A program made the position numbers and the translations under genes. Source: Bacteroidota bacterium (GTDB lineage: Bacteria > Bacteroidota > Bacteroidia > Bacteroidales > JACABE01). Taken from it: a stretch of DNA of 64,000 nt. Below, piece by piece: positions 1 to 64,000 of this stretch (position 1 is the stretch's first letter; each line of letters opens with the position of its first letter). The notes beneath the pieces were generated by a model. That model worked only from the letters and a program-made list of their open reading frames with translations, made no database searches and was not told the origin of the DNA. The DNA is taken from contig JAPLDQ010000011.1 of assembly GCA_026391675.1 (NCBI GenBank), positions 62,001-126,000 on the forward strand, written 5' to 3'.

Positions 1-227
1 CAGGCTATAGCGATAAAATAAGTAATCAGAAAATAACTTGCTTTTCGGTTTTTATGATGTATCAGATACATTAATAATAAATTGCTGAATACACCTCCAA
101 AAAATTCCAATAAATGTAATGTTGCTTCAGGTATCCGCCTTCGGTTTTTAATGGCTTTCCTTTTATCTGTATAAAAAACAATTGCAGACAGCAGATTAAT
201 TATAAGGAAGTAATAGACTATAAGCAT
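1..227 (-). CDS. DUF1294-family small membrane protein (partial, runs off the window start)
   Basis: Reverse-strand reading from ATG at 227 gives MLIVYYFLIINLLSAIVFYTDKRKAIKNRRRIPEATLHLLEFFGGVFSNLLLMYLIHHKNRKASYF..., which has the DUF1294 pattern (YxxDK..A....RIPE..L......GG......HK). Absent from the supplied ORF track. Confidence 0.75.
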   Translation of the reverse strand, partial: MLIVYYFLIINLLSAIVFYTDKRKAIKNRRRIPEATLHLLEFFGGVFSNLLLMYLIHHKNRKASYFLITYFIAIA

Positions 228-312
228 TTTGTTAGTTATTGGTTATTAGGTTATTAGTTATTAAGAAACTGTCAATATATTTTTATTGAATAATAACTTA
301 ATAACTTAATAA

Positions 313-3300
313 CTAATTTTCCATATCTTTCCCATGGCATTGTTTGAACTTTTTGCCACTACCGCAAGGGCACGGGTCATTACGCCCAACTTTTTTCTCC
401 ACCCTGACCGGTTGAACTTTTTCTTCGCCCTGTGTACGATTGCCTGCTGTAGGAAGTTGCTCATCGCGACTGGTTTTAAGCCTGCTCATGTCAGTATGTT
501 GCACTTTACCTTCCTTTATACTGGATGAATCCTGAATAGGTAAGTTACCTAAGCATAAAAAGGCAGAGATTTCCTTGTTAATATCCTGAATCATCGTTTT
601 GAATAATTCAAAGGATTCAAATTTGTAAATTAACAACGGATCTTTTTGTTCATAAGTTGCATTCTGAACGGATTGTTTTAACTCATCCATTTCACGCAGT
701 TGTTCTTTCCATGCATCATCAATCAAAGCTAATGTTAAACTTTTTTCGATAGCTACAATTAATTCTTTTCCTTTGGTATCATAGCATTTTTTTATAGGAG
801 CGATGATATTCAGTGTTTTTTTACCGTCGGTTATAGGTATGGCAATGTTTTCGTAACGGCTTCCGTTATTTTCATAAACATCTTTTATAACAGGATAGGC
901 TTGTTCGGCCATGTGTTCTGATTTGCGGTGATAGTTCTGATAGACTTCATTAAAAATTCTGTCTGTCATATCTTCTAATTTTGAACTAAAAAATTCTTTC
1001 TGTTCAATTGGAGATTCAACGCCGAAAGTACGTATCAGTTCTATGTTAAATCCATCAAAGTCGCGGCTTTCAAAATGATCGTGAATAATACTTTCGCTGA
1101 CATCATACATCATGTTTGAAATATCAATCGGCAAGCGATCGCCATATAATGCATTGCGGCGTTTATTGTAAATTACTTCACGCTGTGAATTCATTACGTC
1201 ATCATATTCCAGCAATCGTTTACGAATGCCAAAGTTGTTTTCTTCTACTTTTTTCTGCGCTCTTTCAATTGAATTGGTAATCATGGAATGCTGGATAACT
1301 TCACCTTCTTTCAGTCCGAGTCTGTCCATAACCCTTGCAATACGGTCTGAGCCGAATAATCGCATCAAATCATCTTCGAGCGAAACAAAAAACTGAGAAC
1401 TACCCGGATCACCCTGACGTCCGGCACGACCACGCAACTGACGGTCAACACGGCGTGATTCATGACGTTCAGTACCAACAATTGCCAGACCACCAGCTTC
1501 TTTTACTCCCGGTCCTAACTTGATGTCAGTACCACGTCCGGCCATATTGGTAGCAATGGTTACAGTTCCTGCAAAACCTGCTTCAGCAACGATATCAGCT
1601 TCTTTCTTATGCAACTTTGCATTCAGTACATTATGTTTGATATTGCGCATTTTCAGCGAACGGCTGAGTAATTCGGAAATTTCAACGGAAGTGGTACCTA
1701 CCAGCACAGGACGTCCAATATTTACCAGATTCTGGATTTCATCAATTACTGCATTGTATTTTTCTTTCTTGGTTTTATATACAAGGTCTTCCATATCCTT
1801 ACGGATAATAGATCTGTTTGTTGGAATAACCACTACGTCCAGTTTGTAAATATCCCAAAGTTCACCTGCTTCAGTTTCAGCAGTACCGGTCATCCCGGCT
1901 AGCTTGCTGTACATTCTGAAATAATTCTGGAGGGTTATGGTAGCATAGGTTTGTGTTGCAGCTTCAACATGAACATTTTCCTTGGCTTCGATAGCCTGAT
2001 GCAAACCATCGGAATAACGCCTGCCTTCCATGATACGGCCGGTTTGCTCATCAACAATTTTAACTTTGTTTTCAATAATTACATATTCAACATCAATTTC
2101 AAACAAGGTATAGGCTTTCAACAACTGATTAACGGTATGAACCCTGTCAGACTGAATAGCATAATTACGAAGTATTTCTGCTTTCTTTTCAACTTTGGCA
2201 GCAGGATTGAGGTTCATTTTTTCAAGTTCTGCTATTTCAGCACCAACATCAGTCAGCATATAGAATTTGGCTTCCTCGGCATCAGCTGTAATGTAGTCAA
2301 TCCCTTTATCTGTAAGGTCAATGGTGTTATTTTTTTCGTCAATCACAAAAAACAATTCATCATCAATGATGTGCATATTTTTGGATTGCTCCTGCATATA
2401 AAAATTCTCGGTTTTAAGTAATAGGGCTTTCATACCCGGTTCACTTAAAAACTTTATCAATGCTTTATTTTTAGGTAATCCTCTGTGTGAACGTAATAAA
2501 AGTTCTCCACCTTTCTTTTCGTTCTCATTAGAAGGATTATCACTTAATAGTTTTTTTGCATCAGCTAATAACTGGGTAACCAGATTACGCTGTGCATTGT
2601 AAATCTTTAGGATATTAGGCTTTAAAGCTTCAAATTCCTGATTATCGCCTTTTGGTGTTGGTCCTGAAATGATTAATGGTGTACGGGCATCGTCAATCAA
2701 TACAGAGTCAACCTCATCCACGATGGAATAGTTATGTTTGCGCTGAACCAGTTCTTCTACATTACGGGCCATATTATCACGCAGGTAATCAAAGCCAAAT
2801 TCGTTATTGGTTCCATAGGTAATATCAGCCAGATAAGCATTTTTACGGCTTTCTGAATTGGGTTCGTGCCTGTCGATGCAATCTACCTTCATTCCGTGAA
2901 ATTCAAACAACATACCCATCCACTCAGAGTCACGTTTTGCCAGGTAATCATTTACAGTAACTATATGTACACCTTTACCGGAAAGTGCATTTAAATAAAC
3001 AGGCAAAGTAGCTACCAGCGTTTTTCCTTCCCCTGTTGCCATTTCTGCAATCTTACCAGAATGTAGAACAATACCACCAATCAACTGTACATCGTAATGT
3101 ACCATATCCCAGGTAATCATAGTACCACCGGCTGTCCATTTATTGTCATAATAGGCTTTATCACCCACAATATTAATGCTGTCGCGTTTGGCTGCCAGTT
3201 CTCTGTCCCATGGCATTGCTGTAACTTCAACCTTTTCGTTCTCTTTAAAACGTTTGGCAGTTTCTTTTACAACAGAGAATGCTTCGGGTAATATTTCATA

Positions 3301-3612
3301 TAAAATTTCCTGAATTTTATCGTATTCTTGTTTTTCCAGTTTATCTATCTGCTGATACAATAATTCTTTTTCATCAACATCCATTTCGGCATCATTATCA
3401 ATGCTTTCCTTCAGTTCAGCTATCTGATTTCTTTCATCAGCAACATAAGCTGCAATGCTGTCTTTAAATTCCTGTGTTTTAGCCCTTAACTGGTCATTGC
3501 TAAGCTGGGAAACAGATATATAGGCTTCTTTGGTAGCTTCTAACAGTGGATTAATTTCTTTTATATCTCGTTGGGATTTATTCCCGAATAATTTGCTAAA
3601 CGATTTAAACAT
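313..3612 (-). CDS. secA: Preprotein translocase subunit SecA
   Basis: 1099 aa; motifs [49 protein letters not shown], and the C-terminal zinc-binding SEC-C motif [19 protein letters not shown]. Confidence 0.98.
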
Positions 3613-3786
3613 GGGAGTGTATAGTTATAATATTAAAACTTTCTTTTGAAGATTGTAAATTAAATAATTGATACAATATTTTATTAAGCAAAATTAAATT
3701 AATTATTGCAATCAGCACTGTTTTTTTGAAAAATTAATAAATAGTGAAGAGGCTGTCTCAAAAGTTTAATTTACTTGAATCTCAAC

Positions 3787-3862
3787 CTCTGTGTAACTCT
3801 GTGACTTCTCATTAATTCTCTGTGTAATAAATATTTAATAATTTTCACAGAGTTACACAGAG
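3787..3862. repeat. Perfect 18-bp inverted repeat (ctctgtgtaactctgtga / tcacagagttacacagag), 40-nt spacer
   Basis: Arms at 3787-3804 and 3845-3862 are exact reverse complements. Confidence 0.85.
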
Positions 3863-3915
3863 AAAATTTAGAGGTTCACAAAGACTTTTACAATTGCAAA
3901 ACGGTTTTTAGTTCT

Positions 3916-4137
3916 TTAATATTCGTCTTCATGAAAGAAGAAGTCATCCTTAGTGGGATAATCAGGCCATAAGTCATCAATACTTTCGTAAATTTCTCCT
4001 TCATCTTCAATTTCCCGAAGATTTTCTATTACTTCCTGAGGTGCACCGGATCTGAGCGCATAATCAATCAACTCTTCTTTGGTAGCAGGCCAGGGAGCAT
4101 CTTCAAGTTTTGATGCTAATTCTAATGTCCAATACAT
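3916..4137 (-). CDS. DUF2795 domain protein
   Basis: 73 aa acidic protein MYWTLELASKLEDAPWPATKEELIDYALRSGAPQEVIENL..., a DUF2795 pattern common in Bacteroidota. Confidence 0.75.
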   Translation of the reverse strand: MYWTLELASKLEDAPWPATKEELIDYALRSGAPQEVIENLREIEDEGEIYESIDDLWPDYPTKDDFFFHEDEY

Positions 4138-4262
4138 ATTACGAAAATTTTAGGTTATAAATTTTTTGCAAAAGTAATTTTTTTTTTGATTCAACAAATT
4201 TTTTTAGTAAAAATAAATCAAAAAATAATAATTAACTGAAATATAAATAATTATGAGATAAA

Positions 4263-4823
4263 TTATAATTTAGGCTTCCAAATGTTTTCCCTGACACCTA
4301 AATCGTGACCTAATTTTCTTGCCAAAACAAACAAATAGTCAGATAAACGATTTAAATATTTTATTACCAAAGGAGAAACTTCAGCTGTTTCAGACAGTTT
4401 GATAGTAATGCGTTCAGCCCTGCGACAGATACATCTTGCAATATGACAATGAGAAACTATAGGGTGTCCGCCTGGCAGTATAAATGATTTTAATTCGGGT
4501 ATAGTTAAGTTCATACTGTCAATTTCATTCTCAAGTAATGTGATGTCTCCTTCAATTATTTGTGGTAAAGGATTTTTAGATGTTTCAGGGTCTTCAGCCA
4601 ATAATGCTTCTGCAGTAAAAAGCCTGTCCTGTATTTCTAAAAGTATGACTTTTGCATTTTTGTTTATGCATAAATCATGTATCAGGCCAATATATGAATT
4701 AAGTTCATCAACCGTACCATAAGCTTCGATGCGTTCGTGATACTTGGGAACTCTTTTACCTCCGATAAGTGAAGTTTCTCCTTTATCGCCGGTTTTGGTA
4801 TATATTTTCCATTCTTTTTCCAT
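4263..4823 (-). CDS. Cob(I)yrinic acid a,c-diamide adenosyltransferase (PduO type)
   Basis: N-terminal KIYTKTGDKGETSLIGGKRVPK and later ILPGG...CHIARCICRRAER..YLNRLSDYLFVLAR. Confidence 0.93.
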   Translation of the reverse strand: MEKEWKIYTKTGDKGETSLIGGKRVPKYHERIEAYGTVDELNSYIGLIHDLCINKNAKVILLEIQDRLFTAEALLAEDPETSKNPLPQIIEGDITLLENEIDSMNLTIPELKSFILPGGHPIVSHCHIARCICRRAERITIKLSETAEVSPLVIKYLNRLSDYLFVLARKLGHDLGVRENIWKPKL

Positions 4824-4952
4824 GAATGAGTTTGTAAAGTTTATAAAGTTTATAAAGTTATAAAGATTATAAAGTTCAAAATGTTCATAAATCAGGTGAA
4901 ATATTAATTAATTTGTTTTTTCCTGATTCCTACTTCCAGATTCCAGATTTTA

Positions 4953-5684
4953 TTAAGCCATTTGTTCCACAGTATAATCCGCCATTTTGCGAATATTGGG
5001 ATTGATTTCGTCTGAAGCCACTTCACCATCAATTAAACGGATGATGCGGTGTGCATGACGTGCGATATCTTCTTCGTGGGTAACTACAATAATTGTATTC
5101 CCTTTTTTATGAATTTCCTCAAATAATCCCATAATTTCAATTGATGTTCTGGAATCGAGATTTCCTGTAGGCTCATCAGCCAGTATGATGGATGGATCGT
5201 TTACCAATGCACGTGCAACAGCCACACGTTGACGCTGACCCCCTGATAATTCATTGGGTTTATGGGTAATTCTGTCAGAAAGTCTTACATCAGCCAGTGT
5301 TTTCTCAGCCTTTTCAATCCGGTTGGCTTTGTTCATACCTGCATAAATTAAAGGAAGCATAACATTTTCCAATGCAGTGGAACGGGGTAAAAGGTTAAAG
5401 GTCTGAAAAACAAAACCAATTTCTTTGTTGCGGATTTCAGCCAGATTATTATCATCCAGTTTGCTGACATCATGCTTATTCAGAATATATTGTCCTGAAG
5501 TTGGTGTATCAAGGCAACCCAATATATTCATTAAGGTTGATTTTCCTGAACCTGAAGGACCCATTAAAGCTACATATTCATTTTTGTATATGGTAAGCGA
5601 AATGGTACGTAACGCTTTAACTATTTCTGTTCCAACTTTATAATGTTTGGCAATTTTGCTTAAACTTATGATTTCTTCAGCCAT
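4953..5684 (-). CDS. ABC transporter ATP-binding protein (MacB/LolD type)
   Basis: Walker [10 protein letters not shown], signature [15 protein letters not shown], Walker [13 protein letters not shown]. Confidence 0.95.
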
Positions 5685-5776
5685 TTTTTTGTTTTTTTTA
5701 GAACGACAAATCTACAAAATAATTTAGTGATTTGGTGATTTAGTGATTTTAATTTTAGTACTAAACGATGAATATT

Positions 5777-6562
5777 TTAAAATCGTATGATAAAGTGTTC
5801 TTTAGTTGATTCTTTCCTGAAAAAAACCAATCCGATAAAAAATAAATCAACGCTAACGCTGACTTCAGGTGATTGTTTGATGATTTCCCAGGCTTCTTCC
5901 ATCTCTGCTGACCAGTGGATATCGTCAAAAACAAATACACTGTTGTTGTTTTTATGTTTTAAACAGGATTTAAAATAGGATAGGGTAGGTGTTTTTCTGT
6001 GATTACCATCAAAGAATACAAAATCAAGTGGATCTGAATTCTCTAGCATGAGCGGAAGCTGAACATCAAAATTTCCTTTTATTATACTGATATTTTGGAT
6101 ATTAAGTGATTTAAAATTTTCAACAGCCATTGATGCAATGCTTTCACTGCCTTCTATTGTTGTAATTTTCGCGTTTGGGGCGGCTTTAGCCATATAGGCA
6201 GTGCTTATTCCCAACGAAGTTCCAAGTTCCAGCACATTCTCCGGCTGAAAATACTCAACCAGCCGGTATAAGAGTTGTGCATATTTTGGTGATTTCGCCT
6301 GATTTTTTGCTATTTCACAGATCTGACGGGAGTTTCCATTGTTTGTTCTGCTTCCGGCACCAAAATCTTCAATAGTTATCATTGATTTATTTTTTAATAA
6401 ACTATTTCTTAAGGCTTCAATTTCAGTAAAAGCTGTAGCTGAAGTTTTTTGCTTTATCGCTTTTGTAAGCAATTGAAACACAAATGGCGAATGGATATCG
6501 TGTTTGGTTTTGGCAGAAACAAAATAATTAAAATATTTAAAAAGAATAGAAAGCTGACTCAT
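5777..6562 (-). CDS. Class I SAM-dependent O-methyltransferase-like protein
   Basis: VLELGTSLGISTAYMA, ITTIEGS, LDFVFFDGNHRK motifs. Confidence 0.8.
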   Translation of the reverse strand: MSQLSILFKYFNYFVSAKTKHDIHSPFVFQLLTKAIKQKTSATAFTEIEALRNSLLKNKSMITIEDFGAGSRTNNGNSRQICEIAKNQAKSPKYAQLLYRLVEYFQPENVLELGTSLGISTAYMAKAAPNAKITTIEGSESIASMAVENFKSLNIQNISIIKGNFDVQLPLMLENSDPLDFVFFDGNHRKTPTLSYFKSCLKHKNNNSVFVFDDIHWSAEMEEAWEIIKQSPEVSVSVDLFFIGLVFFRKESTKEHFIIRF

Positions 6563-6568
6563 TGAAAT

Positions 6569-7417
6569 TTAAAATGCCTTTAAACTTAAATCCAGACTCT
6601 TGATATGGTGGGTGAGAGAACCAACTGAAATGTAATCAACTCCGGTTTCAGCGTATTTGCGTAGGGTCGTTTCTGTAATTCCTCCTGAAGCTTCGGTTTC
6701 GAAGCGGCCTCCAATCATTTCCACAGCAACTGCAAGGTCTTCCACAGTAAAATTATCGAGCATTATGCGATGAATGCCACCCATTGCCATAACTTCGCAT
6801 AATTCACTGAAATTACGGACTTCAATTTCAATTTTCAGGTCTTTGTTATGGAGTTTTAAATATTGGTTTGCATTCATAATGGCCTGACTGATACCACCTG
6901 CAAAATCAACATGATTATCTTTAATCATAATCATATCGTACAAACCAAAACGATGATTTTCTCCACCGCCGATTCTGACTGCCATTTTTTCAAGCATTCG
7001 CATATTGGGTGTGGTTTTGCGTGTGTCAAGCAATTTGGTGTTCAAACCCTCAGTCAGTTTTACCATTTCATGCGTCTTGGTGGCTATACCACTCATGCGT
7101 TGCAGAAAATTGAGTGCCAATCGTTCAGAAGAAAGCAAAGAAACTGAATTTCCTTCAACTGTAAAGACGATATCACCTGGTTTTACTTTATCTCCATCCT
7201 GCATTAATTGCTGAAAAACTACAGTATTATCAACTTTTTCAAACACTTTGCGGGCAATATCAATACCGGCAATAATTCCGGGTTCTTTTACCAGTAATCT
7301 GGCTTTGCCTATGGTGCCTGAAGGTATACATGAAAGCGAAGTATGATCACCATCGCCAATATCTTCTATCAGTGCTTTTTCTATTATTTCGTCTATTGTC
7401 ATATGAGATGAGAGCAT
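6569..7417 (-). CDS. nadC: Nicotinate-nucleotide pyrophosphorylase (carboxylating)
   Basis: ALIEDIGDGDHTSLS, RMSGIATKTHEMV, LLDTRKTTPNMRMLEKMAVRIGGGENHRFGLYDMIMIKDNH. Confidence 0.97.
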   Translation of the reverse strand: MLSSHMTIDEIIEKALIEDIGDGDHTSLSCIPSGTIGKARLLVKEPGIIAGIDIARKVFEKVDNTVVFQQLMQDGDKVKPGDIVFTVEGNSVSLLSSERLALNFLQRMSGIATKTHEMVKLTEGLNTKLLDTRKTTPNMRMLEKMAVRIGGGENHRFGLYDMIMIKDNHVDFAGGISQAIMNANQYLKLHNKDLKIEIEVRNFSELCEVMAMGGIHRIMLDNFTVEDLAVAVEMIGGRFETEASGGITETTLRKYAETGVDYISVGSLTHHIKSLDLSLKAF

Positions 7418-7440
7418 TTTTTTAGAAAATCAACTTCTTT

Positions 7441-7508
7441 TGTCATATTGAACGTAGTGAAACATCTATTACTTTACCAGAGATTCCTCGCTAACGCTCG
7501 GAATGACA
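7441..7508. repeat. Imperfect palindromic intergenic repeat (tgtcatattgaacgtagtga...ctcgctaacgctcggaatgaca)
   Basis: Outer arms tgtcat-attga-acg-tag-tga and cgctaacgctcggaatgaca pair imperfectly; it lies between genes nadC and DUF4783. Confidence 0.7.
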
Positions 7509-7565
7509 AGAATTTGAGTATATTCTTTTTACTTTATAAACTTTTAACTTTCAAACTTTATAAAC

Positions 7566-7976
7566 TCATTTATCTGTATCAAATTGCAATTGTTGTATAT
7601 AGCTTTTATTGGCTATGGTTTTAACCAGAAAATAACATCTGAAATTGCCTTTATTGGTAACCAGTGTACCTATTGCATAATTACTGCCATCGGAAGAAGT
7701 TCCCTGGTGCTTGATTTCAAATGATTTGGGTGTATTTTTTGCAAAAAACTCTTTTACTATCTGTTCTGCCTGGGCTTTACTAAAACTACCTTCTTTGCCC
7801 GGAACTGTTAAATCAATGCTTGCGTTAAAATATGCAGACAGTTCTGAAGCATTTCCTTTCCGGATGGCGTCAGCTACATTCTTAGTAATATCAGCTAAAG
7901 CTTCATCAGAAATAAAATCCATATATGTAAATCCTGATGCAATAAAAAAGCAGAATATAATTGCAATTTTCTTCAT
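7566..7976 (-). CDS. DUF4783-like secreted protein
   Basis: Signal peptide then SNTF2-like fold pattern: ADAIRKGNASELSAYFNASIDLTVPGKEGSFSKAQAEQIVKEFFAKNTPKSFEIKHQG. Confidence 0.7.
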   Translation of the reverse strand: MKKIAIIFCFFIASGFTYMDFISDEALADITKNVADAIRKGNASELSAYFNASIDLTVPGKEGSFSKAQAEQIVKEFFAKNTPKSFEIKHQGTSSDGSNYAIGTLVTNKGNFRCYFLVKTIANKSYIQQLQFDTDK

Positions 7977-8114
7977 TTGATTTAATTTTTAAATTATGCT
8001 GCAAAAAATCAGCCAAATTTAATTTTTTTGACATTTTACAATGTTTAATGCAAATTTACATTATTTTTGAAAAGCAAAGCATTAAATTAAAAGAATTTCA
8101 CTAAAAACGTAAAA

Positions 8115-8588
8115 ATGAACGTTTTATTACTCATGGTAGGCAAAACAGAAGATGATTATTTAAAGGATGGTATTGCTGTTTTTGAAAAAAGACTGAAACA
8201 TTACATTAATTATCAAACCATAGTTATTCCATCGCTGAAGAATAGCAAGAATTTGCTTCCCTTAGACTTTAAAGCTAAAGAAGGTGAAGAAATTCTGAAA
8301 TATACTGTAAAAGCTGATGTTGTAATCTTATTGGATGAGAAAGGCAAATCTTTTTCATCAAAGGAGTTTGCTGCTTTCATTCAAAAGCAGATGAACAGTG
8401 GAATTAAAAATCTTTTATTTGTTGTTGGCGGTGCTTTTGGTTTTAGTGACAAAGTCTATGAAGCATCTGATATGAAATTATCATTGTCGGATATGACTTT
8501 TTCGCACCAGATGATTCGATTGCTTTTTACGGAACAGCTGTATCGTGCTTTCACCATTTTAAAAAATGAACCCTATCATAATGAATAA
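8115..8588 (+). CDS. rlmH: 23S rRNA (pseudouridine1915-N3)-methyltransferase
   Basis: LLDEKGKSFSSKEFA, FVVGGAFGFSD, LSLSDMTFSHQMIRLLFTEQLYRAFTI. Confidence 0.97.
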   Translation: MNVLLLMVGKTEDDYLKDGIAVFEKRLKHYINYQTIVIPSLKNSKNLLPLDFKAKEGEEILKYTVKADVVILLDEKGKSFSSKEFAAFIQKQMNSGIKNLLFVVGGAFGFSDKVYEASDMKLSLSDMTFSHQMIRLLFTEQLYRAFTILKNEPYHNE

Positions 8589-9285
8589 ACCGGCATTTAC
8601 AAAGGATTTTTTGAAGTTTTACATTTTACCTTTAGGCTTTATCTGGCTTTTAGGTTTAAGCTTTTTAATGCTTAAAGGTTATAACGAAAGCTTTTTAACT
8701 CTGAATAATTTAAATACTGCATGGCTTGATTTTCCCATGCTTATTCTCACTTTGCTTGGCGATGCCGGTTTTATGGCAGTTTTATTCATTTTTATTTTGA
8801 TTAAGAAACAGCCTTATCAGCTTATTATGCTCTTGATTACCATTATTCTTTCCGGATTGATTGTGCAATTATTAAAACATAATGTTTTTAGTGACTGGCA
8901 TCGTCCTCCATTTTTATTCAAAAAAGAAGTGCATACTGTTGGTAAGTACATCTTAAATCATTTTTCCTTTCCCAGTGGGCACAGTACAACTGTTGCAGCT
9001 GTTTTTACCATGCTCGCTTTTTTCAGACAGCAGCATAAAACAGAATTGCTTTTGTATGCCTTGCTTTGTCCTATAGTTGCCTATACCAGGATTTATCTCG
9101 GGGTTCATTTCTTAGGAGATGTCGTTGCAGGAATATTGTTGGGATTTATATGCTCTGTGATTTTTGTTTGGTTGATAAAGCCTTTTAAAGTTTCACCTAA
9201 ACCATGGTTGCAAATAAGCTTAAAAATTCTGGCTGTTATAGCTGCAATAATTATTTTAGTATTATTTTTAAAAGAAAATACTTGA
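8566..9285 (+). CDS. Phosphatase PAP2 family membrane protein
   Basis: FSFPSGHSTTVAA and RIYLGVHFLGDVVAG motifs. The ORF overlaps rlmH by 23 bp; the real start may be the ATG at 8581. Confidence 0.9.
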   Translation: MNPIIMNKPAFTKDFLKFYILPLGFIWLLGLSFLMLKGYNESFLTLNNLNTAWLDFPMLILTLLGDAGFMAVLFIFILIKKQPYQLIMLLITIILSGLIVQLLKHNVFSDWHRPPFLFKKEVHTVGKYILNHFSFPSGHSTTVAAVFTMLAFFRQQHKTELLLYALLCPIVAYTRIYLGVHFLGDVVAGILLGFICSVIFVWLIKPFKVSPKPWLQISLKILAVIAAIIILVLFLKENT

Positions 9286-9448
9286 TTTATTTGATATTCA
9301 GGTTGAATCTTATGATTTGGATACCAAAAACGTAGTATTCAGAACCCAAAATGGTGGTAAAAATAAATTAATGTTAAAAAATTAACAATTCATTACAACC
9401 AAAAACTGAAAATTAGCGTCTTGTATAATACTTACCAAAACCAATTGT

Positions 9449-12373
9449 ATGAAAAACTTCAAATTCCTAATTTTCATATTTTTATTTCTTTTAATAAATT
9501 CTGTTAATATTAAAGCACAAAAGCAGCAAGCTAAGGCTTGGTCAACCAATAATCCTTTTAAAACAGACGTATTTGTGGCGAATCATGGACAGTTCAATTC
9601 CTGGGTAAATACTGATGAACCCATCAAATATGCTATAAATAATGCTGATAAAATACTTTTTACCTCGCATGGATTAATTTTCAGGTTGGAAAACTTTGAA
9701 AAAATTACGGAAAAAGAACGTGAAAAAATGGAAAGGCAAAGTCCTAATAAAAAAGAACCTGATAAAAAGATGGAATTGTTGTATGTGAATATGATTTGGG
9801 AAGGCAGTAATCCTGATGCTGAGTTAATTGCCGAAGAACAAACAGAAGGTTATTATACATTTGGCGAAAAAGCGTTTGAAAATGTAAAAGCAAGAGGCTA
9901 TAAAAAATTGACATATAAAAATCTGTATCCAAATATTGATGTTGAATATATGATACCTGAAAAAGGTGGAATTAAATACAGTTTGATATTACATCCTGAT
10001 GCAGATATTACACAAGTAAAAATGAAATACAGTGGTAATATTAATAAAATTAAAATAAATAGAAATGGGAATATCGTAATACGAACTCCTGCAGGAGATA
10101 TAACTGACCATGCTCCCGAAAGTTTTACATTAGAAAATAATCAAAAAATTAGTTCTTCATTTTATCTGGAAAAGCATACCATTGGCTTTAAAATAAATCT
10201 TTATGCTAACAATACACAAACCATAGTAGTTGATCCCTGGACTACCACTCCTAATAGTTTAGCAAGCAACAATTTAGCGCTGGATTTAGATTATGACATA
10301 TTCGGGAATGTTTATGTTTCAGGAGGAACTGGACCTTATAAACTTTCAAAATATAACAGTACCGGGAATTTTATATGGACTTTTACTAACCCTATAACTT
10401 GGGCAACTTCCTCTTTGAATTATTATTATTCAAAGTTTTGTAGTTTAACCAATAGTGGTACTACTTTTATTGGAGAAGGATTTCAAAATAATCCTGGTGC
10501 AAGAATTATGAAAATCAATTCAAGCGGAACTTTAACCTTTACTTCTGTAAGTTTTGGTATGAATAATGAAATATGGCACATGTTCTATAATAATTGCAGT
10601 AAGCAGTTGATTGCGTTTGGAGGAGGTACAATATTTGATGATAATATAAAAATAATAGCTGATACTAATTTAAGCAGCAGTGGTTCAAAAAGTTTTGATG
10701 GTATTACAGAATCATACAATGATATAGCTGATGTTGAAATGGATAATAATGGTGACTTTTATGCAATAATGACAAATTATGCCGGAGTAACAGGGCAAGA
10801 AGGATTTCTTAAAAAATCTCTTTTTTCTAATAATTACAACCCACCTGTTACATTTAGTGTTCAAACCAATCATTTTTTTCAGGAAGCATATCAATTTTAT
10901 GTACCTGGAATAAATTATCCATTTACAGTTAGAGCAAATGCAATGGCTCTAAATTCAAGCTTTTTATTTACTTATGATGGTAAAACATTAAAAGCATGGA
11001 ATAAAAATAATGGTACTCTATTAAATTCAATTATAGTTGATAATTCTTATAGTAGCGGAAATATCAGGTTACATGAAGGCATAGATGTTGATTATTGTAA
11101 TAATATTTATGTGGGTGGGACTAATAAAATACATGTTTTTAATTTTAATGGTACATCTTTTTCACAACTTATTCCAATTACCAATAGTATTCCAAATAAT
11201 GTATATGATATAAAAATAAATAGGGCAAATGGTAAAATATATGTTTGTGGAACTGGTTTTTTAACTGAAGTCAATGCTCCTTATCCATGTTCTTTATCTT
11301 CTATTAATACAAGTTTAAGTTCTTCTGATTCTTGTTTCGGAAAAGCATGTGTAACGCCTTCAGGGGGTATGCCTCCTTATCATTATTACTGGAGCAATGG
11401 CTCTACCGATAGTTGTATTTTTGGAGTTCCATCCGGTACTTATATTGTTACAGTTTCTGACAACTCATGTTCATTAGATAATATTCATACTGATACTGTT
11501 ATTATAAATTCATCATTGCAATTGTCCATTACTCCTTTAAATCCAGTAATTTGTAAAGAAGATTCAGTAAAATTAATTGCATCCAGTTCGAGTTCTGCAA
11601 CCACTTATCATTGGAGTAATGGTGTAAACGGGAATATTAACATTGTTCATCCGCTTGTTACTACAGTTTATAGTGTTATAGCAACAAATAATTCATGTAT
11701 TGATACATTTCAGGTTACTGTGAAAGTAAATAATTTTTATAGCGAGATAAATAAAACAATTTGTAATGGAGATAGTTATATGGTTGGAAATCATATATAT
11801 ACAGCTTCAGGTACTTACTTAGATAAATTTACGTCATCCATTGGTTGTGATAGTTTAATAAAAACAAACTTAACTGTAACACCAATCCCTCAGTTTAGTA
11901 TTGGAAATGATACAAGTATCTGCAATGGCACAAATGTAATATTAAATGTTGCTTATCCGGGTGCAACATATTTATGGCAAGATAGTTCTGTTGCTCCTGT
12001 TTATATTGTAAATCAGGCAGGTCAATATTGGGTGCAAGTTTCATTAGGTGATTGTAAAAATTCAAAAACCGTTAATATTGAAATAATTGATTGCGTTCCA
12101 ATATTAGAAATGCCAAATTTTATTTCGCCAAATGGAGATAATATCAATGATTTATTTGTTCCCATTAAAGCAGAAAATATTATTAAAATGCATACAATCA
12201 TTTATAATCGCTGGGGAACCAAAGTATTTGAAACCGATAATTTAAATATTGAATGGGATGGAAAACAAAACGGTAAAAATTTAGCTGAAGGAGTTTATTT
12301 CTGGATAATCAATTTTACTAATTTGCTTAATATAAAATATGAAATGAAAGGTTCAGTAACTGTTATGAGATAA
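9449..12373 (+). CDS. Large secreted protein with DUF7948/SBBP-like N-terminus and gliding-motility-type C-terminal (T9SS type B) sorting domain
   Basis: Signal peptide; VANHGQFNSWVN..IKYAINNADKILFTSHGLIFRLE; C-terminus NFISPNGDNINDLFVP...YNRWGTKVFETDN...WDGKQNGKNLAEGVYFW. Confidence 0.88.
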   Translation: MKNFKFLIFIFLFLLINSVNIKAQKQQAKAWSTNNPFKTDVFVANHGQFNSWVNTDEPIKYAINNADKILFTSHGLIFRLENFEKITEKEREKMERQSPNKKEPDKKMELLYVNMIWEGSNPDAELIAEEQTEGYYTFGEKAFENVKARGYKKLTYKNLYPNIDVEYMIPEKGGIKYSLILHPDADITQVKMKYSGNINKIKINRNGNIVIRTPAGDITDHAPESFTLENNQKISSSFYLEKHTIGFKINLYANNTQTIVVDPWTTTPNSLASNNLALDLDYDIFGNVYVSGGTGPYKLSKYNSTGNFIWTFTNPITWATSSLNYYYSKFCSLTNSGTTFIGEGFQNNPGARIMKINSSGTLTFTSVSFGMNNEIWHMFYNNCSKQLIAFGGGTIFDDNIKIIADTNLSSSGSKSFDGITESYNDIADVEMDNNGDFYAIMTNYAGVTGQEGFLKKSLFSNNYNPPVTFSVQTNHFFQEAYQFYVPGINYPFTVRANAMALNSSFLFTYDGKTLKAWNKNNGTLLNSIIVDNSYSSGNIRLHEGIDVDYCNNIYVGGTNKIHVFNFNGTSFSQLIPITNSIPNNVYDIKINRANGKIYVCGTGFLTEVNAPYPCSLSSINTSLSSSDSCFGKACVTPSGGMPPYHYYWSNGSTDSCIFGVPSGTYIVTVSDNSCSLDNIHTDTVIINSSLQLSITPLNPVICKEDSVKLIASSSSSATTYHWSNGVNGNINIVHPLVTTVYSVIATNNSCIDTFQVTVKVNNFYSEINKTICNGDSYMVGNHIYTASGTYLDKFTSSIGCDSLIKTNLTVTPIPQFSIGNDTSICNGTNVILNVAYPGATYLWQDSSVAPVYIVNQAGQYWVQVSLGDCKNSKTVNIEIIDCVPILEMPNFISPNGDNINDLFVPIKAENIIKMHTIIYNRWGTKVFETDNLNIEWDGKQNGKNLAEGVYFWIINFTNLLNIKYEMKGSVTVMR

Positions 12374-12637
12374 AACATATAATTGATTCTTTCATTTAAA
12401 TATTCTCTTCAGCTTTATTCAGAATATTAAATAAAACCAGCCTGACCAAAACAATTCTGAATTTATAGTTTCAGGATGTATATTCATTGTATAGACAATT
12501 TCTTCTTATATTTCAAATATCAGCTAAGATAAAATACTTCATTAAAAATTTTTAATAAGAAGGTTTTATACATATATTTGTAAATCATAAATCTGTTTAT
12601 GTAATACATTAGTATTTTAACAGTTAGAAATCTGCCT

Positions 12638-13738
12638 ATGACTAGATTTTTTACTTTCTTCTGTTTATGGTTATGCGGTATTTTACTTTATTCCTGTGAA
12701 CCTGCTGCCACCAGTTTTGATGATATTGAGAATGCCCAGTATTATTCAGCAAAAACAATAAAAATTGTTCCCGATACTTTTACGCGTTTAAGGGTTATGA
12801 CGTGGAATATCCGCTTTGGTGCAGGCCGTTTGTCCTGGTTTGGTGATGCCTGCGGAAACAGGGTTATCTTTTCAGAAAATGAAATTAACGCCTCATTGGT
12901 TGCAATTGCAAACAGAATCAATCTTCTGCAGCCTGATATCCTTTTATTGCAGGAAGTGGATACAAAAGCAAAACGTTCTGCTTATATCAATGAATTACAA
13001 TGGCTACTGGACCATACTTATTTTAATTATGCAGTCGCTGCCTATCAATGGAAAGCACAATTTATCCCCAGTGATGGTCTGGGCCGGCTGGAAGAAACCA
13101 ATGCCACCCTTTCGCGCTGGAGCTTAAGCGATGCACATCGCATACAGCTTGAATTGCGGAAAGATCAGGATGGATTGACCCGTTATTTTTATGAGCGTTG
13201 CTGTATGCTCAATTGCAGGGTTAATTTACCACATAATAATAATTTTTACGCAGTCAATATCCATGCTTCTGCCTTTGCAACAGATGATACAAAATATAAG
13301 CATATTCTTCAGTTTGAGAATGAGCTGGACCGTATTAGTGGTTTAGGCGGTATATTTGTTGCCGGTGGCGACTTAAATACAGTACCTCCTGGTTCTGATA
13401 TAACGGATTACTGTATCCAGGATATCTGCCCCGGCGAATCCTATCATGTTACAGCTTCCGGTACTCCACATAAAGACGGGAGCAATTATACTCCTGAAGT
13501 AAGCTGGCTGACAAATTTATATTCAAAGTATAAACCGGCAGTTCCAACAAATTTATATTTACAGAATCAAACAAAATATTTTAGCCATACCATACGTCCG
13601 ACGCATTTCTGGGACCGGACACTGGATTATCTGTTTACAAATAAAAGCTGGATTGACAGTACTGTTGTAACACATCAGGAAGCGACAGTTGAATCGGATC
13701 ACGCTCCGGTAAGTGTATATATAAGTTTATCAAAATAA
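12638..13738 (+). CDS. Endonuclease/exonuclease/phosphatase family lipoprotein
   Basis: MTWNIRFGAG, ILLLQEVD, AGGDLNTVP, DYLFTN, ESDHAPVSV motifs; lipobox-like LLYSC. Confidence 0.9.
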   Translation: MTRFFTFFCLWLCGILLYSCEPAATSFDDIENAQYYSAKTIKIVPDTFTRLRVMTWNIRFGAGRLSWFGDACGNRVIFSENEINASLVAIANRINLLQPDILLLQEVDTKAKRSAYINELQWLLDHTYFNYAVAAYQWKAQFIPSDGLGRLEETNATLSRWSLSDAHRIQLELRKDQDGLTRYFYERCCMLNCRVNLPHNNNFYAVNIHASAFATDDTKYKHILQFENELDRISGLGGIFVAGGDLNTVPPGSDITDYCIQDICPGESYHVTASGTPHKDGSNYTPEVSWLTNLYSKYKPAVPTNLYLQNQTKYFSHTIRPTHFWDRTLDYLFTNKSWIDSTVVTHQEATVESDHAPVSVYISLSK

Positions 13739-14521
13739 TTGGAAATGAAGCGCTGTTTATTAATGATATTTGTTGGCTTATTTTTCTTTCAACTGAACGC
13801 ACAGGACAGTCTGTGGTTCAGATGCTGGACAGGCGGAACGGCATTTACCATGCCCAAACACAGGATTGAAATGAATTTCTTTGATGAATCAGCTTATGGA
13901 CTGACCAATTCTATTGAAATTTCCTCCAATCTCCCTATGGGTTTGCTTATGCCTCAGTTCAGTATAAAAAAATACTGGCTAAACGTTCAAGGTTTAAGTA
14001 TTGCCAGCAAACACGGTATTTTTTACCCATCTCCTTTTCTACGTACTGTTGCCAGGGAGGGCATAGGCGGTTTGATTTCACCTGAATTTGATATTCCGCA
14101 AATGATTGCCATCAGCAATCAAATCATTTTATCCTACAGTCCCTTTAAAAAATCAATTTTTAGTGGATTTGCTGGATTTAAATTTGCATTGAAATCCTCA
14201 ACATTGGATGAAAGAACCACCATTGATTTGCCATATATCTATCCCAGACTTGCCGTTTTTTACAGCCAGCCTGAAATAGATGCCGGAATTGATTTCAGGG
14301 GCAGCATCATAAAGTGGATGGGATGGCAGTTTAATACAACTACTTTTCTGTTTATGAATACTACTGAAAATTATTTTCAGGAAACTAACCTGAGTTTAAC
14401 CTATACATCTAAAAAACAAAAATTCAAATTCATAGGTGGCTCCAAACTTTGCTATGGCAAATATGTTCCGGGACCGCAATGGCATTTATTACCTATGTTT
14501 TCATTTGCTTTTAAATTATAA
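13739..14521 (+). CDS. Hypothetical secreted/outer-membrane protein
   Basis: Intact 260-aa ORF with a signal peptide, immediately after the EEP gene and probably in its operon; no family recognised. Confidence 0.65.
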   Translation: MEMKRCLLMIFVGLFFFQLNAQDSLWFRCWTGGTAFTMPKHRIEMNFFDESAYGLTNSIEISSNLPMGLLMPQFSIKKYWLNVQGLSIASKHGIFYPSPFLRTVAREGIGGLISPEFDIPQMIAISNQIILSYSPFKKSIFSGFAGFKFALKSSTLDERTTIDLPYIYPRLAVFYSQPEIDAGIDFRGSIIKWMGWQFNTTTFLFMNTTENYFQETNLSLTYTSKKQKFKFIGGSKLCYGKYVPGPQWHLLPMFSFAFKL

Positions 14522-14587
14522 AAGTTATAATTAATCAAATTAATTAAAAAAGTGTGAAGCCGACACTTTAAATCTGACAGAAATAAA

Positions 14588-17098
14588 ATGAAAACTATAT
14601 TACTTATTACTTTGCTGATATTTGTTGGAATTCCAATGTATGCTCAGGACAGCATTGCAATAAATCCCGTTACACAATTTCAGACCATTACAGGCTGGGG
14701 CCATGGAGGAGGAGTATATGGTGGTGTCAATGCTTTAGGCCCTTTGCTGGACTCAGCGGTGGCTAATCCTGTAAATTATCAGATGTTCGATTTCCTTGTT
14801 AAAGATCTCGGTCTTACCGGCACCCGCACTTATGAAGTTGGGCCGCGCATGGACGGTACAGCTATGGATGATGGCGACTGTGATAGTATTAACTGGTCGA
14901 AATTTGATCAGGGAAGCTTGCCTCTTCAGTTGGCTCAAAATCTGGTGTATTTTAAAAACAGTATCATTGCAAATGGTAGTCAGCCAAATTTTTATTCAAG
15001 TCCGGGTTATCCCACTCACGCTACTGATCAGAAACCCTGGATTATGTATCATCCGGGTGAGCGTGCCCAGCAGATTTGGGCAAGTGCTTTGTTTTTGAAA
15101 AATACATACGGAATTGATATTAACTATGATGTTATTTATAACGAACCCTCAAGCCCAATTACTTCCGATATACTTGCTGATGATATAAAAGCATTAGGCC
15201 CGCGGTTGATATCCAAAGGATTAAATACTAAAACACAATATGCTGAACGGATGACTCCTCAATCTGATTGGGACTATATCACTCAGCTACAAAACGACTC
15301 CCTTTTATGGACCTTTGTAGGACGGCTATCTTATCATAATTATGGTACAGCTGATCCTTACCGCTCTTATATCTATAATTTCGGTGTAACTAAAGGACTC
15401 ACCACAGCTCAGACCGAAATGGACAGTCCCACTTTCGATGATCTTTACAACGATCTTACCATAGCAAACGTATCTTATTGGGAAGTAGCATTCAGCGCCA
15501 CAAATACCCTGGTGCTGGATACAGGACTGACTTCATTCATGCCATCAAACACTTATTTCCGACTTCGCCAGTTAATGCATTATGTAAGGCCGGGTTACTT
15601 ACGCATCGGAATTTCATGTAACGATGCTGCACTTCATGTCCTGGGTTTTTTTAAAAGTGGTGCTGTTACAACTATAATAGAAAATACATCGGGTTCATTA
15701 AAAACAGTTTTCCTGAACGGCTTGCCTCCCGGACAATACGGATTATCATCCGCTGCTCAGAGTGCAACTTCATTTCAGGAATACGGCATACGCACTGTAG
15801 GAGCCGGAGGTACACTCACAATTAATGTAAATGGTGGAAACACCGTAACTACATTATATCCTTATTCCGGAACAAATCAACCACCAACTATCATGACCTG
15901 GAAATCAATTCCCGGATATATTGTCGCACCGGCAACTACAGCAATATTGCAAGTTACAGCAAATGACCCTGAACTTAACACGCTTACCTATCTTTGGACG
16001 GTAACTGCATATCCTGTTGGAGCAAATCCTGTATTGAATACACCAACTGCAGCCAGTACAACTGTGAGCGGACTTACGGTTGCAGGCAAATATATCTTCA
16101 ATATAAATGTCTATGATGGTGTTAACACTTCTTCAAAAAAAGTCTACCTTGTTGTATACAGTTCAAGCCCTCCTCCTGTTCTTGGTAACTGCGGTTTTAG
16201 AATAGCTGCTCCATACGGGCTGGTATTCGGAAATCCGGGCGATACCACACATGCTAATATCGAACTGCCAACTTCATCTGTAACACTGCAGGCAGGAATT
16301 TCTGACCTAACAAATAGTACATTTACCGGACTAGGAAACTGGACGTTGGTGCAACAACCGGCAGGTGCAAATGCTTTAGTCAGCAGTACAACATATATAT
16401 ATGTAAGTTTACGCGCTACAGTAACAGGAATGACTGTACCCGGAGATTATGTTTTTCAGATAGTTGTGAACAAGCCCGGATATCCAACGCTCACAAACCG
16501 GGTAATATGTACTGTACATCCAACAAGTTCTGCTCCTGTTATCAATTCCATTACAGCATTTCCTGCAGTTTTCAATTTGCCTGCAAATAATACACTGCTA
16601 AACGGAATAACAAGTGATTCCGAAGGTGACCTGCTCAGGCATTGGTGGGTGGTTAAGTCAGCACCGATAGGTGCAAATCCAGTATTTAGTAATCAGGGGA
16701 AAAAAGTATCAAATGTAAACGGATTAACTGTTGCCGGAACTTATATCTTTACTTTACGCTGTTTTGATGATCTGCACATGACCACAAAGGATGTAACTGT
16801 AACAGTAAATAGTGCTGTGAGTGCAATTGAGAATAATTCAATTATAAATTCAGTTAATGGGATTATAGTTTATCCAAACCCATTCTCCAGTGAAACAACT
16901 TTAAAAATAATTGACAATTATAAAAATGCATGCTTAATAATTTACAATTCATATGGACAACAAGTAAAACAGATAAAAAATATTTCAGGACAGACAATAA
17001 TATTGCAAAGAGGTAATTTAAAAAGTGGGTTTTATTTTATTCACCTGATTCAGAATAATATAATTATAGCAACAAATAAAATAATAATTTCTAACTGA
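14588..17098 (+). CDS. GH30-like glycoside hydrolase with PKD-like repeats and T9SS type A sorting domain
   Basis: QTITGWGHGGGVYGG N-terminal motif; clan GH-A candidates DVIYNEPSS (acid/base) and TTAQTEMDSP (nucleophile); three related ~GANP..GLTVAGKYIF repeats; C-terminal VYPNPFSSETTLKI...YNSYGQQVKQI..GFYFIHL. Confidence 0.8.
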   Translation: MKTILLITLLIFVGIPMYAQDSIAINPVTQFQTITGWGHGGGVYGGVNALGPLLDSAVANPVNYQMFDFLVKDLGLTGTRTYEVGPRMDGTAMDDGDCDSINWSKFDQGSLPLQLAQNLVYFKNSIIANGSQPNFYSSPGYPTHATDQKPWIMYHPGERAQQIWASALFLKNTYGIDINYDVIYNEPSSPITSDILADDIKALGPRLISKGLNTKTQYAERMTPQSDWDYITQLQNDSLLWTFVGRLSYHNYGTADPYRSYIYNFGVTKGLTTAQTEMDSPTFDDLYNDLTIANVSYWEVAFSATNTLVLDTGLTSFMPSNTYFRLRQLMHYVRPGYLRIGISCNDAALHVLGFFKSGAVTTIIENTSGSLKTVFLNGLPPGQYGLSSAAQSATSFQEYGIRTVGAGGTLTINVNGGNTVTTLYPYSGTNQPPTIMTWKSIPGYIVAPATTAILQVTANDPELNTLTYLWTVTAYPVGANPVLNTPTAASTTVSGLTVAGKYIFNINVYDGVNTSSKKVYLVVYSSSPPPVLGNCGFRIAAPYGLVFGNPGDTTHANIELPTSSVTLQAGISDLTNSTFTGLGNWTLVQQPAGANALVSSTTYIYVSLRATVTGMTVPGDYVFQIVVNKPGYPTLTNRVICTVHPTSSAPVINSITAFPAVFNLPANNTLLNGITSDSEGDLLRHWWVVKSAPIGANPVFSNQGKKVSNVNGLTVAGTYIFTLRCFDDLHMTTKDVTVTVNSAVSAIENNSIINSVNGIIVYPNPFSSETTLKIIDNYKNACLIIYNSYGQQVKQIKNISGQTIILQRGNLKSGFYFIHLIQNNIIIATNKIIISN

Positions 17099-17237
17099 TT
17101 GATATTCATAGATAATTAACAATGGATTATATTAAGTCTAATTTTGAATATATATCAAGAAAATTTTATGAATTGATATAAATACATGTCGTAAAGTGTA
17201 ATTTGTTAAATCTTTACTTTTTCGTTTTTTTTTACAT

Positions 17238-17245
17238 TATCTTTG
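17238..17245 (+). promoter_or_regulatory. Putative Bacteroidetes -7 element (TATCTTTG) upstream of the radical SAM gene
   Basis: Matches TAnnTTTG 31 bp before the ATG; no well-placed -33 TTTG, so tentative. Confidence 0.4.
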
Positions 17246-17275
17246 TATTAAGATTATATAATTTATCTAAATAAT

Positions 17276-18331
17276 ATGGGGAAGATTAATTATATTATTA
17301 TTAAAGCCAATGGTAATTGCAATTTAAATTGCTCATACTGCTATTACACACATCATCGCTTGCCTCAATGGGAAAAGGCTTATAATCTGGAACTTCTCGA
17401 ATTAACATTTAAAAAGATTGCTGCTTATACTCATAATGTAAGTATCTGCTGGCATGGCGGAGAACCATTGTTAAACGGGATTGATTATTACAGAAATGTA
17501 TTGGATTTACAGCAAAAATACCAGATTTGCATTGAGCACAATTTACAAACCAATGGTACTTTAATAAATGATGAATGGGCAAAGTTTTTTAAAGAGAATA
17601 ACTTTTCAATAGGTTTGAGTCTGGATGGAGATAAAGCAGCAAATGATAAGCATCGCCATAATAAATCGAAATCTTCATATAATGCAGTTATTCAGGGACT
17701 GGAAAAATTGAAGCAAAATGAAGTAAAATTTGGTGTCCTTTGTTATGCTAATCCTGAAGAAGATGGGGTAAGAATATTTCATCATTTCATTAATTTGGGT
17801 ATAAAAAAAATTGATTTTATGTTTCCGATTACCTCACATAATTCGGATATTACAATTAATGAAGATTTATTGACTGATTATTTTGAAAAAATATTTAAAG
17901 CCTGGCTTGAATTAAACAATCCTCAGGTTAAGATCAGATTATTTGAAGATATTATATTGCTTTTGGTAGGAGGCAAAGCTAAAAACTGTATTTTTAAGAA
18001 TCAGTGCAACGGTTTTATAACCATCGAACCTAATGGAGATGTTGGTATTTGCGAAAACAATAGGATTAATGGCCATGATAACTATCTTATCGGAAAAAAT
18101 ATTTTATACCATGATTTTAATTCGATTGAAAAAGCGCTTGATTTAAAATCAGCTTCTATTAATACATTACATGATAGTTGTTTAAACTGTAATTTACTAA
18201 ATTTATGTAATGGGGGATGTGCTGTAGAAAGATTTCATCATGATTATAAAAATATAAATGTTTATTGTAAAATTTATAAGAAGCTTTTTGCTAATATAAG
18301 TAAACAAATTTATTCACACTCTAAAATTTAA
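17276..18331 (+). CDS. Radical SAM/SPASM domain peptide-maturase-like protein
   Basis: CX3CX2C (GNCNLNCSYCYY), WHGGEPLL, SPASM-like C-terminus CNGFITIEPNGDVGICENN...CLNCNLLNLCNGGCAVER...YC. Confidence 0.92.
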   Translation: MGKINYIIIKANGNCNLNCSYCYYTHHRLPQWEKAYNLELLELTFKKIAAYTHNVSICWHGGEPLLNGIDYYRNVLDLQQKYQICIEHNLQTNGTLINDEWAKFFKENNFSIGLSLDGDKAANDKHRHNKSKSSYNAVIQGLEKLKQNEVKFGVLCYANPEEDGVRIFHHFINLGIKKIDFMFPITSHNSDITINEDLLTDYFEKIFKAWLELNNPQVKIRLFEDIILLLVGGKAKNCIFKNQCNGFITIEPNGDVGICENNRINGHDNYLIGKNILYHDFNSIEKALDLKSASINTLHDSCLNCNLLNLCNGGCAVERFHHDYKNINVYCKIYKKLFANISKQIYSHSKI

Positions 18332-18337
18332 TAAGTT

Positions 18338-18538
18338 ATGATTATTGAAGATTTTAAAAGCGGACTTATTCTTGATATTATTATCAAGAATTTGAATGAT
18401 GCTGAGATTGATAAATTAGAATTCAGCACCAAAGTAAAGGATAATTGTAAAGAACAGATTCGAGCAGAAATTGGTTCCAACAGGACGTCAGATACAATTG
18501 CCTGGAAAAACCAATGGAGAGATCATATTCCTGATTAA
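18338..18538 (+). CDS. 66-aa small protein, candidate RiPP precursor for the adjacent radical SAM enzyme
   Basis: Starts 6 nt after the rSAM stop; MIIEDFKSGLILDIIIKNLNDAEIDKLEFSTKVKDNCKEQIRAEIGSNRTSDTIAWKNQWRDHIPD; C-terminal tandem W-x-N / W-x-D. Confidence 0.6.
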   Translation: MIIEDFKSGLILDIIIKNLNDAEIDKLEFSTKVKDNCKEQIRAEIGSNRTSDTIAWKNQWRDHIPD

Positions 18539-18773
18539 TAAATATTTTCATTTACCGAGGTAAAATAAATAATAAGGAGATTTAACGGTATAAATTGTTT
18601 TTAGCAATGTTAAAATCCCCAAATCGAAAAACTCAAAATTAATTTATTTTTGAGTGTGATATTAATATGTGTGAATTTAAGATTTTTTGCAGAATATTAA
18701 ATTCCAGAGATTAGTATTATTGAAATATAAAAATTTATTAGAATATTAATAGCATCAACTATCATTGGAATAA

Positions 18774-21700
18774 ATGGGTAAACTTAGTATCATTTGCTTT
18801 TTCATATTGATTTTAATTTCCTGCAAAAGAGAGCAGGAAAAGAAAGTGATAAATCTTAATACCCTTAAATCTGAAAAAGCTGAAGGATATGTGGTTCCAA
18901 AGGATAGTATGGCTGAACCGGTTGTTACCTGTATTGATAAAAACAAACTTAAAAAGATAGCTTTCACTAAACCTTACAAAGTAGAAATTAAAAGCAATAT
19001 TCACCCAATAGTAAAACCTAAATCTAAATTATCAGTTCATCCTAAAATAATCAGTTTAAAAAAAGAATGCCTTATCATTAAAAAAATACACTTTTCTAAA
19101 AGTAGTGTTTTTATAGCTGGTACTCCCGAAGTTGTGAATGCTAAAGAAGCATTTACAAAATATCAGAATCCTCAAAATTTTTCTTCTTTTAGTAAATTAC
19201 AAGGTTTAAAGCAACAAAGTATCTTTTGTATGGAAGAAGATCAATATGGAAACTTATGGTTTGGAACCAATGGCGGTGGCGTAAGTAAATTCGACGGCAA
19301 ATTATTTTCGCATTATACTGACAGAGAAGGGCTGTCAAATAATGAAATAAGATGTATTCTAAGGGATAAAAAAGAAAATCTTTGGTTTGTTACTTTTGGA
19401 AAAGGAGTATGCAAGTTTGATGGTAAATTTTTTACACGTTTTACTACAGATGAAGGCTTATCTCATAATCAGGTACTATCAATTCTGGAAGATAAAGTCG
19501 GTAATATCTGGTTTGGAACCAATGGTGGTGGTGTATGCAAATATGACGGGGAATTCATTACCCAATATAACGAAAACACAGGCTTATCAAATAATTTAAT
19601 ATTAAGCATGCTGGAAGATAAAGCGGGAAATATATGGTTTGGAACTTTTGGTGGAGGAGTATGTAAATTTGATGGTAGCATATTTACACATTTTACTGTA
19701 AAAGATGGTCTTTCAGGAAATAACATATCCTGCATGCTGGAAGACAAATCTGGAAATTTATGGTTCGGTACCGATGCAAACGGACTAAATAGTTTTGATG
19801 GAAAAAATTTTATTTCATATACTGTAAAAGAGGGTTTGTCAAATAATATTGTCAGGTGTTTGCATCAGGATTATACCGGAAAAATTTGGATAGGTACCGA
19901 AGGTGGAGGTGTAAGTGTATTTAACGGGTCTTATTTTACAAATTTTACCACTAATGAGGGATTGTCCGGAAATTCAATATTAAGCATGCTTGAAGACAGA
20001 AACAATACGTTGTGGATAGGAACTTATGAAGGTGGTGTTAATAAATTCAGTGGGAAAATTTTTACAAATTATACAGATAAGGAAGGTTTGTCAAATAACC
20101 ATATAATGAGTATATTCAAAGATAATGAAGGCCGGTTATGGTTAGGTTCTAATGATGGGATAGTCAATATGTATGATGGAAAATCTTTTTCATATTTTAA
20201 TTTAAAGGCAGGTTTCGCAAACAGCAAAATATCTTCGATTGTTCAGGATACTAAAGGGAATTTATGGTTTGGGAGTTTAGGTAGTGGTGTTTGTAAATTT
20301 GATGGTAAATTTTTTACTTTTTTTGCTACCAAAGACGGATTATCAAATAATTATATTTATTGTATGCTGGCTGATAAGAAAGGGAATGTTTGGTTCGGGA
20401 CTTACGGTTCGGGAATTTGTAAATATAACGGGAATTCATTCACGAGCTTTACAACAAATGAAGGCCTTTCTGATAATAATGTTTTTAGTATAGCTGAAGT
20501 TAGTAATGGTGATATCTGGTTAGGATGTGGTGATGGAATGGCAAATAAATTTGACGGAAAACAATTTACCCATTATATTATAAATAAAGGCATACAACAT
20601 AATGTAGTCAGATCTGTTATGGAAGATAAGAACAGGAATATATGGTTTGGCACTTATGGCGGTGGTTTAAGTAAATATGATGGAAAATATTTCACGCATT
20701 TCACGGTTAAGGAAGGTCTATCAAGTAATAATATATTGAGTAGTATTGAGGATAAAAATGGGAATCTTTGGTTCGGAACAAGCTTAGGATTGAGTAAGCT
20801 TACAAAAACAATGTATGCCCGTATTGAAGATAGTGTAATGTTAAATTCTCTAAGTGAAAGTGCTGTAATTTTTAAAAGTTACACTCATGAAGATGGCTTT
20901 TTAGGTGTTGGTGTAAATACAGGGACGTCGATTTGCGAAGATAAGAATGGTATAATATGGATTGCTGCAAATGACCGGCTAACTGCATTTCATCCTGAAG
21001 GTGAATGTTCTGATACATTTCCTCCTGGTATTCAGCTTAACAACATTGATTTGTTTAATGAAAAAATAAATTGGGCTCAGCTTGAAAATAAAAAAGATAC
21101 TATTATTGTTTTAGGCAACGGAGTAAAAGTAGGGAATTTTGTTTTTAACAATATCTCAAAATGGAATTCTATTCCGGAAGGATTGAGTTTGGCATATGAC
21201 AATAATTTCCTGACTTTCAGATTTATTGGAATTACGCAAAAAAGTCCCAATAAAGTTCAATACCGTTATAAATTAGAAGGCATAGATGAAAACTGGAATT
21301 CATTAAGCGATATTACTGAGGCACATTATGGTAATCTGCCTTCAGGCGATTTTACCTTTAAAGTAAAAGCAATAAACAGTGATGGATATTGGAGTAAAGA
21401 ACTCAGTTATAGTTTTAACATTCGTCCGCCCTGGTGGAAAACATGGTGGGCTTATTCTTTATATATCATTTTAGTAGTTGCTGGTATATTATTATATATA
21501 AACTTACGGTTAAGAAATTTAAAAAAGCGACAAAAAATACTTGAAAAAACTGTAAAGGAAAGAACTGCTGAGCTGGAATTGCAGAAAAAAAGAAGCGATG
21601 AATTGTTGCTAAACATACTTCCTTCAGAAGTTGCAGAAGAGTTAAAGCAAAAAGGAAGTGCAAAAGCCAGACAATTTGATAATGTTACTGTGATGTTCAC

Positions 21701-22229
21701 AGATTTTAAAAATTTTACAGCTATTACTGAAAAACTTACACCAGCAGAACTTGTAGCTGAAATTCATAACTACTTCAAAGTTTTCGACAACATAATAGAT
21801 AAATACAATATTGAAAAAATAAAGACCATTGGAGATAGCTATATGTGTGCCAGTGGTCTTACATCATCAGCCAATAAAGCCACTGTGAACGATATGGTTA
21901 ACGCAGCTATTGAAATAAGGCAATATATAAGTGAGCATTTTCAAAACAAAAAGGCAAAAGGTAAAGAACCCTTCGAAATCAGAATTGGAATACACACTGG
22001 ACCGGTTGTTGCAGGAATAGTTGGAATAAAGAAATTTGCTTACGATATATGGGGCGATACTGTCAATATTGCATCACGAATGGAAAGTAGCGGAGAAGTC
22101 GGGAAAATAAATATCAGCAGTACTACTTTTGAATTGGTAAAAGAAAACTTCACATGTACTTATCGTGGTAAAATAGAAGCTAAAAACAAAGGAATGATTG
22201 ATATGTATTTTGTAGAGTATGCAAATTAA
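18774..22229 (+). CDS. Two-component-regulator-type propeller / Y_Y_Y / TM / class III adenylate cyclase fusion
   Basis: 14 repeats of D.xGNLWFGT..GGGVxKFDGKxFTxxT.xEGLSNN; Y_Y_Y-like YRYKLEGIDENWNSLSD...LPSGDFTFKVKAINSDGYWS; TM WWAYSLYIILVVAGILLYI; cyclase VMFTDFKNFTAITEKL, KIKTIGDSYM, YDIWGDTVNIASRMES. Confidence 0.93.
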   Translation: MGKLSIICFFILILISCKREQEKKVINLNTLKSEKAEGYVVPKDSMAEPVVTCIDKNKLKKIAFTKPYKVEIKSNIHPIVKPKSKLSVHPKIISLKKECLIIKKIHFSKSSVFIAGTPEVVNAKEAFTKYQNPQNFSSFSKLQGLKQQSIFCMEEDQYGNLWFGTNGGGVSKFDGKLFSHYTDREGLSNNEIRCILRDKKENLWFVTFGKGVCKFDGKFFTRFTTDEGLSHNQVLSILEDKVGNIWFGTNGGGVCKYDGEFITQYNENTGLSNNLILSMLEDKAGNIWFGTFGGGVCKFDGSIFTHFTVKDGLSGNNISCMLEDKSGNLWFGTDANGLNSFDGKNFISYTVKEGLSNNIVRCLHQDYTGKIWIGTEGGGVSVFNGSYFTNFTTNEGLSGNSILSMLEDRNNTLWIGTYEGGVNKFSGKIFTNYTDKEGLSNNHIMSIFKDNEGRLWLGSNDGIVNMYDGKSFSYFNLKAGFANSKISSIVQDTKGNLWFGSLGSGVCKFDGKFFTFFATKDGLSNNYIYCMLADKKGNVWFGTYGSGICKYNGNSFTSFTTNEGLSDNNVFSIAEVSNGDIWLGCGDGMANKFDGKQFTHYIINKGIQHNVVRSVMEDKNRNIWFGTYGGGLSKYDGKYFTHFTVKEGLSSNNILSSIEDKNGNLWFGTSLGLSKLTKTMYARIEDSVMLNSLSESAVIFKSYTHEDGFLGVGVNTGTSICEDKNGIIWIAANDRLTAFHPEGECSDTFPPGIQLNNIDLFNEKINWAQLENKKDTIIVLGNGVKVGNFVFNNISKWNSIPEGLSLAYDNNFLTFRFIGITQKSPNKVQYRYKLEGIDENWNSLSDITEAHYGNLPSGDFTFKVKAINSDGYWSKELSYSFNIRPPWWKTWWAYSLYIILVVAGILLYINLRLRNLKKRQKILEKTVKERTAELELQKKRSDELLLNILPSEVAEELKQKGSAKARQFDNVTVMFTDFKNFTAITEKLTPAELVAEIHNYFKVFDNIIDKYNIEKIKTIGDSYMCASGLTSSANKATVNDMVNAAIEIRQYISEHFQNKKAKGKEPFEIRIGIHTGPVVAGIVGIKKFAYDIWGDTVNIASRMESSGEVGKINISSTTFELVKENFTCTYRGKIEAKNKGMIDMYFVEYAN

Positions 22230-22291
22230 TGAATTTGATACCGCTTTTAAAATTTGAGTTATAAATTCATAATTCATAACTCATAACTCTT

Positions 22292-22903
22292 TTAAATTTT
22301 CTCTTCTGAGTTTTTCAGGATATTAAATAAAAACTCTCTTGCGCGGAACAATTGAGCTTTAACAGTACCAAGAGGAATATCCAGTTCATCAGCAATTTCT
22401 TCGTAAGAAAACTCGTCAAAATAACGCAATTTTATTAAATCGCGATAATGTGGTTTCAGTTTTTCAACGATGTCGCGCATCAGCTTTATTTTCTGCTTTT
22501 CTATGAATTTTTCTTCTGGGTCCAGGACATCTGAAGGAATATTATGTGAAATGTCATTGCCATCTTCGTCGAAATCGTAAGGCTTATTAATTGAAAAAGT
22601 CATTTTTTTCTTTTTCCTTATGAAGTCGATACAATTATTGGTGGCAATTTTAAATAACCAGGTACTAAATGCAAAATCAGGGCTGTATTGGCTCAGGTTT
22701 TTAAAAGCTTTTCCGAATGCTTCTATGGTCAGGTCTTCTGCATCTGTAGCATCATTCGTCATCTTAAGCATCATAAAATAAAGCGATTCCCGGTAATTGT
22801 TCATCAAATCAGCATACGCTTTCTGGTCGCCTTTATCTAAGGCAAGCCTGACCAGATCATAGTCGCGTTGTGCTTTTTCGGTGAGTTTAGTATTTACTTC
22901 CAT
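22292..22903 (-). CDS. Sigma-70 family (ECF-type) RNA polymerase sigma factor
   Basis: DAEDLTIEAFGKAFKNLSQY, FSTWLFKIATNNCIDFIRKKK, LIKLRYFDEFSYEEIADELDIPLGTVKAQLFRAREFL. Confidence 0.95.
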   Translation of the reverse strand: MEVNTKLTEKAQRDYDLVRLALDKGDQKAYADLMNNYRESLYFMMLKMTNDATDAEDLTIEAFGKAFKNLSQYSPDFAFSTWLFKIATNNCIDFIRKKKKMTFSINKPYDFDEDGNDISHNIPSDVLDPEEKFIEKQKIKLMRDIVEKLKPHYRDLIKLRYFDEFSYEEIADELDIPLGTVKAQLFRAREFLFNILKNSEEKI

Positions 22904-24027
22904 TTATCAGGTCTCGAAATCGAATTTATTAAAACAATAATCGGATTTAAAACTACAAAAAATAATTCAAAAACAGGTACCAAAAGTAAAAAATTCTTTT
23001 CATTCAGTTTCAGCATTGCTTTTTTAAAAATCACGATTTGGCTTATCAATCGTAGCAAAAATAAAATAATAATGATTAATAAATAATAATTATTAACAAG
23101 CAGGCTTACAAAAGTAATAAAAAATATAAGTTGCGACAAACTATAAATTCCCAACCATAATTTGGTTGAAAATTTATAATACTTTCCTGACGTTAAGTGC
23201 CTTCTTTTCTGGGTAATCCATGTGGAAAATGTTTTCTTAGCCTCAGAAACAGTGTGACTGTCATTATGTATCATTATCCGGCAATTTTTTTTATTGGCAG
23301 CAGCATTTACAAAAAGGTCATCATCACCGGATTTTATTTTATAATGATTAATAAATCCATTTTGTCTGTAAAATAATGATTTGCGATAAGCAAGATTACG
23401 TCCCACACCCATATAAGCCTTACCAAAAAGCGCCATTGATAAATATTGTAGCGCAATATGCAATGTGTCAAACCTGATTATCTTATTCATAAAGCCCGTC
23501 TCGTATTTGTATTTACCATAACCCAGCACAATCTCAGTTCCTTGCTGAAACTGAGCTTGCATTTGGTCAATCCATTTAAGGCTGCCTGGTTTACAATCGG
23601 CATCAGTTAGTAAAACAATATCATTTTTAGCAGATTTTATACCTAATGTCAACGGGAATTTTTTCCCTCTGAAGAAATTAACGTTATCAATAAAATTAAC
23701 AATTTTTAAATGAGGGTATTTTTCAGATAAAATCTTTAATAAATAATATGTATCATCATTAGATGCATCATTAACAACCACAACTTCAAAATCAGGATAA
23801 TCCTGTTCTAAAATAAGTGGTAAGTTTGCTTTTAAGTTGTGGTATTCGTTTTTAGCACAAATTACAACAGAAACAGCCTGTTGTTTTACTGTTTTTATAT
23901 TGGGTTTATAAAATGCAAGTTTGCTGAAAACAAGCCAGTAATAGAACAGCTGAACAAGAAATGCACCATAATATGCAAAAAGGAGCAAGTTAGTAATCAG
24001 ATTATCAGTTATAACATCAAAATTCAT
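22894..24027 (-). CDS. Glycosyltransferase family 2 membrane protein
   Basis: VSVVICAKNEYHNLKANLPLILEQDYPDFEVVVVNDASNDDT, LLTDADCKP, and C-terminal TM helices. Confidence 0.92.
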   Translation of the reverse strand: MNFDVITDNLITNLLLFAYYGAFLVQLFYYWLVFSKLAFYKPNIKTVKQQAVSVVICAKNEYHNLKANLPLILEQDYPDFEVVVVNDASNDDTYYLLKILSEKYPHLKIVNFIDNVNFFRGKKFPLTLGIKSAKNDIVLLTDADCKPGSLKWIDQMQAQFQQGTEIVLGYGKYKYETGFMNKIIRFDTLHIALQYLSMALFGKAYMGVGRNLAYRKSLFYRQNGFINHYKIKSGDDDLFVNAAANKKNCRIMIHNDSHTVSEAKKTFSTWITQKRRHLTSGKYYKFSTKLWLGIYSLSQLIFFITFVSLLVNNYYLLIIIILFLLRLISQIVIFKKAMLKLNEKNFLLLVPVFELFFVVLNPIIVLINSISRPDKWK

Positions 24028-24173
24028 TTTCTTTTAAATTGAATCTACAAAATTATTTATAATATAGGAATTAGATTTATCTTTGGAAAATATTTATAAA
24101 CATAATGCTTAATTTTTAAATTGTTGATAATTAATAATTTAATCAGTATTATGATTTTTACTCACAATTACTT

Positions 24174-25304
24174 ATGGATTTTACTTTACAGGGACAAGAT
24201 AAGAAATCAAAAGCAAGAGCCGGAGAAATAAAAACGGCTCATGGTAATATTCAAACACCCATTTTTATGCCGGTAGGTACTGTTGGCTCAGTAAAGGCAG
24301 TACACATGAATGATGTGAAAAATGATATCGGAGCACAAATTATTTTAGGAAATACCTATCATTTATATCTCAGGCCGGGACTTGATATATTACAACAAGC
24401 CGGTGGTTTACATAAATTTATTGGCTGGGAAAAGCCAATATTAACCGACAGTGGTGGCTATCAGGTATATTCTTTGTCCGGTACACGTAAAATGAAAGAA
24501 GAAGGTGTCGTTTTTCAATCACATATTGATGGTTCACGCCATACATTTACACCTGAAAAAGTGATGGATATACAACGGGTTATCGGTGCTGACATTATTA
24601 TGGCATTTGATGAATGTACACCTTATCCCTGTGATTATGATTATGCCAGCAAATCAATGGAACTAACCCATCGCTGGCTGAAAAGATGTATTACCCAGTT
24701 TGATACAACAACGCCAATTTATGGCTCATCACAGTCATTGTTTCCTATTGTACAGGGTAGCGTTTACCGCGATTTAAGGATAAAATCTGCTGAAGAAATA
24801 GCTTCTCATCAGAGGGAAGGCAATGCTATCGGTGGTTTATCAGTCGGTGAGCCTGTTGAAATTATGTATGAACTGACAGAACTGGTCTGTAGTATATTAC
24901 CCGAAGATAAACCGCGTTATTTAATGGGTGTTGGTACTCCATCCAATATTTTGGAAAGTATTGCGTTAGGTATTGATATGATGGATTGTGTTATGCCAAC
25001 CCGGAATGCCCGGAATGGTATGTTGTTTACAAGCGAAGGCATTATCAATATTAAAAACGAAAAGTGGAAAAATGATTTTTCAGCTGTTGATCCAAACGGA
25101 AAAAGTTATGTTGACAGTCAATATACAAGGGCTTATTTGCGTCATTTATTTCAGGCACAGGAGATGCTGGCAGCTATGATAGCCAGTGTACACAATCTGA
25201 ATTTTTATTTATGGCTGGTTGGTGAAGCACGCAATAAAATATTACAGGGTAGTTTTGCAGATTGGAAAAATAGTATGGTTCAAAAATTAAGCAATCGATT
25301 GTAA
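24174..25304 (+). CDS. tgt: tRNA-guanine transglycosylase
   Basis: TPIFMPVGTVGSVKA, LTDSGGYQVYSLS, GGLSVGEP, MGVGTP, DMMDCVMPTRNARNG. Confidence 0.97.
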   Translation: MDFTLQGQDKKSKARAGEIKTAHGNIQTPIFMPVGTVGSVKAVHMNDVKNDIGAQIILGNTYHLYLRPGLDILQQAGGLHKFIGWEKPILTDSGGYQVYSLSGTRKMKEEGVVFQSHIDGSRHTFTPEKVMDIQRVIGADIIMAFDECTPYPCDYDYASKSMELTHRWLKRCITQFDTTTPIYGSSQSLFPIVQGSVYRDLRIKSAEEIASHQREGNAIGGLSVGEPVEIMYELTELVCSILPEDKPRYLMGVGTPSNILESIALGIDMMDCVMPTRNARNGMLFTSEGIINIKNEKWKNDFSAVDPNGKSYVDSQYTRAYLRHLFQAQEMLAAMIASVHNLNFYLWLVGEARNKILQGSFADWKNSMVQKLSNRL

Positions 25305-25319
25305 ATTAATAGAAAACAG

Positions 25320-26399
25320 ATGATTAAGAAACTTGATTTATATATTATCCGTAAATTTTTAGGTACTTTCTTTTATGCTATTGCATTAATTATTATTGTA
25401 GTAATCATATTTGATATTTCCGAAAAAATAGATGATTTTATCGAAAAGAAAGCACCTTTACATGATATTATTTTTAATTATTACCTTAATTTTATTCCAT
25501 ATTTCATTAATCTTTTCAGTCCGCTGTTTACTTTTGTTGCAGTAATCTTTTTTACTTCCAAAATGGCATCAAATACTGAAGTGGTTGCCATTTTAAATGC
25601 CGGAGTAAGTTTTAAACGTTTTCTTTATCCCTATATATTATCGGCAGTAATTATCGGTTTAATGACTTTTTATCTGGCAAACTTTTTGATTCCTAATGTA
25701 AATGTACATCGTCTGGCCTTCGAAAAGAAATATATAAAGAACAATTTTAAAGCGAGTAAAACCAATTATCATTTGCAGCTTGAAAAAGGAACTTATGTTT
25801 ATCTGGAAGGATTTGATAATTTTTCCAATAATGGCTTCCGTTTCTCAATAGAAAAAATAAATGAAACAGGATTGTTCTATAAGCTTACCGCTGAGCAGAT
25901 TACATGGGACAGTACAAGTGGAAAATGGCATTTGTTAAATTGTACGATTCGAACATTGGATGGTACTAACGAAATATACAACAGAAAAGATAATATGGAT
26001 TTAGCCATGAATATTCGCCCTTCCGATTTTACTAAAGAGAATGCTGATGTTGAGACGATGGATTATACACAGTTACGTAAATTTATAAACCAGGAAAAAC
26101 TTAGAGGCTCCGACAGGGTTAAGTTTTACGAAGTGGAGAAGTATCAGCGTATTTCCTATCCGTTTGCAACTATTGTACTTACTTTGATTGGAGTTTCGCT
26201 TTCGTCGAGAAAAGTAAGGGGCGGAATCGGTTTAAACCTGGCTTTTGGGCTGGCTATAACATTTTCTTTTATTTTATTTATGAAAATATCAACTGTATTT
26301 GCCACTTATGGCAATTTACCTGCTTATTTATCAGTATGGATACCTATAATATTGTTTGGATTAATGGCGGTACAACTCATTAAAAAGGCTCCAAAATAA
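25320..26399 (+). CDS. LptF/LptG family (YjgP/YjgQ) permease
   Basis: LDLYIIRKFLGTFFYAI N-terminus, large periplasmic domain, C-terminal TM cluster; position after tgt. Confidence 0.9.
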   Translation: MIKKLDLYIIRKFLGTFFYAIALIIIVVIIFDISEKIDDFIEKKAPLHDIIFNYYLNFIPYFINLFSPLFTFVAVIFFTSKMASNTEVVAILNAGVSFKRFLYPYILSAVIIGLMTFYLANFLIPNVNVHRLAFEKKYIKNNFKASKTNYHLQLEKGTYVYLEGFDNFSNNGFRFSIEKINETGLFYKLTAEQITWDSTSGKWHLLNCTIRTLDGTNEIYNRKDNMDLAMNIRPSDFTKENADVETMDYTQLRKFINQEKLRGSDRVKFYEVEKYQRISYPFATIVLTLIGVSLSSRKVRGGIGLNLAFGLAITFSFILFMKISTVFATYGNLPAYLSVWIPIILFGLMAVQLIKKAPK

Positions 26400-26416
26400 A
26401 TTATTTTAAATAAAGT

Positions 26417-26447
26417 TTTGATATATAAAAACTTATTTATAATTTTG
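26417..26447 (+). promoter_or_regulatory. Bacteroidetes-type promoter for rpsU (TTTG-N19-TAATTTTG)
   Basis: TTTG 26417-26420 and TAATTTTG 26440-26447, 19-bp spacing. Confidence 0.7.
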
Positions 26448-26496
26448 CCGACCAATTTAAAAATAATATTAATTAAAAAAGAAAGAGGTATTCATT

Positions 26497-26691
26497 ATGA
26501 TTATCGTTCCAATTAAAGAAGGTGAAAACATCGACCGCGCGTTGAAAAAATTAAAAAGAAAATTTGAAAAAACAGGTGTAGTAAAAGAACTACGTAACCG
26601 TCAAAAATTTACAAAACCTTCTATAGTTTCAAGGGAACAACGCTTAAAAGCTATTTACGTTCAGCAGATGCAGCAGAACAACGAAATATAA
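26497..26691 (+). CDS. rpsU: 30S ribosomal protein S21
   Basis: MIIVPIKEGENIDRALKKLKRKFEKTGVVKELRNRQKFTKPS. Confidence 0.97.
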   Translation: MIIVPIKEGENIDRALKKLKRKFEKTGVVKELRNRQKFTKPSIVSREQRLKAIYVQQMQQNNEI

Positions 26692-26727
26692 TAGCCGGCG
26701 TTTTACTATCATAAACGAATTAATATA

Positions 26728-26779
26728 GAAAATCTGTAATACAATATTTAAATTGTATTACAGGTTTTCTTATTTTTAT
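26728..26779 (+). terminator. Intrinsic terminator after rpsU
   Basis: 18-bp stem gaaaatctgtaatacaat / attgtattacaggttttc (one G-U pair), then a T-rich tail. Confidence 0.85.
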
Positions 26780-26893
26780 ACCTGAAGTGCATTAAAAAAT
26801 AAAGAATTTTGGCAGAATTTGTTATCCTGCTTTTAGCACTGTTAATTTTTGAAAGATTGCTTTCAAAATAATAACATTTCATTAAATTTAGTG

Positions 26894-26924
26894 TTTATTA
26901 ATTAATAGTATTTCATTAGCTTTG
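26894..26924 (+). promoter_or_regulatory. Putative promoter for the XerC/D gene (TTTA-N19-TAGCTTTG)
   Basis: TAGCTTTG at 26917-26924 matches TAnnTTTG, with TTTA 19 bp upstream. Confidence 0.5.
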
Positions 26925-26970
26925 CAATAAGACAGAAAAATGCAGTAGTTATAATATTTAAGAAGATAAC

Positions 26971-27861
26971 ATGATGTTCAAGGATCAATTCCTGCAATAT
27001 ATTAAATACGAAAAAAGGTATTCACCCAACACATGTATTGCGTATGAACATGATCTGAAACAATTTTTCGAATTTATCCAAACAAATTATTCAACAAAAG
27101 AAATCACTGAAATAAACCATCAGATGATGCGTGCATGGCTTAGCTCGTTAATGGAAGCCGGAGTTCAGGCCAGAAGTATCAATAGAAAGATTACTACTCT
27201 TAAATCCTTTTACAAATTTTTATTAAGAGAAAAACATATAACTACTAATCCGACAACTAAAATCATTTCACCGAAAACGCCTAAAAAATTACCGGTTTAT
27301 GTAGAAGAAGCCAATATGGAAAAATTACTGGAGGATGAATTCTCTGATGAATACCTCGAACTTCGCAATATGCTTATACTGGAAGTGCTTTACGATACCG
27401 GAATCCGGCTCACTGAGCTGATAAACCTGAAGCATGAAGATATAGATATGGTGAATTTAAGTATGAAAGTATTAGGAAAAAGAAATAAAGAAAGAATCAT
27501 TCCGATAAGTAAATTATTAAAAGATAAAATACTTCATTTCTTTGAAGTGAAGAACAGACTTGGTCTTGCATCAATGGAAAAAGAAAATTTCATTTTTTTA
27601 ACAAAAAATTTAAAAAAATTGTATACAAAACTTGTTTATCGGGTCGTTTATTATTATCTTAGCAAAATAACTACAATTAATAAAAAGAGTCCGCATGTTT
27701 TACGTCATTCCTTTGCTACACACATGCTTAACAATGGTGCCGACCTTAATGCTATCAAAGAAATTTTGGGACATTCCAATCTTACTGCAACACAGGTTTA
27801 TACGCACAACACAATTAATAAATTAAAAACTATTTATAAACAAGCCCATCCCAGGGCATAA
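26971..27861 (+). CDS. XerC/XerD-type tyrosine recombinase
   Basis: N-terminal SAM-like core-binding domain; LYDTGIRLTELINL, HVLRHSFATHMLNNGADL, LGHSNLTATQVYTH. Confidence 0.95.
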   Translation: MMFKDQFLQYIKYEKRYSPNTCIAYEHDLKQFFEFIQTNYSTKEITEINHQMMRAWLSSLMEAGVQARSINRKITTLKSFYKFLLREKHITTNPTTKIISPKTPKKLPVYVEEANMEKLLEDEFSDEYLELRNMLILEVLYDTGIRLTELINLKHEDIDMVNLSMKVLGKRNKERIIPISKLLKDKILHFFEVKNRLGLASMEKENFIFLTKNLKKLYTKLVYRVVYYYLSKITTINKKSPHVLRHSFATHMLNNGADLNAIKEILGHSNLTATQVYTHNTINKLKTIYKQAHPRA

Positions 27862-27862
27862 A

Positions 27863-28177
27863 ATGGAGGTAAATATTATGAAAGTAATGATTAACGCTGT
27901 AAAATTTAAAACTGATAGAAAATTAGAAGATTTCATAAACGAAAAAGTAAAAAAACTTTCAAGCAATTATACAGATATAATTGGAAGTGAAGTAATCTTA
28001 AAATTAGATAATACCGAAGATTTAGATAATAAAGTGGCTGAAATACGATTAATGATACCCGGAAATGATTTATTTGCCAAGAAAAATTGCAAAACTTTTG
28101 AAGGAGCTACAGATCAGGCAGTTGAAGCTTTAAGAAAACAATTAATTAAACATAAAGAAAAGATTAGAGGAATATAA
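27863..28177 (+). CDS. Ribosome hibernation/ribosome-associated factor (HPF/RaiA family)
   Basis: NAVKFKTDRKLEDFINEKVKKLSSNYTDIIGSEVILKLDN...FEGATDQAVEALRKQLIKHKEK. Confidence 0.9.
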   Translation: MEVNIMKVMINAVKFKTDRKLEDFINEKVKKLSSNYTDIIGSEVILKLDNTEDLDNKVAEIRLMIPGNDLFAKKNCKTFEGATDQAVEALRKQLIKHKEKIRGI

Positions 28178-28199
28178 TCGAAAAAAAAACAAAATAAAT

Positions 28200-28230
28200 T
28201 TTGGTTGTATTAAAATTTTTTATATTTTTG
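28200..28230 (+). promoter_or_regulatory. Bacteroidetes-type promoter for the tRNA cluster (TTTG-N19-TATTTTTG)
   Basis: TTTG 28200-28203, TATTTTTG 28223-28230, 19-bp spacing, just upstream of the tRNA genes. Confidence 0.65.
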
Positions 28231-28264
28231 CAGTCCTTTTCAAAAAAAGGACTGTTTTTTTTTA
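28231..28264 (+). terminator. Terminator-like hairpin with T-run
   Basis: cagtcctttt-caaa-aaaaggactg followed by about ten T residues, directly abutting the promoter above. Confidence 0.7.
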
Positions 28265-28282
28265 TAATGTAGGAATACCAAT

Positions 28283-28356
28283 GCCGATGTAGCTCAGTTG
28301 GCCAGAGCAGCTGATTTGTAATCAGCTGGTCGGGGGTTCGAATCCCTCCATCGGCT
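28283..28356 (+). tRNA. tRNA-Thr (anticodon TGT)
   Basis: Acceptor gccgatg/catcggc; anticodon arm ctgat-ttgtaat-atcag; T arm ggggg-ttcgaat-ccctc-like. Confidence 0.95.
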
Positions 28357-28377
28357 CATCAATAAAAAAGGACAATT

Positions 28378-28459
28378 GGGGGGATACCAGAGCGGTCAAA
28401 TGGGACAGACTGTAAATCTGTTGGCGAAGCCTTCGGAGGTTCGAATCCTCCTCCCCCCA
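28378..28459 (+). tRNA. tRNA-Tyr (anticodon GTA)
   Basis: Acceptor gggggga/tcccccc; anticodon arm acaga-ctgtaaa-tctgt; long variable arm; T arm ggagg-ttcgaat-cctcc. Confidence 0.95.
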
Positions 28460-28465
28460 CACATC

Positions 28466-28538
28466 GCGGAAGTAGCTCATTTGGTAGAGCGACAGCCTTC
28501 CAAGCTGTAGGTAGCGGGTTCGAGACCCGTCTTCCGCT
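28466..28538 (+). tRNA. tRNA-Gly (anticodon TCC)
   Basis: Acceptor gcggaag/cttccgc; anticodon arm acagc-cttccaa-gctgt. Confidence 0.95.
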
Positions 28539-28549
28539 CTTTGTGTTTA

Positions 28550-28621
28550 GCCGTTGTAGCTCAGGGGTAGAGCACTTCCTTGGTAAGGAAGGGGTCACGA
28601 GTTCAATTCTCGTCAATGGCT
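28550..28621 (+). tRNA. tRNA-Thr (anticodon GGT)
   Basis: Acceptor gccgttg/caatggc (one G-U); anticodon arm cttcc-ttggtaa-ggaag. Confidence 0.95.
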
Positions 28622-28705
28622 CTGCTTGAAAATAATAAAATTGAAATAAAATATAGTAAAGTAATCAATAAAAATAAATTTTAAACATCTTTAACAAGCA
28701 ATAAT

Positions 28706-29893
28706 ATGGCAAAAGAAAAATTCGACCGTTCCAAACCACACGTAAATGTTGGAACTATTGGTCACGTTGATCATGGTAAAACTACTTTAACAGCAGCTAT
28801 TACTTTATGTTTAGCTGATAAAGGTTTTGCTGAATTCAAATCATTCGATTCAATCGACGCAGCTCCTGAAGAAAAAGAAAGAGGTATTACTATTAATACT
28901 GCTCACATTGAGTATCAAACCGCAACCCGTCACTACGCTCACGTTGACTGTCCTGGTCACGCTGACTACGTTAAGAATATGGTTACCGGTGCTGCTCAGA
29001 TGGACGGTGCTATCATCGTTGTGGCTGCTACTGACGGTCCTATGCCTCAAACCCGTGAACATATCCTTTTAGCACGTCAGGTTGGTGTGCCTAAATTGGT
29101 TGTGTTTATGAATAAAGTTGACTTAGTTGATGACGAAGAATTATTAGATTTAGTTGAAATGGAAATCAGAGAGTTATTAACTTTCTACGGTTTCGACGGT
29201 GATAATACTCCGGTTATCAGAGGTTCTGCTTTAGGTGGATTAAATAAAGAACCTAAATGGGTTGAAAAAATTTATGACTTAATGGATGCAGTTGATGCTT
29301 ATATTCCACTTCCTCCAAGAGACGTAGATAAACCATTCCTTATGCCAGTTGAAGACGTATTCTCAATTACAGGTCGTGGTACTGTTGCTACTGGTAGAAT
29401 CGAAACTGGTGTTATCAACACTGGCGATCCAGTTGATATCATTGGTATGGGTGCTGAAAAATTAAAATCAGTTGTTACCGGTGTTGAAATGTTCCGCAAA
29501 ATTTTAGATAGAGGCGAAGCTGGTGATAATGCAGGTTTATTATTAAGAGGTATTGAAAAAGATGCTATTACCCGTGGTATGGTTATTGCAAAACCTGGTT
29601 CTATTAAACCTCATAAAAACTTCAAAGCTGAAGTTTATATTTTGAAAAAAGAAGAAGGTGGCCGTCATACTCCATTTCACAACAAATATCGTCCACAATT
29701 CTATTTCAGAACTACAGACGTAACTGGTTCAGTAACTTTACCAGCAGGTGTTGAAATGGTTATGCCTGGTGATAACTTAACAATTACTGTTGAATTAATT
29801 TCTGAAATCGCTTTGAACATGAACTTAAGATTTGCTATCCGCGAAGGTGGCAGAACTGTAGGTGCAGGTCAGGTAACTGAAATTTTAGATTAA
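28706..29893 (+). CDS. tuf: Elongation factor Tu
   Basis: [50 protein letters not shown]. Confidence 0.99.
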
Positions 29894-29923
29894 TTTTAGC
29901 AAAATATTAATTTATAATTAAAT

Positions 29924-29957
29924 AAAGGTATTCCTTGATAAATTCAAGGATACCTTT
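29924..29957 (+). terminator. Intrinsic terminator-like hairpin after tuf
   Basis: aaaggta(t)tccttg / caaggataccttt stem, then tatttatc. Confidence 0.75.
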
Positions 29958-29977
29958 ATTTATCTATTTATCAACAA

Positions 29978-30050
29978 ACGGGTGTAGCTCAATTGGTAGA
30001 GTGGCGGTCTCCAAAACCGTAGGCTGAGGGTTCAAATCCTTCCACCCGTG
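29978..30050 (+). tRNA. tRNA-Trp (anticodon CCA)
   Basis: Acceptor acgggtg/cacccgt; anticodon loop ctccaaa. Confidence 0.95.
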
Positions 30051-30068
30051 CAAAAATACTTATATTAA

Positions 30069-30287
30069 ATGTCAAAAGTAATAGATTACATTAAAGAAAG
30101 CTACGATGAACTTATGAATAAGGTTTCGTGGCCATCATGGAGCGAATTACAAAACAGTGCAATAGTAGTTTCTGTTGCCTCATTAATAATCGCTTTTGTG
30201 GTTTTTGGAATGGATATCGTGTTTGGAGCACATCCTGATTTAGCATGGAAAGGCTTCCTTGGTTACTTTTATAGCTTTTTAACTTAA
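30069..30287 (+). CDS. secE: Preprotein translocase subunit SecE
   Basis: YIKESYDELMNKVSWPSWSELQNSAIVVSVASLIIAFVVFGMD; upstream of nusG. Confidence 0.95.
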   Translation: MSKVIDYIKESYDELMNKVSWPSWSELQNSAIVVSVASLIIAFVVFGMDIVFGAHPDLAWKGFLGYFYSFLT

Positions 30288-30448
30288 AATTTATATCAAT
30301 CTTTGCAAAAACATATCTTGCTTCCCTTAAACAACCTTCCTGTTTACCAGAGATATCAATTGCAAAAATAAAATTTTAGGTATAAAAGCCGTAATTTAAT
30401 AATAGTATTAAATTTTGATAATTAGTTCTTATCAAATTCTTTAAAAGT

Positions 30449-30991
30449 ATGAGCGAACAAGTAAAAAAGTGGTATGTAGTTAGAGCAATAAGCGGTAAAG
30501 AGAAAAAGGTAAAAGAGTACATGGAAAGTGAAATCAACCGCTTAAATTTGCAAGAATACATCTCTCAAGTGCTTATTCCTACGGAAAAAGTCTATTCAGT
30601 AAGAAAAGGTAAAAAAATAAGCAAGGAAAGAAATTATCTTCCCGGTTACGTGCTTATTGAAGCTGTTTTACTGGGCGAAATTCCACATATTATTAAGAAT
30701 ATTCCGAATGTAATAGGGTTTTTAGGTTCAAAAGGTGAACCAGTTGCAATGCGTCAGGCAGAAGTAAACAGAATACTTGGAAAAGTAGATGAACTTTCTG
30801 ACCAGAGCGAAGAATTAAACGATCCGTTTATTGTAGGTGAATCAGTTAAAGTAATTGACGGACCTTTCAATAGCTTCAGCGGTATTATTGAAGAAGTAAA
30901 TGATGAAAAGAAAAAACTGAAAGTAATGGTTAAAATCTTCGGAAGGAAAACTCCATTAGAATTAAGTTTTATGCAAGTAGAAAAAGAATAA
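30449..30991 (+). CDS. nusG: Transcription termination/antitermination protein NusG
   Basis: [33 protein letters not shown] region [21 protein letters not shown]. Confidence 0.97.
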
Positions 30992-31039
30992 TTATCAAAA
31001 AATTAAACTTAAGTTTTTAATCTTTAAGTAAAAAGCAAA

Positions 31040-31489
31040 ATGGCAAAAGAAGTTACAGGTATCATTAAATTACAAATTAAAGGAGGTGCTGCAAACCCTT
31101 CACCACCAGTAGGCCCTGCATTAGGTTCTAAAGGTGTGAACATTATGGAATTTTGCAAGCAGTTTAACGCTCGTACACAAGAAAGTGCCGGTAAAATAAT
31201 TCCGGTTATTATTACTGTTTACAAAGACAAATCCTTTGATTTTATTATTAAAACTCCTCCTGTAGCAGTACAGTTAATGGAAGCAGCAGCTATTAAAAAA
31301 GGTTCACCAGAACCTAACCGTAATAAAGTTGCAACCATTACATGGGATCAGGTTAAGCAAATTGCTGATGATAAAATGGTTGATTTAAACTGTTTTACTA
31401 TTGAATCAGCTATTTCAATGGTTGCAGGTACTGCCAGAAGTATGGGGTTAACAATAAAAGGAGAAAAACCTTTTGCAAGTATCGCTTAA
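31040..31489 (+). CDS. rplK: 50S ribosomal protein L11
   Basis: [35 protein letters not shown]. Confidence 0.99.
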
Positions 31490-31544
31490 TAGTGTTTAAG
31501 GTAAACATTATTCAAAAGTCAAATTTATTTTAACAAAACGCGAA

Positions 31545-32240
31545 ATGGTTAAGTTAACAAAAAAAAGAAAAGAAGCTTTAGCAAAATTCGATAAAGACAG
31601 CATTTATTCATTAGAAGAAGCAATTAAAATTGTAAAGGATATTTCCAATACAAAATTTGATTCTTCTGTTGATGTTGATGTTCGTTTAGGTGTAGACCCA
31701 CGTAAAGCAAATCAAATGGTACGTGGTATCGTTACATTACCTCATGGTACAGGAAAAACAAAAAAAGTACTTGTGTTATGTACACCAGATAAAGAAGACG
31801 AAGCTAAAGAAGCCGGAGCAGATTACTACGGGCTTGATGAATACATTGATAAAATCAAAGGCGGCTGGACAGATGTAGATGTTATCATCACCATGCCAAG
31901 CATCATGCCAAAAGTAGGAGCGTTAGGAAAAGTTTTAGGTCCAAGAGGCTTAATGCCAAATCCAAAAACAGGTACTGTTACAATGGAAGTTGGTAAAGCA
32001 GTTCTTGAAGTAAAAGCTGGTAAAATTGATTTCAAAGTAGATAAGTTTGGTATTATTCATGCAGCAGTTGCAAAAGTATCATTTACAAATGATAAAATAA
32101 TTGAAAATGCTAGAGAATTGATCCAAACTATCATTAAATTGAAACCATCAGCAGCTAAAGGTACTTATGTAAAAAGTATTTATCTTTCAAGTACAATGAG
32201 TCCGGGTATTAAAGTTGAACCTAAATCCATTGCTTTATAA
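31545..32240 (+). CDS. rplA: 50S ribosomal protein L1
   Basis: [48 protein letters not shown]. Confidence 0.99.
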
Positions 32241-32277
32241 TATTTATAAAGTAAAGGCTTAAAAGAAAGTAATAACT

Positions 32278-32799
32278 ATGAAAAAAGAAGAAAAGAATCA
32301 ACTTATAGAATCCCTTGCAGAACAAATTTCAGCATCAAACTATATGTATATTACTGATATTTCTGATTTGAATTCAGTAGATACAAGCAAGTTGAGAAGA
32401 CTTTGTTTTAAAAGAGAAATTAAGTTGATCGTAGCAAAAAACACTTTGCTCAAAAGAGCAATGGAAAAATCAGGTAGAGATTACACTGAATTATTTCCTG
32501 TTTTAAAAGGTTCTACTTCTATAATGCTTGCAGATATTAATAATTTACCTGCAAAATTAATAAGAGAATTCAGAGCAACTTCACCTAAACCTATTTTAAA
32601 AGGTGCTTTTGTGGAAGAATCATTTTATATTGGCGACAATCAGCTTGATATGCTTATTAATATCAAGTCTAAAAATGAACTTATCGGTGATATTATCGGT
32701 ATGCTTCAATCACCAGTTCAAAATGTGATGTCTGCATTACAATCAGGTGGAAACAACATCTCAGGAATTCTTAAAACATTATCAGAAAGACCAGAATAA
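32278..32799 (+). CDS. rplJ: 50S ribosomal protein L10
   Basis: Position between rplA and rplL; LRRLCFKREIKLIVAKNTLLKRAME. Confidence 0.97.
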   Translation: MKKEEKNQLIESLAEQISASNYMYITDISDLNSVDTSKLRRLCFKREIKLIVAKNTLLKRAMEKSGRDYTELFPVLKGSTSIMLADINNLPAKLIREFRATSPKPILKGAFVEESFYIGDNQLDMLINIKSKNELIGDIIGMLQSPVQNVMSALQSGGNNISGILKTLSERPE

Positions 32800-32844
32800 T
32801 TAATAAAAAATAAAAATTTAAAAACAATTAAAAACAATAATAAA

Positions 32845-33216
32845 ATGGCAGATTTAAAAGCTTTTGCAGAACAATTAGTTAATTTAACAGTTAAAGAAGT
32901 TAAAGAATTAGCTGATATTTTGAAAGATGTATATGGTATTGAACCAGCAGCAGCAGCAGTTGCAGTAGCAGCTCCAGTAGCAGCAGCAGCAGCAGTTGAA
33001 GAAAAAACATCTTTTGATGTTATATTAAAAGCAGCAGGTCAACAAAAATTAGCAGTAGTTAAATTAGTTAAGGAATTAACCAGTTTAGGTTTAAAAGAAG
33101 CTAAAGAATTAGTTGATGCAGCTCCAAAACCATTAAAAGAAGGCGTTACCAAAGACGAAGCTGAAGCATTGAAAAAACAATTAGAAGAAGCTGGTGCTGA
33201 GGTAGAAGTTAAGTAA
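32845..33216 (+). CDS. rplL: 50S ribosomal protein L7/L12
   Basis: Ala-rich hinge; [50 protein letters not shown]. Confidence 0.99.
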
Positions 33217-33249
33217 GAAGGTTTATTCATACAATTAATAAGGGAACGG

Positions 33250-33274
33250 CTTCTTGTTTAACAAGAAGTCTTTT
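33250..33274 (+). terminator. Attenuator/terminator-like hairpin between rplL and rpoB
   Basis: cttcttg-tttaa-caagaag stem followed by tctttt. Confidence 0.65.
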
Positions 33275-33331
33275 CCTTGTTATATATTAATTGTTAATTC
33301 AATTTTTTTCTTCACTTAAAACGAAATAGCT

Positions 33332-36300
33332 TTGACACCAAAAACAGTTCAAAAAATAAATTTTGCATCGAAAAAAAGAACAGATTATCCTGATTTTTTA
33401 GATATTCAATTAAAATCATTTAAGGATTTCTTTCAATTAGAAACCAATTCAGAAAATCGCTCTGACGAAGGTTTGTTTAAAGTTTTCTGTGAAAACTTTC
33501 CAATTACCGATGCCCGTAATAATTTTGTATTAGAGTTTATTGACTATTTTATTGACCCTCCACGCTATTCTATCGAAGAATGTCTGGAAAGAGGTCTCAC
33601 ATATAGCGTCCCTCTAAAAGCAAAATTAAAGTTATATTGTACCGATCCCGAACATGAGGATTTTGAAACCATCATACAGGATGTTTATCTTGGTATGATA
33701 CCTTATATGACTCCAAAAGGTACTTTTGTTATCAATGGAGCAGAAAGAGTTGTGGTTTCTCAATTACATCGTTCACCTGGTGTATTTTTTGGTACAAGTG
33801 TTCACGCTAACGGAACACAGCTATATTCAGCAAGAATTATTCCATTTAAAGGCTCATGGATGGAATTTACAACTGATATTAATAATGTGATGTATGCTTA
33901 CATCGATAGAAAGAAAAAACTTCCTATCACCACATTGTTAAGAGCTATTGGTTTTGAAACCGATAAAGATATTCTTGAAATATTTAACCTTGCACAGGAA
34001 ATTAAAGTTTCAAAAGTTGGTCTTAAAAAATTAATTGGCAGTAAGTTGGCTGCCCGCGTGGTAAGAGCCTGGATAGAAGATTTCGTTGATGAAGATACCG
34101 GCGAAGTTGTTTCTATTGAGCGTACCGAAGTTATCATTGACCGTGAAACAATTTTAGAAGATAAACATATTGACTTAATCGTTAATGCACGTATTAAAAC
34201 TATCCTTTTACATAAAGAAGAAGTTAATACCAACGATTTTGCAATAATTTTCAATACATTACAAAAAGATACTGCCAATAATGCAAAAGAAGCAGTTGAA
34301 TATATATACCGTCAGCTTCGTAATGCTGAACCACCTGATGAAGAAACCGCCCGCGGTATAATTGAAAAATTATTCTTCTCAGATAAACGCTACGATTTAG
34401 GTGACGTGGGCAGATACAGGATTAATAAAAAATTAAACCTGGATATACCTATCGAAACCAAAGTTTTGACAAAAGAAGATATCATCGATATTATCAAATA
34501 CCTTATTCAATTAATCAATGCAAAAACTGATGTTGATGATATTGACCACTTGAGTAACCGTAGGGTTCGTACTGTTGGTGAACAATTATATGCTCAGTTT
34601 GGTGTTGGTTTATCACGTATGGCCAGAACCATTCGCGAAAGAATGAATGTTCGTGATAACGAAGTATTTACACCTACTGATTTGATTAATGCTAAAACAT
34701 TATCCTCTGTAATTAACTCATTCTTTGGTACCAACCAGTTATCTCAATTCATGGATCAAACCAATCCACTGGCTGAGATTACCCACAAAAGAAGAATTTC
34801 TGCATTAGGACCTGGTGGTTTATCAAGAGAAAGAGCTGGTTTTGAGGTTCGTGACGTACACTATACTCATTATGGTCGTTTATGTACTATTGAAACACCC
34901 GAAGGACCAAATATTGGTTTGATTTCTTCACTTTGTGTTTATGCTAAAATTAATAAACTTGGTTTTATTGAAACACCTTATCGTAGAATTATTGATGGTA
35001 AAGTAGCAGTAGACGAGGATTATATTTACATGAGTGCCGAAGAAGAGGAACACTCTACTATTGCTCAGGCCAATACTGATTATGACGAAAAGGGTAATCT
35101 TGTTGCCGATAAAATAAAAGCCAGACATTTAGCTGACTTCCCGATTTTATCAAAAGATAAGGTAGATTTAATAGATATTGCTCCTAACCAGATCGCTTCA
35201 ATAGCTGCTTCATTAATTCCATTTTTGGAGCATGATGATGCCAACCGTGCTTTGATGGGTTCTAATATGATGCGTCAGGCAGTTCCTTTATTAAATCCTG
35301 AAATCCCTGTTGTTGGAACTGGTATAGAAGCCGCTGTTGCCCGCGATTCAAGAGTTCTGATTAATGCAGAAGTTGATGGTGTTGTTGAGTATGTTGATGC
35401 TGATGAAATTGTTATCAGATATGCACGCGACGAAAAAGAAAGAATGGTAAGTTTTGACGATGAATTAAAACATTATAAACTTACAAAATTCATGCGTACT
35501 AACCAGAATACTTCTATTAATCTGAGACCTATTGTAAGAAAAGGTGAAAAGATTAAAAAAGGACAGGTATTATGCGAAGGCTATGCAACTAAAAACGGTG
35601 AACTGGCTTTAGGCAGAAATCTGATGGTTGCATTTATGCCCTGGAAAGGTTATAATTTTGAAGATGCTATTGTAATTTCTGAAAAAGTTGTTAAAGAAGA
35701 TATCTTTACATCTGTTCATATCGAAGAATTTACGCTCGAAGTTCGCGAAACCAAACGTGGAATGGAAGAGTTAACCAATGATATTCCTAATGTAAGTGCT
35801 GATGCTACCAAAGATCTGGATGAAAACGGAATTATCCGGATAGGAGCTGAAGTAAACGAAGGTGATATCTTAATTGGAAAAATTACTCCAAAAGGAGAAT
35901 CTGACCCAACACCGGAAGAAAAACTCTTAAGAGCAATCTTTGGTGATAAAGCAGGAGATGTAAAAGATGCATCTTTAAAAGCACCTCCTTCAATAAAAGG
36001 TGTTGTAATTGATAAAAAACTATTTTCAAGAGTAATTAAAGATAAAAAAGCAAAAGGAAAAGATAAAGATATTATCAAGATTCTTGAAAAAGATTATTCT
36101 AAAGATACAACTGATTTAACCAATAAATTAGTAGATAAATTATTGGTTTTAACCAGCGGAAAAGTTTCACAGGGTGTTTATAATATATTTAAAGAAGAAA
36201 TAGTTCCTAAAAAAACTAAATTTACCCAGAAAATATTAAGCACTATTGACTATACGAATATCAATCCTAACAAATGGACTACTGATAAGGAAACCAATAC

Positions 36301-37135
36301 ATTGATTAAAGAATTATTAAATAATTACAGTATCAAGTTCAGGGAATTATTAGGCCGTTTTTCACGTAATAAATTTGTTGCTACTGTTGGTGATGATTTA
36401 CCTGCAGGTATTATTCAGATGGCAAAAGTTTATGTTGCTAAAAAACGTAAGTTAAAAGTAGGGGATAAAATGGCGGGACGCCACGGGAACAAAGGTATTG
36501 TTGCAAAAATTGTTCGCGAAGAAGATATGCCTTTCTTAGAAGACGGAACTCCTGTTGATATTGTATTAAATCCATTAGGTGTACCTTCCCGTATGAACCT
36601 CGGACAAATTTACGAAACTGTTTTAGGTTGGGCTGGTATGAAATTAGGATTACAATTTTCTACTCCAATTTTTGATGGTGCTACCATTGATGAAATTAAT
36701 GGATATATGCGCAAAGCAGATTTACCCGAAAACGGTAAAGTTTACTTATATGATGGCGGTACAGGCGATAAATTCGACCAACCTGCTACAGTTGGCTATA
36801 TTTATATGATTAAACTGCATCACATGATTGATGATAAAATGCATGCCCGTTCAATCGGACCTTACTCACTTATTACACAACAACCTTTAGGTGGTAAAGC
36901 TCAGTTTGGTGGACAACGTTTTGGAGAAATGGAAGTTTGGGCGCTCGAAGCATTCGGTGCTGCCAACATTCTGCAGGAAATATTAACGGTTAAATCTGAC
37001 GATGTTATTGGTAGGGCTAAAGCTTACGAATCTATCGTTAAAGGTGAAAACATGCCTAAACCGGGAATACCTGAATCTTTTAATGTTTTAGTACATGAAT
37101 TAAGGGGACTTGGCTTAAATATTACATTTGATTAA
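33332..37135 (+). CDS. rpoB: DNA-directed RNA polymerase subunit beta (TTG start)
   Basis: [82 protein letters not shown]. Confidence 0.99.
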
Positions 37136-37198
37136 CAAATGTATTTAATAACCTAACCCAAATTCAACATTTTATTTTAAATTTTTAACATTAAAAAT

Positions 37199-40100
37199 AT
37201 GGCTTTCAGAAAAGATAATATCGTAAAAAATGAATTTTCAAATATTACAATAAGTCTGTCCTCACCAGAAGTTATTCTTGAACGTTCAAGGGGAGAAGTG
37301 CTTAAACCAGAAACCATTAATTACAGAACATATAAACCCGAAAGAGATGGTTTGTTTTGTGAACGAATTTTTGGTCCTGTAAAAGATTGGGAATGTCATT
37401 GCGGTAAATATAAACGTATCAGATATAAAGGTATTGTATGCGACCGATGTGGTGTGGAAGTTACCGAAAAAAAGGTAAGAAGAGAAAGAATGGGACATAT
37501 TCAACTTGTAGTTCCTGTTGCACACATTTGGTTCTTCAGATCTTTACCTAATAAAATAGGCTCATTGCTTGGCTTACAAACCAAGAAACTTGACATGATT
37601 ATTTACTACGAAAAATATGTGGTAATTAATCCGGGTATCAAAAAAGATGATGGTGTAAACTATCTTGATTTCTTATCAGAAGAAGAATATTTCGAAATAT
37701 TGGAAAGTCTTCCTGTTGATAACCAGAATTTAGATGACAGCGACCCTAATAAATTTATTGCCAAAATGGGCGCTGAAGCATTATACGATTTGCTTGCAAG
37801 ACTTGATTTAGATCAGATGTCATTTGATCTAAGGCATCGTGCAAGTAATGAAACTTCACAACAAAGAAAACAAGATCTGTTAAAACGCTTAAAAGTTTTT
37901 GAAGCATTCCGTGATGCTCAGTTAAGAGTTGAAAACCGCCCTGAATGGATGATAGTTAAGGTAGTTCCGGTAATACCACCAGAATTACGTCCTCTTGTTC
38001 CTTTGGATGGAGGAAGATTTGCAACATCCGATTTAAATGATTTATACCGTAGAGTAATTATCAGAAACAATCGTTTGAAACGTTTGATTGAAATTAAAGC
38101 TCCTGATGTAATTATGCGTAATGAAAAGCGTATGTTGCAGGAAGCTGTGGATTCATTATTTGATAATTCAAGAAAAGCAAGTTCTGTGAAAACAGAATCT
38201 AACAGAGCATTAAAATCATTAAGCGATAGTTTAAAAGGGAAACAGGGTCGTTTCCGTCAGAACTTATTAGGTAAACGTGTTGACTATTCCGGTCGTTCGG
38301 TTATTGTTGTAGGCCCTGAATTAAAATTAAACGAATGCGGCATTCCTAAAGATATGGCTTCTGAATTATTCAAGCCATTTATTATCCGCAAAATGCTCGA
38401 AAGAGGTATCGTTAAAACCGTTAAATCTGCTAAAAAAATTGTAGATAGAAAAGATCCTGTAGTTTGGGATATTTTAGAAAGTATATTAAAAGGACATCCT
38501 GTGATGCTTAACCGTGCTCCAACTTTGCACCGCTTGGGTATTCAGGCATTCCAGCCCCGTTTGGTAGAAGGTAAGGCAATCCGTTTACATCCACTGGTTT
38601 GTACTGCTTTCAATGCCGACTTTGATGGTGACCAGATGGCTGTTCACGTTCCACTAGGCAATGCAGCAATTTTAGAAGCCCAGATATTAATGCTGGCTTC
38701 TCATAATATTTTGAACCCTGCTAATGGTGCACCTATCACTGTTCCTTCTCAGGACATGGTTTTAGGTTTGTATTATATCACCAAAGGTAGATATAGTGAA
38801 CCTGATCAGGCAGTTAAAGGAGAAGGTAAAATCTTTTATTCTGCTGAAGAAGTTATTATAGCTTACAATGAAAAACAGCTCGATTTACATGCCTGGATTA
38901 AAGTTCCTATTGAAGTTGAAGAAAATGGTAAAATGAAAAGAACCATTATCGATACAACTTGCGGAAGAGTATTATTTAATCAGGTAGTTCCTAAGGAATA
39001 TGGGTATATCAATGAGTTGCTGACAAAAAAATCTCTTCGTGATATTATCAGTGGAGTTTTGAAAAAAACTGGTACAGCTAAAACAGCTAAATTCCTTGAC
39101 GATATCAAAGATTTAGGATTTATGATGGCGTTTAGAGGAGGATTGTCTTTTAATTTAGGAGATGTAATTATTCCTTCAATCAAAGAACAGTTGATAAGTC
39201 AGGCAAATGAAGAAGTTGATGAAGTAATGAACAACTATAATATGGGGTTCATCACTAATAACGAAAGATACAATCAGATTATCGATATCTGGACACATAC
39301 CAATTCTCATCTTACACAAACGCTCATGAAACAATTGTCAAAAGATAAACAAGGATTTAATCCTGTTTATATGATGCTTGATTCAGGTGCCCGTGGATCT
39401 AAAGAACAGATTCGTCAGTTGTCAGGGATGAGAGGTCTGATGGCAAAACCACAAAAATCAGGTGCTACAGGTGGTGAAATTATTGAAAATCCAATTCTTT
39501 CAAACTTTAAAGAAGGTTTATCAGTACTTGAATATTTTATTTCTACTCACGGTGCCCGTAAAGGGTTGGCCGATACAGCTCTAAAAACTGCTGATGCAGG
39601 TTATTTAACACGTCGTCTGGTTGATGTTTCTCAGGATGTTATTATTTCTGATGAAGATTGCGGAACTTTAAGAGGCTTGGTTACTACCGTTTTAAAGAAA
39701 AACGAGGAAGTTGTTGAATCATTATACGACAGAATCTTAGGACGTGTTTCCTTACATGATATATACCATCCTCAAACCGGTGAACTGATTGTTTCTTCAG
39801 GTGAAGAGTTAAATGAAGATATTAGTCAGGTAATTGAAGATTCTCCTATTGAAGAAGTTGAAATTCGTTCGGTATTAACCTGCGAATCTAAAAAAGGTGT
39901 TTGTGCTAAATGTTATGGTCGTAATCTTGCAACCGGCAGAATGGTTCAAAAAGGTGAAGCAGTTGGTGTTATTGCTGCTCAGTCTATTGGTGAGCCTGGT
40001 ACACAGCTTACATTACGTACATTCCACGTTGGGGGTACTGCTTCTAACATTGCAATTATGTCAAGAATCGAAGCCAAATATGATGGTGTAATTGAAATTG

Positions 40101-41479
40101 ACGAATTACGTTCAGTAGCTTATACAAGTCCTGACGGAAGAAAATTCGATGTAGTTATCGGACGTTCTGCCGAAATGAGAATTGTTGATAAACATACACA
40201 TATTGTATTGGCATCCAGCTTTATACCTTATGGCTCAAATTTATATATCAAGAATGGAAGCGATGTGAAAAAAGGTGAAATGATTGCAGATTGGGATCCA
40301 TACAATGCAGTTATTTTATCAGAAGTAGCCGGAAAAGTTTCATTTGATAATATTATTGAAGGTGTTACTTATAGAATTGAATCTGACGACCAAACCGGTT
40401 ATCAGGATAAAGTAATTATCGAAACCCGTCAGAAATCTAAAAATCCTTCTATCAGCATACTTTCAGCTTCAGGTGAAGTATTGAAAATATATGATATTCC
40501 AGTTGGTGCTCACATCAGTTGTGAAGAAGGAAAGAAAATTGTTGCCGGTGAAACGATAGCAAAAATTCCGAGAGCCTTTGGTAAATCTGGTGATATCACA
40601 GGAGGTCTGCCACGTGTAACTGAATTGTTTGAAGCACGTAATCCATCTGATCCTGCCGTTGTTTCAGAAATTGACGGTGTGGTTTCATTCAGTAAGAAAC
40701 TGAAACGTGGAAACAGAGAAGTTATCATTACCTCTAAAACAGGCGAAGAAAAAACTTACTTAATTCCAACTTCTAAACAGATTCTGGCTCAGGAAAACGA
40801 CTACGTAAAAGCCGGAACACCACTTTCAGAAGGTGCAATGACTCCATCTGATATTCTGGCGATTAAAGGACCAATGAAAGTTCAGGAATATATTGTTAAT
40901 GAAATTCAGGAAGTTTATCGTTTACAGGGTGTGAAAATCAATGATAAGCATTACGAAGTTATTGTTCGTCAGATGATGCGTAAAGTCGAAGTTGCTGACC
41001 CGGGTGATACTAAATTCCTAGAAGGTGAATTGTCAAATAAAATTGATTTCCAGGAAGAAAACGATGAAATCTTTGGTAAGAGAGTTGTTGAAAACCCCGG
41101 TGATTCTGAAACATACAAAGCCGGTCAAATTGTAAGCGCCCGTAAAATCAGAGATGAAAATTCATATCTGAAACGTAAAGATAAAAAACTAATTGAATCA
41201 AGAGATGCTCAACCTGCAACTGCACGTCAGGTATTGCAGGGTATTACCAAAGCTTCTTTACAAACCAAAAGTTTCTTATCTGCAGCTTCATTCCAGGAAA
41301 CTACTAAAGTACTTACCGAAGCCACTATCAGTGCTAAAACTGATAACTTAATTGGTTTAAAGGAAAATGTTCTGGTAGGTCATTTAATACCTGCCGGTAC
41401 AGGTTTAAGAGAATATGAAAGTCTTATTGTAGGCTCATGTGAGGATATGGAAGAACTAATGAACCGTAAAAACTATTAA
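37199..41479 (+). CDS. rpoC: DNA-directed RNA polymerase subunit beta'
   Basis: [59 protein letters not shown]. Confidence 0.99.
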
Positions 41480-41480
41480 G

Positions 41481-41795
41481 ATGAACCCACAAGACGAACA
41501 AAATCAGTTAAATATTGAGTTAAGCGCTGAAGTAGCAGAAGGTACTTATTCTAACCTGGCTATCATTACACATTCACAATCAGAATTTATTCTAGATTTT
41601 ATTAAAATGATGCCGGGAGTTCCTAAAGCTAATGTAAAGGCAAGAATAATACTTACACCTCAGCATGCAAAACGCTTATTAAGAGCATTGCAGGAAAATA
41701 TTGCAAAGTTTGAAGTAGCTAACGGCAAAATTAAAGAACCTGATCCTATGGAAGGCTTGCCCTTTAATTTAGGCGGTCCTACAGCTCAGGCATAA
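41481..41795 (+). CDS. DUF3467 domain protein
   Basis: Directly follows rpoC; EGTYSNLAIITHSQSEFILDFIKMMPGVPKANVKARIILTPQHAKRLLRALQENI. Confidence 0.88.
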   Translation: MNPQDEQNQLNIELSAEVAEGTYSNLAIITHSQSEFILDFIKMMPGVPKANVKARIILTPQHAKRLLRALQENIAKFEVANGKIKEPDPMEGLPFNLGGPTAQA

Positions 41796-41843
41796 TTAAT
41801 AAGTATTTATTTCTTAATTCTTTAAGTTATTAAATCTACATAG

Positions 41844-41879
41844 ACCTGTCAGGTTTTTATACCTGACAGGTTTTTCTTT
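41844..41879. terminator. Terminator-like perfect palindrome (acctgtcaggt-N6-acctgacaggt-tttttc)
   Basis: 11-bp perfect stem with T-run, after the rpoBC-DUF3467 unit. Confidence 0.8.
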
Positions 41880-41976
41880 ACTACAAGCTTTTTTGTAAAA
41901 AAAATATCAATTCAATAGTAAAAGCAATTAAAAAATTGTACTTTTGAAAATCAGTTTATCATTAAATTAATATACT

Positions 41977-42591
41977 ATGCATATAGCAGTTGCAGGAAAT
42001 ATTGGCTCTGGCAAAACTACCCTTACAGGTTTATTGTCAAAGCATTTTAAGTGGCAGGCCCACTACGAGGATGTAGATACCAACCCTTATTTGCAAAGTT
42101 TTTATGAAGATATGCGACGCTGGTCATTCAATCTTCAGATCTATTTTTTAAACAGTCGTTTCAGACAAGTGGTTGATATTCGTAAAAAAGGGAAATCTGT
42201 TATACAGGATCGTACAATATATGAAGATGCATATATTTTTGCTCCCAACTTACACGCCATGGGATTAATGACAACCCGCGATTTTGACAACTACTCTTCT
42301 TTGTTTGAATTGATGAGCAGCTTTATCCAACCTCCTGATCTGCTTATTTATTTAAAAGCAAGTGTTCCAACATTGGTTAATCAGATTCAGCAACGCGGAA
42401 GGGAATATGAAAACTCTATCCGCTTGGATTACCTGAAAAGTCTTAATGAAAGATATGAACAATGGATAGAAAGCTATAAAATCGGTAAATTACTGGTAAT
42501 TGAAGTCGATAATATGAATTTTCAGAAAAATCCTGAAGATTTGGGTCTTATTATCGAAAAAATCAACGCCGAAATCAACGGTTTATTCTAA
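41977..42591 (+). CDS. Deoxynucleoside kinase family protein
   Basis: IAVAGNIGSGKTTLTGLLS; SVIQDRTIYEDAYIFA; DLLIYLKASVPTLVNQIQQRGREYE. Confidence 0.93.
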   Translation: MHIAVAGNIGSGKTTLTGLLSKHFKWQAHYEDVDTNPYLQSFYEDMRRWSFNLQIYFLNSRFRQVVDIRKKGKSVIQDRTIYEDAYIFAPNLHAMGLMTTRDFDNYSSLFELMSSFIQPPDLLIYLKASVPTLVNQIQQRGREYENSIRLDYLKSLNERYEQWIESYKIGKLLVIEVDNMNFQKNPEDLGLIIEKINAEINGLF

Positions 42592-42603
42592 TCGTTTGAA
42601 ATC

Positions 42604-43341
42604 ATGAATTGTATAGGGATTATACCTGCTCGTTACGCCTCAACACGTTTTCCGGGAAAACCTCTTGCTATTATTGACGGAAAGTCAATGATACAAAGAG
42701 TTTATGAACAGGTGAGTATGGCTGAATCTTTAATAAAAGTTATAGTTGCAACTGATGATGATCGTATAGCTGATCATGTGAAAAGTTTTGGTGCAAATGT
42801 TTGTATGACCTCAGAAAAACATAATAGTGGTACCGATCGTTGTTTTGAAGTTGTTGAAAACCTTAATAAAAGCGATGTTGATATAATTATAAATATTCAG
42901 GGTGATGAACCCTTTATTAATCCCGCACAAATTGATTTACTTGCATCATGCTTTGCTGATAATTCAGTAGAAATTGCCACATTAATTAAACGGATTGAAT
43001 GTTGTGAAGATATTTTTAATCCCAATGTTGTAAAAGTGGTTAAAGATATCCATAACAGGGCAGTTTATTTCAGCCGATCTGCAATTCCATTTCAACGGGG
43101 TGTAGCTCAGGAAAAATGGCTTGAAAAAGGCATGGATTATTATAAACACATCGGTATTTATGCTTATCGGACTGCAACTTTGAAAAAAATTGTTTCATTA
43201 CCTTTGAGTAGTCTGGAAAAAACAGAATCCCTTGAACAATTACGCTGGATTGAAAATGGATATACAATATATACAGCTACAACTGAATTTGAGAGTATTG
43301 CTATAGATACCCCTGAAGATTTAAAAAAGCTTTCAAGATAA
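42604..43341 (+). CDS. kdsB: 3-deoxy-manno-octulosonate cytidylyltransferase
   Basis: IGIIPARYASTRFPGKPLAIIDGKSMIQRVYEQ, VNLNK..INIQGDEPFINPAQID, KHIGIYAYR. Confidence 0.97.
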   Translation: MNCIGIIPARYASTRFPGKPLAIIDGKSMIQRVYEQVSMAESLIKVIVATDDDRIADHVKSFGANVCMTSEKHNSGTDRCFEVVENLNKSDVDIIINIQGDEPFINPAQIDLLASCFADNSVEIATLIKRIECCEDIFNPNVVKVVKDIHNRAVYFSRSAIPFQRGVAQEKWLEKGMDYYKHIGIYAYRTATLKKIVSLPLSSLEKTESLEQLRWIENGYTIYTATTEFESIAIDTPEDLKKLSR

Positions 43342-43352
43342 AAATAAAGATA

Positions 43353-44312
43353 ATGGACATAGTAAAGCTGGTATTAAATGTATTAAAAGAAAAGGAAACT
43401 GTTGTTATTCCTGCATTGGGAAGATTCACTTTAACTACTGTTTCTGCAAAAATACATCCTGTTGATCATGTTTTTACACCACCTTTCAAGATAATATTAT
43501 TTGAAAGCATTGCATCACAAAATGATTTGCTTGCTCAATATATTGCAGAACAGGAACAAATAACTGTTGATCAGGCAACAAATGAAATATCAGCATTTAC
43601 TGAAAATGTATTAAAGGGTATTCAGAATGAAAAGCATTTCAAAGTAGAAGGATTTGGAATCTTCGAACTGAATAATGAGAAATTAATTGTTTTTACTGCT
43701 GACAGTTCGCTTTTTGCAGATGAATTTATTGGTTTTAATGAGTTTACATCTCCTGCCATTGTCAGGACTGAATTTAAAGATAAAGCAGTACAATTAGCAC
43801 AACAGGAAAAAGAGAAACAAGCAAAAAGAAGGAAGAAAAGAAAATTATTTATCATCATTTCATTTCTTCTGATTATTATTGCTGCTTTAGTTTATCTGTT
43901 TTTATTTTCCGATATTACAAGTAATTTCCTTAATAAAAATGAAATTAAAACAAATCCAACTCCCGTTGCTGATACTGCAAAAAAACAAATAATTAATGAT
44001 ACCATAAATCTGCATGCAAAGGATAGTCTAAATAATATAATATCAGCAGATACAAATCATTTGCAAAATAAAACACAGGAAACAGGTGATTATTTTATTG
44101 TCGCTGCATCCTTTAAATCCGAAGAAAATGCCAATAAATCAGTTGAAAAACTGAAGACCAAAGGTTTTAACGGAGCCGGTATTACCCACCAACAAGGAAA
44201 CAGCATGTTTATCGTTTATTATCAGTCATATGCCAGCAAAGACGATGCTTTAAAAGCATTACAGCAGATTATTAAAAATGAAAATCCTGAATCTTGGTTA
44301 CTAAAGAAATAA
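43353..44312 (+). CDS. HU-CCDC81-like and SPOR domain membrane protein
   Basis: N-terminal VIPALGRFTLTTVSAKIHPVDHVFTPPFKIILFE; central TM; C-terminal SPOR-like YFIVAASFKSEENANKSVEKLKTKGF. Confidence 0.8.
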   Translation: MDIVKLVLNVLKEKETVVIPALGRFTLTTVSAKIHPVDHVFTPPFKIILFESIASQNDLLAQYIAEQEQITVDQATNEISAFTENVLKGIQNEKHFKVEGFGIFELNNEKLIVFTADSSLFADEFIGFNEFTSPAIVRTEFKDKAVQLAQQEKEKQAKRRKKRKLFIIISFLLIIIAALVYLFLFSDITSNFLNKNEIKTNPTPVADTAKKQIINDTINLHAKDSLNNIISADTNHLQNKTQETGDYFIVAASFKSEENANKSVEKLKTKGFNGAGITHQQGNSMFIVYYQSYASKDDALKALQQIIKNENPESWLLKK

Positions 44313-44322
44313 ATTGAATTAA

Positions 44323-44997
44323 TTGGGAAAGAATAAATTACAACGATTTGCTGAAAATCTGACATTTGATAATTTTTTTCAGCCAACTTACGAGGACATT
44401 AGTAATGGTTATATTCTGAAAGGGAAATGGGCCAGTGATTTTTTTAAAAACAATAACCCCATTGTACTGGAATTAGGCTGCGGGAAAGGGGAGTACAGCG
44501 TAGGATTGGCAAAGCGTTATCCTGATAAAAATTTTATAGGTCTTGATATTAAGGGAGCAAGAATGTGGCGTGGTTGTAAAACTGCAGTAGATGAGCATAT
44601 TCATAATATTGCTTTTTTAAGAACCAGGATTGAATTAATTGAACATTATTTTGCTGAAAACGAAATTTCAGAAATCTGGATAACTTTTCCTGATCCTCAA
44701 CCCAGGAGAATTAAAGAAAATAAGCGTTTAACTTCGCCTGCATTTTTAAAAAGATATGCCAGTATACTTAGAAAAGAAGGTATTATTCATCTGAAAACAG
44801 ATGCTTTCCTGTTATATTTCTACACCATGGAGATTATTAAAGAGAATAACCATCAAATTCTGATATCCACGGATGATTTATACCATTCCGGAATTGAAGA
44901 TGATGTAATTGGAATCCAGACTTTTTATGAGCAATTTTTTCTTGCACAGGGTAAAAAAATAAATTATATAAAATTTCAGCTAAATCAGTCATTGTGA
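44323..44997 (+). CDS. trmB: tRNA (guanine-N7)-methyltransferase (TTG start)
   Basis: VLELGCGKGEYSVGLAKRYPDKNFIGLDIKGARMWRG; ITFPDPQPRRIKENKRLTSPAFLKRY. Confidence 0.93.
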   Translation: MGKNKLQRFAENLTFDNFFQPTYEDISNGYILKGKWASDFFKNNNPIVLELGCGKGEYSVGLAKRYPDKNFIGLDIKGARMWRGCKTAVDEHIHNIAFLRTRIELIEHYFAENEISEIWITFPDPQPRRIKENKRLTSPAFLKRYASILRKEGIIHLKTDAFLLYFYTMEIIKENNHQILISTDDLYHSGIEDDVIGIQTFYEQFFLAQGKKINYIKFQLNQSL

Positions 44998-45329
44998 AAG
45001 ATATTTCGTTCTTTCAATCGGTATACGAAGTGGTAAAATTAATACCTTATGGCAGGGTGACTTCATATGGTGCAATAGCAGCCTGTTTAGGCAGCAAAGG
45101 GTCATCAAGAATGGTAGGCTGGGCAATGAATTCAAGTCATCATTTGCCGGAAAATATACCTGCTCACAGGGTTGTAAACCGTATTGGCTTACTTACCGGC
45201 AAACATCATTTTGGCGGAACTGATACCATGCAGGAATTACTGGAAAGTGAAGGAATTAAGGTGATGAATAATCAAATTCTTAATTTTGAACATTATTTCT
45301 GGGACCCTGCTATTGAATTGAAATTGTAA
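44994..45329 (+). CDS. Alkyltransferase-like (ATL) MGMT-family protein lacking the catalytic cysteine
   Basis: IPYGRVTSYGAIAACLGSKGSSRMVGWAM..., with IPAHRVVN in place of IPCHRVV; codon gct at the Cys position. Confidence 0.88.
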   Translation: MKDISFFQSVYEVVKLIPYGRVTSYGAIAACLGSKGSSRMVGWAMNSSHHLPENIPAHRVVNRIGLLTGKHHFGGTDTMQELLESEGIKVMNNQILNFEHYFWDPAIELKL

Positions 45330-45483
45330 TATTTTTATAATTTAAGTAACTTACTAATTTTTGCAAACCTAAAATAGTTCTGAAATTATTATATATTTGA
45401 AATCAGTATTAATTTTTTTCAAAAATTAAACTAAATTAAAATTTAACTGTTTAAGTATTTAAAAATTAAAAATCTGAAAAACA

Positions 45484-47676
45484 ATGGGAAACAGCCGCTT
45501 TAAAGCATTATCAATTGCTACCAACAGAAACGGGAATTCTGTGAACTTACCTGCTTATGGTAAAATTTCAGCCATTTTTGGCGATATGACTTTTAACAAA
45601 GAAAGCATGCGCCAGTATTTGGGAGATGAAACTTTTAAATCCATTTTAAGAGCCATTGATGGTGATGGAAAAATAGAAAGAAAAGCTGCTGATGAAATTG
45701 CATTAGCCATGAAATCATGGGCTATTTCAAAAGGAGCCACACACTATACCCATTGGTTTCAGCCACTAACAGGAAGTTCTGCCGAAAAGCACGATTCATT
45801 CTTTACTATTGATGAAAATGAAAGAGCAATAGAATTCTTCGACGGCAGTAACCTTATCCAACAAGAGCCTGATGCTTCCAGCTTTCCAAGCGGTGGTATA
45901 AGAAATACTTTCGAAGCCCGCGGATATACTGCCTGGGATCCGTCATCCCCGGCTTTTGTTATAGAGAAAACCCTTTGTATCCCTACTATTTTTGTTTCAT
46001 ATACCAGCGAAGCACTGGACTATAAAGCACCTTTATTAAAATCAATTCATTTTCTTGATAAAGCAGCTACTGATGTTGCACAACTATTTGATCCAACAGT
46101 TAAAAAAGTTAAGGCTACACTGGGAATTGAGCAGGAATACTTTCTGATTGACGAGGCTTTGTATAATGCCCGCCCTGACTTAGCCCTTACCGGACGTACA
46201 TTGTTTGGTCATGCATCTGCAAAAGACCAGCAATTAGAAGATAATTATTTCGGCAGTATACCCGAAAGAGTCGTCAATTTTATGAAAGACGTGGAATATC
46301 AATCTTATTTACTGGGTATTCCTTTAAGAACAAGACATAATGAAGTTGCACCCAACCAGTTTGAATGTGCACCCTTATTTGAAGAAATTAATATTGCCAT
46401 CGACCACAATGTATTATTGATGGATATTATGAGCAAAACTGCCCGCAGACATCATTTCAGAGTGTTATTACACGAGAAGCCTTATTCAGGCATCAATGGA
46501 TCCGGTAAACACAATAATTTCTCTTTACAGACTGATAAATCTGAAAACTTATTGTCACCCGGCAAAACGCCTGAATCTAATCTTAAGTTTCTCACCTTCT
46601 TTTTAAATATTATTGAAGCCGTTAACAATAAAAATGATTTACTGAGAGCTTCAATAGCATCTGCCAGTAATGACTTACGTTTGGGCGGAAACGAAGCACC
46701 TCCTGCAATTATGTCTGTTTTTATAGGCGAACAGCTTACTGCAATCTTAAATGATATTGAAAAAAGTAAAGAAGCGATAGTTGGCGATAAAAAAGGTAAA
46801 AAACGTTCTAACATAGGGATTTCTCATATACCTGAAATCCTGCTTGACAATACAGATCGTAACCGGACTTCTCCATTTGCCTTTACTGGTAATAAATTTG
46901 AATTCAGAGCTGTAGGTTCTTCTGCAAATTCAGCTGCACCCATGATTACATTGCTAACCATAGTTGGGAATCAATTGCTGAACTTTAAATCGGAAGTTGA
47001 CAAGTTAATGGCTCAGAAAATTAATAAAGAAGAAGCAATTACAGCAGTTTTGAAAAAATATATTTCCAATTCAAAAAGGGTTCGCTTTGATGGCAATAAT
47101 TATAGTAAGGAATGGTTAATTGAAGCTAAAAAGCGGAAACTTTCAAATGTTTCATCAACACCTGTTGCATTACAATCTATTTTAGAAAAAGATGCAGTTA
47201 AGATGTATGAAAATGCCAAAGTGCTTTCACACCGTGAATTGGAAGCAAGAATGCATATTCAATTGGAAAATTATACGAAAAAAATTCAGATTGAATCCCG
47301 AACTTATGGCGATTTGGCCATTAATCATATTTTACCGGTCGCCATTCGTTATCAGAATATACTGATAGAGAATGTTAAAGGCTTGCAGAGCATATTCCCA
47401 AAGGAAACGCTTAATAATATTGCAAAAATACAATTACAGAACATTAAAGATATTTCTGAACATATCACCCAGATAACAGTTTTGGTAAACAGAATGATAG
47501 ATGCACGTAAACAAGCAAACCGCATTGAAGATGTTTACGATAAAGCAAAAAATTATTGCGATAAAGTCTTGCCATATTTCGATAAAATCAGGGAACATAC
47601 CGATAGCCTTGAATTAATGGTTGACGATGAATTATGGCCATTACCAAAATACAGGGAATTATTGTTTGTAAATTAG
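45484..47676 (+). CDS. Glutamine synthetase type III
   Basis: 730 aa; THYTHWFQPLTGSSAEKHDSF, GIEQEYFLID, LHEKPYSGINGSGKHNNFSLQT, RNRTSPFAFTGNKFEFRAVGSS. Confidence 0.97.
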   Translation: MGNSRFKALSIATNRNGNSVNLPAYGKISAIFGDMTFNKESMRQYLGDETFKSILRAIDGDGKIERKAADEIALAMKSWAISKGATHYTHWFQPLTGSSAEKHDSFFTIDENERAIEFFDGSNLIQQEPDASSFPSGGIRNTFEARGYTAWDPSSPAFVIEKTLCIPTIFVSYTSEALDYKAPLLKSIHFLDKAATDVAQLFDPTVKKVKATLGIEQEYFLIDEALYNARPDLALTGRTLFGHASAKDQQLEDNYFGSIPERVVNFMKDVEYQSYLLGIPLRTRHNEVAPNQFECAPLFEEINIAIDHNVLLMDIMSKTARRHHFRVLLHEKPYSGINGSGKHNNFSLQTDKSENLLSPGKTPESNLKFLTFFLNIIEAVNNKNDLLRASIASASNDLRLGGNEAPPAIMSVFIGEQLTAILNDIEKSKEAIVGDKKGKKRSNIGISHIPEILLDNTDRNRTSPFAFTGNKFEFRAVGSSANSAAPMITLLTIVGNQLLNFKSEVDKLMAQKINKEEAITAVLKKYISNSKRVRFDGNNYSKEWLIEAKKRKLSNVSSTPVALQSILEKDAVKMYENAKVLSHRELEARMHIQLENYTKKIQIESRTYGDLAINHILPVAIRYQNILIENVKGLQSIFPKETLNNIAKIQLQNIKDISEHITQITVLVNRMIDARKQANRIEDVYDKAKNYCDKVLPYFDKIREHTDSLELMVDDELWPLPKYRELLFVN

Positions 47677-47721
47677 TTATATTTATTTTTAAATATTTTC
47701 AATAAATACAATACTTATTAA

Positions 47722-47762
47722 CCCTGACAGGGTTCTAAACCCTGTCAGGGATAGTTTTTTTG
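47722..47762. terminator. Terminator-like perfect 13-bp palindrome (ccctgacagggtt-cta-aaccctgtcaggg) followed by a T-rich tract
   Basis: Arms 47722-47734 and 47738-47750, then atagttttttt. Confidence 0.8.
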
Positions 47763-48255
47763 TTTTAAAATGTGTTAAGCAAAATTTTATAGTCTTAAAA
47801 TAAACTTAGTAAACAATTTTTTTAATATTTAACGTTTATTATCTCTGTCTTGATTAAACACTGAGTAATAAACAGAAAAATAATTATCAGCATTGAACTT
47901 TAACTTATTAAAAGCTACTTTTAACTGCTTATTTTAATCCTTAAACCTGTTCATGCATTTTTACAGCCTGAATATGTTGTATTTTTGCAAAGTAAAATAA
48001 ATTCATTCATTAAAATCAAATCAATTTTTTACCTTTACCTTTTTACAAAATACCTTTAACTGATTTTATAAAAATTAATTTTTTTGATTAATATATTTTC
48101 ATAATTTTGTGGAAAATTTAAAGGTTCTTTAAAAATTAAAAATGAGCACAATATGGTAACTTACCATAGAAGTAGAATATAGATAAAAACCGAAATATTT
48201 ATAAAATTATTAATCAAAATAAAATTTATTATTAACAATTAAATTAATCTTAAAA

Positions 48256-49062
48256 ATGAAAAAAAACGAAGAATTATCAAGTAGTTTAAAAACCTGGTTT
48301 TCTGCTATAGTTATTCCATTAGCTTTAGTGGTAGCTGTATGTATTTACATATTTATTTTAGGTAATGGAAGCAATTTCATGGGTGGAAATAGTGCTAATG
48401 CACCTTTGCCAGGAAATTATTTGGCTACTGTATATAAAGGTGGCTTTATTGTACCTATTTTAATGTCATTATTAATTATTGTATTAACTTTTACAATTGA
48501 ACGTTTTTTTACCATTTCAAAAGCTAAAGGTAAAGGTTCTGTTACAGGTTTTGTTAAAAAAGTCAGAAAATTTGTTGCTAATGGTGATATTGAAGGTGCT
48601 GTTGCTGAATGTAATAAACAAAGAGGATCTGTTGCAAATGTAATACTTTCTGTTTTAATGAGATACAAAGCATTAGAAGGTGATGCAACCATGACCAAAG
48701 ATCAAAAATTATTATCTATACAAAAAGAAATTGAAGAAGCTACTTCATTGGAATTACCTGGTTTAGAACAAAACTTAGTAATATTAGCTACAATTACATC
48801 AGTATCTACATTATTAGGGTTATTAGGTACAGTATTAGGTATGATCAGGGCTTTTGCCGCTTTAGCACAAGCAGGTGCTCCTGACTCAGTAGCTTTAGCA
48901 ACTGGTATTTCTGAAGCACTTATCAATACTGCATTTGGTATCGGTACTGCTGCATTAGCCGTTGTTTTCTACAATGTGTTTACTACTCAAATTGACAAAT
49001 TAACCTATAGTATTGACGAAGCTGGTTTTAGCATCGTTCAGACTTATGCCGAAAAACATTAA
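48256..49062 (+). CDS. MotA/TolQ/ExbB proton channel family protein
   Basis: TITSVSTLLGLLGTVLGMIRAFAALAQAGAPDSVALATGISEALINTAFGIGTAALAVVFYN. Confidence 0.95.
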   Translation: MKKNEELSSSLKTWFSAIVIPLALVVAVCIYIFILGNGSNFMGGNSANAPLPGNYLATVYKGGFIVPILMSLLIIVLTFTIERFFTISKAKGKGSVTGFVKKVRKFVANGDIEGAVAECNKQRGSVANVILSVLMRYKALEGDATMTKDQKLLSIQKEIEEATSLELPGLEQNLVILATITSVSTLLGLLGTVLGMIRAFAALAQAGAPDSVALATGISEALINTAFGIGTAALAVVFYNVFTTQIDKLTYSIDEAGFSIVQTYAEKH

Positions 49063-49084
49063 TAAATAAAAAAAACAAAGTAAA

Positions 49085-49693
49085 ATGCCTAAAGTAAAAG
49101 CAAAGCGAAAAAGTACCTGGGTCGATATGACTGCTATGTGTGATATGGCATTCTTATTGCTTACGTTTTTTATGCTCACTTCTAATTTTACACAAAAAGA
49201 ACCTATTCAGGTGAATACACCTTCTTCAATTTCAGAAATTAAAATTCCTGAAGTAAATATCATGAAGATTGAAGTTGATAAAGAAGGGAAAATTTTCTTC
49301 GGTATTGACGGACAAGATAAAAGAATAAGTTTATTGGAAAAAATAGGTGAAGCTTATAAAATGAATTTTACAGCTGAAGAAAAGAAGGAGTTTAGTTTAA
49401 TAACTGCGTTTGGCGTACCTATGGAAAAAATGAAATCATTTCTTTCATTAAAACCTGAACAAAGGGATTTAAAAGAAAATGCGCTTGGTATTCCGAGTGA
49501 TTCTCTTAATAATCAGTTTAAAGATTGGGTTAGAGCTGCAAGAGCTGTAAATAAAGATTTGAAAATAGCTATAAAAGCTGATCAGATTACTCCTTATCCT
49601 AAAATAAAGAATGTAATGAATACCTTACAAGATTTAAATGAATGCAGGTTTAATCTGATAACCAGTCTGGAAGAAGCTCCTAAAAATTTATAA
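49085..49693 (+). CDS. ExbD/TolR family biopolymer transporter
   Basis: STWVDMTAMCDMAFLLLTFFMLTSNF. Confidence 0.92.
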   Translation: MPKVKAKRKSTWVDMTAMCDMAFLLLTFFMLTSNFTQKEPIQVNTPSSISEIKIPEVNIMKIEVDKEGKIFFGIDGQDKRISLLEKIGEAYKMNFTAEEKKEFSLITAFGVPMEKMKSFLSLKPEQRDLKENALGIPSDSLNNQFKDWVRAARAVNKDLKIAIKADQITPYPKIKNVMNTLQDLNECRFNLITSLEEAPKNL

Positions 49694-49714
49694 ATAATTT
49701 AAAGTTATAAAGAA

Positions 49715-50341
49715 ATGGCCGAAATAAGCACCGAAGGAAAAGGTGGAAAACATAAAGGTAAATCGAAAAAGGTATCTACCAGAGTCGATTTAACACCTAT
49801 GGTTGACTTAGCTTTTTTACTCATCACTTTTTTTATGCTTACAACTTCAATGTTGAAGCCTCAAACTATGGAAATTGCGATGCCTTCAAAAGATAAAGTT
49901 GATCTTTCAAAAATACCACCTCTTAAAAATTCATTGGCAGTTACAGTTATACTTGGAAAAAACGATAAAATTTTCTACTATTTTGGCGCCTTAAAAGATA
50001 CGAAAACAGGTATCGAAGCAGAGGTTAAAACAATTGATTTTGGTCCAAATGGAATCAGAAAAGTATTGCTTGACAGAAACAGAGCTGTTGTTGATAAAGT
50101 GAATGATTTAAGAAAACAGAATTTAAACAGACAAATCTCAGATGATACCCTTAAAGCAAGAGTCAGTCGTGAAAAAGGTGTTAAAGATGCACCTATGGTA
50201 TTGATTAAAGCTACTGATGATTCATCCTATAAGAATTTAGTGGATATACTGGACGAAATGATGATATGCAATATAGGGAAATATGCTATTATTGAGATTA
50301 CACCTGAAGATTTAGATAAAATTAAAACCATGAACCTCTAA
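49715..50341 (+). CDS. ExbD/TolR family biopolymer transporter (second copy)
   Basis: STRVDLTPMVDLAFLLITFFMLTTSM. Confidence 0.93.
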   Translation: MAEISTEGKGGKHKGKSKKVSTRVDLTPMVDLAFLLITFFMLTTSMLKPQTMEIAMPSKDKVDLSKIPPLKNSLAVTVILGKNDKIFYYFGALKDTKTGIEAEVKTIDFGPNGIRKVLLDRNRAVVDKVNDLRKQNLNRQISDDTLKARVSREKGVKDAPMVLIKATDDSSYKNLVDILDEMMICNIGKYAIIEITPEDLDKIKTMNL

Positions 50342-50352
50342 AAATTAAAATC

Positions 50353-51153
50353 ATGTCAGATAAAATAAATATCTATTCAGATGAATGGTGCGATATGGTT
50401 TTTGAAAATAAAAACCATGAATATGGGGCTTTTGTACTTAGAAAGGGTTCATCAAAACGACATTTAAGAGCATCTTTAATAGCTGTAGTGTTTTTTACAA
50501 TAGCTGTTAGTTCACCAGTGATCTTAAAAACCATTATGCCTGAGAAAAAAGTAGTAATTGATGAAGTTACTAAAATTACGGATGTTAAGATTGATAAACC
50601 AAAAGAAGAAGTAGTTGTTCCTGAAGAACAACCTATTTCAAAAAGTACAATTCAGTTTGTTCCTCCTGTTATTAAAGCGGATGAAGATGTTCCTGATGAT
50701 GTTGAAATTAAAACACAGGAAGATTTATCCCAGTCAAAAGAAATAATTTCTACTACAACCTTTAAAGGTGATGATGTTAATGGAGTGGATCCAAACGAAC
50801 TGAACAAAAACCAACAGGTTGTTGATGAATCAAAAGAACAACCTTTGACCTTTGTTGAACAGAATCCTGACTTCCCCGGTGGAGAGGCTGAAATGCAGAA
50901 ATTTTTACATAATAATATCAAATATCCTGCTATCGCAAGAGAAGCCGGAATTGAAGGTACAGTTTATGTAACTTTTGTAGTAAGCAGATCAGGTAAAATT
51001 TCAAATATTAAAATTTTACGTGGTATTGGTGGGGGATGTGACGATGAAGCAATCAGGGTAATCAGATTAATGCCGGAGTGGAAACCGGGTAAACAAAACG
51101 GACAGGCTGTTCCTGTACAATTTAATATGCCAATAAAATTTGTTTTACAATAA
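50353..51153 (+). CDS. Energy transducer TonB
   Basis: TM near the N-terminus; C-terminal FPGGEAEMQKFLHNNIKYPAIAREAGIEGTVYVTFVVSRSGKISNIKILRGIGGGCDDEAIRVIRLMPEWKPGKQNGQAVPVQFNMPIKF. Confidence 0.95.
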   Translation: MSDKINIYSDEWCDMVFENKNHEYGAFVLRKGSSKRHLRASLIAVVFFTIAVSSPVILKTIMPEKKVVIDEVTKITDVKIDKPKEEVVVPEEQPISKSTIQFVPPVIKADEDVPDDVEIKTQEDLSQSKEIISTTTFKGDDVNGVDPNELNKNQQVVDESKEQPLTFVEQNPDFPGGEAEMQKFLHNNIKYPAIAREAGIEGTVYVTFVVSRSGKISNIKILRGIGGGCDDEAIRVIRLMPEWKPGKQNGQAVPVQFNMPIKFVLQ

Positions 51154-51398
51154 TGATTAAACAAAATGGCAATGAAAATAAATGGAAGAATACACTGCAT
51201 AAATTTCTTAATGGATTTAGCTATGTTATGGTATTCTTCTATTTATTTTTATCTTTTATTCTAATTTTTTCGAACCTGTTTTCTGATATTTTAATTAAAT
51301 ATAGATATTCTGCAGCTGCATTGCTATTTTTATATGCAATTTTCAGAGCTTTCCGGATATATAAAACACAAAAGGAGGAAATAAAAGATGAGGAATAA
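51153..51398 (+). CDS. Small two-TM hypothetical protein
   Basis: 81 aa, two hydrophobic segments, overlapping both neighbours within the cluster. Confidence 0.65.
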   Translation: MIKQNGNENKWKNTLHKFLNGFSYVMVFFYLFLSFILIFSNLFSDILIKYRYSAAALLFLYAIFRAFRIYKTQKEEIKDEE

Positions 51399-52344
51399 AT
51401 TTTCAAATACAAAAATCTTACTGGTTTTTTTTATTTTGCTATCATGCTGGGCATGTAAATCAGGTAATAAAGATGAATATACTGATACGCCAACAAGCGG
51501 TAAAATTTCTATAGTTGTTGATGAGACTTTTAAGCCTATTGCACAAACTGAAATTGATGTATTTCAAAGTATATATAGTTTTGCAACAATAAATGCCACT
51601 TATGACACAGAAAATGCTGCATTTGATAAACTGCTGAAAGATAGTGTAAGAATGATAATTTGTTCACGAAAGCTTTATCCTCAGGAAAAAGCAGTTTTTG
51701 ATAAAAAGAAATTTTTCCCTAAAGAAATAAAAATTGCGACAGATGCAATCGCACTGATTGTAAATGCGGATAATAAAGATACATTAATAAGTATACAAAA
51801 CCTGAAAGAGATATTAAATGGTAAAATTACAAACTGGAATCAAATTTATCCAAATTCAAAATTAGGTAAAATAAAACTGGTTTTTGATAACCAGCATTCA
51901 AGTACCGTAAGTTTTTTGTTTGATTCAATCAGCAGAGGAGATAAGTTTTCAACTGAATTATCCGCATTAACCTATAATACAGAAGTAATTGACTATGTCT
52001 CAAAAACTAAAAATGCAATTGGAATAATTGGCACAAGTTTTGTAAGTGATAAAAATGATTCAACATCTTTATCATTTTTAAAAGAAATTAAAGTCATGGC
52101 AGTCTCAAAAGAAAATAAAGCAACATACGAAAATAGTTTTCAACCCTATCAGGCTTATGTTGCAACCAAACAATATCCTTTAACAAGAGATGTATATATT
52201 ATACTCTCAGAACCACGGGCCGGACTTGCTTCAGGATTTACATCTTTTTTAACAAGCGACAGGGGTCAGCGCATTATTCTAAAATCAGGAATTCTGCCAG
52301 CCACACAACCGGTAAGAATAGTTAACGTAAAGAACAGCTTTTAA
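51388..52344 (+). CDS. PstS-like phosphate-binding-type lipoprotein
   Basis: Lipobox LLSCWAC; GKISIVVDETFKP..., ALIVNADNKDTLISIQNLKEILNGKITNWNQIYPNS, SAIGIIG, GLASGFTSFLTSDRGQRIILKSGILPA. Confidence 0.85.
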   Translation: MRNKFSNTKILLVFFILLSCWACKSGNKDEYTDTPTSGKISIVVDETFKPIAQTEIDVFQSIYSFATINATYDTENAAFDKLLKDSVRMIICSRKLYPQEKAVFDKKKFFPKEIKIATDAIALIVNADNKDTLISIQNLKEILNGKITNWNQIYPNSKLGKIKLVFDNQHSSTVSFLFDSISRGDKFSTELSALTYNTEVIDYVSKTKNAIGIIGTSFVSDKNDSTSLSFLKEIKVMAVSKENKATYENSFQPYQAYVATKQYPLTRDVYIILSEPRAGLASGFTSFLTSDRGQRIILKSGILPATQPVRIVNVKNSF

Positions 52345-52363
52345 TTTAATAATACATAAACAA

Positions 52364-54001
52364 ATGAAAACTACAACAAAAAATAACAAGCTAAAAATCT
52401 TCAATGTACTCGTTATATTGATTTTATGCATTGGGTTTGTTAATGCTCAACAAGATCCTTATGGTGAAAAGCTATTAAAAATGAATCAATTCAGAACAGC
52501 TAAATCATATTTTTTAAAAAAAATAGCTGATAAACCTAATGATACATATACCTATTACTATTTAGGAGAAACTTATTTTGAATTAAAGAAGATAGACTCA
52601 GCTGATTTTTATTATCAAAAAGGCTTGGTTTTAAATCCTAATGATATTTACTGTAATATTGGTAATGCAAAAATTCAATTAGAAAAGGGTAATATTGATG
52701 GAGGTAAAAAAACACTGGAAAGAGCACATTATCTGTCAAAATACAAAGATGTTAAAATTGATGCACTAATTGCTGATGCTTTAATAAGTACAACAAACAA
52801 GCAATATGAGTTAGCAATTGAGTATTTGCAAAAAGCTATTGAACTGGATAAAACAAAGTCAATAATTCATATTGTTTCGGGCGATTTAAACAGCTTTAAG
52901 AATAACATCGGTGAAGCTGCAAATGATTATGAAAGAGCAATTTATTATGATAAACTTTGTGTTGAAGCCTATTATAAATTAGGTAAAATATATTTTGGTG
53001 CCAGAAATTTTAAGGAAAGCAATAAGGCATTTGAAAATGCTTTAAGTATCGACTCTACTTATATTCCAGCATGGAGAGATTTAGCTGAAATGGATTATAA
53101 TTACGGTTTGTATCAGAAAGCAAGTGAAGCTTTTATGAAGTATATACAGTTAACAGAACCTGATTTAAATGACCATATCCGTTATGCTACCATTCTCTTT
53201 TTCAATAAAGAATATGCTAAATCCTTAGCTGAAACTGAAAGCGCATTAGTTAAAGATCCGGATAATTTTGTAATGAAACGTTTAAAAGCATATAATCTTT
53301 TTGAAACTAAAGATTACATTAGAAGCTTAACGGCCATCAATGATTATTTAAAAACAACAGGTGAAGGCAAGAAAATTGCTATGGATTATGAATATTATGG
53401 TAAAATATTAAGTAAAAACAGCCAGGATTCATTGGCTATCGGAGCATATGAAAGTGCTATCAATATGGATAGTACTAAAGTAAATCTATATGAAAATATC
53501 GGGAATTCATATGAAAAACTAAAAAAGTTTGATAAAGCAGTTTTTAACTATGAAAAATTAATTTCATATAAATTAAACCCACTATCATCAGATTACTTTT
53601 TCTTAGGCAAAAGCTCTTATTTTGCTGCTGGAATGCTCACAAATGCTGCTGATTCGCTAATTAAATCACAATTTCTGCAAAAAGCTGATACTTCTTTTTC
53701 TAAAGTTGCAGAGTTATCTCCTTCATCTTATATAGGGTTTTTCTGGAAAGCACGTACCAATTCAATGATAGATCTGAATTCAGCACTGGCTTCGGCAAAA
53801 CCATGGTATGAAAAAGCAATAGTTATTCTTGAGAATAATCCTGAAAAATATAAAAAGGAATTATTAGAAGCTTATGAGTATATTTGTATTTATTACTATA
53901 ATGTTAAAGATTTTGAACAGGCTAAAGTTTTTTTGAATAAAATATTAGCAATTGATGCTAATTATCAGGGAGATATTAAAACAAGAAAAGAACTCAAATA
54001 A
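52364..54001 (+). CDS. Tetratricopeptide repeat protein
   Basis: Repeated TPR-like helices (YYYLGETYFELKKIDSADFYYQKGLVLNPND; AYYKLGKIYFGARNFKESNKAFENALSIDSTY). Confidence 0.9.
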   Translation: MKTTTKNNKLKIFNVLVILILCIGFVNAQQDPYGEKLLKMNQFRTAKSYFLKKIADKPNDTYTYYYLGETYFELKKIDSADFYYQKGLVLNPNDIYCNIGNAKIQLEKGNIDGGKKTLERAHYLSKYKDVKIDALIADALISTTNKQYELAIEYLQKAIELDKTKSIIHIVSGDLNSFKNNIGEAANDYERAIYYDKLCVEAYYKLGKIYFGARNFKESNKAFENALSIDSTYIPAWRDLAEMDYNYGLYQKASEAFMKYIQLTEPDLNDHIRYATILFFNKEYAKSLAETESALVKDPDNFVMKRLKAYNLFETKDYIRSLTAINDYLKTTGEGKKIAMDYEYYGKILSKNSQDSLAIGAYESAINMDSTKVNLYENIGNSYEKLKKFDKAVFNYEKLISYKLNPLSSDYFFLGKSSYFAAGMLTNAADSLIKSQFLQKADTSFSKVAELSPSSYIGFFWKARTNSMIDLNSALASAKPWYEKAIVILENNPEKYKKELLEAYEYICIYYYNVKDFEQAKVFLNKILAIDANYQGDIKTRKELK

Positions 54002-54034
54002 TAAAATAATAAGATTATAAAATATTAATTTAAG

Positions 54035-54072
54035 GAGGCTGAACTTATTTAGGTTCAGCCTCTTTATTTTTT
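54035..54072 (+). terminator. Intrinsic terminator after the TonB/TPR cluster
   Basis: gaggctgaac-ttatttag-gttcagcctc stem then tttatttttttt. Confidence 0.9.
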
Positions 54073-54164
54073 TTAGTTTTATTGTTAATAATTTAACAAT
54101 TTATTTTGGATTTCTTGGCTCTAATTTTGAAAAATTTACTAATATTGTAGAAAATTTCAAACCT

Positions 54165-54731
54165 ATGTCAAACCCTCATCATACTGAAGACAATACCTTA
54201 GCTGGTAAAATAAAAAAGAATGTCGGTGTATCATTAGTTAAGTGCTATCAATGCGGTAAATGCTCAGCTGGTTGCCCTGTATCCGGTGATATGGACTATC
54301 CTCCGAGTTTATTAATCCATAAACTTCAGACAGGCTTGCCAAATCATGAAGAAGATGTATTACGTTCCAAGAGTATCTGGTATTGCTTAAGCTGCGAAAT
54401 GTGTATAGCAAGATGCCCGATGGAAGTTGATATTCCTCCTATGATGGATTATTTAAGAGGCGAATCTATCAGATTGAACAAGGCAAATCCTGCAGCTAAA
54501 AATATCATCAAATTCCATAAAGCTTTCCTGAATTCTATTAAAAATACAGGAAGATTATATGAAATGGGATTGATTGTAGATTATAAAATGAAATCATTGA
54601 ATATGATGCAGGACGTAACTTTAGCTCCAACCATGCTGGCTAAAGGTAAATTAAAGATATTTCCTGAGATGATCAAAAACAGAAAGAATATCAGGCAAAT
54701 ATTCCTCAATACTATAAATAAGCAAAAGTAA
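54165..54731 (+). CDS. hdrC: Heterodisulfide reductase subunit C-like protein
   Basis: Two 4Fe-4S motifs: CYQCGKCSAGCPVSGDMDYPP and CLSCEMCIARCPMEVDIPP. Confidence 0.92.
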   Translation: MSNPHHTEDNTLAGKIKKNVGVSLVKCYQCGKCSAGCPVSGDMDYPPSLLIHKLQTGLPNHEEDVLRSKSIWYCLSCEMCIARCPMEVDIPPMMDYLRGESIRLNKANPAAKNIIKFHKAFLNSIKNTGRLYEMGLIVDYKMKSLNMMQDVTLAPTMLAKGKLKIFPEMIKNRKNIRQIFLNTINKQK

Positions 54732-54750
54732 AACCTTAAATAAGGAAAAA

Positions 54751-55659
54751 ATGAAATTAGGATTTTATCCGGGATGTTCATTGGAAGGAGCTTCCAGAGA
54801 ATACAACGAATCAGTAATGGCAATAGCAGAAAAAATTGGCATCGAGTTGGTGTCAATTCCTGATTGGAACTGCTGCGGTGCTACTGCTGCCCATAACTTA
54901 AACAAAGAACTTTCACTTTCGCTTCCTGCCCGCAACTTAGCTTTAGCAGAAGAAGCAGGATTAACCGAACTTGTTGTACCCTGTGCAGCCTGCTATAGCA
55001 GATTTACTATGGTACAGCACGAATTGATGCATGATGAGCCACTGCACAAAAGAGTGAACGAAATTATTGGCAAAGAATATAAAGGAAATTTACGTATTTT
55101 AAATGTAATTCAGTTTATTGATGAATATGTAATAGACAAACTGGATGAAAATGTTAAATTTGAATTTAATAAAAAAGTAGCCTGTTATTATGGTTGCTTA
55201 CTGGTACGTCCGAATAAAGTATTGAAATTCGACAGGACTGAAGATCCACAAACTATGGATATAGTAATGAAAAAACTGGGTGCTGATGCCATTGACTGGG
55301 CTTATAAAACCGAATGTTGCGGTGCCGGTTTCTCTGTTTCATTTACTGAAGCTGTTGCCCGCTTGTCAGGAAATATTGTTGAAGATGCAGTTCATAGAGG
55401 AGCAGAAGCAATTATCGTAGCTTGTCCGATGTGTCATTCCAATCTTGATATGAGACGTAAGGAAATAGATAAGTTTAACGGAAAAAAATCTGACATACCG
55501 GTAATTTATATTACTCAGGCAATTGGTGTTGCATTAGGTATTGATCATAAAAAACTTGGGTTACAGCGTCATTTTGTACCTGTAAATCTTAAGGATTTTA
55601 AACCTTTTGTTAAAAAAGAAATAGATGTTGAGAAACCACAAAATATGGAGGTAGAATAA
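54751..55659 (+). CDS. hdrB: Heterodisulfide reductase subunit B-like protein
   Basis: Two CCG domains: DWNCCGATAA...PCAACYSR and TECCGAGFS...ACPMCHSN; FYPGCSLEGASREY. Confidence 0.95.
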   Translation: MKLGFYPGCSLEGASREYNESVMAIAEKIGIELVSIPDWNCCGATAAHNLNKELSLSLPARNLALAEEAGLTELVVPCAACYSRFTMVQHELMHDEPLHKRVNEIIGKEYKGNLRILNVIQFIDEYVIDKLDENVKFEFNKKVACYYGCLLVRPNKVLKFDRTEDPQTMDIVMKKLGADAIDWAYKTECCGAGFSVSFTEAVARLSGNIVEDAVHRGAEAIIVACPMCHSNLDMRRKEIDKFNGKKSDIPVIYITQAIGVALGIDHKKLGLQRHFVPVNLKDFKPFVKKEIDVEKPQNMEVE

Positions 55660-57659
55660 TGGCACGGATAGGAGTTTTTATTTGCCATTGTGGCGAAAAT
55701 ATTAGTGCAACAGTTGATTGCCCTAAGGTATCAGAAGTTGCTGCAAAGTTTCCCGGTGTTGCTTTCAGCACAGATTATAAATATATGTGTTCTGACCCCG
55801 GTCAGAGTCTGGTAGTAAATGCTATAAAGGAACATAAACTTACAGGAATTGTAGTTTCTGCATGTTCTCCTCGTATGCACGAACCTACTTTCCGCAGGGC
55901 TTGTGCAGAAGGCGGTTTGAATCCATACCAATGCGAAATGGCCAATATTCGTGAGCATTGCTCGTGGGTACATGAAAAAGGGGATAAAACCGACCAGAAA
56001 GCCATAGATATTGTAAGGATGATGGTTGAAAAGGTAAAACGTAATAATGCGTTGTTACCTATTAAAGTTCCTGTTACCAAAACAGCGCTTGTTATTGGTG
56101 GAGGTGTTGCCGGTATTCAGGCAGCCCTTGATATTGCCAATGCAGGTCATAAAGTAATTATGGTTGAACGTGATCCTTCCATTGGAGGCCACATGTCGCA
56201 ATTGAGTGAAACCTTTCCTACTTTAGACTGCTCACAGTGTATTCTGACACCACGAATGGTTGAGGTTGCCCAGAATCCTAATATCAAGCTGTATACCTAT
56301 GCTGAAATAGAAAGTGTTGAAGGTTTTGTAGGTAACTTTAATGTAAAAATCAGAAAAAAAGCCAAAAGTGTTGATGAAACACTTTGCAATGGCTGTGGAA
56401 TGTGTACTACCAAATGCCCGAACAAGAAAAACCCCAATGAATTTGAATTGGGTATGGGAAATCGTCCTGCTATTTATGTACCGTTTCCTCAAGCCGTTCC
56501 AAATATTCCTGTAATTGATAAAACACAATGTACTTATTATAAAAACGGTAAATGCAAGATTTGCGAAAAGGTATGTCAGCCTAAAGCTATCCGTTTTGAT
56601 CAGGAAGATGAAATTATTGAAGTAGCAGTTGGTGCCATAGCATTATGTACAGGTTTTGATATTAAGAAAACTGATTTCTTCCCTGAATATGGTTACGGAA
56701 AATACAAAGATATTATTGATGGTTTACAATTTGAAAGACTGGCTTCTGCTTCAGGACCTACAAGTGGAGAAATCCGCAGACCTTCTGATGGTCAGGTTCC
56801 AAAGAAAATTGTATTTGTAGCCTGTGCAGGCTCCCGCGATCCGGCAAAAGGAATTGAATATTGCTCTAAGATTTGTTGCATGTATACTGCAAAACATGCC
56901 ATTTTATATAAACATAAAGTTCATGACGGACAAGCTTATATTTTCTATATGGATATCAGAGCTGCCGGTAAGAATTATGATGAATTTACCCGTCGTGCTA
57001 TTGAAGAAGATCAGGCACAATATATCAGAGGCAGGGTTTCCAGAATTTATGAACGTGATGGAAAACTAATTGTAGTTGGTGCCGATACTTTAATGAATGC
57101 ACAAACTGTGGAAATTGAAGCAGACATGGTCGTACTGGCTACAGCCGGTGTTGCCAATAAAGGTGCTGAAGAATTAGCACAAAAACTTCATGTTTCTTAC
57201 GATCAGCATAAGTTTTTCTCAGAAGCACATCCAAAATTGAAACCCGTTGAAACCAATACAGCAGGTATTTATCTGGCAGGTGCATGTCAGTCGCCAAAGG
57301 ATATTCCTGAATCGGTAGCTGCGGCTTCCGGTGTTGCCGGCAAGATAGCCTGTTTATTTGCCAACAGCGAATTAACCCGTGAACCATTGATTGCTATGGT
57401 TGACCGTCAGGCTCCACCAATGTATTCTTCTTGTACCGGATGTTTCTTATGTCAACCGGTTTGTCCTTATAACGCTATTGAAAGAGAAGAAGTGAAAGAC
57501 AGAAATGGAAATCTGGTCAGGGAATTAGCATTTATTAATCCTGGTTTATGTCAGGGTTGTGGTACCTGTGTGGCTGTTTGTAAGTCAAAATCCATTGATA
57601 TTGAAGGATACACCAATTTACAAATGTATGCTGAAGTAGATGCATTATTAAATAGTTAA
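55659..57659 (+). CDS. hdrA: Heterodisulfide reductase subunit A-like flavoprotein
   Basis: VFICHCGENIS; ALVIGGGVAGIQAALDIANAGHKVIMVERDPSIGGHM; CSQCILTPRM; several 4Fe-4S motifs including CTGCFLCQPVCP and CQGCGTCVAVCKS. Confidence 0.95.
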   Translation: MARIGVFICHCGENISATVDCPKVSEVAAKFPGVAFSTDYKYMCSDPGQSLVVNAIKEHKLTGIVVSACSPRMHEPTFRRACAEGGLNPYQCEMANIREHCSWVHEKGDKTDQKAIDIVRMMVEKVKRNNALLPIKVPVTKTALVIGGGVAGIQAALDIANAGHKVIMVERDPSIGGHMSQLSETFPTLDCSQCILTPRMVEVAQNPNIKLYTYAEIESVEGFVGNFNVKIRKKAKSVDETLCNGCGMCTTKCPNKKNPNEFELGMGNRPAIYVPFPQAVPNIPVIDKTQCTYYKNGKCKICEKVCQPKAIRFDQEDEIIEVAVGAIALCTGFDIKKTDFFPEYGYGKYKDIIDGLQFERLASASGPTSGEIRRPSDGQVPKKIVFVACAGSRDPAKGIEYCSKICCMYTAKHAILYKHKVHDGQAYIFYMDIRAAGKNYDEFTRRAIEEDQAQYIRGRVSRIYERDGKLIVVGADTLMNAQTVEIEADMVVLATAGVANKGAEELAQKLHVSYDQHKFFSEAHPKLKPVETNTAGIYLAGACQSPKDIPESVAAASGVAGKIACLFANSELTREPLIAMVDRQAPPMYSSCTGCFLCQPVCPYNAIEREEVKDRNGNLVRELAFINPGLCQGCGTCVAVCKSKSIDIEGYTNLQMYAEVDALLNS

Positions 57660-57683
57660 AAAATAAATTAAATAATAGTTGAG

Positions 57684-58121
57684 ATGTCAGAATTTGAGCC
57701 TAAAATTGTAGCTTTTGTTTGTAACTGGTGCACCTATGCAGGTGCTGATTTAACAGGTACAAGCAGAATAAAATATGCAACAAATGTTAGAATTGTCCGC
57801 TTTCCATGCACAGGCAGAATTGATTATATGTTGTTGACTAAAGCCTTTGCCAGTGGTGCTGATGGTATTATTGTTTCAGGTTGTCACCCTAATGACTGTC
57901 ATTATACATCAGGAAATTTCCATGCCCGTCGCCGTTGGATGGTGTTCAAAAAATTATGCGATTTTATGGGAATAGATACCCGTCGTATTGTTTTTTCATG
58001 GGTTTCAGCAGCTGAAGGTGTAAAATGGGCTGATATTGTGAATACTACTGTTGAAGAGGTCAGAAAATTAGGTCCTTACGAATCATATCATAAATTATCA
58101 ACACAAGATATTTTAGCATAA
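57684..58121 (+). CDS. MvhD/FlxD-like electron-transfer subunit
   Basis: IVAFVCNWCTYAGADLTGTSRIKYATNVRIVRFPCTGRID...GCHPNDCHYTSGNFHARRR. Confidence 0.93.
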   Translation: MSEFEPKIVAFVCNWCTYAGADLTGTSRIKYATNVRIVRFPCTGRIDYMLLTKAFASGADGIIVSGCHPNDCHYTSGNFHARRRWMVFKKLCDFMGIDTRRIVFSWVSAAEGVKWADIVNTTVEEVRKLGPYESYHKLSTQDILA

Positions 58122-58124
58122 ATT

Positions 58125-58928
58125 ATGGAAGATATTAAAAAATTAGCCAGAGAATTGCTTGCTGATAACAAGGTTCAGTTAGTGCTTGGTTTTGAAAATG
58201 GTACTGCTAACAGAGTGAGACCAGCTTTCTTCACTACTCCCGAAGCTGTTGACAAGCTTATTTATAACGAGTTCTGCATACAGAATATAGCGTTGTATTT
58301 AAAGAAAGATATTTGCCAGCATGCTGCAAGTCTTGCTATAACAGCTAATCCAAATGTTGTAAGAAGTATATTGCAATTGGCTGCCGAAAATCAGATTAAG
58401 GAAGAAAAAATCAAAATTATTGGTATTACACATGAAGGTAAATGTGTTGGATTACTCGATTTTAAAGCTGCTGAAGAATTCTCAAAAACACAACCCAAGG
58501 GTTTGAAAGATGAAGACAAAGCTTTGATTGAGAAAATTCAGGCCATGTCACTCGAAGAAAAATTTGATTACTGGGTTGAAGCATTCAGTCCCTGTATTAA
58601 ATGTTATGCCTGCAGGGCTTCATGTCCGATGTGTTATTGTGGCAAATGCAATGTTGAATCCAACAATCCGCAGTGGATACCAGTTGCTCCCCATAAATAC
58701 GGAAATATGGAATGGCATATGATGCGTGCCATGCACCTTGCCGGAAGATGTATAAATTGCGGCGAATGCAACAGATCATGTCCGGTTGATATTCCTCTGA
58801 ATATTCTTTCGTACATGCTTTCTGATTTTGTACTGGAAGAATTTGAATCAGAAGCAGGCTTGAGTGCAGTTTTTACTCCTGCATTGTCTTCATATACTAT
58901 GGTTGATAAAGAAAATTTTATTAAATAA
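58125..58928 (+). CDS. 4Fe-4S dicluster protein, FlxC-like
   Basis: CIKCYACRASCPMCYCGKC and CINCGECNRSCPVDIPLN; position in the hdr operon. Confidence 0.85.
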   Translation: MEDIKKLARELLADNKVQLVLGFENGTANRVRPAFFTTPEAVDKLIYNEFCIQNIALYLKKDICQHAASLAITANPNVVRSILQLAAENQIKEEKIKIIGITHEGKCVGLLDFKAAEEFSKTQPKGLKDEDKALIEKIQAMSLEEKFDYWVEAFSPCIKCYACRASCPMCYCGKCNVESNNPQWIPVAPHKYGNMEWHMMRAMHLAGRCINCGECNRSCPVDIPLNILSYMLSDFVLEEFESEAGLSAVFTPALSSYTMVDKENFIK

Positions 58929-58931
58929 ATT

Positions 58932-59948
58932 ATGGAAATTATTAATAAATTAATTGATAAATCAGCACTTGCTACATTAATTGAAAGATTTACCAAATCC
59001 GGAAAAGAAGTTTTTGCTCCTGTTAAATCCAAAGGTATTTCTGAATTTGCAAGAGTTGAAACCATACAGGATATAGATTTTGAAACTATTGCAACAAAAC
59101 AATCAGCTAAGTCGCTTGTATTTCCTAAAGTTGAAAAGATTCTAAGTTATGAGAAGACATTTGACGATGTAATCGTAAACAATGTCGATTATACTCAGTT
59201 TCCTGAAGTGATTGCTTTTGGTAACAGACCTTGCGATGCAGCCGGTTTTATTCCTTTGGATGCAATTTTTGCAGGTGAACTGGTTGATGAAATATTCAAA
59301 GCAAGACTGGAAAAACTAACGGTTATCAGCATAAGCTGCAAAAAAGCAGATGATTACTGTTTCTGTACTTCTGTAAATGGTGGTCCCGGTAATACTACAG
59401 GTAGTGATATTTTACTTACAGAAACTACTGCTGATGAATATTTTGTTGAGATTGTTACTGAAAAAGGTAAAGCTATCTTAGATGCCAATACTGATTTGTT
59501 CAAAGATACTGCAGCCATTGATAAAACTCCGTTTTTAGCCAAGCTGGAACAACAGTTTACACAGGAAGTAATCAACGAAAAACTGAATGGTATTTTTGAG
59601 TCAGATATCTGGGATAAACAGGCTATGCGTTGTGTAGGTTGTGGTGCCTGTGCTTTTGTATGTCCTGCATGCGGATGCTTTGACATACAGGATGAAACCA
59701 AAGGAAAAAACGGTGTTCGTCACAGATGCTGGGATTCATGTGGATTTAAAATATTTACCCTTCACACTTCAGGCCATAATCCACGCGAAAAGCAAGCACA
59801 GCGTTGGAGACAAAGAATTTACCATAAATTCTCCTATCAGCCGGAACAACAAAAATTATTTGGTTGTGTAGGTTGTGGCAGATGTTCAAGGGCATGTCCT
59901 TCGGATATGAATATTGCCGAGCATTTAAAAGAAATTGCAGTTTTATAA
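58932..59948 (+). CDS. 4Fe-4S protein, FlxB-like (hydrogenase/sulfhydrogenase beta-subunit type)
   Basis: CVGCGACAFVCPACGCFDI and CVGCGRCSRACPSDMNI; NRPCDAAGFIPLDAIF. Confidence 0.87.
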   Translation: MEIINKLIDKSALATLIERFTKSGKEVFAPVKSKGISEFARVETIQDIDFETIATKQSAKSLVFPKVEKILSYEKTFDDVIVNNVDYTQFPEVIAFGNRPCDAAGFIPLDAIFAGELVDEIFKARLEKLTVISISCKKADDYCFCTSVNGGPGNTTGSDILLTETTADEYFVEIVTEKGKAILDANTDLFKDTAAIDKTPFLAKLEQQFTQEVINEKLNGIFESDIWDKQAMRCVGCGACAFVCPACGCFDIQDETKGKNGVRHRCWDSCGFKIFTLHTSGHNPREKQAQRWRQRIYHKFSYQPEQQKLFGCVGCGRCSRACPSDMNIAEHLKEIAVL

Positions 59949-59977
59949 TTTGATAAAGCGGAAAAATAAAATATACT

Positions 59978-60817
59978 ATGGAAAACACGAATATATATGT
60001 CCCATATAAAATGAAGATTGAAAAGATTACAGAAGAAGCTCCTTTTGTAAAAACTTTTCGCTTAAAATTTGTGAATGAAGAGGATGCTTCAAAATTCTCT
60101 TTCAGAACAGGCCAGTTTGGAGAATATTCCGTTTACGGTGAAGGCGAATCTACTTTTTGTATTGCTTCAGCACCCACACGCGAAGGTTATATTGAATGTA
60201 CTTTCCGGGAAGCCGGACGCGTAACCAAATCATTGGCCAACCTGGATGAAGGTGATGTTATTGGTTTCAGAGGTCCTTACGGAAATATTTTCCCGATTGA
60301 AGAATGGAAAGGCAAAAACCTTTTATTCATTGCCGGTGGTATTGCTTTACCTCCAATGCGCAGCGTTATTTGGAACTGCCTGGATTTAAGGGAAAATTTT
60401 AAAGATGTTACCATTTTATACGGTGCCCGTTCTGTTTCAGACTTGGTTTACAAACACGAATTGGCCGAATGGAATGCCAGACCTGATGTTAATCTGGTTA
60501 CTACCGTTGACCCGGGTGGTGAAGACCCTGACTGGAAAGGAAAAGTGGGCTTTGTTCCTACAATTTTATCAGAAATGTCACCCAGCAGCGAAAATACCAT
60601 AGCCATCGTTTGTGGACCTCCGATAATGATAAAATTTACTTTTCCTGTATTGGAAAAATTAGGATTTACTGATGAAAATGTATTTACTACACTGGAAAAC
60701 CGTATGAAATGCGGCTTTGGTAAATGCGGCAGATGCAATGTAGGTAAAGTTTTTGTTTGTAAAGATGGTCCTGTTTTTACTTTAAAACAAATGAAAGAAC
60801 TGCCCAACGAATATTAG
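59978..60817 (+). CDS. FAD/NAD(P)-binding oxidoreductase, FlxA-like (sulfhydrogenase gamma-subunit type)
   Basis: FRTGQFGEYSVYG, FIAGGIALPPMRSVIW, CGPPIMIKF, C-terminal 2Fe-2S-type MKCGFGKCGRCNVGKVFVCKDGPVF. Confidence 0.92.
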   Translation: MENTNIYVPYKMKIEKITEEAPFVKTFRLKFVNEEDASKFSFRTGQFGEYSVYGEGESTFCIASAPTREGYIECTFREAGRVTKSLANLDEGDVIGFRGPYGNIFPIEEWKGKNLLFIAGGIALPPMRSVIWNCLDLRENFKDVTILYGARSVSDLVYKHELAEWNARPDVNLVTTVDPGGEDPDWKGKVGFVPTILSEMSPSSENTIAIVCGPPIMIKFTFPVLEKLGFTDENVFTTLENRMKCGFGKCGRCNVGKVFVCKDGPVFTLKQMKELPNEY

Positions 60818-60845
60818 AAAATTAATAATTAATAATTAGTAATTA

Positions 60846-60879
60846 AAAAAGAGCGGGTTGATTACAGTCCGCTCTTTTT
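60846..60879. terminator. Bidirectional intrinsic terminator between convergent genes
   Basis: aaaaagagcgg-gttgattacagt-ccgctcttttt perfect 11-bp stem. Confidence 0.9.
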
Positions 60880-60892
60880 GTTTTTAATAATG

Positions 60893-61375
60893 TTACAAGT
60901 ATTTGATGGTAATATTTGATATCAATAATTCTTTGTTCAGCTGGAATTTTGAGTCTTTAAAACTGGGTGGACCAAAACTGCCTTTGGCATTATTGGAAAC
61001 GCCAACGCCTTCCTTTGGCATTCCTATAAAATTTTTATCCAGTTTGCCGTTGTCATTTTCATCATGAATAACAGATATTGCATAATCGCCATCAGCAATA
61101 TTGTTCAAAATAATACATGATTTACCATTTAGAATTTTACCAATTGAAGTATGTATCGCCTTATCTGCATCAGTTGGAAATCCTTTCTTATTATTATACA
61201 AATATAGCAGACATTTCCCTTTGTCCGATTTAAAGCCGCTGACGTTTACCGTTATTTTCCTGTTTTGAGAATATGCTATAATGGAAATAAAGCTTAATAA
61301 AAAGCAAAGTATTTTAATTTTCATTTGAAAGTTTTGAATTAAACAAATCTTCTGCTGATATTGTTTCGAAATCAT
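60893..61375 (-). CDS. DUF2141 domain protein (secreted)
   Basis: ITVNVSGFKSDKGKCLLYLYN...GDYAISVIHDENDNGKLDKNFIGMPKEGVGVSNNAKGSFGPPSFKDSKF. The real start is probably the internal Met before KIKILCFLLSF (signal peptide). Confidence 0.9.
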   Translation of the reverse strand: MISKQYQQKICLIQNFQMKIKILCFLLSFISIIAYSQNRKITVNVSGFKSDKGKCLLYLYNNKKGFPTDADKAIHTSIGKILNGKSCIILNNIADGDYAISVIHDENDNGKLDKNFIGMPKEGVGVSNNAKGSFGPPSFKDSKFQLNKELLISNITIKYL

Positions 61376-61576
61376 TTTTTTTATGTCTTTTACAGTCCTG
61401 ACAGGAGCATTATATCAGTCTTTTTGGTGCATTTATCAGCAAAATAAAAAAGTTAAAATAATTATTTTATATTTGCCAATAGAAACAATAGTTTTTTATA
61501 ATTGTTTCATTAAAATTATTTGCATATTATTACAAATAAATCATTAAAATTCAAATGTTTAATTAATATTTAATGT

Positions 61577-62800
61577 ATGAAGATAAATACAAAATGGATA
61601 CCCTTATTCGCCAGTAATTTTCTGGGCGTTTTCAATAATAATTTTTTCAAGACATTAATCTGTTTGTTGGCTATTCATTGGGTTGCCAAAGGAAATGAAT
61701 CTATGATAGTTTCTCTGGCTTCGGGTTTATATGTGCTGTCGTATATTTTCTTTTCACCTTTAGCTGGCAGGTTGTCAAAAACTATGTACAAGAAGAAAGT
61801 AATGATAACTGCCAGGTTTACTGAGCTCTTTTTAGTCATAATTGGAAGTTTTGCATTTTATATCGAAAGTGTATACATGGTTATGGTCTGTATCTTTTTA
61901 CTTGGATTGGTCAGCACCCTGTTTTCACCTTCAAAATACGGATTAATCCGCGATATCGGAGGTGATGAAGGCCTTTCATTCGGAACCGGAACACTTGAAA
62001 TGTTTACATTCTTTGGAGCAATACTGGGACCATTGCTGGCAACCATAGTTTCTGACCATTATAATTTTTATGTGATGGCTGCCATGTTTGTTATCATCTC
62101 ATTGACCAGCCTCTTTTCTATCTGGCAATTGAAGGTAAATGAAAGTGAGCCCATGAAAAAGAGCGAAGATACCATTATTCCCTTTGTTTTCGAATTCAAG
62201 ACCTTTAAGTTTGCTTCTTCCATGAAAGGCCTTAACCTGATTATACTGGGATTATCCTCTTTCTGGATGATAGGCAGCTTTTTGCAGATGAATTTACTGG
62301 TTCATTGTCCCAAAACACTGGGAATGACGAATACCCAGACCGGTTATGTCCTTACCGCTTCTGCTGTTGGTATCGGTTTGGGAAGTTTTCTGGCAGGTTT
62401 GTTTTCTAAAGGGAAAATAGAATTGGGTTTAACACCAATTGGTGGATTTGGTATGACAATTTCATTGTTAATATTGTATTTCCTTCAACCAAACGGAATA
62501 TTATTCGGTTTTATGATTTTTCTGACTGCATTGTTCTGTGGAATTTATATGGTTCCCCTGAGTGCATCAGTTCAGCATAGTGTGGAAGGACGTAAGCAAG
62601 GCGATATGATAGCCTATTCAAACTTCATGATTTTCCTGTTGATATTTATATCTGCAGCACTTTTTGCTGTTATTACCAAGCATTTCGGAACCAACGCCAT
62701 ATTTATTTTTCTGGTTATTCTTGTCCTGACAATGAGTCTTATGATGATAAAATATGTTCCAATGATGTTTGCAAGATTTAAAAATTTGTTGAAAATATAA
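61577..62800 (+). CDS. MFS transporter, LplT-like (lysophospholipid transporter family)
   Basis: FASNFLGVFNNNFFKTLICLLAIHW; LFSPSKYGLIRDIGGDEGLSFGTGTLEMFTFFGAILGPLLA; downstream PlsC-like gene. Confidence 0.82.
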   Translation: MKINTKWIPLFASNFLGVFNNNFFKTLICLLAIHWVAKGNESMIVSLASGLYVLSYIFFSPLAGRLSKTMYKKKVMITARFTELFLVIIGSFAFYIESVYMVMVCIFLLGLVSTLFSPSKYGLIRDIGGDEGLSFGTGTLEMFTFFGAILGPLLATIVSDHYNFYVMAAMFVIISLTSLFSIWQLKVNESEPMKKSEDTIIPFVFEFKTFKFASSMKGLNLIILGLSSFWMIGSFLQMNLLVHCPKTLGMTNTQTGYVLTASAVGIGLGSFLAGLFSKGKIELGLTPIGGFGMTISLLILYFLQPNGILFGFMIFLTALFCGIYMVPLSASVQHSVEGRKQGDMIAYSNFMIFLLIFISAALFAVITKHFGTNAIFIFLVILVLTMSLMMIKYVPMMFARFKNLLKI

Positions 62801-62818
62801 ATACCTGTATGATATTTT

Positions 62819-62880
62819 TGGCTAAAGCCAATTGTATTTATTAATATATTAAACACGACATAAATGTCTTGCCTATTGAA
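62819..62880. repeat. Left copy of perfect 62-bp direct repeat flanking the transposase
   Basis: tggctaaagccaattgtatttattaatatattaaacacgacataaatgtcttgcctattgaa; identical to 63506-63567. Confidence 0.95.
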
Positions 62881-62996
62881 AATCCAATTAAAAATGTTAT
62901 ATAAATTGCATTTTAAAAATGAATACACAAAAATGTTGTGGTAATTAATATTTATAAAATTATGGGATTTAATTGATTGTCAATAAAAATGATTAG

Positions 62997-63016
62997 CAAC
63001 GCCATTTATGGCGTTG
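62997..63016. repeat. REP-like palindrome caacgccat-tt-atggcgttg
   Basis: Perfect 9-bp stem with a 2-nt loop, inside the transposase element. Confidence 0.8.
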
Positions 63017-63063
63017 TTAAAATGATATTAATAATTGGCTTTAGCCAAAAATAAAAATAAATC

Positions 63064-63501
63064 ATGTCGTATATAAAAATTTATGTCCATTTTATATGGT
63101 CTACAAAAAACAGGCAAGCTTTTTTAACGGATGATATCAGGCAAATAGTATTTAAACATATACGTGAGAATGCAAAGTCTAAAAATATTTTTATAGATTT
63201 TATAAATGGTTATACTGATCATGTTCATTGTCTAATATCATTGAATGATGATTTGAGTATCGGAAAAATAGCTCAATTGATAAAAGGTGAATCCTCTTTT
63301 TGGATAAATAAAAATAAACTGACAACTGCAAAATTTGAATGGCAGGATGAATACATGGCTATTGGCGTTGGTGAAGATAAGATTCAGATTATCAGAAATT
63401 ATTTAGCCACACAGGAAGAACATCATAAAAAACAAACTTTTCAGCAGGAATATAATAAATTTATCGAACGTTATGGATTTGAAATTGTCACGAATCTATA
63501 A
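63064..63501 (+). CDS. REP-associated tyrosine transposase / IS200-like Y1 transposase
   Basis: YIKIYVHFIWSTKNRQAFL; HUH motif DHVHCLISL; candidate catalytic Tyr in IRNYLATQEEHH. Confidence 0.93.
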   Translation: MSYIKIYVHFIWSTKNRQAFLTDDIRQIVFKHIRENAKSKNIFIDFINGYTDHVHCLISLNDDLSIGKIAQLIKGESSFWINKNKLTTAKFEWQDEYMAIGVGEDKIQIIRNYLATQEEHHKKQTFQQEYNKFIERYGFEIVTNL

Positions 63502-63505
63502 TTTA

Positions 63506-63567
63506 TGGCTAAAGCCAATTGTATTTATTAATATATTAAACACGACATAAATGTCTTGCCTATTGAA
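63506..63567. repeat. Right copy of perfect 62-bp direct repeat
   Basis: Identical to 62819-62880. Confidence 0.95.
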
Positions 63568-63607
63568 GAAATAATTTTAATTTAAAATAAAACAAAACGA
63601 TTATAAA

Positions 63608-64000
63608 ATGAAAATTCTTATCGCTATATACCGTTTCTTTCTTTCTCTCAGATATAAGATAGAACTCAAAGGTGTAGATGTACTAAAAACCAAGCAATCC
63701 AAGCTGATACTGCCCAATCATCAGGCTTTGGTTGATCCTCAAATCCTGTTTACCCATATTCTGAAATATACAAAGGCAGTTCCTGTAGCCTCTGAAATAT
63801 ATGCCAATAAACCGGTATTAAAACAATTGTTCAACATAATGGGAACTGTTGTTGTGAGCGATATTACTACCAATAACCGTGATACAGATGCCCTGAAAAA
63901 TATATACAGCAATGTTGTACATGCACTGGAAAACGGCAAAAGTGTATTGCTTTATCCCAGCGGTCAGATTGCAGGACAAGGCTACGAAAAGATTTTTAAC
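63608..64000 (+). CDS. 1-acyl-glycerol-3-phosphate acyltransferase-like (PlsC domain) protein, partial at window end
   Basis: MKILIAIYRFFLSLRYKIELKGVDVLKTKQSKLILPNHQALVDPQILFTH...SVLLYPSGQIAGQG; HX4D motif NHQALVD. Open to the window edge, so absent from the ORF track. Confidence 0.88.
   Translation, partial: MKILIAIYRFFLSLRYKIELKGVDVLKTKQSKLILPNHQALVDPQILFTHILKYTKAVPVASEIYANKPVLKQLFNIMGTVVVSDITTNNRDTDALKNIYSNVVHALENGKSVLLYPSGQIAGQGYEKIFN

Follow-up and report, generated by a model that had tools for sequence, protein, structure and literature searches.

A radical SAM/SPASM enzyme and a small peptide with a conserved W-x-N/W-x-D core from the Bacteroidota: a candidate RiPP maturase-precursor pair with a co-inherited cyclase gene

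The window, i.e., the whole 64,000-nucleotide stretch of Bacteroidota DNA analysed here, encodes a radical SAM/SPASM enzyme that is directly followed by a small open reading frame (ORF) ending in a W-x-N and a W-x-D motif, which raises the question of whether the enzyme acts on the product of the small ORF, and by which chemistry. A preliminary description had read the two genes as a candidate cyclophane-forming (triceptide-like) RiPP system; of this reading the precursor-maturase pair is supported, whereas the cyclophane chemistry is a prediction (no cyclophane-maturase model is passed, the enzyme branches between the cyclophane-former and sulfatase-maturase groups and its SPASM region has the eight Cys of sulfatase maturases). 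A radical SAM enzyme beside a W-x-N/D peptide is an already known kind of system. Their sequences give good support to regarding the two genes as a new RiPP maturase-precursor pair of the radical SAM/SPASM kind, outside every named subfamily tested; the family of this pair is undescribed in the reference libraries checked. The features are listed below, G043 being a second genome that carries the same cassette.

17238..17245, + strand: Bacteroidota-type -7 element TATCTTTG, upstream of the radical SAM gene (putative, from sequence only)
17276..18331, + strand: radical SAM/SPASM maturase, 351 aa, ATG start, with CX3CX2C and eight SPASM Cys and with Glu260 replacing the usual Asp
18338..18538, + strand: candidate precursor peptide, 66 aa, with a leader of approximately residues 1-55 and the core W56-K-N-Q-W-R-D-H-I-P-D66
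18503..18511, + strand: W56-K57-N58, proposed crosslink motif no. 1 (K at X2 in the window, G in G043)
18515..18523, + strand: W60-R61-D62, second proposed crosslink motif (the same in G043)
18774..22229, + strand: putative lipoprotein of the Reg_prop/adenylate-cyclase type; contains a Y_Y_Y domain and a cyclase domain of class III (adenylate/guanylate) besides 14 Reg_prop matches and a single predicted TM segment

The gene pair and its coupling are established by sequence and agree with the preliminary description: the product of 17276-18331 contains the AdoMet-cluster motif (C15-x3-C19-x2-C22) and a Cys-rich, SPASM-like C-terminus (C238, C244, C259, C302, C305, C311, C315 and C331), and an ORF with the C-terminus AWKNQWRDHIPD (longer stretch of the same end: SDTIAWKNQWRDHIPD) begins 6 nt past its stop, with the W56-D62 codons running from 18503. 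The junction consists of two tandem TAA codons, one more codon and then ATG, and a terminator-like site was not found across 17090-18900. The -7 element was assigned by TAnnTTTG, which we take to be the -7 consensus of Bacteroidota promoters; the orthologue in G043 is also preceded by a TATCTTTG element (L033 9997). When searched as a degenerate pattern, the core (WxNQWRDHIPD) has a single match in the window and none in 100 dinucleotide shuffles.

A search of 98 related genomes yielded a single true orthologue of the enzyme, at 62% identity (E 7e-157), in G043, which belongs to a different family of the same order; the match ranked second was 32% identical. The expectation that a homologue should have a small ORF nearby was borne out with the same spacing: a 68-aa ORF lies 6 bases after the stop of the G043 enzyme and ends in SWGNQWRDHIPDSI (longer stretch: YSWGNQWRDHIPDSI). 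BLASTP of the 66-aa against the 68-aa peptide gave 2e-9 (a single comparison). The cores are identical in 10 of 11 residues, with three synonymous changes, and the sole replacement (K57 to Gly) is at X2, the variable residue of W-x-N; the two Trp and the two third residues are retained, as the proposed W-x-N/D conservation had predicted. Because the G043 orthologue has the same ORF behind it with this degree of core conservation, the 66-aa ORF did not, judged by sequence, arise by chance. Leader identity is 30% in the codon alignment. For the radical SAM gene, the cyclase gene and the leader, dS is either saturated or cannot be calculated; dN is 0.10 in the core vs. 0.83 in the leader, which strongly argues for purifying selection on the core. 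A strongly selected core behind a drifting, predicted helical leader is the sequence pattern of a RiPP precursor. In all likelihood the enzyme acts on the product of the small ORF, and the two genes together very probably yield a chemically modified peptide, most likely a cross-linked one. The predicted structure (AlphaFold) of the enzyme together with the read-through precursor was of low confidence (pLDDT 49.6).

It is most improbable that the small ORF encodes an unmodified small protein (e.g., a regulator of the cyclase, or an inhibitor or chaperone of the enzyme), with the conserved tail as a binding motif. A conserved tail by itself is no proof of modification and a protease or exporter is absent nearby, but a variable helical leader, a hyper-conserved short C-terminal tail and a 6-nt coupling to a SPASM enzyme together make up the architecture of radical SAM RiPP precursors such as those of the YhhA/YhhB and XyeA/XyeB pairs.

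The cassette is rare. In five draws of 98-396 genomes only the window and G043 loci were found, and a third copy was absent from draws of 393 genomes of the order, 395 of the class, 396 of the phylum and 344 of the order (the draws overlap, so the distinct genomes are fewer than the sum). The family of G043 consists of that one genome only, and the enzyme orthologue is absent from three same-genus genomes and one same-family genome. The window enzyme alone, searched against the genome contigs, found only two distant relatives of sulfatase-maturase character. Viral contigs gave no match by protein, two-sequence profile or core pattern; tblastn with the enzyme gave nothing of at least 60% identity in either plasmids or phages (the phage matches listed were 27-30% identical), and tblastn of plasmids with the cyclase gave no match at 1e-100. 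The core-like pattern W-x-[ND]-Q-W-[R/K/H/Q]-[ND]-H had four matches in 354 genomes of the order, namely the two cassettes and two that were chance-like by frame, and a looser core pattern had many scattered matches in both genomes.

The conserved block includes a third gene that the preliminary description missed. In both genomes the small ORF is followed next by a cyclase gene, the products of which (1151 and 1188 aa) are 62% identical and share 13-14 Reg_prop matches, Y_Y_Y and the cyclase domain; their lipoprotein-like N-terminus and single TM segment were judged by eye. No second copy of the cyclase was found in the window genome at E<=1e-100. The sister genome G002 encodes a Reg_prop cyclase with 59% identity across its C-terminal third, with neither a radical SAM gene nor a core ORF beside it in the stretch read. 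In the window the cassette is flanked by the gene of a type-IX-secreted protein (upstream) and by sigma factor/glycosyltransferase genes (downstream), and in G043 by a C92-family amidase gene (upstream) and purine phosphorylase/LpxK-like genes (downstream); the sigma, glycosyltransferase, phosphorylase and LpxK-like functions were assigned by eye. Because these outer flanks differ and close relatives are without the enzyme orthologue, the data fit a three-gene unit that may have spread horizontally. The weak points named earlier hold in both cassettes, i.e., the precursor lies downstream of the enzyme and a protease or exporter is absent. The amidase gene in G043 (L033:9145-9837; Peptidase_C92, a YaeF/YiiX permuted papain-like amidase) lies immediately upstream of the cassette, and its product is possibly the leader-processing enzyme there; a Peptidase_C92 gene is absent from the neighbourhood of the window cassette.

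As to the enzyme itself, all three AdoMet-cluster and all eight SPASM Cys are retained in the alignment. The residue following the third auxiliary Cys is Glu260 in the window enzyme, likewise Glu in the G043 enzyme, Asn in L012 and Asp in all other aligned rows, cyclophane formers included; we take this Asp to be the equivalent of anSMEcpe D277, with a catalytic role. The L012 enzyme (L012:1450-2622, genome G082) is a sulfatase-maturase-like protein with a 144-aa ORF directly downstream, which lacks the WxNQWRDHIPD core. Among the SPASM enzymes characterised by 2017, anSME alone had all eight Cys, and the Cys equivalent to Cys-261 was missing from the peptide-modifying ones (PMC5491770, from which the numbering of the auxiliary-cluster ligands is taken). 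Because the Cys-261 equivalent is present in the window enzyme and likewise in DarE, the cluster set does not discriminate between the hypotheses.

No NCBIfam model was passed by the window enzyme, which scored far below every cut-off (bits/cut-off: TIGR03942, 243.4/349.45; DynA, 190/450; YhhB, 184/445; FxsB, 175/370; GrrM, 137/310; AmcB, 128/425; XyeB, 125/450; DarE, 117/650; PapB, 112/340). The G043 enzyme reached 246.2 bits on TIGR03942, four real or likely sulfatase maturases used as controls 372, 500, 397 and 348 bits, and DarE 236 bits. On the FxsB model the window and G043 enzymes scored 175 and 163 bits vs. at most 119 for the four controls (one of them below the reporting limit), and on the XyeB model 125 and 124 bits, with none of the four controls reported; in these two comparisons the profile scores lean to the cyclophane formers. 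The best matches among solved structures were anSME (1e-36 to 1e-46); the ChlB radical SAM domain came next, along with others. In the trees the window and G043 enzymes formed a clade of their own (supports 99-100/99), outside the XyeB/YhhB clade and between the XyeB/YhhB/Spirosoma/Calothrix group and the sulfatase-maturase group; the trees contained no GrrM, FxsB or DynA sequences, and long branches advise caution.

Two plasmid loci met in these comparisons deserve separate mention. A radical SAM enzyme of the YhhB/FxsB kind on a plasmid of Spirosoma oryzicola (L100:2079-3667 onward) scores just under both cut-offs (337/445 and 334/370), with two small ORFs with GG motifs before it and a peptidase-containing ABC transporter after it; this is probably a separate cyclophane-type RiPP cluster in the Bacteroidota. 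The enzyme annotated as arylsulfatase regulatory protein on Calothrix brevissima plasmid 6 (L101:2059-3652) scores best on YhhB (380/445) and FxsB (347/370) and is preceded by a small ORF; the annotation is probably wrong.

The window enzyme could be a paralogue of anaerobic sulfatase maturases that makes formylglycine. Its target would then be a sulfatase encoded at another place in the genome, or a Cys/Ser of the small ORF, and the small ORF would be a regulator or accessory protein. TIGR03942 is indeed its best NCBIfam model and anSME its best solved relative, all eight SPASM Cys are retained, and each precursor has a single Cys in a D-x-C-K context. This is nevertheless very unlikely: the score is about 100 bits under the cut-off, with the controls at 348-500 bits and the non-member DarE close by at 236; both orthologues have Glu where anSME has Asp; the D-x-C-K sites, at 19 and 6 residues ahead of the core, do not align; and a sulfatase is absent from the window cassette and the G043 locus. 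The only other match to the enzyme in the window genome at E<=1e-20 (L030; G000:C6:84658-85713) adjoins a sulfatase and lies above the TIGR03942 cut-off (372 bits); because this relative fits the role, the window enzyme is not needed as a sulfatase maturase. Formylglycine on the core was rejected, as the 11 residues include neither Cys nor Ser. A thioether of the sactipeptide/ranthipeptide type was rejected as well (core without Cys, lone leader Cys unaligned, PapB 112/340), and so was a streptide-like Lys-Trp crosslink, K57 being Gly in G043.

The reading that we consider probable is a minimal RiPP cassette with i,i+2 cyclophanes at W56-N58 and W60-D62. The bond formed by XncB runs from Trp C6 to the Cbeta of Arg or Asn, and that formed by OscB from Trp C7 to the Cbeta of Asn or Asp, in both cases from i to i+2; W-x-N and W-x-D are experimentally known for OscB and W-x-N for XncB (PMC11002830). 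WKN and WRD match this three-residue rule exactly. In this reading the enzyme would bind the helical leader of the 66-aa peptide, and the 5'-deoxyadenosyl radical would abstract the beta-hydrogen of N58 and of D62; the two auxiliary [4Fe-4S] clusters would remove the electron, and each beta carbon would bond to the Trp indole two positions earlier. The product would contain two adjacent three-residue cyclophanes (-2 Da each, -4 in total), so that the tandem WxNQWRD core could yield two adjacent strained rings.

A RiPP pair with other chemistry on the core is possible, if rather unlikely: a crosslink with a different geometry (daropeptide/dynobactin-like Trp-O-Trp, Trp-Asn i,i+3, or His rings, e.g., W60-H63), beta-hydroxylation, epimerisation or oxidative cleavage. 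The full QWRDHIPD stretch is invariant, with Q, R, H, I, P and D as conserved as W/N/W/D (with only two loci, it cannot be told which core residues beyond these four matter), and the enzyme forms its own clade with Glu260 for Asp. DarE, which forms ether and C-C crosslinks, shares the extra cluster-I Cys and a similar TIGR03942 score (236 vs. 243 bits), and DynA is the second-best model of the window enzyme. Against this, the DynA (190/450) and DarE (117/650) scores are far under the cut-offs, the DynA match is unspecific (sulfatase maturases reach 186-230 bits), and the W-x-N/W-x-D spacing is exactly that of the cyclophane rule.

A more far-reaching proposal, which we regard as doubtful, is that the cassette is a self-contained signalling RiPP, in which the co-inherited Reg_prop beta-propeller/adenylate-cyclase receptor would bind the crosslinked WxNQWRDHIPD peptide as its ligand, and the maturase would represent an intermediate lineage, with sulfatase maturases on one side and cyclophane formers on the other. 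The matured peptide might be secreted and then be sensed by, or act with, the neighbouring periplasmic Reg_prop-cyclase. We guess this role from the co-inheritance of the cyclase at two loci, which are few. The pairing with a receptor-type cyclase at two of two loci suggests a ligand-receptor hypothesis and not an antibiotic; if true, it would be the first such receptor paired with a radical SAM-modified peptide. Sulfatase maturases oxidise one residue and cyclophane formers join two; because the lineage would be intermediate, with eight SPASM Cys kept and Asp changed to Glu, the active-site features that decide between oxidation and crosslinking become open to experiment.

Among known systems, the cassette resembles the triceptide makers (XncB/XyeB, OscB/GrrM, FxsB, YhhB) in that a radical SAM/SPASM enzyme adjoins a small precursor with conserved aromatic-X-X3 motifs (WKN/WGN and WRD/WRD at the two loci) and in scoring above sulfatase maturases on the FxsB and XyeB profiles. 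It differs in that the enzyme is far under all family cut-offs, in a separate clade, with eight SPASM Cys vs. the reduced sets of YhhB/XyeB and Glu260 vs. Asp, and in that the precursor lies downstream and a cyclase partner takes the place of a transporter. anSME (TIGR03942; PDB 4k36-4k39) is the best profile and structure match and has all eight auxiliary-cluster Cys, but the window enzyme is 100 bits below that cut-off, has Glu for D277 of anSMEcpe, is coupled to a conserved small peptide and lacks a sulfatase neighbour (common, not obligatory, for anSME). DarE and DynA are likewise SPASM enzymes that crosslink Trp-containing cores, and DarE has the extra cluster-I Cys too; the window enzyme reaches the cut-off of neither model, and DarE has a long N-terminal region absent from the window enzyme and adjoins ABC-transporter genes.
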